From positions 1 to 40,811 of the forward strand of contig VFKL01000079.1 in assembly GCA_009885535.1 (NCBI GenBank): a stretch of 40,811 nucleotides of DNA, in the 5' to 3' direction. The notes under the pieces were generated by a model. It made no database searches. It saw only the letters and a program-made list of their open reading frames with translations, and was not told where the DNA came from. The position numbers and the translations under genes are program-made. This DNA is from Chitinophagaceae bacterium (GTDB taxonomy: Bacteria > Bacteroidota > Bacteroidia > Chitinophagales > Chitinophagaceae). This document shows, in pieces, positions 1 to 40,811 of this stretch (positions are counted from its first letter, which is position 1; each line of letters begins with the position of its first letter).

Positions 1-1
1 T

Positions 2-103
2 AATGGTTTTGCTATTTTAAGGTCTGTTGTTGATACATCTAAAAAATCAGGTCAAAACATTTTGAGTGCTTTAATGACCGTTGCTAAATTGGGGACTGAA
101 TAG
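2..103 (+). CDS. C-terminal fragment of a protein truncated by the window edge, possibly a transposase C-terminus
   Basis: Open frame from the window start, NGFAILRSVVDTSKKSGQNILSALMTVAKLGTE*, ends in TAG at 101-103. The LRSVVDTSKKSGQNILSAL pattern resembles C-termini of IS66-like transposases. Too short for certainty. Confidence 0.35.
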   Translation, partial: NGFAILRSVVDTSKKSGQNILSALMTVAKLGTE

Positions 104-200
104 TTACAATAATTCAATTTTCGTAATTCTTTAATTGATAAATTAAAAAATTTAAAATTCCCCTAAAAAAAACTAATATTGCGCAATAATTGAACTTACA

Positions 201-1649
201 ATGCTATTTAATTCTCTAAACTTTGCAATCTTCTTACCGATTGTATTCATCTTATATTGGTTTGTAACAAAAAGTAATTTAAAGGCTCAGAATATCTTAT
301 TACTCGCTTCAAGTTATTTCTTTTATGCATGTTGGGATTGGCGATTTATGTTTTTATTGGTGTTCTCAACAATTTTAGATTATTATACGGGAATTAAAAT
401 CTACGAATCAAACAACAAAAAAAGAAAACTGCTATGGTTGTGGATTAGTATCGGAATAAATTTGGGTTTTCTTGGAGTTTTTAAATATTACAACTTTTTT
501 GCTTCTTCTTTTGCTGATGCACTTTCCGTTTTTGGAATAAAAACAAATTTGAGTACATTACAAATTATGTTGCCAGTAGGTATTTCCTTTTATACTTTTC
601 ATGGATTATCATATGTTATAGATCTTTATAAAGATAGAATTAAACCTGAGCGAAATTTTATTGACTATTCCCTTTTTGTTAGTTTTTTTCCACTTCTTGT
701 GGCTGGCCCAATTGAAAGGGCAACACATCTTTTACCTCAGATTAAAAAAAGTAGAAATTTCGATTTGACTAAATCTATTGATGGGCTTAGACAAATATTA
801 TGGGGCTTATTTAAGAAAATAGTAATAGCTGATAATTGTGCAGAATTTGCAAATGAAATATTTAATAATTCAGCTCATTATTCAGGAAGCACATTATTAT
901 TAGGTGCAGTGTTTTTTACTTTTCAAATATATTGTGATTTCTCAGGTTACTCTGATATTGCATTAGGTACCGCTAGGCTGTTTGGAATTGATTTGTTGAG
1001 AAATTTTGCATTCCCATATTTTTCTAGAGATATTGCTGAGTTTTGGAGGAGATGGCATATTTCATTATCATCATGGTTTAAAGATTATCTCTACATTCCA
1101 TTAGGTGGCAGTAAAGGTGGAATGTGGGCAAAAATCCGTAATACATTTATTATTTTTATTGTTAGCGGTTTTTGGCATGGGGCTAATTGGACTTTCATTG
1201 TTTGGGGATTTCTAAATGCATTATTTATCATGCCTTCGATTATATTTAATACAAACAGAAACAATCTAAATATTGTTGCACAAGGGAGGTATTTACCTAC
1301 AATAAATGAATTTTTTGCCATTACAAAAACCTTTTTTTTAGCAGTACTTGCTTGGATTTTCTTTCGTGCTACTAATGTAACCCATGCGTTTGAAATACTG
1401 AGTAAAATATTTTCAAAATCAATAATTTCTGCACCAAGTTTTAAAGGTAGTGCCAATTCTTTCCCGATTCTTATTCTATTGGTAATATTTAATATTGTTG
1501 AATGGTTGGGCAGAGAACAACAATTTGCAATTGCTAATATGGGGCTAAATTGGAAAAGACCAATAAGGTGGGCTTTTTACTATGTAATAATATTTGCTAT
1601 TATTTATTTTGGAGGAAAAGAACAAAATTTTATTTATTTCCAATTTTAA
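201..1649 (+). CDS. MBOAT family O-acyltransferase (AlgI/PatA-like)
   Basis: 482 aa polytopic protein. AGPIERATHLLPQ, CDFSGYSDIALGTARLFGI, FWRRWHISLSSWFKDYLYIPLGGSKGG and SGFWHGANWTFIVWG are typical of the AlgI/MBOAT family, including the conserved His. Confidence 0.95.
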   Translation: MLFNSLNFAIFLPIVFILYWFVTKSNLKAQNILLLASSYFFYACWDWRFMFLLVFSTILDYYTGIKIYESNNKKRKLLWLWISIGINLGFLGVFKYYNFFASSFADALSVFGIKTNLSTLQIMLPVGISFYTFHGLSYVIDLYKDRIKPERNFIDYSLFVSFFPLLVAGPIERATHLLPQIKKSRNFDLTKSIDGLRQILWGLFKKIVIADNCAEFANEIFNNSAHYSGSTLLLGAVFFTFQIYCDFSGYSDIALGTARLFGIDLLRNFAFPYFSRDIAEFWRRWHISLSSWFKDYLYIPLGGSKGGMWAKIRNTFIIFIVSGFWHGANWTFIVWGFLNALFIMPSIIFNTNRNNLNIVAQGRYLPTINEFFAITKTFFLAVLAWIFFRATNVTHAFEILSKIFSKSIISAPSFKGSANSFPILILLVIFNIVEWLGREQQFAIANMGLNWKRPIRWAFYYVIIFAIIYFGGKEQNFIYFQF

Positions 1650-1655
1650 TTTTCA

Positions 1656-2561
1656 ATGAAAAAATTTCTCCTTACCATAACATATTTTATAATACCATTG
1701 TTGGTTTTATTTCTTTTTGTAGAATTCAAATTACGAACGATTAACAGTGAATATGAAAAAAAACAGAAAGGGTTGGTGGAAAAAAGTAGCGAAATTGAAA
1801 TCTTAATTCTTGGAAATTCTAGATCAGATAATGGTTTGAACCCTACATTTTTCAGCAAGCCTGCTTATAATTTGGCTTATGGATCTCAAACAATTTTGTA
1901 TGATAAACAATTGGTTTTAAAATATTTGCCCATTTTGAAGAAATTAAAACATGTTGTTTTAAGTTTAGATTATCACTCATTATCTTCAGGTTATTTGCAA
2001 GAAAGAGATTTTTTTTATTATCATTACTTTGATATAAATGTTAAGAACAAAAATTTTATTAAAGAAAAACTTTCATATTTTTTCTATGTATACACACCTA
2101 AAATTTCGATTACACTATTAAAAGAAAATAAAAATGTCAAAATGGTTAATGGTTGGTCTGGTCATGATTCATCAATCTCATCGCGATTAACAGAAAGATA
2201 TGGAAAAGAGCGAGCTCAAAGCTTTGATTTGGCAATTAATCAAAGTCGTAAAACAAAAGAATATATTGAAGTTCAAAAAGAATACGAAGATTTAATTCGT
2301 TTTTTGAATGAAAATAAAATTACGCCTATAATCACTACGGCGCCATGTAATAAGCCGTTTACTCAATTTTTAGACGAAAAAAACATTCAATACAATCTTG
2401 AGTTTATTCAAAAAATGAAAAGAAAATACAATTTAGTTTATCTTAATTCACTTAATGATTCAGCTTTCAATGTGTCTGATTTTTATAACAATGATCACTT
2501 AAATAAAAAAGGAGCAGAAAAGTACACGAAAAAAATTGACAGTTTGATAATTAAACAGTAA
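1656..2561 (+). CDS. SGNH-like protein, probable partner of the MBOAT acyltransferase
   Basis: N-terminal membrane anchor, block-I-like ILILGNSRSDNGLNP, and C-terminal NNDHLNKKGAEKY resembling the SGNH block V DxxH. Starts 6 nt after the MBOAT gene. Confidence 0.6.
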   Translation: MKKFLLTITYFIIPLLVLFLFVEFKLRTINSEYEKKQKGLVEKSSEIEILILGNSRSDNGLNPTFFSKPAYNLAYGSQTILYDKQLVLKYLPILKKLKHVVLSLDYHSLSSGYLQERDFFYYHYFDINVKNKNFIKEKLSYFFYVYTPKISITLLKENKNVKMVNGWSGHDSSISSRLTERYGKERAQSFDLAINQSRKTKEYIEVQKEYEDLIRFLNENKITPIITTAPCNKPFTQFLDEKNIQYNLEFIQKMKRKYNLVYLNSLNDSAFNVSDFYNNDHLNKKGAEKYTKKIDSLIIKQ

Positions 2562-2668
2562 AATAATTTCTACAGTTTAATTATCAATAAACTACGCTAA
2601 CCTTTTTGTTGGATTATAAAATAGTTGTTTGGTATTTAACCTCAAAAACCTCCCAAACCTCAACTCCT

Positions 2669-3211
2669 CTACTCCCCACCCCCCTTTTCTCCAACAAACC
2701 AATGTTCTTTGTTTTTAAATAAAACATTAAACGTGGTTAAAGTACCATAAATACGGGTGATGTATTGTTGAAGATTTACTTTTTCTTCATCACTTAAAAT
2801 TTTGTGTGCGTTGATTTGTTGTTCCATTACACGAAGTCTGTCTCTAAGCATTACAATTTTATGAAAGAATACATCCACAGGAACTTCCTTTGGTTTTTGA
2901 GATTTGTCTGCAGGTTGTAAGAGCATTACTCCACCTTTCCATTTATCGCCTAATGGTACAATTTCATTTACATCCGACCACATGCGAAGTATTTTTAAAA
3001 GCGAACGTTCTACATCCGAAATCGTTTCCAATTCTAGTGTAATATTTTCCGGGATGATTTCATCCATTTGCGGATCTGTTTTGTCAATTTCTTTTATACC
3101 CACATTTATAAAGGAAACCAAATACGTTGCATATTTTACGCCAACAATTACGCCTGGCCCATGTTGTGTATGTTGAAATCTTGTTCCAATCCCTAAATTC
3201 ATTTGATCCAT
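2669..3211 (-). CDS. conserved hypothetical protein
   Basis: 180 aa ORF with coding-like composition. N-terminus LGIGTRFQHTQHGPGVIVGVKYATYLVSF resembles an SH3-like/CarD-like N-terminal segment; family not certain. Confidence 0.7.
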   Translation of the reverse strand: MDQMNLGIGTRFQHTQHGPGVIVGVKYATYLVSFINVGIKEIDKTDPQMDEIIPENITLELETISDVERSLLKILRMWSDVNEIVPLGDKWKGGVMLLQPADKSQKPKEVPVDVFFHKIVMLRDRLRVMEQQINAHKILSDEEKVNLQQYITRIYGTLTTFNVLFKNKEHWFVGEKGGGE

Positions 3212-3258
3212 AATGATGTATTTAATTTTTTTTCAAAAATAATAGATTTTACGAAACC

Positions 3259-4149
3259 TTAATTTTTATTTTCAATGGGTTGAAGGTGATACCCTTTTTT
3301 TTGAAGCAATTGAATCAATCCTTGTTCACCAAAAAGATGACCAGCGCCAACAGCAACAAACAATGATGATTGGGGCATAAGTTGTTCAAATTGATTTACC
3401 CAATTCATATTTCTATTGTCGAGCAAATTTGCTTTCTGATTTTTAAACTCAGGATCAGTTTCAATCAGCTTAATAATTTCTATTGCATTTTGACTTCTGT
3501 AGCTATTCAGCAATTGTTCGAAATTGACTTTTTGTTTTTGAAAATCATCAATCAATTCCATTAAAGATTTGGCTTGCTCTTGATATGAAACATTGTCTAA
3601 TAATGCAGATTGAAGTTCAATTGTTTCAAGTCCCTTTATTTGCTTTTTGGCTTTTTTAGCTTCGAGCATGATTGCTTCTTCCAAAGAACCTGTTTGTTTG
3701 CAAGTCATCATCAACGGATAAAAAAGTGCTTGTAAAAAAGCAGGTTTCATATTGTCAAAAAAAGATAAACTCATTTTTAATGAATCTTTGAAAAATTTGC
3801 TTGCTCGATCATAATCTTTTTTTGACAGTAATTTACTTAACGATTCACCATCTTTCATTTGTATAAAATCCATTGCACCAAATGTATTCTTTGAATCACT
3901 CAGATCCATTTCCATTACCAACATATTGGCATTAGATAACGCATTCGTAAAGTTTTTAGAAAACACCATGTCTTCTTTACACATCAAATGAAACGTGCCA
4001 AATAAGTAACTTGGTTTTGATAATCCTTTACCCGAAACTTCCCACAATAAACTGTTGTCGTTTTTTTGATATGAAACTTCATTTGTTTGGGCGAAGCAAG
4101 ATGCGATTATCCCAAGAAAACTAAATAAAAATAATATTGATTTTTTCAT
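3259..4149 (-). CDS. TraB/GumN family protein
   Basis: LLWEVSGKGLSKPSYLFGTFHLMCKED near the N-terminus and FVAVGAGHLFGEQGLIQLLQKKGYHLQPI at the C-terminus are TraB/GumN motifs. Signal peptide supports the start at 4149 rather than 4173. Confidence 0.88.
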   Translation of the reverse strand: MKKSILFLFSFLGIIASCFAQTNEVSYQKNDNSLLWEVSGKGLSKPSYLFGTFHLMCKEDMVFSKNFTNALSNANMLVMEMDLSDSKNTFGAMDFIQMKDGESLSKLLSKKDYDRASKFFKDSLKMSLSFFDNMKPAFLQALFYPLMMTCKQTGSLEEAIMLEAKKAKKQIKGLETIELQSALLDNVSYQEQAKSLMELIDDFQKQKVNFEQLLNSYRSQNAIEIIKLIETDPEFKNQKANLLDNRNMNWVNQFEQLMPQSSLFVAVGAGHLFGEQGLIQLLQKKGYHLQPIENKN

Positions 4150-4153
4150 GATA

Positions 4154-4176
4154 ATGATTAAGTGAAAATTCAAAAT
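4154..4176 (-). repeat. 23-nt start-codon-proximal motif, divergent copy
   Basis: Minus strand ATTTTGAATTTTCACTTAATCAT: 20/23 identical to the copies at 29512 and 38215; 4 nt upstream of the TraB/GumN start (4149). Confidence 0.6.
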
Positions 4177-4287
4177 TTAAAAGTCAAAAAAGCCCATTTT
4201 TTCTTATCCATTTTATATTTTTCATTTTTCACCCGCAACGGCGTGCAAGTTTTCACTTTTTACTTTTTACTTTTTAATTTTTACTTT

Positions 4288-6135
4288 TTACTTTTCAATT
4301 TGATACAAAGCCCCACCTTTTATAAAATGCTTGTTTATTTTTTCTTCAACTTTCGAATCTACTTCTACTGGTGGCGCATGATGAGGCTTAATTCTGGCAT
4401 CTATGATTAATGGGCCTTTACAACCCCAATGTTTATTTTCAACAAATGCATGTATACCATGAATATCATGAGATGGATTGCAACGCGTAAATGTAACCCA
4501 AAGGAAGTTGTTTAAAGTTTTGGATACAAAATCAGCATCATCACACAAAACAATTAATGCGATTTCTGAATCATCATTGGATGAATTTGAAAAGGATAAT
4601 TTTGAGTTTAAAATGGCTAATTCGGATTCTATTTGCTGATTATTTTTATATGCACCCATTTCAATGGCAACCACACCAGGCATGGCTATTTTACATTTAT
4701 ATGCTTCTTGCAATGCTTGAAATTGCTGAGGAATTTCATTCGCTAATTTTCTAATAATTTCTCCATAAGCGGCAATCACCACTTTGCTTCCACTGTTTAA
4801 AGATTCACCAGAATAATCGAGTGTATCAATCGTTGTTTTGGTATAAAAATGTACGTCTCTATCCCAATGAACCCTTTCCAGCAAAAACTCAAAATATTTT
4901 TTTATGTCCTTAGTACTTAATTTGTTTTGTTCATCAGCAGTAATGAATAAAAACTTTGCCAAACTTAATTGTCCGGTGCCCAACATTCTATTGGCAATAG
5001 TAAGTAACTCTGCGGGTTGTTTTGTAGGCATGTAAGGCGTATATCTTTCGCTACCAATGGCTATCAGCAATGGATGTACGCCGGCTGCATCAACTGCGTT
5101 TAATTCCTTTAACCCCGGAACCTCATGTTGTATGGCATCTCCAGTTATTTCATGGATCAATTCTCCAAAGCTAGTATCTTCTTGTGGTGGTCGACCTACA
5201 ACGGTAAATGGCCAAATCGCATTTTTACGTGCATATACTTTATGGACACGCATCAATGGAAAATCGTGCTTTAAACTATAATAGCCCAAATGGTCGCCAA
5301 ATGGACCTTCGGGTTTATTTTCTTCGGGATAAACTTCGCCAGTGATGACAAAATCAGCGTCGGTGCTGATGCAAAATCCGTCTTTGTAGGCATATCGAAA
5401 TCTTCTTCCGCCCAAAACTCCAGCAAAAGACAATTCACTCATTCCTTCGGGAAGTGGCATTACTGCCGAAACGGTGTGTGCTGGAGGCCCGCCAACGAAT
5501 ACGCTTACTTTTAAAGGTTGATTTTTTTTATTAGCAACAGTTTGATGTATTCCTATGCCTCTATGCAGTTGATAATGTAACCCAATTTCTGTGTCTTTTT
5601 GATAATCATTGCCATTCAACTGAATGCGATACATGCCGAGGTTAGATTTTCTTATTCCGGGATGATTCATATCTTCTGAATATACCTGAGGCAAGGTTAC
5701 AAATGCGCCTCCATCCATTGGCCAATGCTGGATTAGAGGCAAGTCGCTTATTTTAATTTCACTAAATAATGCAGGTTTGAAAATGGGGTTTTTAAATGGA
5801 ATTGATTTCGTGGCTGCAAATGCTGCAGACAAAGATTCTAATGGATTCTTTAATGCAGATAATGGATCATTTTTAAGTTGAATCAAACGCTCCACCGTTT
5901 TCAATTGATGTCTAAAAATGAATCTGCTTCTTTCAATGGTGCTAAAAATATTGGATGCAGCTCTGAAATTTGAGCCTTTTACATTTTCAAAAAGTAAAGC
6001 CGGTCCCTTTGATTGATAAACCCTCAAATGAATAGCGGCCATTTCTAAATAGGGATCAACAACTTCTTTAATGCGGATAAGTTGGCCATTTTTTTCTAAG
6101 TCAATCAAACATTGTTCCAATGATGCATAGGCCAT
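4288..6135 (-). CDS. UbiD family (menaquinone-type) decarboxylase
   Basis: 615 aa. VGGPPAHTVSAVMPLPEGMSELSFAGVLGGRRFRY, EGPFGDHLGYYSLKHDFPLMRVHKVYARK, PFTVVGRPPQEDTSFGE are UbiD family motifs. Confidence 0.92.
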   Translation of the reverse strand: MAYASLEQCLIDLEKNGQLIRIKEVVDPYLEMAAIHLRVYQSKGPALLFENVKGSNFRAASNIFSTIERSRFIFRHQLKTVERLIQLKNDPLSALKNPLESLSAAFAATKSIPFKNPIFKPALFSEIKISDLPLIQHWPMDGGAFVTLPQVYSEDMNHPGIRKSNLGMYRIQLNGNDYQKDTEIGLHYQLHRGIGIHQTVANKKNQPLKVSVFVGGPPAHTVSAVMPLPEGMSELSFAGVLGGRRFRYAYKDGFCISTDADFVITGEVYPEENKPEGPFGDHLGYYSLKHDFPLMRVHKVYARKNAIWPFTVVGRPPQEDTSFGELIHEITGDAIQHEVPGLKELNAVDAAGVHPLLIAIGSERYTPYMPTKQPAELLTIANRMLGTGQLSLAKFLFITADEQNKLSTKDIKKYFEFLLERVHWDRDVHFYTKTTIDTLDYSGESLNSGSKVVIAAYGEIIRKLANEIPQQFQALQEAYKCKIAMPGVVAIEMGAYKNNQQIESELAILNSKLSFSNSSNDDSEIALIVLCDDADFVSKTLNNFLWVTFTRCNPSHDIHGIHAFVENKHWGCKGPLIIDARIKPHHAPPVEVDSKVEEKINKHFIKGGALYQIEK

Positions 6136-6159
6136 TTGGGAAATTTTTATAAATGAAGT

Positions 6160-7011
6160 TTACAATTCAGGACAATTATATAAATGCTTTACTTTTTTAT
6201 ACCGCATTGTTTTGTCTTTACCTTTTGAATCTAATAAAAAGCTACAAGTTAATCCAGAAAAATAATAAAAATCTTTGTTGTTTGGATTACCCCTCACTGT
6301 ACCTGTTTGTGGATAAATCTCTCCATTATACAATTGATTTCCCTTGTAAGCCATATCTACAGCTATTTGTCCTCTATTACGAAACAATAAATCTTTATCA
6401 ACGTATTTGCCACTAACATCATCAAGATAATCCGTATTAGTGATGCGCAATCCTATTGAATATTTTAAACGTATTTTTTTATTTAAAAAAAACTGAACTC
6501 CACCACCAAAAGGAATGCACCAACTTGTTAAAGCATATTTTTCTTTGCCGGAAATGAAACCTTGACCCTCTGTACTCAAATCAGATAAATAAATGCGTGT
6601 ATCGCTTGAACCAACATTTACATAAGGATCAAATGCAAAATAACCTACACCTACATAAACAAAAGGTGTGGCATTATGTTCGTATAAATTAAAAAGATTG
6701 TATTCTAATTCTAAATCAAACTCGTAGATATCTGAATTGAAACTGAGGTTTCGTTTGAAATTGTTTTTATTGAAATGATCATTCGCGTAAAGTTTACCCG
6801 AAAAAAAAACAAGGTTTGTAAAAATGCGGTTTGTGCATTCGAAATTGAATCCCACACCTTTTACTGCTTTTGCTGTTTTTGGTAGAAAAACAGACTCTTG
6901 TAAATCGCCTTGATAATTAGAACCGCCCAAAAAGATACTGGTGTATAATTTTTGGGCGGAAATCTTATTTGAAAGAATTAAACAAATCAATACTATTAAA
7001 CATTTTTTCAT
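6160..7011 (-). CDS. outer membrane beta-barrel-like protein (DUF6089-like)
   Basis: Signal peptide MKKCLIVLICLILSNKISAQ, then LYTSIFLGGSNYQGDLQE... and repeated alternating beta-strand pattern. Internal Met at 7011 fits the signal peptide better than the ORF start at 7038. Confidence 0.7.
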   Translation of the reverse strand: MKKCLIVLICLILSNKISAQKLYTSIFLGGSNYQGDLQESVFLPKTAKAVKGVGFNFECTNRIFTNLVFFSGKLYANDHFNKNNFKRNLSFNSDIYEFDLELEYNLFNLYEHNATPFVYVGVGYFAFDPYVNVGSSDTRIYLSDLSTEGQGFISGKEKYALTSWCIPFGGGVQFFLNKKIRLKYSIGLRITNTDYLDDVSGKYVDKDLLFRNRGQIAVDMAYKGNQLYNGEIYPQTGTVRGNPNNKDFYYFSGLTCSFLLDSKGKDKTMRYKKVKHLYNCPEL

Positions 7012-7055
7012 GTTATTGATTTCGTAAAAAAAAATCAAGCTTAAAATCGCAGTCT

Positions 7056-8039
7056 TTATTTCTTAATATACATCACTTCTTTTATCAACTTTACCGTTCT
7101 TTCAATATCTGGTAAATACGCGGAAACTAAATTTGGCGCATAATGCATTGGCGCATCAGCAGATGTAATTCTTCGAATTGGCGCATCCAAATAATCGAAT
7201 CCTTCTTTTTGTATTCTATACGTAATTTCAGATGATATTGAAGCAAATGGCCATTGTTCTTCAACAATTACCAAGCGATTTGTTTTTTTAACGCTTTCTA
7301 AAATAGTGAACCAATCCAACGGACGAATGGTTCTTAAATCAATTACTTCTGCGCTGATGTTTTCTTTTTGTAATTCTTCCGCAGCACCTAGTGCTACTTT
7401 CATCATTTTATTAAATGAAACAATGGTTACATCATGTCCTACCCTTGCCACATTTGCTTTTCCGATTGGAATTAAATATTCAGTTTCAGGTACTTCACCT
7501 TTTTCACCGTACATTAATTCACTTTCCATAAATACAACCGGATCATTATCTCTAATGGCAGATTTTAATAAACCTTTTGCATCGTATGGATTACTTACTG
7601 ATATTACTTTTAATCCAGGAATATTGGCATACATGCTTTCAAATGAAGTAGAATGTTGCGCACCCAATTGACCCGCACTTCCATTAGCACCTCTAAATAC
7701 AATCGGACAACCTACTTGTCCACCACTCATTGCCAACATTTTAGAAGCCGTATTTAAAATTTGATCCAATGCCAAAACAGCAAAGTTCCAAGTCATAAAC
7801 TCTACTATTGGACGTAACCCATTTTGTGCTGCACCTACTGCAATAGCCGTAAATCCAAGCTCTGCAATTGGTGTATCAATTACTCTTTTTTCACCAAATT
7901 CTTCAAGCATCCCTTGACTCACTTTATAAGCGCCATTATATTCAGCAACTTCTTCACCCATTAAAAACACATTTTCATCTAATCTCATTTCCTCTTGCAT
8001 TGCTTCTCTTAATGCTTCTCTAAAGGCAATTTGTCTCAT
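7056..8039 (-). CDS. pdhB: pyruvate dehydrogenase E1 component subunit beta
   Basis: 327 aa: REALREAMQEEMRLDENVFLMGEEVAEYNGAYKVSQGM, RVIDTPIAELGFTAIAVGAA, VIDLRTIRPLDW, VIVEEQWPFASISSEI are E1-beta hallmarks. Confidence 0.96.
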   Translation of the reverse strand: MRQIAFREALREAMQEEMRLDENVFLMGEEVAEYNGAYKVSQGMLEEFGEKRVIDTPIAELGFTAIAVGAAQNGLRPIVEFMTWNFAVLALDQILNTASKMLAMSGGQVGCPIVFRGANGSAGQLGAQHSTSFESMYANIPGLKVISVSNPYDAKGLLKSAIRDNDPVVFMESELMYGEKGEVPETEYLIPIGKANVARVGHDVTIVSFNKMMKVALGAAEELQKENISAEVIDLRTIRPLDWFTILESVKKTNRLVIVEEQWPFASISSEITYRIQKEGFDYLDAPIRRITSADAPMHYAPNLVSAYLPDIERTVKLIKEVMYIKK

Positions 8040-8079
8040 GCTAATTTGATTTTTAGTATAGAAAATTAAATATTGTTGG

Positions 8080-8111
8080 CAAATTTATTCTATCATTGTC
8101 ACACAAACAAA
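8080..8111 (-). promoter_or_regulatory. Bacteroidota-type promoter upstream of pdhB
   Basis: On the minus strand: TTTG (8111-8108), 20-nt spacer, TAAATTTG (8087-8080), matching the -33 TTTG / -7 TAnnTTTG consensus about 40 nt upstream of the pdhB start. Confidence 0.6.
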
Positions 8112-8223
8112 TAGTTGAGTAAATGATTGTGAAAATTAAAAATAAAGTACACAATTATTGAATAAATTTCAGAAACAGTAGAAAAATTATAAAAAATCGA
8201 ATAGAAATGATGTTAAATTCGAG

Positions 8224-8244
8224 ATACTGGATACTGGATACTGG
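8224..8244. repeat. three tandem copies of ATACTGG
   Basis: ATACTGG-ATACTGG-ATACTGG at 8224-8230, 8231-8237, 8238-8244, then a degenerate ATGCGAG. Confidence 0.85.
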
Positions 8245-8601
8245 ATGCGAGATTCTAGGTTCAACTTTAATCACTTGTTGTAAAAAATAAACCCCAACCC
8301 ATAAATTACAAACTTTTCACTATTTACTTTTACTTTTTAATCTCATCTCCAATTCCATCATTAGTCATTTTTAAAAATACTATTATCGTTTACTTTTAAC
8401 CCAGATTTTGCAGTTGGAATCGTGATGAAAGGGAAAAAGGCAATAAAGACGCGTGTTTGAGCCGATTTTCTGGTCGAGAACATATTGGAATATGATAAGA
8501 TAAAAAAGTCAAGCAAACGCTTGTATTTGCAGCATTTTTTTCTTGTAATAGATTTCAACTGAAAAATATGGGTTTAATCAAATAAATTAAACGACAATAA
8601 A

Positions 8602-8751
8602 ATGGGAAATCTGCTTTACACAATTACAACCATACTCGTTATTCTTTGGGCTATTGGCTTTATTGGTTTTCACCTAGGTGGGCTAATACATATACTTTTA
8701 GTGTTCGCGATTGTTGTTATTCTATTAAGAGTAATAAAAAGGTTCAACTAA
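8602..8751 (+). CDS. small hydrophobic lmo0937/DUF5670-like membrane protein
   Basis: 49 codons, below the ORF-track cutoff: MGNLLYTITTILVILWAIGFIGFHLGGLIHILLVFAIVVILLRVIKRFN*. Matches the pattern of the lmo0937-type two-helix family. Confidence 0.82.
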   Translation: MGNLLYTITTILVILWAIGFIGFHLGGLIHILLVFAIVVILLRVIKRFN

Positions 8752-8898
8752 AATTTAAGAAGCTAATTTTTACGAGTGGGTATTTTTAATAGCACATTGC
8801 AATTGACCCAATTAGTAACCAAATCGGCATTTTGCTAAAAATAGCGAACTAAATGGCGATTAAAAAATTTATACTACATAACATCAAAATCAAAATTT

Positions 8899-9450
8899 AT
8901 GAAAACGAAGTACGCAGGAATTTGCCAAAAAGCATGCATATTAATTTCAGCCATTTTAATGGTGACTTTCACAATGGGACAATCAACTCACAAAGACAAA
9001 AGGATTTTGAGGGATTCAAAGAATGCAAAAAATTTGTTTATCAAAGTTGATCCAACAATAAAAAAATGGTTTGATAATGCTTATGGTTACGTAATTTTTC
9101 CAAATGTGGGCAAAGGTGGATTAGGTATAGGTGGTGCATTTGGTAATGGAATCGTGTTTATAAACAATACCGCAATTGGCAGGGCAAATTTATCTCAAGT
9201 GAGCATCGGCTTTCAAATGGGGGCTCAGGGTTATAGAGAAGTTATTTTCTTCGAAAACAAAAGCAATATGGATGATTTTAATGAAAATAAATTAAAATTA
9301 TCTGCACAAGTTTCTGCTGTATTGGTGGCAATAGGCGCTGCTGCAAATATTAATTATTCCAATGGGATTTTAATTTTTACTCATCCAAAAGGTGGCTTGA
9401 TGTATGAAGTTTCTGTTGGTGGACAAACATTCAATTATGAGAAATTTTAA
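8899..9450 (+). CDS. YSC84-like (lipid-binding SYLF-type) secreted protein
   Basis: Signal peptide, then KKWFDNAYGYVIFPNVGKGGLGIGGAFGNGIVF and GFQMGAQGYREVIFFENKSNMDDF, characteristic of YSC84/SYLF domains. Confidence 0.87.
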   Translation: MKTKYAGICQKACILISAILMVTFTMGQSTHKDKRILRDSKNAKNLFIKVDPTIKKWFDNAYGYVIFPNVGKGGLGIGGAFGNGIVFINNTAIGRANLSQVSIGFQMGAQGYREVIFFENKSNMDDFNENKLKLSAQVSAVLVAIGAAANINYSNGILIFTHPKGGLMYEVSVGGQTFNYEKF

Positions 9451-9695
9451 ATCAAATAACTCCTTAAAAAATTTAAGACTTTTCAATCATAATTTTATAC
9501 AATGATTTCAAGTGTAAAATCCGGATTAAATTAAATGCCTTTTTTGAGAAATTTATTATGCCAAATTATAATGGTGATATTGTTGGTGTGAAAAATGTTT
9601 AAAGAAATTTGCTTTAATTATTACACATGTTTTAATAATATTTATCAAACATGCACAAACAAATAATTGATTTTTCTTTTGGAAGTAAAAACCAA

Positions 9696-10145
9696 TTATA
9701 GTAAATATTCTGCTATTACAATTTTCTTCTGTTTCATCATAACTTACCAAGCGTTTGGCATTCCCATTAATTCTCCTAAATTTTTAGGTATCACTTGCCA
9801 ACGAAGTCCAAATTTATCAATACATCAGCCACATTGATCCTCTTTTCCTTCATGAATAAATAGTTCCAGTATGTATCAATTTCAATTTGGTCATCGCAAT
9901 TAATGGCAAACGATATAGCATCATTAAATGGATGATGCGTTTTTTCTGTGATCATAAAAGAATAGCTTTGGCCAAAAATTTCCACTTCACACATTTCGGT
10001 GTTTCCGCTACGTGTTTGTCCTAAAGGCATGATATTCTCCGATTCAAAAAACTTCCAAAATATTTTTATAATAATAAATAACTATTGAAATAATGCCTCA
10101 ATCGGTATTAAACCAAAGGCTAGGTATAATTTTGTTTTGGAACAT
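9696..10145 (-). pseudogene. decayed VOC/PhnB-like family gene
   Basis: Minus strand reads MFQNKIIPSLWFNTD*GIISIVIYYYKNI... then FFESENIMPLGQTRSGNTEMCEVEIFGQSYSFMITEKTHHPFNDAISFAINCDDQ... then EGKEDQCG*CIDKFGLRWQVIPKNLGELMGMPNAW*VMMKQKKIVIAEYLL*. Homology spans three frames with internal stops at 10098-10100 (TGA), 9825-9827 (TGA) and 9744-9746 (TAA). Confidence 0.88.
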
Positions 10146-10157
10146 TTTCGGGGAAAT

Positions 10158-10730
10158 TTAAAATGCTTGATCATCAGAATCATCAACTACCACATCGTCA
10201 TTTTCCGTGCCATCATCACCATCGCCTTCATTCATAAAACCATCAGTTAGGGCGTCTGGTTGAAGGTCATATTTCTCTTCCATTTCTGCTAATCTTGAAT
10301 CTATAATGCCTTTAGTACCATATTGAGACGGACCAATTCCTTCAATCCTTACGCAAGCAGGATATTCAATTTTGTTGCTTCCTTCTTTATCTACGTTTAT
10401 CAACTCAATCATAAACTTCCAACTTTTTGTAAAATCGTATTCGTAAATAAATTTTTGATTGGGATCTGCAATTTGGCTTCCTAATAAAACTTCCTGCATT
10501 AAAACAGGTTCTACTTTATAGGCTTTATCATACTTTTCTAAGGTAATTTCTTTTCCATATTGCCATAAATCATTGCTCTTATAAAATGTGGCTGCATGCT
10601 TTTGATCAAACTCAAATGCCTTTAAAATAGCTAGATGTAACTCGTGAAAAGTTTGTTGATGTTTGGTTACAATATCTCTGTAAACTGCTTCATCTTCTTC
10701 CCAATAAATCCTAAATTTTAGTATTGCCAT
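10158..10730 (-). CDS. pRiA4b ORF-3-like family protein
   Basis: MAILKFRIYWEEDEAVYRDIVTKHQQTFHELHLAILKAFEFDQKHAATFY and YEYDFTKSWKFMIELI match the pRiA4 ORF-3-like pattern; very acidic C-terminus. Confidence 0.82.
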   Translation of the reverse strand: MAILKFRIYWEEDEAVYRDIVTKHQQTFHELHLAILKAFEFDQKHAATFYKSNDLWQYGKEITLEKYDKAYKVEPVLMQEVLLGSQIADPNQKFIYEYDFTKSWKFMIELINVDKEGSNKIEYPACVRIEGIGPSQYGTKGIIDSRLAEMEEKYDLQPDALTDGFMNEGDGDDGTENDDVVVDDSDDQAF

Positions 10731-10887
10731 ATTCAAAAATAAGGAAAAGTTGCATACAATAACTTATTGGAAACAATCATTTAATTCAACCTAGATTTTG
10801 TAGTTTAAAAAAGTTTATTCCATTAAAAAAACCATCTCATATTTTTCGCAAAAAGCACACCCCAAATAAAGCTTAAATTTAATACAA

Positions 10888-10907
10888 CCCACGGTTTAAA
10901 TCGTAGG
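10888..10907. repeat. REP-like imperfect palindrome CCCACGGTTTAAATCGTAGG
   Basis: CCCACGGTTT / AAATCGTAGG; two mismatches from a perfect 20-bp palindrome. Confidence 0.6.
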
Positions 10908-10931
10908 CTATGAAAACAAATTATTCAACAT

Positions 10932-10947
10932 AACCGTTTAAACGGTT
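10932..10947. repeat. perfect 16-bp palindrome AACCGTTTAAACGGTT
   Basis: AACCGTTT is the exact reverse complement of AAACGGTT; lies 24 nt after the related imperfect palindrome. Confidence 0.75.
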
Positions 10948-11016
10948 TTCATATTTTTAAAAAATGACTAATCACCACATTTATTCAATTGGTATAAAAG
11001 AAAAATTAAACCATAA

Positions 11017-11049
11017 AAAAAGCCATATCAAAAAATGAAATGGCTTTTT
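11017..11049 (-). terminator. intrinsic terminator of the sdhCAB operon
   Basis: AAAAAGCCAT (11017-11026) pairs with ATGGCTTTTT (11040-11049); on the minus strand the stem is followed by a T tract, 18 nt after the sdhB stop. Confidence 0.82.
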
Positions 11050-11066
11050 GCAAATTTTATTAAAAA

Positions 11067-11834
11067 TTATTTTGTTTCTGTAGTTAATCCAGCTTTTAAA
11101 TATTCACTGTTTAATCGTGCAATATTTGAAACAGAAATACCTTTTGGACATTCCGCCTCACATGCATACGTATTTGTACAATTTCCAAAACCCTCTTTAT
11201 CCATTTGAGCAACCATATTCAATACCCTTGATTCTCTTTCTGGACCTCCTTGTGGCAGTAATGCCAATTGAGAAACTTTTGCACCTACAAACAACATGGC
11301 ACTGCCATTTTTACAAGTAGCCACACAAGCACCACAACCGATACAAGCTGCTGCCATAAACGCATCATCCGCATCTTTTTTATCAATTGCAATGGCGTTT
11401 GCATCTACTGCATTTCCGGTATTTACACTTATAAATCCACCTGCCTGTATAATTCTATCAAAAGCAGAACGGTTCACTACTAAATCTTTCAAAACCGGGA
11501 AAGCCTTGCTACGCCATGGTTCTACCGTAATGGTATCGCCATCTTTAAACGCACGCATGTGCAATTGACAGGTAGTGTTTTGTTGCCAAGGTCCGTGCGC
11601 TTGTCCATTGATGTACATGCTGCACATGCCACAAATTCCTTCACGGCAATCATGATCAAATGCAATCGGCTCTTTGCCATCTACAATTAATTGCTCGTTC
11701 AATACATCAAACATTTCCAAAAAACTCATTTCGGATGAAATGCCTTTTACTTGATACGTTTCTAATTTACCCTGCTCCTTACTGTTTTTTTGACGCCAAA
11801 CCTTTAAGGTCAGATTCATGTGATAATGTTCCAT
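11067..11834 (-). CDS. sdhB: succinate dehydrogenase/fumarate reductase iron-sulfur subunit
   Basis: [23 protein letters not shown] (2Fe-2S), [19 protein letters not shown] and [24 protein letters not shown] (Fe-S cluster motifs). The true start may be Met6 (11819). Confidence 0.96.
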
Positions 11835-11890
11835 ACGTTATATTTTTTGATTGTCTATTTGTGAAACAACATCCAATCGTTTATCAATGA

Positions 11891-13867
11891 TTATTTATAA
11901 CTTCTTTGTGTTGGTTTTACAATGTCAAAGCTCAATGCTTCTTTATGCAATTCCCAGCTGCTATCTCCTTTATTTTCCCATGCGGCTACGTATGCATAGT
12001 TTTCATCGTCTCTTTTTGCTTCACCATCTTCTGTTTGACTTTCCTCTCTAAAGTGACCACCACAACTTTCGTTTCTATCTAGTGCATCTAAACACATCAA
12101 TTCTCCCAATTCAATCAAATCTGCTACCCTACCGGCTTTGTCTAATTCTAAATTAAAAGAATTGATTTCTCCAGGAATTCTAACATCGCTCCAAAACTCT
12201 TTTTTCAAGGCACGAACTTCTTCAATGGCTTGTTTTAATCCTTTTTCACTTCTTGCCATTCCGCATTTATCCCAAATGATTTTACCCAATCTTTTATGAA
12301 AACTTTCAACGGTTTGTTTTCCTTTAATATTTATTAGTGTATTCAAACGATCTGAAACTGCTTTTTGGGCTTCAGCGAATGCAGAATGATCGGTTGAAAT
12401 TGAATTCGTATGAATTTCGTCTGCTAAATAATTTCCTAAAGTATATGGAATTACAAAATAACCATCGGCCAAACCTTGCATTAATGCAGAAGCACCCAAA
12501 CGATTGGCACCATGATCACTGAAGTTTGCTTCGCCTAAGGCGTACAAACCTTTTACTGTAGTTTGTAATTCGTAATCAACCCACAATCCGCCCATGGTGT
12601 AATGCACCGCTGGATATATACGCATTGGAGTTTCGTATGGATTTTCACCAGTTATTTTTTGATACATTTCAAATAAGTTGCCATATTTTTCTTCTACAAC
12701 TTTCTTTCCTAAAGCAACAATTTCTTCGTGGCTTAAATTGTCATTACCGGCTTTACCTGCTTCTATTTTACCATAACGAACAATCGCATCTTTATAATCT
12801 AAATAAACCGCCATTTTTGTAGTTCCTACACCGTAACCCTCATCACATCTTTCTTTGGCTGCTCTTGATGCAACGTCGCGCGGTACAAGGTTTCCAAATG
12901 CTGGATATCTTCTTTCTAAATAATAATCTCTTTCATTTTCTGGAATGTCTTTTGGATTTCTACTCTCTTCTTTTTTTAATGGCACCCAAATTCTACCGTC
13001 ATTTCTCAAACTCTCGCTCATCAAGGTTAATTTACTTTGATGGTCGCCACTAACGGGTATGCATGTAGGATGGATTTGCGTAAAACAAGGATTTCCAAAA
13101 AACGCTCCTTTTTTATGCGCTTTCCATGCAGCGGTAACATTGCTACCCATTGCATTTGTACTCAAATAAAATACGTTTCCGTATCCACCAGAACATAATA
13201 AAACCGCATGTCCAAAATGACTTTCCAATTCGCCACTAACTAAATCTCTTGCTATAATTCCTCTCGCCTTGTCATCTATTTTAACTACATCAAGCATTTC
13301 ATGTCTTGTGTACATTTTCACGTTACCTAAAGCCACTTGTCTTTCTAAAGCACTGTATGCACCCAATAACAATTGCTGACCTGTTTGACCTGCAGCGTAG
13401 AACGTACGTTGTACCTGCGTTCCGCCAAAAGAACGATTACTTAACAAGCCACCATACTCACGGGCAAACGGAACACCTTGAGCAACGCACTGGTCAATAA
13501 TAGAAGTACTAACTTCGGCCAAACGGTGAACGTTTGCTTCTCTTGCGCGATAGTCACCACCTTTTACCGTATCATAAAATAGACGAAAAACAGAATCACC
13601 ATCATTTTGATAATTCTTTGCGGCATTGATACCACCTTGAGCAGCAATACTGTGCGCACGACGAGGACTATCTTGAAAACAAAAAGCTTTTACTTTATAT
13701 CCCAATTCACCGAGAGAAGCTGCTGCTGAAGCGCCGGCTAAACCAGTACCCACCACAATTACTTCTAATTTTCTTTTATTGGCTGGATTAACCAACTTTA
13801 CATGTCCTTTGTAATCAGTCCACTTTTTGTCCATTTCTCCATGTGGAATCTTTGCATCTAAAGCCAT
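11891..13867 (-). CDS. sdhA: succinate dehydrogenase/fumarate reductase flavoprotein subunit
   Basis: 658 aa. [97 protein letters not shown]. Confidence 0.97.
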
Positions 13868-13898
13868 ATTCGTAGAATTAAAAATTAAAAAGCTAATA

Positions 13899-14570
13899 TT
13901 ATTTTATCCAATCAAAAAACATTGCGATTGGCATCGATGCAAATAATAAACAAATGATTATTGCATAACCAAATCCAATAGATTTTATTAAAGGAGTGTA
14001 TTTTTTATGATTGAAGCCCAATGATTGGAACGCACTTTGAAAACCATGATACAAATGCCAGAACAAGGCAATAACGCCAGCAACATATAAGCCAACGATC
14101 CAATTCACACTAAAAACTTCTTTCATTTCTTCAAATAAATTGTGTGGTGCATCTCCTTTTACATACAAGGCTACTTTAGTATCTACATAAAAATGAGACA
14201 AATGCATAACTAAAAACAACAAAAGCAAGGTTCCTAAAATCGCCATAGAACGGCTGTACCATTTGCTGTTTTTATTGGGTTGGCTGTATGCATATTTTAC
14301 AGGTCTAGCATTTTTGTTTTGACTCCATAACATCAGTCCTTGAATGATGTGCGTGATTAAACCGGCAAATAAACCCAATTCTAAAAAGCGCATAATCCAG
14401 TTGTGGCTCATAAAGCGCGCCATTTCATTAAACGTTTTACCTCCATCATTTAAGAAAATACAAGCATTGATGCTGGCATGAACGATTAAAAATAAAATTA
14501 AAAAAAGACCGGTAAAAGCCATCACGTACTTTTTACCAAGTGAAGATGTGAAAAAATGTTTCCAAGTCAT
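13899..14570 (-). CDS. sdhC: succinate dehydrogenase cytochrome b subunit
   Basis: 223 aa with five hydrophobic helices: [55 protein letters not shown]. First gene of the C-A-B order typical of single-cytochrome type B enzymes. Confidence 0.94.
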
Positions 14571-14681
14571 AAGTGAAATTTGAAAGGTAAATTCAGTTGC
14601 AAAAATAAGGGGAGAAAATTCAAAATAGAATTTTTATTATAGCTTTTTATTAAAGATTGAGTTGATAGTTAAACAATTATG

Positions 14682-15245
14682 TTATTCTAATCTTTTCATC
14701 AATTCATTATCTAATGTTTGAAAAATTATTTCCGGCTTTAATGTTCGCCATTGATCCAGCTCAAAAAAATGTACATAATTGGTTATTCTCGCCTTCTTAA
14801 AATCATGTTTTGTAGCCTCGGGCATATTCAAAATAACCACCCAACCATTATCATCTTCCAATTGCTCGTGCCACTCTTCGTAATAACTGTCATCACTGCT
14901 GTGGAAATTAAGCACGTTTTCAGAAAGCAATATGTATTTTGAAATGCCAAGTTGAAACAACACGTCTGTAATGTTTCTTCTGATGGTCATGATGTCGTTT
15001 TCAATGGCGTCGTTCCATTCGCCAATTAATTCTATAATGGCAAAATGTAAATCATAATCAACAAATAAAATCTTCATGTACATCGTTTTGGAACCGAATT
15101 CATCCCACTGCGGATGCACGTAATAGTTATACAGCGTTTTGGTATATTCAAATTCACTGTATTCGTTTCCATAAAAAGGCGACAGTCGATCTTCTTCAGC
15201 GACGTATAAATGACGCCAATTGTAGTAAGGTTCTATGTTTTGCAT
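14682..15245 (-). CDS. conserved hypothetical protein
   Basis: 187 aa ORF with coding-like composition (YYNWRHLYVAEEDRLSPFYG...GWVVILNMPEATKHDFKKARITNYVHFF); family not recognised. Confidence 0.7.
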   Translation of the reverse strand: MQNIEPYYNWRHLYVAEEDRLSPFYGNEYSEFEYTKTLYNYYVHPQWDEFGSKTMYMKILFVDYDLHFAIIELIGEWNDAIENDIMTIRRNITDVLFQLGISKYILLSENVLNFHSSDDSYYEEWHEQLEDDNGWVVILNMPEATKHDFKKARITNYVHFFELDQWRTLKPEIIFQTLDNELMKRLE

Positions 15246-15258
15246 AAAAAAAATAAAA

Positions 15259-15280
15259 AGGTCGGCAAATAAGCCAACCT
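15259..15280 (-). terminator. intrinsic terminator after the thiolase gene
   Basis: Minus strand AGGTTGGC-TTATTT-GCCGACCT (one G-U pair) followed by TTTTATTTTTTTT, 30 nt after the thiolase stop. Confidence 0.87.
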
Positions 15281-15309
15281 ATAATTGTATAAAATGTATT
15301 AAAAATCGA

Positions 15310-16488
15310 CTAACAATTTTCTACTATTAAAGCTGACGCTCCTCCTCCACCATTACAAATACCGGCTGCACCAAATTGAGCATTGTTTTGTTTGAGTACA
15401 TTAATTAAAGTAACAATGATACGAGCGCCACTGCAACCTAAAGGATGACCTAGTGAAACAGCTCCACCGTTTACATTAACTTTTTGTGGATCAAGATTCA
15501 TGCGTTTTGTATTTTCAATACCCACAACAGAAAACGCTTCATTTAATTCCCAATATTGAATTTGCTCCATTGTTAACCCTGCTTTTTCTACCGCTTTTGG
15601 AACTGCCATTGAGGGTGTAGTTGTAAACCACTCTGGCGCTTGTTCTGCATCAGCAAAAGATTTGATTTTTGCAATAGGTGTTAAGCCCAATTCTTCAGCC
15701 TTTTTTTTGCTGATTAAAACCACGGCAGCCGCACCATCATTCATTGTGGAAGCATTGGCAGCAGTAACTGACCCGTCTTTTAGGAAAGCACTTTTTAACC
15801 CTGGAATTTTGTCGAACATTACATTAAATGGCTCTTCATCTTTATAGAAAAGAATTGGATCTCCTTTTTTCTGCGGGATAGACACGGGTATAATTTCATT
15901 TTCAAATTTTCCATTTTGAGATGCCGCCTGACTTCTTTTATAACTTTCAATAGCGAAAGCATCTTGATCTTCTCTAGATATTCCACAAGTTGAAGCGCAC
16001 ATTTCAGCAGCAACGCCCATTGCTTTTCCATCATACACATCCGTTAAACCATCTTTAACCAATCCATCAATAAGCGAAACGTTGCCGTATTTATTTCCCC
16101 ATCTCATATTTTCAGAATAAAAAGGCACATTGCTCATGCTTTCCATTCCACCAGCAACAATAATATCTGCATCTCCAAGCATGATGCTTTGTGCTGCGAT
16201 AGCGATAGATTTCATTCCACTTGCACAAACTTTATTAACAGTAGTGCAAATAACAGAATCAGACAAACCAGCAAATTTCGCCGCTTGTCTAGCAGGTGCT
16301 TGCCCAAGATTTGCTTGTATTACAGAACCCATAATCACTTCATTTACTTGATCTGGATTTATGCCAGATTTTTCAATTGCTCCTTTAATGGCGAATGCTC
16401 CCAATTGTGTGGCTGAAAAACTTTTCAATGTTCCGCCAAAACTACCAATTGGGGTTCTAACTGCGGATAAAATGTACACTTCATTCAT
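15310..16488 (-). CDS. acetyl-CoA C-acyltransferase (thiolase)
   Basis: 392 aa. VNKVCASGMKSIAIAAQSIMLGDADIIVAGGMESMSNVPF, NVNGGAVSLGHPLGCSGARI and ICNGGGGASALIVE thiolase signatures. Confidence 0.97.
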   Translation of the reverse strand: MNEVYILSAVRTPIGSFGGTLKSFSATQLGAFAIKGAIEKSGINPDQVNEVIMGSVIQANLGQAPARQAAKFAGLSDSVICTTVNKVCASGMKSIAIAAQSIMLGDADIIVAGGMESMSNVPFYSENMRWGNKYGNVSLIDGLVKDGLTDVYDGKAMGVAAEMCASTCGISREDQDAFAIESYKRSQAASQNGKFENEIIPVSIPQKKGDPILFYKDEEPFNVMFDKIPGLKSAFLKDGSVTAANASTMNDGAAAVVLISKKKAEELGLTPIAKIKSFADAEQAPEWFTTTPSMAVPKAVEKAGLTMEQIQYWELNEAFSVVGIENTKRMNLDPQKVNVNGGAVSLGHPLGCSGARIIVTLINVLKQNNAQFGAAGICNGGGGASALIVENC

Positions 16489-16643
16489 AATTTATAGTTG
16501 GTTTTTAATTTAAAAAGGGATGATACATTTCTCTAAATAAAAATTATTTATTCACAAGAAAAAAATTGACAAAAAAAATATTTTTTAAAACACAAAATTA
16601 AGCAAATTCATTTTTCGAAATTAAAAATTATCCCTTAATCCCA

Positions 16644-16667
16644 ATGGAAAATTTTATGGAAAATTTT
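16644..16667. repeat. perfect tandem 12-bp repeat ATGGAAAATTTT x2
   Basis: 16644-16655 and 16656-16667 are identical ATGGAAAATTTT units, ending 17 nt before a promoter -33 element. Confidence 0.9.
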
Positions 16668-16684
16668 AAATAGAATGCGATTAA

Positions 16685-16716
16685 TTTGCATTTGTAATAA
16701 CCCTTTATTATTTTTG
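16685..16716 (+). promoter_or_regulatory. Bacteroidota-type promoter of the exopolysaccharide locus
   Basis: TTTG (16685-16688), 20-nt spacer, TATTTTTG (16709-16716): full match to -33 TTTG / -7 TAnnTTTG, about 200 nt upstream of the wza-like start. Confidence 0.65.
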
Positions 16717-16915
16717 AATATGCCACTGAAATTGAATGGTATCTTTATCCATAATTTTTGGAAATCACCCATACAACTAAATAATTTATTTTTTTGAACA
16801 TAATAAATACATCAATTTATAGTTATGTGTAAATAATCTTAATCGTACCCATATAAATCAACGATGAATTGAAAAAAAATCAAGACATTTAATTGCATTT
16901 AAAAATTAAACCCTC

Positions 16916-17713
16916 ATGTTACCACAAATAAAAAAATTTCAACTTATCATTTTTGCAACATTGCTTATCGTTCAATTCAGTTCATGTCTATCCACTGAAA
17001 AAGCTTCCTATTTTTCAAATGTTACCAACTCGAGTATTGACATTGAAAGAGAAAACGAATTAGAACCGAATATTCAAAGGAACGACATTTTAAGTATTTT
17101 CATAAGTAGTTTGAGCCCGGAAGCATCTGCAGTTTTTAACACCACCAATACACAAGCCACGAGCACATCCACTACAACGGGATCAACAAGTGCTGGTGGA
17201 TATTTGGTAAATGCAGAAGGTACCATTCAATTGCCTATACTTGGCAATATAAAAGCAGAAGGACTAACCAAAAAACAATTAAAAACAAACCTTACGAATT
17301 TAATAAATGAAAAAAAATTATTGATTGACCCTGTTGTTACTATTCGTCATTTGAATTATGAAGTAACCATAATTGGAGAAGTTGGAAAACCTACCGTAAT
17401 CAATGTGCCTAATGAAAAAATATCTATGTTAAAAGCACTAGGAATTGCCGGTGACATTACGATTTATGGAAAAAAAGAAAACGTGCTACTTATCAGAGAA
17501 ATTGAGGGGAAAAGAATCGTCAACAGAATTGATTTGAATTCAAAAAACTTTTTATCATCTCCTTATTATTATTTGCAACCCAATGACGTAGTATATGTAG
17601 AAGCCAACGAAAGAAAAGTATTAAACGCAAACAGAAATCAACAATTACTGCCTACAATTTTAAGTGCTTTATCTATTGTAGCTGTTGTAATTACTACTTT
17701 AATCAGAAACTAG
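16916..17713 (+). CDS. polysaccharide biosynthesis/export protein (Wza-like, SLBB)
   Basis: Lipoprotein-type signal (VQFSSCLS), RNDILSIFISSLSPEASAVFN, GYLVNAEGTIQLPILGNIKAEGLTKKQLKTNL, YEVTIIGEVGKPTVINVPNEKISMLKALGIAGDITIYGKKENVLLIRE. Confidence 0.95.
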   Translation: MLPQIKKFQLIIFATLLIVQFSSCLSTEKASYFSNVTNSSIDIERENELEPNIQRNDILSIFISSLSPEASAVFNTTNTQATSTSTTTGSTSAGGYLVNAEGTIQLPILGNIKAEGLTKKQLKTNLTNLINEKKLLIDPVVTIRHLNYEVTIIGEVGKPTVINVPNEKISMLKALGIAGDITIYGKKENVLLIREIEGKRIVNRIDLNSKNFLSSPYYYLQPNDVVYVEANERKVLNANRNQQLLPTILSALSIVAVVITTLIRN

Positions 17714-17765
17714 ATACAATTTAATCTGTTATTATTACCCCATTTAGAAAATATACTTAAATAAA

Positions 17766-20126
17766 ATGAATCAACCCAAAAAGAAAAAAGTAGTTGTAAA
17801 GCAAGAAGAAAGCTTAATTGTTCAACTTTTCTCCCGATATGTTTTTTATTGGCCTTTGTTTTTAGCATTGACATTAGTATTTGGAACTGCAGCCTTTTTT
17901 TATCTCCGATACACCACTCCAATGTATGAGGCCAATGCAACCATGATTATAAAGGATGAAAAAAAAGGAACAGAAAATTCAAAGGGTGTTGATGAATTGA
18001 ATATGATTAATAGTAAAAAAATAATTGAAAATGAAATTGAAGTTTTACAATCGCGATCAATCATGGAGAATGTTGTGAAGAATTTACATCTTTATGCCCC
18101 AATTTCTCATGAAGGAAAAATCAGATCTTTATCTGCTTATACCCTTTCTCCTGTTACAATTATTGTTGAAAATCCTGATGAATTAATAGAAGCAAAAAAC
18201 GTCAACTTTAAATATGATAAAACAACTGAAAAAATATTTATTAATGGCATTTATTCTGGGAAATTAAACGAATGGATAACGACAAAATATGCCAAAATAA
18301 AATTTGTGAAAAATAAAAGTTATAGTCCTTCTAATTTACAAAAATCATTTGAATTTTCGTTTATTCCTGTTAAAGAAATGACGATGAGATTGTTGATAGC
18401 GTTACAAATAACATCAGCCAACAAGTTGTCCTCAATTATTTCATTGAGCTATAAAGATGAGGTTCCTAAAAGATCTGAAGATGTTGTAAATGAGCTGATT
18501 GCAATGTATGATCAAGCATCGGTAAATGAAAAAAATTCGCTAGCAAAAAATACACTTCAATTTGTAAACGAAAGATTAAACATAGTTTCTACTGACCTTG
18601 ATTCGATCGAACAAACGGTTCAAAAGTATAAAACAGGAACAGGTGCGCAAGATATCAGTACACAAGGACAACTATATCTACAAAATGTAAGTAATAACGA
18701 TCAAGAACTTGGGAAAATAAATATGCAGCTTGCCATTTTAAATCAAGTAGACCAAGCCGTTTCTAAAGGGAATAGTGGGTCATTAGGTATAAATCCAACT
18801 TCAATTGGAATAACTGATCCAGGATTAACGCAATTGATCTCAGATCTTAACAGTAAAGAGTTAGAATACGAACGCCTTAAGAAAACTGTTGCAGAAAATA
18901 ACCCAATGTTGATTTCAATACGAGATCAAATCAATAAAATAAAGCCTGATATTCAAAATAACTTGGTTACACAACGTAAAAACTTAGAAATCAGTCAGAA
19001 CAATTTTATGCGAACAAATAATGCTTACAATTCAATGTTGAGAACTATTCCTCAAAAAGAGCGCGATATACTTGAAATTAGCAGAGATCAAAATGTCAAA
19101 AACAGCATTTATTCATTTTTGCTTCAAAAAAAGGAAGAAAGTGAACTGTCATATGCATCAACGCTTTCCGACAGTAGAGTGATTAATAGTGCTCAAGCCA
19201 GCAAATACCCGGTAAGTCCGAATAAAAAACTGATTTTTATAGGTGCAATTTTGGCTTCACTGGTACTTGGCATTTTGTTTATTACGGCTAAAGATTTTTT
19301 AAATAGTAAGATTTTATATAGAAAGGATTTAGAATCAATGACAGCTATACCTGTGTTGGGAGAAATTGCGCAAAATGATGGTAAAGAAAGTATAGTAATT
19401 GGAGCAGGAAAACGAAGTTTCATCGCAGAAGAATTTAGAAAAATACGTGCATCCCTTCATTTTCTTGGGATAAACGCTGATAATAAAAAGATTTTGGTAA
19501 CCTCAAGTATTCCTGGAGAAGGGAAAAGTTTTGTATCTGGAAACTTTGCCATTAGTAATGCATTAACTGGTAAAAAAGTATGTTTAATCGACATTGATTT
19601 GCACAATCCCGGCCTCGGAAAAATGTTTGGAAAAACAACAGAAGATCCAGGAATTAGCGATTATTTAAACGGTAAAAAGCAACCTGAAGACATTATAAAA
19701 AAAGTTCCTGAATTCGAAAATCTGTTTTTTGTTTCATCTGGAGCGATACATGAAAGCCCCTCTGAATTGTTATTAAATGGAAAAATAAAAGATTTTATTG
19801 CTTACTTAGAAAATAAATTTGATTTAATAATTTTAGATACGGCACCTTCAGTTTTAATTACAGATGCCTATTATTTAACGGATTTATGCGATGCAACTTT
19901 ATACATTGTAAGACATAAATACACACCAAAAATGATTATTAAAAGAATTGATGAAACATTGGAAATCAATCCATTAAAAAACATAGCCATAATTTTTAAT
20001 GGCGTTAAAAAAAGAGGATTTTTTAAAAACAATTATGGGTATGGGTATGATTATGTATATGGCGGAAAATACGGCCTCACCGACGATAAAAAAAAGAAAT
20101 CTAAAACACAAGAATCAAGATCATAA
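17766..20126 (+). CDS. polysaccharide chain-length determinant / tyrosine-protein kinase (Wzc-like)
   Basis: N-terminal Wzz domain, Walker A ILVTSSIPGEGKSFVSGNFAISNALTGKKVCLIDIDLHNPGLGKMFG, LIILDTAPSVLITDAYYL, and a Tyr-rich C-terminus NNYGYGYDYVYGGKYG. Confidence 0.96.
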   Translation: MNQPKKKKVVVKQEESLIVQLFSRYVFYWPLFLALTLVFGTAAFFYLRYTTPMYEANATMIIKDEKKGTENSKGVDELNMINSKKIIENEIEVLQSRSIMENVVKNLHLYAPISHEGKIRSLSAYTLSPVTIIVENPDELIEAKNVNFKYDKTTEKIFINGIYSGKLNEWITTKYAKIKFVKNKSYSPSNLQKSFEFSFIPVKEMTMRLLIALQITSANKLSSIISLSYKDEVPKRSEDVVNELIAMYDQASVNEKNSLAKNTLQFVNERLNIVSTDLDSIEQTVQKYKTGTGAQDISTQGQLYLQNVSNNDQELGKINMQLAILNQVDQAVSKGNSGSLGINPTSIGITDPGLTQLISDLNSKELEYERLKKTVAENNPMLISIRDQINKIKPDIQNNLVTQRKNLEISQNNFMRTNNAYNSMLRTIPQKERDILEISRDQNVKNSIYSFLLQKKEESELSYASTLSDSRVINSAQASKYPVSPNKKLIFIGAILASLVLGILFITAKDFLNSKILYRKDLESMTAIPVLGEIAQNDGKESIVIGAGKRSFIAEEFRKIRASLHFLGINADNKKILVTSSIPGEGKSFVSGNFAISNALTGKKVCLIDIDLHNPGLGKMFGKTTEDPGISDYLNGKKQPEDIIKKVPEFENLFFVSSGAIHESPSELLLNGKIKDFIAYLENKFDLIILDTAPSVLITDAYYLTDLCDATLYIVRHKYTPKMIIKRIDETLEINPLKNIAIIFNGVKKRGFFKNNYGYGYDYVYGGKYGLTDDKKKKSKTQESRS

Positions 20127-20154
20127 AGAAATAATAAAAATATCATTGTAAATA

Positions 20155-20187
20155 ATTGTGATTTGTACGTATTTCTACTTACATTTG
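20155..20187 (+). promoter_or_regulatory. possible promoter of the upxY-like gene
   Basis: TACATTTG (20180-20187) matches TAnnTTTG; ATTG (20155-20158) lies 21 nt upstream as a partial -33. About 107 nt upstream of the start at 20294. Confidence 0.4.
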
Positions 20188-20293
20188 TTTTTCAACAGAC
20201 TAACCAAATTTTATCTTAATATTCTAACCGAAGCAACCTTACTCGTATCTATCCGATGAATGACTGTATTTGTTATTCACCAAAAACACCGTT

Positions 20294-20824
20294 ATGATAA
20301 AAAATTGGTATGCCGTTTACACTAAGCCTAAATGCGAAAGAAAAGTTTCGTCTTTGCTTACTAAGAAAAAAATTGACAATTACTGTCCTTTAAACAAACA
20401 AACAAATAGTGAACATAGTGAGAAGGAAAAAGAATCGCTTAATCCACTATTCACTTCTTTTGTTTTTGTTTATACTTGTTCAGACAAAATTGAATACATC
20501 AAACAAATGAGTGACATCATCAATTTTGTATATTGGCTTGGTAGACCTGTTGAGCTGAAAGGAATCGAGATAGAGAACATTCAAGAATTTGTGGCCGCTT
20601 ATAATAATGTTTACATCGAAAAATCTGAAGTTTCATTAAATAAAATGGTTCGTGTGGTTACCAAACAGCCCATGATTTCAACTGAAAACGATGTTATAGT
20701 AATGAATCGTACCATCGTAAAACTTACACTTCCAACACTTGGTTTTACACTATGCGCACACACTAATTTCGATCATGTTGAAGTGTCTGAAACTGAGTAC
20801 AGAATCCCACAAATGATTTCATAG
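20294..20824 (+). CDS. UpxY/NusG-type (NGN) transcription antiterminator
   Basis: MIKNWYAVYTKPKCERKVSSLLTKKKIDNYCPLNKQ...PLFTSFVFVYT is the NusG N-terminal pattern; UpxY family proteins occur at Bacteroidota capsule loci. Start Met9 of the listed ORF. Confidence 0.9.
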   Translation: MIKNWYAVYTKPKCERKVSSLLTKKKIDNYCPLNKQTNSEHSEKEKESLNPLFTSFVFVYTCSDKIEYIKQMSDIINFVYWLGRPVELKGIEIENIQEFVAAYNNVYIEKSEVSLNKMVRVVTKQPMISTENDVIVMNRTIVKLTLPTLGFTLCAHTNFDHVEVSETEYRIPQMIS

Positions 20825-20897
20825 TAGAAACTTGCATAGTGTTAGCATTGCGAATAATTCTAATTCAGTAAAATAATCTTACACATTTAATTAATAC

Positions 20898-20934
20898 ACA
20901 ACTCGATTTTTTATCATTTAAAAAATCGAGTTGT
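20898..20934 (+). promoter_or_regulatory. perfect 16-bp-stem hairpin downstream of the antiterminator gene (candidate attenuator)
   Basis: ACAACTCGATTTTTTA-TCATT-TAAAAAATCGAGTTGT; both 16-nt arms are exact reverse complements with a 5-nt loop. Confidence 0.75.
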
Positions 20935-21103
20935 CTTATTGTATAGTGTCTATATCTCGTTGTTTGTATTAATTCAATATGAATAGTGTGTATTATAAAA
21001 AAAACTAACTAATTTTATCCATATTCAAAGTACTTATTACATATTGTACTAAGTAATTTGAAAACGTTTAATTTACCTCATTACCAACTATAACAAGAAA
21101 TAA

Positions 21104-22003
21104 ATGGAATTGTCCATCAGAAACATTGCTGCCTGGCTAATGTCTAACTTTTACATTATCACTGGGAAAATTAATAACGTAAAAAAATCGGCGAAAAATG
21201 GCGAAATTCTTTTTTCTGTGTATTTCCACAATCCAAGTAAAAAATTATTTGAAGGATGTGTGAAATGGTTTTTAAAAAATGGATTTTCAATCATTTCAAC
21301 TGAAGAGTTAAACTCAATCATTAGAAACAATAAACCAATTCCTGCTTCTTCTGTAGTGTTTACCGTTGATGATGGATGGAAAGAAAACAAGGAAAACATA
21401 GTAGCAGTTGCAGATTGTTATAAAATTCCGGTTACTATTTTTGTTACCACTTCGCCTGTAGAAACTGGAGAATCCTATTGGTGGTCTTATATACAAAAAG
21501 CATTCGATAAAAAGTTGACCAATCATTCTGTTGGAGCTTTGAAATTGGTACCCAACGAACAAAGAATGCAAGAATTGGAGCGTATTAAACCCAATGTACC
21601 CAACGATAGAGATGCATTAACGATTGAAGAGGTAAAAACCATTTCTCAATCACCATATATTTCAATAGGAAGCCACACGGTTACTCACCCTATTTTAACC
21701 ATGTGCAACGATGAAAAATCACAACATGAAATAGTTGAATCCAAAAAAACGCTCGAAAATTGGACAAACAAACCGGTTCAATTCTTTGCATTTCCAAATG
21801 GGAATTACACCCAAAGGGAAATAAATGTATTGAAATCCAATGGATTTCAGATGGCATTCACAACAAAACCCGAATATGTTACGTTAAATAGTTTTAAATC
21901 ACCATTTGAAATTCCAAGATTCGACGTTTTGGAAGATGTTTCTTTTGCAGAAAATATTATTCGTATGACTGGAGTATGGTTTGAAAAAAGAAACAATAAA
22001 TAA
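21104..22003 (+). CDS. polysaccharide deacetylase family protein
   Basis: VVFTVDDGWKENKENI (DD motif), ISIGSHTVTHPILTM (HxxxH), FAFPNGNYTQREINVLKSNGFQMAFTT: NodB-like domain. Confidence 0.93.
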   Translation: MELSIRNIAAWLMSNFYIITGKINNVKKSAKNGEILFSVYFHNPSKKLFEGCVKWFLKNGFSIISTEELNSIIRNNKPIPASSVVFTVDDGWKENKENIVAVADCYKIPVTIFVTTSPVETGESYWWSYIQKAFDKKLTNHSVGALKLVPNEQRMQELERIKPNVPNDRDALTIEEVKTISQSPYISIGSHTVTHPILTMCNDEKSQHEIVESKKTLENWTNKPVQFFAFPNGNYTQREINVLKSNGFQMAFTTKPEYVTLNSFKSPFEIPRFDVLEDVSFAENIIRMTGVWFEKRNNK

Positions 22004-22011
22004 AAAATAGC

Positions 22012-23337
22012 ATGAGTTTTTTAAAGCTTTTAGCATTTCTAAATGTGTTTATTTTTTTAGGGATTATGCTGTTCGGTAAAATGGAGCGAAACAAAGCTTT
22101 TATACTTTTCATATTACTTTCATACCCATTACAACATATTCTTTTATTTGCCGACTTACATTCATTTGATGTAATTGTTTTTTCTTTTTATTTTATTTTT
22201 TACAAAAGAAAGGGGTTAAAAAACAATGAAACAATTATTTATGGGTATTTATTAGCATTTTTGGCATTAATCGTAATTGTTGGATTTGTTTTTTCTACCG
22301 TGGGAATTGATAGCGAAAATATAATTAAATTCATTACAATTTTTCCCATTTTTATTTACGGAAAGATTTTTATAGACGAATGTATTTCCGATCCTACATT
22401 TTTGGAATCAATTTTAAAGTGCTTTAGGTTTATGCTTGGATTTGGCTTATGTTTTCTTATTCTACAAATGGCCTTTGGCTTAAAAGTATCATTAGTAAAA
22501 ACATTAAACCCAAATGTAATTATCACAAATAGTATAAGATACCCTGGCATATTTTCTGATCCACAACAATTTTCTCAGTTTTTAGGCGCTTGTAGTTTTT
22601 TATGCTTAATAAAATTTGATGATCAAAAATTACCAAAAATCAATTTGGTACTTTTTGGGTTATCCGTAATAAGTATAATGGCGGCAGGCGGTAGAGCAGG
22701 ATTAATGGGCTGGGTTCTTGGATTATTATTTGTTTTGTTTTTTAGCAAACCAAAATATAAAATCGCGATTGTTTTATCAGCGGTAATAATCTTTTTCATT
22801 GCGCTTAATTTTCAAGATAAGCTTTCCATTTTCAATAGAGGTAGCGATTTGAATGAAACGTATGATTTCAGAGCAAGCATTTGGGCTGATGCCTTTGAAA
22901 TTTTTGAACAAAACTTATATTGGGGTATTGGATTGGGCAATTATGGAAAATATGTTTTTCTACATTATCCAGATCAAATTTGGATGATAAACAATGAAGT
23001 ATCATCCTTTGACCAACCCGAAAGCGGCTACCTTTTAATATTAACCGAAATGGGTGCTTTAGGCTTTGCATCAATTTTTACTTTTGTCATTTTTCCTATC
23101 ATTCAAACTTTTTACTATTATTTAAAAACAAAAGATATAAACTTCATTCTGATGATCTCAAGTATGATTTGTTGGTTAATTGGTTTTTATTCCACATATT
23201 CCTTTGGAGATATTAGAATTAAAATTTTGGTAGGATCAATCATTGCTTTAATGATCGTTTATAGAACTATATTGAAATCAACTGATCAAATTGAGCTTGA
23301 GGAAGAAAACGTAACTGAAACCCTTACAGAAAACTAA
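22012..23337 (+). CDS. O-antigen ligase/polymerase-like protein (Wzy-like)
   Basis: Polytopic, large hydrophilic loop, YWGIGLGNYGKYVFLHYP and SGYLLILTEMGALGFASIFTF typical of Wzy_C/O-antigen ligase family. Confidence 0.85.
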   Translation: MSFLKLLAFLNVFIFLGIMLFGKMERNKAFILFILLSYPLQHILLFADLHSFDVIVFSFYFIFYKRKGLKNNETIIYGYLLAFLALIVIVGFVFSTVGIDSENIIKFITIFPIFIYGKIFIDECISDPTFLESILKCFRFMLGFGLCFLILQMAFGLKVSLVKTLNPNVIITNSIRYPGIFSDPQQFSQFLGACSFLCLIKFDDQKLPKINLVLFGLSVISIMAAGGRAGLMGWVLGLLFVLFFSKPKYKIAIVLSAVIIFFIALNFQDKLSIFNRGSDLNETYDFRASIWADAFEIFEQNLYWGIGLGNYGKYVFLHYPDQIWMINNEVSSFDQPESGYLLILTEMGALGFASIFTFVIFPIIQTFYYYLKTKDINFILMISSMICWLIGFYSTYSFGDIRIKILVGSIIALMIVYRTILKSTDQIELEEENVTETLTEN

Positions 23338-23347
23338 AGCGATTACA

Positions 23348-24787
23348 TTGAGAAACATATTTAACCTAAAATCTTCTTTTAAAAATAAACTGTTTACCAA
23401 TAGTGTTTGGGGTGTTGTTTCTAACATTATTCAAAATATACTTTTCAGTGTTTTCTTTGTGATTATTGCAAGAATTTATTCTAAAGCAGATTTTGGTCAC
23501 TATGTAATTGCAAATACACTTTACTCATTTATGTTGGGATTTTCATCATTAGGTCTTGGACATTGGTTTATAAGAGAAATCATAAACAATGAAAACAAAT
23601 CAACACTAACGAATAAATTTTTTAAAGTACAGTTATTAATTGGTATTTTTTTTTATGTTATAAATGTGATTGCTTCATACTTGCTTTATGACAACCAAAT
23701 GATTCGTACACTTTCAGTAATCATTGGCATTAACATCATTTTCGATAATATTATCAATGTAATTAAGTCGTTGAATATCGCTTATCAAGAACAACAAAAA
23801 ACATTTTTACTTTTAACAGTTGAAGCTGTATTGAAATTTTTAGTTGGATGTCTACTTTTAATTTACAAATTAGATATGATTTTGCTTTCTTTAATATTAA
23901 TTGGATTGCGACTTATCACATTGAATCTTTTCATCAAAATGGGCAGTTCAAATTCAATTGGATTGAAAGAAATCATTCGGGTTAAAATCGACTGGACTGA
24001 AATAAAAAAAATTATTTTATCCAATTGGTCATTTATCATAATCAGTAGCTTGTCGGTTGTAAATTGGAGAATTGGTAATATTCTTGTTTCAAAAATCTTA
24101 ACCATTCAAGATGTAGCTAATTATGAAATTGCGTTTAAATTCTTTTCCCTTGCATATCTAATTCCTATTATCGTAACTTCTTCTTTATATCCAATGCTGA
24201 TTAATGCTTTCAAAGATGGGCCAGAAAAATTAAAATCTTTATATAATAAGGCCTATTTGCCATTATGTATTTATGGTTTACTTTCTTTTACTTTTGTTTA
24301 TGCATTTGCTGATTATTTAGTTCCATTTGTATTTGGCAAAAGCTATAACGATACTGCTTTGTATTGCAAACAAATGTTTTATGTAATGCTCATTTTTCCA
24401 ACTATTTTTTTACAAGCGAATGTTATTTTAACCCTTAAGCTTGAGAAATTTGACATGATTTGTAATATTATAAGTGTGTTGGTAAATGTGGGCATTTGTA
24501 TCATTGGGTTTCATTTTTACAAGTCGCTAACTGTAGTAAATGTTGCTATTTTCACGTCATTTTTTGTTTTCCACATCATTCAAGACGTCATTCTTATTAA
24601 AAATAAAATAACCAGTATAAAACACGTACTGCTCTTCTATTTATTCACAACGATTGCTATTGCATTTTATATTCTATCTGATTTCTATTTGAATTCTGGA
24701 ATAAATTTCATGCTTTTTTGGGCAATCATTTTAATAATTGGAATTAGCCAATTCAAGAAAATTAAAATTGCTTACTCTACAAAATAA
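23348..24787 (+). CDS. polysaccharide flippase (Wzx-like, MATE/MOP superfamily)
   Basis: TTG start; 12-14 TM helices, NSVWGVVSNIIQNILFSVFFVIIARIYSKADFGHYVIANTLYSF is a classic Wzx N-terminus. Confidence 0.92.
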   Translation: MRNIFNLKSSFKNKLFTNSVWGVVSNIIQNILFSVFFVIIARIYSKADFGHYVIANTLYSFMLGFSSLGLGHWFIREIINNENKSTLTNKFFKVQLLIGIFFYVINVIASYLLYDNQMIRTLSVIIGINIIFDNIINVIKSLNIAYQEQQKTFLLLTVEAVLKFLVGCLLLIYKLDMILLSLILIGLRLITLNLFIKMGSSNSIGLKEIIRVKIDWTEIKKIILSNWSFIIISSLSVVNWRIGNILVSKILTIQDVANYEIAFKFFSLAYLIPIIVTSSLYPMLINAFKDGPEKLKSLYNKAYLPLCIYGLLSFTFVYAFADYLVPFVFGKSYNDTALYCKQMFYVMLIFPTIFLQANVILTLKLEKFDMICNIISVLVNVGICIIGFHFYKSLTVVNVAIFTSFFVFHIIQDVILIKNKITSIKHVLLFYLFTTIAIAFYILSDFYLNSGINFMLFWAIILIIGISQFKKIKIAYSTK

Positions 24788-24794
24788 AAAAATA

Positions 24795-25961
24795 ATGAAG
24801 GTTGCTTTTTATACATCAGCGTATTTTATTGATTGTGCCATTGAAACCATACAATCAATTAAAGACAAAGTTTCTTTGCATTTGTACATTGAGATCTCAG
24901 AGATTTCAAAAAAATCAACTATTTTAAATATTGACAATCTCCAATCATTTGACTTTATTGAAGATGCGGAAAAAGTATTAGGACCAGAGCAATGGATAAA
25001 GTTCAAACCTTATTTTGATGGCATTACAATGGTTAAATTTATTGTGCATAAAAACAGTAAAAGCTTATCGATTGAAAGTCTATTTTCTGCAATGAAACTT
25101 GGTAAATATTTTCAAAAAATGAACTTCGACATTATGCATTTTGACAATATTTCTCAACGCAGTTTTGGACTTTATCCATTTTTAAATAAAACAAAATTGG
25201 TCATCACCCTTCATGATCCTAAGCCACATACCGGCGAAAACAGTTGGAAAACTTATTTAAAATTCAACCTTTATGTTCCAAAAGCTAAAGCATTTATTCA
25301 ATACGCTGAATTTTCAAAAACGTTATTAAAAAAAGTTTTTCCTAAGGTAAATGTACCTGTAAATTGTATCCAACTTCTACCCTATTCTTTTATGAGAAAT
25401 TATTTACCAAAAGAACGAAAGTTGGATAATAGCATTCTTTTTTTTGGTAGACTATCTCCTTACAAAGGCGTTGATTTGCTTTTAAATGCAATCCCAATTG
25501 TTTTAGAGAAATATCCCAATCAACAATTTGTAATTGCAGGAAGTACAAGCTATGATTTTCATTTTGATGAAGTATTAATTTCAACATACAAAAACAACAT
25601 TACAATTATAAACAAATATTTATCCTTAGAAGAAGTTGCTGCCCTAATTGATAAATGTGCTTTTGTGGTTTGTCCTTATAGGGATGCTACTCAAAGCGGG
25701 GTTTTGAGTACAACTTTTGCGTTTGGAAAAACGGCAATTGCATCAAATGTTGGCTCTTTTAGGGAATATATTACTGATGGAATAAATGGTTTAATTTCAG
25801 AACCAGATGCAATCGATTTGGCAAAAAAAATAATCATGGCAATTGAAAATGATTTTTATAAAAAATTAGAATCAAATGTAAATTCAAGCCACACCCCAGA
25901 AAAGCTAAATAAATTTGGTGACATCATTTTGTCGACTTATCAAAATGTATTAAAAGCATAA
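24795..25961 (+). CDS. glycosyltransferase family 4 protein
   Basis: NSILFFGRLSPYKGVDLLLNAIPIVLEKYPNQQFVIAG and CPYRDATQSGVLSTTFAFGKTAIASNVGSFREYITDGINGLI. Start reset to 24795 (MKVAFYTSAYF). Confidence 0.94.
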   Translation: MKVAFYTSAYFIDCAIETIQSIKDKVSLHLYIEISEISKKSTILNIDNLQSFDFIEDAEKVLGPEQWIKFKPYFDGITMVKFIVHKNSKSLSIESLFSAMKLGKYFQKMNFDIMHFDNISQRSFGLYPFLNKTKLVITLHDPKPHTGENSWKTYLKFNLYVPKAKAFIQYAEFSKTLLKKVFPKVNVPVNCIQLLPYSFMRNYLPKERKLDNSILFFGRLSPYKGVDLLLNAIPIVLEKYPNQQFVIAGSTSYDFHFDEVLISTYKNNITIINKYLSLEEVAALIDKCAFVVCPYRDATQSGVLSTTFAFGKTAIASNVGSFREYITDGINGLISEPDAIDLAKKIIMAIENDFYKKLESNVNSSHTPEKLNKFGDIILSTYQNVLKA

Positions 25962-26027
25962 CATTATTAACACTTGAATTTTTCATTTTAGAAAAGTACA
26001 AAAGCTGACAACCTAGTATAATTAATT

Positions 26028-27194
26028 ATGATTAAAGTACTAATTCCTATAAACGAGTTTCCAACGGATATCAACAATATCAGAGGCGGCGTGCATGCTG
26101 CTTTAAAAAATCTATTGATTGGATTTTCAAATAAAGAAATAATTGTTCGTGTTATCTCCTTCAATAAAGAAATCAAACAAAACACCATTAAAAAATTTGC
26201 GGACAATATTGAAATCCATTACACATTTGAAGGCGCACTACCCTTTCATTCGTTAAATTATTTTTTTATCGATTCCTTTAAATTAAAAAAACATGTCAAA
26301 GCATTCAAACCTGATATCATTCATTTTGAAGCGGGAGATGCTTTTTTACTGTCTCAATTATTGATTAATAAAAAGATACCCTATTTACTTACCATTCATG
26401 GTATTGCAATTGCTGAAGGAAAAGTTGAACGAAGCTTACACAAAAAATTGAGTTCCTATTTTAACGGATTTCTTGATAAATTACTATTTCCTAAAAACAT
26501 TATACACCTTTCTAATTACTCGAAAAAAATATATGCCAATAAAAAAATTGACAATCAAGTCATTATTCCAAACGCTTTAAGTGAACATTTTTACAACCTC
26601 CAACTGAAATCTACAACTGAAAACAAATTGATTTTTATTGGCGTATTAAATGATAATAAAAATTTATTACTGCTACTTGAAGCCATGAAAATGCTAAACA
26701 AAAAAAACATGCATTTCCATCTAGATGTTTTGGGTGATTTTAAAGATTTGAACTACAAAACAACAATAGAAGATTTCATTAGTCAAAACCAATTACAAGA
26801 TCAAGTATATTTTCATGGTTGGGTTAAACAAAGTGATACATTAAAGTTGATAGAAGCTGCTGATATTTTAGTACTTGCTTCAAAACAAGAATCGCTTCCT
26901 ATGGTAATTGCAGAATCAATGGCTGCTGGAAAAGCGATAGTTGCTTCAAACATTGGTGGCGTTTCTGAAATGGTACAACAAAATGTAAATGGCTTTTTGT
27001 TTGAGCCAAATAAAGTTTCAGCACTTTCAGATTGCCTGGAGAAATTATATAACAATAACAACACGATTCAACAGTTTTCAGTTGCGTCTAATAAAATAGC
27101 ATCGACGATGTTTCACTGTAATGAGATTGCAAAACAAACAATTTCATTTTACCAAAAGATATTATCTAATAATAATTTTAAACAAATTTTATAA
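26028..27194 (+). CDS. glycosyltransferase family 4 protein
   Basis: IRGGVHAALKNLL, IIHFEAGDAFLLSQL, NKLIFIGVLNDNKNLLLLLEAMKML, VLASKQESLPMVIAESMAAGKAIVASNIGGVSEMVQQNVNGFLFEP. Confidence 0.95.
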   Translation: MIKVLIPINEFPTDINNIRGGVHAALKNLLIGFSNKEIIVRVISFNKEIKQNTIKKFADNIEIHYTFEGALPFHSLNYFFIDSFKLKKHVKAFKPDIIHFEAGDAFLLSQLLINKKIPYLLTIHGIAIAEGKVERSLHKKLSSYFNGFLDKLLFPKNIIHLSNYSKKIYANKKIDNQVIIPNALSEHFYNLQLKSTTENKLIFIGVLNDNKNLLLLLEAMKMLNKKNMHFHLDVLGDFKDLNYKTTIEDFISQNQLQDQVYFHGWVKQSDTLKLIEAADILVLASKQESLPMVIAESMAAGKAIVASNIGGVSEMVQQNVNGFLFEPNKVSALSDCLEKLYNNNNTIQQFSVASNKIASTMFHCNEIAKQTISFYQKILSNNNFKQIL

Positions 27195-27203
27195 ATAAGA
27201 TTA

Positions 27204-27953
27204 ATGATAAATTATACTAAAAAATTCAAATTTTTTAATGTTCACGAAAGATGGTTTCAATATCATTTTAATTGGAAAGATGCTTTTTCAATGGTGAGGT
27301 TATTGCATTTAAAAGAAAAATCAAATCAGTTTATTCCAGCCATTAGAAATACAACACATACGGTTGAACTAAATCTTGAACCAGAGATTAATGCCATTTT
27401 CAGTAGTTTTTCGAATACCATAAAACAAGAAATAAAGAAGTCAAAGGCCGAAGGTGTTATTTGTACTTTTAATAATCATAATATTGAATTTTTTGTATCC
27501 TTCTACAACGAATTTGCACAAGCTAAAAATATTTATACGACCAATGTGGAAAGAATTAATGAAATGAAGGATTTTTTCTACATTTCGTATGCACAATTAA
27601 ATGACGAAGTTTTGGTTGCACACAGTTATCTTGTTGATCCTAAAATGAAAATTGTTCGTTTGTTTCATTCTGCTAACAGAAGACTTGATGCTTCAATAGA
27701 CAGTAAATTAATTGGCAGAGCAAATAAATGTTTAACTTTCGAAGATATTCTACATTTTAAAAACTTAGGAATTGAAACCATGGACTTTGGTGGTTATGCA
27801 AATAATACCACAAACAAAAGCCTAAAAGGAATAAATGATTTCAAATTGGCTTTTGGTGGAAAAGTTGTAGAATGTATTAATTATGACTCCATTTTTTATT
27901 TCATTGTTAAAAATGTTTTTGAGATTTTTAAAAAGAGAAAAACAAATAAATGA
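27204..27953 (+). CDS. FemAB/GNAT-like acyltransferase, paralog 1
   Basis: 249 aa; C-terminal METMDFGGYANNTTNKSLKGINDFKLAFGGKVVE matches the FDFGG...GIxxFKxxFGG pattern of FemAB-like acyltransferases. Similar to the next two ORFs. Confidence 0.72.
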   Translation: MINYTKKFKFFNVHERWFQYHFNWKDAFSMVRLLHLKEKSNQFIPAIRNTTHTVELNLEPEINAIFSSFSNTIKQEIKKSKAEGVICTFNNHNIEFFVSFYNEFAQAKNIYTTNVERINEMKDFFYISYAQLNDEVLVAHSYLVDPKMKIVRLFHSANRRLDASIDSKLIGRANKCLTFEDILHFKNLGIETMDFGGYANNTTNKSLKGINDFKLAFGGKVVECINYDSIFYFIVKNVFEIFKKRKTNK

Positions 27954-28693
27954 TCAGTTTCAAAAAAAAGTTTTATTTCTGGAAATTAACCGATACTTGG
28001 TTTCGATTTGATAAGGGATTATATAACGTTTTCTCTCTGAGAAAATATAGTTTCGTTCAAAACCATGAGCAAATAAAAAATTCGTTTTGTTTTAAAGAAA
28101 TCTCTCATACTTTAATTACTGACCTTACACAGGATTCTGAAAGCATTCTATCCGCCATAAGCAAATCGGTTTTGAAAGAAGCCAAAAAAGCTGAATCCGA
28201 AGGCATTACATGCATCTTTAATAATGATATTGAAAAATTCATCGAATTCTATAACAAGTTTGCTGGAAATAAACAGCTTTACCAGTTTAATAAAAAATTT
28301 ATTACTGAATATAAAGATTTCAATACAATTGCATATGCCGTAAAAGATGGAGAAATTTTAGCTGCTCATTTTTATCTGGTTAGTAAAAAATTCAAATTGG
28401 TTAGATCTTTTTTATCCGGATCTAGAATTGCGGATGAACAATTTGATAAAAGAACGCTTGGTATGGCGAATAAGTTTTTAAAAATTGAAGCCATACATTA
28501 TTTCAAAAAATGCAATTTTGAAACTTTTGATTATGGTGGCATTGTATTAAATACCGATAATGAATCTCTAAAAGGAATTACTGAATATAAAATGTCTTTT
28601 GGTGGGAAAGTAACAACTGACGTTAGTTTTTTAAGTCCCATTTATTTTGTTCTTCTAAAAATCTTTTCTTTTATAGACCGTCGCTACAAATAA
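27950..28693 (+). CDS. FemAB/GNAT-like acyltransferase, paralog 2
   Basis: 247 aa; FETFDYGGIVLNTDNESLKGITEYKMSFGGKVTT; ATGA overlap of 4 nt with paralog 1. Confidence 0.72.
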   Translation: MISFKKKFYFWKLTDTWFRFDKGLYNVFSLRKYSFVQNHEQIKNSFCFKEISHTLITDLTQDSESILSAISKSVLKEAKKAESEGITCIFNNDIEKFIEFYNKFAGNKQLYQFNKKFITEYKDFNTIAYAVKDGEILAAHFYLVSKKFKLVRSFLSGSRIADEQFDKRTLGMANKFLKIEAIHYFKKCNFETFDYGGIVLNTDNESLKGITEYKMSFGGKVTTDVSFLSPIYFVLLKIFSFIDRRYK

Positions 28694-28706
28694 ATAAAAA
28701 AACGCT

Positions 28707-29456
28707 ATGATACAATTTAAAAAGAAATTTTACTGCTTTCAACTCAAAGAAAGTTGGTTTATATTAAATGATTCGATTTTTAAAAACTTGGGCTTGGTGA
28801 GTTATTTCTGTGTGCAAAATCCGCCAAGTAAAACGCCAATTGGATTATGTGAAGATTTTTCCTACACTTTATCTATAGATCTTAACCAAGAAATTGAACA
28901 AATAAAATCAAAGTTCAAAGCTAATCTTAAAAATAAAATCAACCAGGGTGAAAAACTGACTTTTGACATTGTTTTTAATAAAGACATTTCAACTTTTATA
29001 GATTTTTATAACCAGTTTGCCGGCAGGAAGAACATCTATCAAATGAACGAACAAATGAAAAAAGCCCTACCACAAAATCGGTTTTTGGTGGGTTATTCAA
29101 CATTGAATGGTGAAATTTTAAGTGCTAATTTATATATTTATGATGATGAATTAGGAATCGTGCGATGGTTTCTTGGAAGTAGTTCGCGACTAAATGATAA
29201 TGTAGATAAAAAAACAATTGGGATTTCTAATAAATTTCTTTTATTCAAATCATTAATTCATTTTAAAGAATTAAAACTACAGAAATTTGATTTCGGCGGT
29301 TATGCTGAAAATACCACAAACAAAAGTTTAAAAGGAATAAATGATTTCAAAGCTGCTTTTGGAGGTGAAAAAGAAAAATGTATCTCTTATCATTCTTTGC
29401 TGTACTGTTTTTTATTAAAAATATCTCAAAAATTAGATAGGAGATTTTCAAATTAA
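28707..29456 (+). CDS. FemAB/GNAT-like acyltransferase, paralog 3
   Basis: 249 aa; LQKFDFGGYAENTTNKSLKGINDFKAAFGGEKEK; N-terminal FKKKFY and mid-domain FYNQFAGRKNIYQ shared with paralog 2. Confidence 0.72.
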   Translation: MIQFKKKFYCFQLKESWFILNDSIFKNLGLVSYFCVQNPPSKTPIGLCEDFSYTLSIDLNQEIEQIKSKFKANLKNKINQGEKLTFDIVFNKDISTFIDFYNQFAGRKNIYQMNEQMKKALPQNRFLVGYSTLNGEILSANLYIYDDELGIVRWFLGSSSRLNDNVDKKTIGISNKFLLFKSLIHFKELKLQKFDFGGYAENTTNKSLKGINDFKAAFGGEKEKCISYHSLLYCFLLKISQKLDRRFSN

Positions 29457-29511
29457 AAGTGAAAATTTAAAAGTAAAAAAAATGAATCATCAAAGAAAAA
29501 TAGCTTTTAAT

Positions 29512-29534
29512 ATTTTGCATTTTGACTTAATTAT
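29512..29534 (+). repeat. 23-nt start-codon-proximal motif
   Basis: ATTTTGCATTTTGACTTAATTAT, 6 nt upstream of ATG 29541; identical to 38215-38237. Confidence 0.85.
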
Positions 29535-29540
29535 GAGCAA

Positions 29541-30437
29541 ATGAAAAAACTAATTGATAAACTGTTTATAAAACAATGGAGCATTGGAATAACAAATGCC
29601 AGTATTGATGATATTATTTCAAACAAGATTTCCAAAAAATCATTTACTTGGTTACCGATAAAAGACAATACCCGTTTTTTTGCCGATCCATTTGTATTTA
29701 AAAACCCAAATGGAAATATCGAAATCATTTTTGAAGATTATTCCAGTTATAATTACGGAAAAATTTCATTAGCAAGTTTGAGTCCTCAGTTTTCAAACTT
29801 ATCCATTAAGCCTTTATTGGATACGGGGTTTCATTTGTCATACCCTTCTGTTTTTTTGCAAAATAATAAAACTTACATTATACCAGAATCCAGTAAAGAA
29901 GGCGGTTTGCATTGTTATGAATTTGATTTTGAAACGAAATCCTTAATTAATAAAAGAACCATCATCGAAAACGAACCCCTACTCGATTCTACAATTCTTT
30001 TTCACAATAATAAATATTGGCTATTTGCAACTAAGCGTGGTTCAAAGAGCAACAGCGATTTATACATTTATCATTCCGATAAATGGGACGGTGATTATGT
30101 AGCTCACAAGGGAAATCCGGTTAAAACATCGCTTTCGGGTAGCAGACCTGCAGGAAATTTTATTGTTCATAACAACATTATTTACCGTCCTACTCAAAAC
30201 AGTGCCGAATATTATGGAAAATCAATTATTCTTCAAAAAATCAATCATTTGAGTGAAGAAAAATTTGAAGAAATAGCCACAACAGAATTGATATTACAAA
30301 AAAACAATAAATTTAATTTCGGGATACATACAATAAATATCACAAATGACGTTATAGTGGTGGATGGTCTGAGAAAAATTTTCAGTCCATTTACCCAGAT
30401 TAAGATTTTTTTAAATAAAGCATTAAAACTTATTTGA
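29541..30437 (+). CDS. glucosamine inositolphosphorylceramide transferase 1-like (N-terminal domain) protein
   Basis: QWSIGITNASIDDI, FFADPFVFKNPNGNIEIIFEDY, HLSYPSVFLQNNKTYIIPESS, LLDSTILFHNNKYWLFATKRG, SGSRPAGNFIVHNNIIYRPTQNSAEYYGKSI: beta-propeller-like family seen in bacterial glycan loci. Confidence 0.72.
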   Translation: MKKLIDKLFIKQWSIGITNASIDDIISNKISKKSFTWLPIKDNTRFFADPFVFKNPNGNIEIIFEDYSSYNYGKISLASLSPQFSNLSIKPLLDTGFHLSYPSVFLQNNKTYIIPESSKEGGLHCYEFDFETKSLINKRTIIENEPLLDSTILFHNNKYWLFATKRGSKSNSDLYIYHSDKWDGDYVAHKGNPVKTSLSGSRPAGNFIVHNNIIYRPTQNSAEYYGKSIILQKINHLSEEKFEEIATTELILQKNNKFNFGIHTINITNDVIVVDGLRKIFSPFTQIKIFLNKALKLI

Positions 30438-30515
30438 ATTGGTTTTTTAGTATTTTTGATGATATATTGATATATTCAATGTATTAATTTTTATAACAAT
30501 TACCTCTGCCCCCTT

Positions 30516-31784
30516 ATGAATCAATGGTCAAAATATTTTGCCAAAAATAATCTCATTACACAAATCGAGATTAACCGCATAGATAAATTGTATCATCTCA
30601 GCAGTGAAGCATTACTTCAACGATACAACGAAAAATTTATTTCTATTTTCAAACATGCTTTTAATCATTCCACTTTTTATAAAAGTTTATATCAAACAAA
30701 TGGTATTAGTATTAATGACATAAAGGATTTATCTGACATTAATAAATTGCCCATTATAAATAAGGATTTAATAAAGCACGAAATTGATAATATTTACACC
30801 AATTTCAACTTTTTAAAAATAACCGGATTAACCAGTGGTACTTCAGGTTCGCCATTGACTTTATATAGAACTCCATTTGATATTGCAACTGAGCAAGCAT
30901 ACATACGTCATTATAGAAAAATGTATGGATTCAATTTTGGACAGCCAATATTATCCATTAGGGGTATGTTGGGCAAATCTGTAACACATGAATATTTTAA
31001 ACCGGCTAATATTTTATACATTTCAAGTCCTAATATCAATAAATCAACCATTGAAATGTATTATGATTTAATACAGAAATTCAAACCGGTTGCTGTAGAA
31101 GCATTTCCCAGTTATTTACACAAATTCTGTTCTGAGCTTGAAAAAAAAGACTTAAAACTTGAAATCCCTCTTTCTTTTACGTCTTCAGAAACTTTATTGA
31201 GTTGGCAGCGCGAAAAAATAGAGCCATTTTTAAACACAAAAATATTTGATTGGTATGGTAATGCAGAACGTTCAATTCTGTTGGCACAAAATGCGAAAAT
31301 GGAGTATTATCCAATGCCACTTTATTCAATAAATGAATTTAGAGAAAAGGATGTTATAACAACAAATCTGATAAACAAGTCTTTTCCGTTAATACGTTAC
31401 AATGTAGATGACCAAATTGAAGTAACAACAAATGATTTTTTGCAAAATCAAATAAGCCCGAAAGTTAAAAGTATTTCAGGCCGACAAAGTGAAAATGTAA
31501 TTTTAAAAGATGGCAGTCATGTAGGATGTATTGACCATACATTTAAAGGGGTAAAAAATATTGAAATGGCTCAAGTACATCAGTACAATGTGCAAGACCC
31601 TATTGAAATTAAGTTGGTAGTAAATCCTGCTTTCTCTAAAGCAGATGAAGATCAATTGAGGGCAAATTGGATACAAATGGTTGGAACAGAAATGGAGTTA
31701 AAATTTACATACTGTACTAAATCTGAATTAACTTTTAATCCCAATCAAAAATATAGATTAATTATTAAACAGAAACCTGCATAA
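30516..31784 (+). CDS. PaaK/CapK-like adenylate-forming enzyme
   Basis: GLTSGTSGSPLTLYRT (AMP-binding P-loop), FDWYGNAERSILLAQ (A5-like), PLIRYNVDDQIEV, ISGRQSENVILKDGSHVG (A8-like). Confidence 0.9.
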   Translation: MNQWSKYFAKNNLITQIEINRIDKLYHLSSEALLQRYNEKFISIFKHAFNHSTFYKSLYQTNGISINDIKDLSDINKLPIINKDLIKHEIDNIYTNFNFLKITGLTSGTSGSPLTLYRTPFDIATEQAYIRHYRKMYGFNFGQPILSIRGMLGKSVTHEYFKPANILYISSPNINKSTIEMYYDLIQKFKPVAVEAFPSYLHKFCSELEKKDLKLEIPLSFTSSETLLSWQREKIEPFLNTKIFDWYGNAERSILLAQNAKMEYYPMPLYSINEFREKDVITTNLINKSFPLIRYNVDDQIEVTTNDFLQNQISPKVKSISGRQSENVILKDGSHVGCIDHTFKGVKNIEMAQVHQYNVQDPIEIKLVVNPAFSKADEDQLRANWIQMVGTEMELKFTYCTKSELTFNPNQKYRLIIKQKPA

Positions 31785-31798
31785 GTTTTTTTAAATAA

Positions 31799-32854
31799 AT
31801 GAATACAAAAATAAACGTTTTGATAACTGGTCCTATGCCACCTCCTGCAGGTGGAATCAGTATTCATTTGCAACGATTACAGCATTTATTAAAACACGAA
31901 TTCAACCTTGATTTTATAGATGAATCTTCTTTGAAAAATAAATTGTATTTCAACATAAAAAGCTTGAACTTGTTTGAATATTTAAAAAAAATCCGCAATG
32001 CGGAAATACTTTTTATTCATAGTGGCAATAGGTTGTTTAAAAAAATACACATTTTAGCAGGAAAGATATTGGGAAAAAAAGTGATCATTACAATTCATGG
32101 TTATGGTAAAAAGCGTTCTTTTTTATTTCGATTGTATGACCAATTGATTTTCAACCTTGCCAATAAAATCATTTTAGTAAACCCAGAAATTCGCCAAAAA
32201 TTAAATTTGAATGAAAAAAAAGTTGTAATTAAAAATGCTTTTTTACCACCAATATTAAGTGAAGAGCCTAAATTATCAAACCTAATTGAAACGAGGCTGA
32301 TTGATTCGAGAAAACAAAACAAAAAGATCATTTGTGCAAACGCCTCTCGTTTGGATAGTTACAACGGAGAGGATTTATATGGTTTGGATATAGCAGTTGA
32401 AGCTACAAAAAAGCTTGTGGATGCGGGCATTCTAGTTGATGTAATTTTTATTGTATCAACATTAGAATCTGGTGAAGACAGATTTCAAAAAGCGCAAGAT
32501 TTAATTCAACAATTCCAAATGCAGTCGAGCTTTTTTTTGATAAACGAAAAAGCATCTTTTGTAAAATTGATAGAACAATCGGATATTGTAATAAGACCAA
32601 CAAATACTGATGGCGATTCTTTAACCATACGCGAAGGTCTTTATCTCAATAAAATCGTTTTGGCTTCTGATGTTGTGCAAAGACCAGAAGGAACGAAGCT
32701 ATTTAAAACGAGGAATGCGGAGGATTTATTTGAAAAAATGAAATCATTTATAACGCAAAATAACGACAACAATAACCTAACCACAAAAGCACCTGTAGAA
32801 ATTGAACAATTTTATTCAACCTTAATAAATGAAGTTTATAATGCAGGAAGATAA
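31799..32854 (+). CDS. glycosyltransferase (GT-B, family 4-like)
   Basis: VLITGPMPPPAGGISIHLQRL, KKVIITIHGYG, NKIILVNPEIRQKL, EQSDIVIRPTNTDGDSLTIREGLYLNKIVLASDVVQRPEG. Confidence 0.87.
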   Translation: MNTKINVLITGPMPPPAGGISIHLQRLQHLLKHEFNLDFIDESSLKNKLYFNIKSLNLFEYLKKIRNAEILFIHSGNRLFKKIHILAGKILGKKVIITIHGYGKKRSFLFRLYDQLIFNLANKIILVNPEIRQKLNLNEKKVVIKNAFLPPILSEEPKLSNLIETRLIDSRKQNKKIICANASRLDSYNGEDLYGLDIAVEATKKLVDAGILVDVIFIVSTLESGEDRFQKAQDLIQQFQMQSSFFLINEKASFVKLIEQSDIVIRPTNTDGDSLTIREGLYLNKIVLASDVVQRPEGTKLFKTRNAEDLFEKMKSFITQNNDNNNLTTKAPVEIEQFYSTLINEVYNAGR

Positions 32855-34022
32855 AATACACCAATCTTTCTCAGTGCTTAGAAAATACTGCGAAGACAAT
32901 GCTTTTAAAGGATACGATCCTTATGATGGATTAAATAGTAAACTTTTTAATGCAATTCCATTTGCAAAAAAGAGCAGATTAATTCGTTTGGTTTGGATTC
33001 AATTTTTTAAACGATCTCCCATTAATTTGAGAAAGTTTGTAGGCATACAACATGAATACAATCCAAAAGCACTTGGATTATTTTTATCGGCATATTGCAT
33101 TTTATATAAGCAAAACAAAAAGCCTTCAGATTTAGCACAAATTCATTTTTTCATTGAGAAAATAGAATTTTACAAATCAAAAGGCTTTTCGGGAGATTGT
33201 TGGGGTTATAATTTTGATTGGGAATCGAGGGCATTTTTTCAACCTAAATTTACACCTACAATTGTAGCCTCTACGTTTATTGCAAATGCTTTATTAGATG
33301 CCTATGAAATCACCAAAGATGAAAAGCTATTACAATCAGCAAGATCAACATGTGCGTTCATTTTAAATGATTTGAACCGCACCATTGAAAACGAAAATTC
33401 ATTTGCATTTTCATATTCTCCGATTGATAAAAGCGTGGTTTATAATGCATCCTTACTTGGCGCACGTTTATTGGCCAGGGTTTATTTTTATACGAAAGAA
33501 AAAATGCTTTTTGATGCATCTAAATCCGTAATGAATTACTGTTGTAATTGCCAAAAACAAGATGGCTCATGGAGTTATGGCGCACTGCCCTTTCATCAAT
33601 GGATCGACAATTTTCATACGGGATATAATTTAGAATGTATAGCTGATTATATGAAATTTACTGATGACAATTCTTATACCAAACAATTGTCGTCAGGTTT
33701 TGATTATTACATAAACACTTTTTTTACAGATTCAGGTATTGCAAAGTATTATAACAATAGCATTTACCCTATTGATATTCATGCACCATCTCAACTGGTA
33801 ATAACCTTAGAAAAATTGAATAAATTAAACGAGCATAAAGCATTATTAGATAGTGTATTAAATAGAACCATTGATAAAATGCAGTCGAAAAAAGGTTATT
33901 TTTATTATCAAATTAATAAATACATCACCTCGAAAATCCCATATATGCGCTGGTCGCAGGCATGGATGTTTTTGTCGCTTACTGTTTATTTAAATTATTT
34001 TCCCAAAGAATCGAATGAATAA
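32841..34022 (+). CDS. polysaccharide-locus protein with predicted (alpha/alpha)6-barrel architecture
   Basis: Repeated helical segments TIVASTFIANALLDAYEIT, VVYNASLLGARLLARVYFYT, QKQDGSWSYGALPFHQWIDNFHTGYNLECIADYM. Start at Met5 (32841); still overlaps the upstream gene. Confidence 0.65.
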   Translation: MQEDKIHQSFSVLRKYCEDNAFKGYDPYDGLNSKLFNAIPFAKKSRLIRLVWIQFFKRSPINLRKFVGIQHEYNPKALGLFLSAYCILYKQNKKPSDLAQIHFFIEKIEFYKSKGFSGDCWGYNFDWESRAFFQPKFTPTIVASTFIANALLDAYEITKDEKLLQSARSTCAFILNDLNRTIENENSFAFSYSPIDKSVVYNASLLGARLLARVYFYTKEKMLFDASKSVMNYCCNCQKQDGSWSYGALPFHQWIDNFHTGYNLECIADYMKFTDDNSYTKQLSSGFDYYINTFFTDSGIAKYYNNSIYPIDIHAPSQLVITLEKLNKLNEHKALLDSVLNRTIDKMQSKKGYFYYQINKYITSKIPYMRWSQAWMFLSLTVYLNYFPKESNE

Positions 34023-34092
34023 AAAATAGGAAGCTTTATAAGTTTCAAAAATTAAAACATCAAACTGACCCCTAAAAAATAAACCCTGTATA

Positions 34093-35121
34093 ATGAAAAT
34101 CTGGTTCGACTTATCCAACTCTCCACATATTAATATGTTTCACGATCTCATAAGAGAACTTGAATCAGATGGACATGAAATTATTATCACTTCGAGGCCA
34201 TTAGCCAATACGGTGCAGTTGCTCGATCAGCGCGGATTAAAACATACAGTAATTGGGGAGCATTATGGTAAAAATATCTACAAGAAAATATTCGGTTACC
34301 CTATTCGAGTACTTCAATTGAGGAAGTTTCTCGCTCCGTTAAAGCCTGATTTAGCCATATCTCAGAGTTCATTCCATTCGCCAATAGTCGCCAAATTATT
34401 GGGCATCCCATCCATTTATACAAATGATAACGAGCATGCGATGGGCAACAAACCCGCATTTATTTTTGCCAGTACAATTTTGATTCCCGAAAATTTAGCC
34501 GTTGAAAAAATTGCCAAATTGGGCGTCTCTGCAAAAAAAATAATGCAATATCCTGGTGTCAAAGAAGGCATTTATTTGTGGAGTAAAGGAGAACGCATTC
34601 AACAAAAAAGAAAAGAAAATACAGATAAAACCATTAAAATTTTCATTCGTCCCGAACCACAAACTGCTCAATATTATAAAGGCAAAGAAAATTTTTTAGA
34701 TGATATATTAATTACCTTACAACATAAATATAAAATATACGTTCTAACACGGGATAATCAACAATATATGCATTACAAACAAGATAAATTTGACAAAGTA
34801 CATGTGCCCGAAAAACCAATTGATTTTGAAACCATTGCCATCGATTGTACCATTTTTATTGGTGCAGGTGGCTCTATGACAAGAGAATTGGCCATTTTAG
34901 GTATCCCAACCATTTCTGTATACCAAGATGAATTGTTGGATGTAGATGGATATTTACTTGAAAAAAAGTTAATGCAACATGAACCCAACCTTACTGCAAC
35001 TAAAATTGAATTATTTTTAAATGAAATAAATCAACAATCGCCATCTATTGAATTAATGGACAAAGGAAAAAAAGCATTTCAATTATTTAAAACAGAGATT
35101 ATAAAATTTAAATCAAAATGA
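34093..35121 (+). CDS. DUF354 family GT-B-like protein
   Basis: MKIWFDLSNSPHINMFHDLIRELESDGHEIIITSRPLANT, TNDNEHAMGNKPAFIFAS, FIGAGGSMTRELAILGIPTISVYQDELLDVDGYLLEKKLM. Confidence 0.88.
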   Translation: MKIWFDLSNSPHINMFHDLIRELESDGHEIIITSRPLANTVQLLDQRGLKHTVIGEHYGKNIYKKIFGYPIRVLQLRKFLAPLKPDLAISQSSFHSPIVAKLLGIPSIYTNDNEHAMGNKPAFIFASTILIPENLAVEKIAKLGVSAKKIMQYPGVKEGIYLWSKGERIQQKRKENTDKTIKIFIRPEPQTAQYYKGKENFLDDILITLQHKYKIYVLTRDNQQYMHYKQDKFDKVHVPEKPIDFETIAIDCTIFIGAGGSMTRELAILGIPTISVYQDELLDVDGYLLEKKLMQHEPNLTATKIELFLNEINQQSPSIELMDKGKKAFQLFKTEIIKFKSK

Positions 35122-36134
35122 TAAAAGTAGCCCTTATTGGTGCCGGAAAAATGGGTATTTCACATCTTTCCATTTTAGGCGCACATCCTGATGTAGAAAT
35201 TGTGGGTGTAGCAGATACATCGAAAATGGTAAATGATGTATTAGAGAAATACTCAGGTTTTAAAACATTTACAGATTATAAAAAAATGTTGGATGCCGTA
35301 AAACCAGATGCCGTTTTTGTAGCGATTCCCACAAAATTTCATGCAGATTTTGTAGCAGAATTATTAAACAGAAACATTCATTTGTTTGTTGAAAAACCAT
35401 TTTGTTTGAAGGTTGAACAAAGTGAAAAACTATCCGCCATAGCAAAAGAAAAAAAGCTAATTAATCAAGTAGGTTATCACAATAAATTTATAAGCACTTT
35501 TGAAGAAGTTAAACGACTTGTTTCTGGTGGTCATATCGGCAACATCCAGCATTTTTTGGGTGAGGCTTACGGACCGGTAGTGTTGAAAAAGAAACAAGAT
35601 ACCTGGCGCTCCGATCCAGAAGAAGGAGGCGGTTGCTTAATGGATTATGCATCACACGTTATTGATTTATTGAACCATATCGTAGCTCCAATCAATACCG
35701 TTCATGGTAGTTTATTAAAGCCAATTTATTCTAATAAAGTTGAAGACGCCGTGTATGCTTTATTGGAAACAGAAAATAAAATATCGGGTGTTCTTTCAGT
35801 TAACTGGAGTGAAGAAACCTATCGAAAAATGTCTACCTCTATAACCGTTATCGGTTCTGAAGGAAAGATCATTTCTGATGCTTCAGAATTAAGGGTTTAT
35901 TTCAAATCTGCGAATTGCCCAACTGGATATTCAAAAGGATGGAATGTAAAATATGTAACCGACCTTACAGAGCAAGTTGACTTTTATTTACGTGGAGAAG
36001 AATATTCAGCTCAAATAGATTATTTCATAAAAGCCATAAAAGGTGAAGTTCCAAATAATAAAAACACATTTGAATCAGCCGCAAAAACGGATAAAGTAAT
36101 CAGCTTAATAAAAAACAATAAAAACAACGCATAA
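35118..36134 (+). CDS. Gfo/Idh/MocA family oxidoreductase
   Basis: VALIGAGKMGISHLSILGAHPDVEIVGVADTS, DAVFVAIPTKFHADFVAELLNRNIHLFVEKPFCLKVEQ, GGGCLMDYASHVIDLLNHI. Confidence 0.95.
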   Translation: MIKVALIGAGKMGISHLSILGAHPDVEIVGVADTSKMVNDVLEKYSGFKTFTDYKKMLDAVKPDAVFVAIPTKFHADFVAELLNRNIHLFVEKPFCLKVEQSEKLSAIAKEKKLINQVGYHNKFISTFEEVKRLVSGGHIGNIQHFLGEAYGPVVLKKKQDTWRSDPEEGGGCLMDYASHVIDLLNHIVAPINTVHGSLLKPIYSNKVEDAVYALLETENKISGVLSVNWSEETYRKMSTSITVIGSEGKIISDASELRVYFKSANCPTGYSKGWNVKYVTDLTEQVDFYLRGEEYSAQIDYFIKAIKGEVPNNKNTFESAAKTDKVISLIKNNKNNA

Positions 36135-37000
36135 TGGAAAGAATATTATTTGGCGACAATCAATTTTTTGCGGTTAATCATATATCAGACGAGAAATCGA
36201 GGGCACAATCCATAAAATTTAAAGAAGACAAAACCATTTTAGATACCATTGATATCGCCCGTGATTTAGGCACGGAAACATTCATGTGTACTACACACGA
36301 TAGGATTATAAATATCTGTGAAATGGTGAGACAAAACCCTGAAAAGTACAAGAACTTTTCAATTTTACCTTGTATGCCATATGCCCATAAATATGCCAAT
36401 GCAGTTACCGAATTAGGCATTGTAGGCACCATTCAACAATATGTTCCGGGTAATTTTTTGGGCACCATGTTTAAAGGCGGATTGGCAGTAATGTCTAAAG
36501 ATTATTTATCTATAATGGAATTGATGGTGGATGCCGAGATGAAAATGTTTAAGAAAATAAATACACCCGTAATTTTTCTGCAAAATGTAGTAACAGACTT
36601 ATTATTAGGGCTTGGCATGAAAGATATTTTAAAAGCGTATCATGACTATGTAATTAAAAAATATAACGTTGAGCCTGGTTTCATCACCATGAATATGCCT
36701 AAATTATTGGCTGTTTTGGAAAGTGTAGGTATTCAAAATCCGATCATTTGTTCATCAATTAATAAAGCAGGATTTAGAATGTCGGGCGGTATGGAGATTT
36801 ATGAAAAAACGCTTCGTGAAAAACAAGTAAGGGCTATTGCCATGCAAGTGCTTGGTGGCGGTGCAATTCCGGCAAAAGAAGCATTGGAATATGTATGTAA
36901 TTTACCCAATGTTTCCTCTATTTTATTTGGAGCCTCATCAAAACAAAACATTGCTCAAACCATTTCTTTAATTCATGAATTTGATGAGAAGAAAAAATAA
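36134..37000 (+). CDS. TIM-barrel, aldo/keto reductase-like protein
   Basis: GDNQFFAVNHISDEKSRAQ N-terminus; C-terminal VLGGGAIPAKEALEYVCNLPNVSSILFGASSKQNIAQTISLI resembles AKR C-termini; TAATG coupling with upstream gene. Confidence 0.65.
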   Translation: MERILFGDNQFFAVNHISDEKSRAQSIKFKEDKTILDTIDIARDLGTETFMCTTHDRIINICEMVRQNPEKYKNFSILPCMPYAHKYANAVTELGIVGTIQQYVPGNFLGTMFKGGLAVMSKDYLSIMELMVDAEMKMFKKINTPVIFLQNVVTDLLLGLGMKDILKAYHDYVIKKYNVEPGFITMNMPKLLAVLESVGIQNPIICSSINKAGFRMSGGMEIYEKTLREKQVRAIAMQVLGGGAIPAKEALEYVCNLPNVSSILFGASSKQNIAQTISLIHEFDEKKK

Positions 37001-37009
37001 ATTATTCAA

Positions 37010-38101
37010 ATGAACATAACACTAATTGCTGGAGCTAGGCCAAATTTCATGAAGATATCGCCGATTATAAAGGCGATACAAGCTGCAAATAATAATGGCA
37101 TTGACATTCATTTTAGATTGGTGCATACTGGTCAACATTATGACAATGCGATGAGTGGTGGTTTTTTTGATCAATTGGGCATACCCACTCCGGATGTAAA
37201 TCTTGAATGCGGAGGAGGTTCTCAAGCCGAACAGACTGCAGCCATTATGGTGAAGTTTGAAAAAGAATTGATTGCACACAAACCAGATGTGGTATTGGTT
37301 GTAGGCGATGTAACTTCTACAATGGCATGTACCATTACAGCTAAAAAATTATGCATCGATGTAGTTCATGTAGAAGCTGGAATCAGATCTGGCGATATGA
37401 CCATGCCAGAAGAAATCAATAGAATGGTAACGGATTCTATTTGTGACCATTTTTTCACCACAAGCGAAACCGCACAAAAAACATTAATCAATCAACAGAT
37501 CAATCCTGCACGTGTACATTTTGTAGGCAATACCATGATTGATACTTTGATGAGCAATCTAGATAAACTTCGAAAGCCAACATTTTTTGAAGCGGCTTCA
37601 ATAGAAGATGAAAAGTATTTCCTTCTCACTCTACATCGACCATCGAATGTGGATGATGCCGAAAACTTAAAATCTATTTTAGATGCCATTATGAAATCGA
37701 CCCTACCCTTTCCCGTTATATTTCCGGTGCATCCAAGAACCAAGCAGATTTTAAAAAACATTCAGCTCGATTATGAAAATTTAATCATGATTGAACCACA
37801 AGGTTATCTCGAATTTATTTATTTGGTAAAACATGCAAAAGGAATCATCACAGATTCTGGAGGCATTACAGAAGAAGCAACCGTGTTACATGTACCTTGT
37901 TTGACCATGCGTAATTCAACTGAAAGACCTGAAACCATTACATTAGGCACCAACGAATTAATTGGCGATGATCTTGAAAAATTAAAGTCTAGTTTAATAA
38001 AAATCATGGATAACAATTGGAAAAAAGGCAACATACCGCCTTTGTGGGATGGAAAAACAGCAGAAAGAATTGTTGACATTTTAGTTACTAAATATTTGTA
38101 G
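37010..38101 (+). CDS. wecB: UDP-N-acetylglucosamine 2-epimerase (non-hydrolysing)
   Basis: TLIAGARPNFMKISPIIKAI, RLVHTGQHYDNAMSGGFFDQLGIP, VVHVEAGIRSGDMTMPEEINRMVTDSICDHFFTTSE, ITDSGGITEEATVLHVPCLTMRNSTERPETITLGTN. Confidence 0.96.
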   Translation: MNITLIAGARPNFMKISPIIKAIQAANNNGIDIHFRLVHTGQHYDNAMSGGFFDQLGIPTPDVNLECGGGSQAEQTAAIMVKFEKELIAHKPDVVLVVGDVTSTMACTITAKKLCIDVVHVEAGIRSGDMTMPEEINRMVTDSICDHFFTTSETAQKTLINQQINPARVHFVGNTMIDTLMSNLDKLRKPTFFEAASIEDEKYFLLTLHRPSNVDDAENLKSILDAIMKSTLPFPVIFPVHPRTKQILKNIQLDYENLIMIEPQGYLEFIYLVKHAKGIITDSGGITEEATVLHVPCLTMRNSTERPETITLGTNELIGDDLEKLKSSLIKIMDNNWKKGNIPPLWDGKTAERIVDILVTKYL

Positions 38102-38214
38102 CATGATAATTCAGCATAATAATTATTAAAAAGCTGACCAATTTAAAAGTAAAAAGTAAAAAATAAAAAAGAGGGATCTATAACTTTTACCAAATAAAGT
38201 GGTATTCTTTTTTA

Positions 38215-38237
38215 ATTTTGCATTTTGACTTAATTAT
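38215..38237 (+). repeat. 23-nt start-codon-proximal motif
   Basis: ATTTTGCATTTTGACTTAATTAT, 6 nt upstream of ATG 38244; identical to 29512-29534. Confidence 0.85.
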
Positions 38238-38243
38238 TAAAAC

Positions 38244-39635
38244 ATGAATAAACAATTCAAAAGATATTTACAAGCCAGTTTAATTTTCCTGGATTTATTC
38301 ATGCTAAATGCATGCTTCTTTTTGCCCAAACTAATCTTCAAAGAAAGTATCGACATGTCTTACACATCAACGTACTTTACATTTTGGATAACCACAATTT
38401 CAATATGGGTTATTTTGGCATTTTTTTCTGGTGTTTATACAGAAAAAATCATACTTCAATTTGAGACATTTACAAAAAGAACGGTTCAGGTATTTTTATT
38501 TTGGACAATATTTGATTTATTTTATTTATTTATTACCAGAGATATAAATGTATCCAGATTCTTTATTTTATTGCATTTTAGTTTTTTTGTAATTTCTATT
38601 TTAATAAATCGATTTTTATATGTTGGGATAAGAAATTATTTCAAATCAAAAGACTTTTTAGTGAAGAAAGTAATTATTTTAGGATACAATAGCATTTCAT
38701 TAAAATTGGCTTCTTATTTTGAAGAAGAATCGATAAATACCCAATTAATCGGTTTTGTAGAAGATGAAAAGAACATTAAAGAATTGACGCACTACCCTGT
38801 TTTAGCAGAAATTAAAAATCTGATTCAAGTAGCAAAAGATTATGATGTGCAAGAAATTTATTCGACTATTACGCCTGAACAAAATGAATTTATTTATGAG
38901 CTGATGCATCAATCAGAAAACGAATGCATCCGATTTAAAGTTGTTCCTAATTTAGCCTATTTTTTTAGTAAGCCAGTTGTGGTAGATTATGTTCGCGATC
39001 TTCCTGTATTATCATTACGGAGCGAACCTTTAGAAGATGTTGGAAACCGTTTAAAGAAAAGATTTCTCGATGTTGTAATTAGCTTAATTGTAATCATTTT
39101 TATTTTATCCTGGCTTATTCCAATTATAGGATTACTTATTTTGATAGAATCTAGGGGTCCGATTTTTTTCAAACAACAAAGAACTGGTAAAAACAATCAA
39201 TCGTTTAATTGTTTGAAATTTAGAAGTATGCGACCAAACAATGATGCCAATTTAAAGCAAGCCACAAAAAATGACAATCGCATCACAAAAATTGGAAAGA
39301 TATTACGTAAAACCAGTTTGGATGAGTTTCCACAATTCATAAATGTATTAAAAGGCGAAATGAGTTTGGTAGGTCCTCGCCCACACATGGTAAAACATAC
39401 CGATGATTATTCTCAGATTGTAGACCAATACATGATTAGGCATTTTTTAAAGCCAGGCATTACAGGATGGGCACAAATAAATGGTTTAAGGGGTGAAATC
39501 ACCGAACCAAAACAAATAAAACTTAGGGTTAAATACGATTTATGGTACCTTGAAAATTGGAACATTTGGCTTGATTTAAAAATATTATTTCTCACTATAT
39601 ACACTATTTGTAAAGGAGATAAAAAAGCATATTAA
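38244..39635 (+). CDS. exopolysaccharide polyprenyl glycosylphosphotransferase (WcaJ/WbaP-like)
   Basis: [111 protein letters not shown]. Confidence 0.97.
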
Positions 39636-39719
39636 ACCAAATTTAAAAGTGAAAATTAAAAAATAAAAAAACTGCCTTCCTAACTAATAAAAAGTACAAA
39701 TAAACCCAACCACAATAAA

Positions 39720-40811
39720 ATGAATTTATTCAACTCGAAGTTTATATTAAGCAATAAGCGTCATGGCTGGATTGATTATGACCGTGGAATAAGCATCATT
39801 CTTGTAACCTATAGACATTGTTTTGAAGGAATGGAAAAAGCTGGATTGGATTTAAAATCACACCCTTGGCTTGAATATATAAACGTGTTTTTCTTTGGCT
39901 TTAGAATGCCGCTTTTTTTTATAGCATCGGGCATGTTTATTTCACAAAGCATGCAAAAAAGAGGCCTTAACCCATACCTCAATAATCGAGTTCAGAGTAT
40001 ACTTTATCCAATGCTGGTTTGGGGTATCATTCAAATTTCATTACAATTATTGTTCTCTTCTTATACCAATTCAAAAGGTGATGTTGGATTAATGAGTTAT
40101 GTTTATTTGATTACAGACCCCAGGTCTACAGGACAATTCTGGTATTTAAATGCGTTATTTTTCGTTGGTATTATTTATGCATTCCTCAAAGTGAAATTAA
40201 AATTCAACGTTTTACAACAATTCATTTTCGGCTCCATTTTATATACGGTTTGTGCTATCAACAACGCATACGAAATCAACCTTGGATTTATAAACGATAT
40301 TTTCAAATACTACTTGTTTTTTGCCATTGGTGATGCGGTTTCAAAACTGATTTTGGATGAAAGAGCTACAAAATTTTTCACCTCTTGGAAAACAATTTTA
40401 CCATTGTTGGTTTCATTTATTACCATTCAATATTTTTTTACAGAAATAAATATGAATAAAGGCAGCAACTATTTTGTTGAGAATAGAATGCCTTTATTTT
40501 TTCTGCTTGTTGCATTAGTGGGATGCTCACTGTCTATTGCTGTTTCATTCAGTTTGAAAAAATCAAACAGCTTGAAATTCCTTCGAGTTGTAGGTTATAA
40601 TTCTGTACATATTTATTGTTTGCAAATCATTGTAATGTCGATATCCAGACAGTTGTTTATGAAAATCGGAATGACAAATCCTTCACTAATTGCGTTGGCG
40701 GTATTGAGTACAGGTGTTTTAGCGCCAATTGTATTTTACAATATTTGCCTAAGAATAAATTTATGGTGGTTATTTACATTAAAAAAACCAACCGATGAAT
40801 TAAATTTCATA
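39720..40811 (+). CDS. acyltransferase family 3 protein (3' truncated by window end)
   Basis: Open frame from ATG 39720 to window end: MNLFNSKFILSNKRHGWIDYDRGISIILVTYRHCFEGMEK...FFFGFRMPLFFIASGMFISQSM...RSTGQFWYLNALFF. Missing from the ORF track because it has no stop. Confidence 0.93.
   Translation, partial: MNLFNSKFILSNKRHGWIDYDRGISIILVTYRHCFEGMEKAGLDLKSHPWLEYINVFFFGFRMPLFFIASGMFISQSMQKRGLNPYLNNRVQSILYPMLVWGIIQISLQLLFSSYTNSKGDVGLMSYVYLITDPRSTGQFWYLNALFFVGIIYAFLKVKLKFNVLQQFIFGSILYTVCAINNAYEINLGFINDIFKYYLFFAIGDAVSKLILDERATKFFTSWKTILPLLVSFITIQYFFTEINMNKGSNYFVENRMPLFFLLVALVGCSLSIAVSFSLKKSNSLKFLRVVGYNSVHIYCLQIIVMSISRQLFMKIGMTNPSLIALAVLSTGVLAPIVFYNICLRINLWWLFTLKKPTDELNFI

Follow-up and report, generated by a model that had tools for sequence, protein, structure and literature searches.

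Three tandem genes in an exopolysaccharide (EPS) locus of a Chitinophagaceae bacterium encode, in the reading that we favor with moderate confidence, cytosolic shortened FemAB-type transferases that N-aminoacylate deacetylated amino sugars of the EPS, probably from aminoacyl-tRNA. The locus described here supplies enzymes that are small and look soluble, and whose closest relatives of solved structure transfer aminoacyl groups from tRNA to amino sugars. It also comes in natural variants with zero to three copies, both with a deacetylase and without one, and therefore the scheme "deacetylate, then aminoacylate" becomes directly testable. If true, it would link the charged tRNAs of translation to biofilm chemistry.

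The EPS locus and its three femAB genes

The DNA stretch analyzed (hereafter the window, 40,811 nucleotides) belongs to an assembly of 2.57 Mb, 92% complete, whose nearest named relatives are Chitinophagaceae MAGs. The only femAB copies found in this assembly are the three tandem ORFs at 27204-29456, within a 20-gene EPS locus of the Wzx/Wzy type that comprises, from start to end, a polysaccharide export protein, Wzc, a UpxY/NusG-like gene, a deacetylase, Wzy, Wzx, glycosyltransferases, WecB and WbaP. The relevant features are:

21104..22003, + strand: polysaccharide deacetylase (PF01522), with TVDDG and HTVTH motifs
22012..23337, + strand: Wzy-type protein (PF04932)
23348..24787, + strand: Wzx-type flippase
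24738..25961, + strand: GT_a glycosyltransferase
25964..27949, + strand: GT_b and ORF1 segment, from DNA comparison with four close syntenic loci
26028..27194, + strand: GT_b, GT4-type glycosyltransferase directly 5' of ORF1
27204..27953, + strand: ORF1, mini-FemAB paralog, 249 aa; closest syntenic loci without ortholog
27950..28693, + strand: ORF2, mini-FemAB paralog, 247 aa; orthologs in L029, L030, L031 and L034, 83-86% identity
28694..29511, + strand: ORF3 segment, missing from L034, the breaks coinciding with gene borders
28707..29456, + strand: ORF3, mini-FemAB paralog, 249 aa; orthologs in L029, L030 and L031, 83-84%; cleanly absent from L034
29541..30437, + strand: GINT1_N-domain protein, adjoining the femAB genes
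30516..31784, + strand: PaaK/CapK-like adenylate-forming ligase, kept in syntenic loci without femAB
37010..38101, + strand: WecB-type UDP-GlcNAc 2-epimerase, above the NCBIfam cutoff
38244..39635, + strand: WbaP-type initiating sugar transferase

The WecB-type epimerase implies that the repeat unit contains a HexNAc. At the head of the locus, a UpxY/LoaP/RfaH-like NusG paralog (20270-20824) suggests control by processive antitermination. A 288-aa protein (36134-37000), for which Pfam and NCBIfam searches gave no match, shares 97% identity with its L034 counterpart and 72-85% with those of other syntenic loci.

The three ORFs are intact and lie on the same strand; ORF1 and ORF2 overlap by ATGA, and 13 nt separate ORF2 from ORF3. 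They are homologous over their full length, with pairwise identities of 36-38% (E 1e-46 and 8e-46). A previous sequence-only reading had described a tandem trio of 247-249 aa paralogs within an EPS locus, clearly diverged and not recently duplicated; coordinates, strand and full-length homology all agree with the former, and this level of identity with the latter. The same identity rules out an assembly duplicate. Regarding the motifs that had been attributed to the three copies, the alignment retains the mid block FYNxFAxxKxxY in all of them, while the other two need correction: the C-terminal block DFGGYxxNTTNKSLKGIxxFKxxFGG has the quoted form in ORF1 and ORF3 and the variant DYGGIVLNTDNESLKGITEYKMSFGG in ORF2, and the N-terminal FKKKFY is restricted to ORF2 and ORF3, the equivalent in ORF1 being YTKKFKFF. 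A DRR sequence is found near the C-terminus of ORF2 (28670-28693) and ORF3 (29430-29456), and likewise in L032, L033 and L034; its resemblance to the C-terminal arginines that HfsK requires to bind c-di-GMP is possibly a coincidence.

Family, fold and active site

Scanned singly against Pfam, each of the three window proteins gave no significant match. A family alignment of 33 members was turned into a profile, which among PDB chains matches aminoacyl-tRNA transferases of known structure (E 6e-12 to 1e-7), such as Sbb17/Sba18 (5.8e-12, 2e-11) and the FemX proteins of S. aureus (1.4e-10) and W. viridescens (about 9e-8). PF02388 matches 20 of the 33 members (E up to 0.1, best 2.4e-9). The best NCBIfam resemblance (26/33 members, best E 5.5e-7) is to TIGR03019, the FemAB family of XrtA/PEP-CTERM EPS systems, although ORF3, with 12.5 bits, is below its cutoff of 260.35. 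In the AlphaFold models of ORF3 (pLDDT 90.6) and ORF1 (pLDDT 89.2) the catalytic domain is predicted to adopt the GNAT fold. With both models, the first 27 PDB matches of Foldseek are all aminoacyl-tRNA transferases or members of those families, with Sbb17/Sba18 at the top, plus FemX (E about 1e-10), MprF/PGS and FemA. The FemAB/GNAT kinship anticipated from the letters is thus supported by profile matches, models and a conserved lysine, and the outcome that would have spoken against it, a structure prediction without such a fold, did not occur for ORF3 and ORF1.

This lysine, Lys215, is invariant in 33/33 members, as are Asp195 and Gly198, and position 214 is Phe in 26 and Tyr in 7. In FemX, K305 and F304 are essential (PMC4964394). 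In the HMMER alignment, the DLGG...SLY stretch of FemX extends to chain residue 302, a few residues before K305; Lys215 is the predicted equivalent of K305, placed by means of the FK motif beyond the end of that alignment.

The characterized aminoacyl-tRNA transferases of GNAT fold contain a pair of GNAT domains, and the acceptor site lies between the two (PMC12945691). Position 44 of the family profile aligns with FemX residue 138, and therefore the N-terminal side is about 94 residues shorter. In the ORF3 and ORF1 models, the first 58 residues form four strands and one short helix, followed by one complete GNAT domain. Instead of two tandem domains there is a stunted N-terminal part, most of FemABX domain 1 being missing. 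The 249-aa proteins fall outside the strict FemABX definition and are named here mini-FemABs. Since they have one complete domain, the acceptor site is not transferable from the characterized relatives.

Copy number, orthology and possible exchange of a gene pair

At the same locus position, one femAB copy is found in L032-L034, L052, L054-L056 and L058, two in L029-L031, and three in the window; the single gene of the relatives sits between GT_b and GINT1_N/CapK. Tandem copies recur within the order: L101 and L105 (G848, G870), which belong to other families, also have two adjacent femAB genes. In the tree, ORF2 groups with the first copies of L029-L031 and the L034 copy, and ORF3 with the second copies of L029-L031 (support 100/100 in both cases), which bears out the separate orthologous groups that the sequence-only reading had proposed to look for. 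ORF1 falls outside those groups, and its placement close to L054 and L056 is weakly supported (80/65). The dN/dS values of ORF2 and ORF3 against their orthologs are 0.05-0.10, with some dS near saturation, and point to purifying selection on both groups. Degenerating copies are ruled out by these values for ORF2 and ORF3, and ORF1 is intact although it has no close ortholog; decaying copies restricted to this genome, the result that would have undermined the earlier proposal, were hence not what was found.

The window was also compared at the DNA level with L029, L030, L031 and L034, taking the breaks from the blastn ends. The 80-84% identity ends at about 25963 (25962-25965) and restarts at 27948-27950, position 27950 being the ATG of ORF2. 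Inside 25964-27949 no strong match to the four close loci is present, just short pieces of 66-82% identity. The L034 match stops a second time at 28693 and restarts at 29512. GT_b shares 42-45% identity with its counterpart in the relatives (42-44% against L029, L030 and L034), vs 79-97% for the other shared locus genes; L029, L030 and L034 lack an ORF1 ortholog, and L034 also one of ORF3. GT_b groups in its tree with L054 and L056 (95/90), as ORF1 weakly does. The simplest reading of these borders and trees is that GT_b and ORF1 were exchanged as a pair, in an unproven direction; replacement or loss on the side of the relatives is a possible alternative history. The base composition of the segment bears no foreign signature. 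The pairing of ORF1 with a different glycosyltransferase, as if co-exchanged, suggests a match between the enzyme and the sugar added by its neighbor. Mirror-tree correlation was rejected as a proof of such pairing: without the window, FemAB distances track every locus gene (0.70-0.96), and it is therefore the segment of the window, and not this correlation, that argues for it.

Association with a polysaccharide deacetylase

femAB and a polysaccharide deacetylase gene tend to be found together. In a genus sample of 36 genomes (11 with femAB, 25 without), the deacetylase is present in 8/11 vs 2/25, respectively (p=2e-4, relatedness ignored), and among toroid-marked loci in 12/13 with femAB vs 2/15 without (p=7e-5, hand tally, relatedness ignored). 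The syntenic locus L064 has neither gene; in L060, femAB is missing and only a stub of the deacetylase, followed by a stop, remains. This stub, truncated, lies after the NusG gene (L060:5043-5309) and is an apparent pseudogene. Both genes are also neighbors in L039-L041 and L045 (another genus of the family), L037 (an Acidulodesulfobacteriota MAG), L022 and L108. The linkage to EPS genes and a deacetylase known from HfsK is thus found here as well, with exceptions: some femAB loci, such as L042, L051, L053 and L057, have no recognized deacetylase within the sequence read; G005 keeps the deacetylase, but GT_b and GINT1_N adjoin and femAB is absent from its usual place; the contig of G024 stops before the femAB position; and further exceptions are L065 and L066. 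The GINT1_N gene lies beside femAB in the window and in 12 other loci, including the four just named without a recognized deacetylase, and occurs in femAB-less loci too.

The maximum 19-residue Kyte-Doolittle value of the window deacetylase is 1.37, compared with 2.43 for Wzx, and a signal peptide or TM segment is not obvious; a cytosolic location is therefore plausible. This enzyme is the proposed source of the free amine.

Proposed mechanism and alternative explanations

The amide would be formed on an acceptor amino sugar within the lipid-linked EPS repeat unit while this is being built. A glycosyltransferase would add an N-acetylated hexosamine, the NodB-type deacetylase of the operon would free its amine, and a FemAB enzyme would move an aminoacyl group onto it, most likely from aminoacyl-tRNA, with the conserved lysine stabilizing the tetrahedral intermediate; Wzx would then flip the unit and Wzy polymerize it. 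The three copies may use different donors as well as different sites. N-(amino)acylation of amino sugars, already put forward by the sequence-only reading, is retained as the best interpretation. The shortening of the proteins, the deacetylase association and the GT_b and ORF1 segment had escaped that reading. FemX, FemA and FemB build a short peptide on peptidoglycan. A more tentative extension is that the mini-FemABs form a separate aminoacyl-tRNA-dependent EPS group matched to particular glycosyltransferases, in which the triplet builds a short peptide on one sugar or aminoacylates three sites; if true, the product would be a peptide-decorated exopolysaccharide.

The most serious competitor, which we hold to be possible but rather doubtful, is that enzymes with this FemAB-like fold take their acyl group from acetyl-CoA or a different acyl-CoA and use it to restore the acylation of the deacetylated sugar; the acyl-CoA would perhaps come from the PaaK/CapK-like ligase of the operon. 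Most GNATs use acyl-CoA, the ligase gene is two genes downstream, and the donor of HfsK is not established either (PMC5362036). At the P-loop site, most members have a GxA-like turn (G 28/33, A 26/33), but the Q/R of the CoA P-loop [QR]xxGx[GA] is not conserved, and the complete motif is present in just 6/33 members; moreover, the nearest relatives in sequence and fold are aminoacyl-tRNA transferases. The ligase stays in the femAB-less loci L059, L060 and L064, so it is not dedicated to femAB, and its candidacy as a dedicated donor supplier is unsupported.

The remaining explanations are considerably less probable. That three redundant copies raise the dosage of one activity would suit their tandem order, probably in one transcription unit, and the sufficiency of one copy in most relatives; we consider it improbable given the divergence of the copies, the maintenance of ORF2 and ORF3 as separate lineages under low dN/dS, and the failure of Caulobacter HfsK and CC2278 to cross-complement (PMC5362036). 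Enzymes of peptidoglycan or lipid aminoacylation that simply lie in an EPS locus are suggested by FemX and MprF among the nearest folds, but this is very unlikely considering the fixed gene position in the EPS locus of many relatives, the many genus genomes without the gene and its co-variation with the deacetylase. Hardly any weight is given to a protein acceptor, e.g., an anchor protein: the HfsK authors did not fully exclude it, but the coupling is to deacetylase and glycosyltransferase genes, and an anchor protein gene was not recognized in the locus.

Comparison with known systems

Among the papers retrieved on FemAB proteins in O-antigen, capsule or EPS chemistry, only the holdfast work proved relevant. 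HfsK of Caulobacter is a FemX-like EPS protein of the holdfast; it has two paralogs, and HfsH is its partner deacetylase. Loss of HfsK ruins adhesion, the three paralogs act on one adhesin, HfsK orthologs are found in clusters of EPS genes across several phyla, and the authors suggested that HfsK may acylate amines exposed by HfsH (PMC5362036). The previous view of such enzymes as no standard part of Wzx/Wzy clusters is therefore not supported. As with HfsK, CC2278 and CC1244 (about 30% identical), the window has three paralogs in one organism serving, as proposed, an exported polysaccharide, with a deacetylase proposed to expose amines and a glycosyltransferase in the operon of one paralog. 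HfsK contains two GNAT domains, and its binding of c-di-GMP requires a C-terminal extension. The Caulobacter paralogs have separate, non-adjacent locus numbers, whereas the window copies are in tandem, with one complete GNAT domain in the ORF3 and ORF1 models.

FemX (W. viridescens, S. aureus) and FemA share with the window proteins the GNAT fold, the DxGG motif and the catalytic lysine in FK, but have 335-420 aa, two GNAT domains and a peptidoglycan precursor as acceptor. The nearest solved structures are Sbb17/Sba18 (PDB 9wqw-9wqy), aminoacyl-tRNA-dependent according to the PDB titles and solved with the amino-sugar compound streptothrisamine; they differ in having about 311 aa, in belonging to antibiotic biosynthesis and in a structural alignment identity of just 14-16%. 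A related enzyme, Orf11 of BD-12 biosynthesis, glycylates the amino-sugar intermediate streptothrisamine from Gly-tRNA (PMC12945691). FemAB proteins in EPS systems are already known from HfsK/HfsH; what is added here is the shortened proteins, the tandem triplet and the comparative evidence on the deacetylase.
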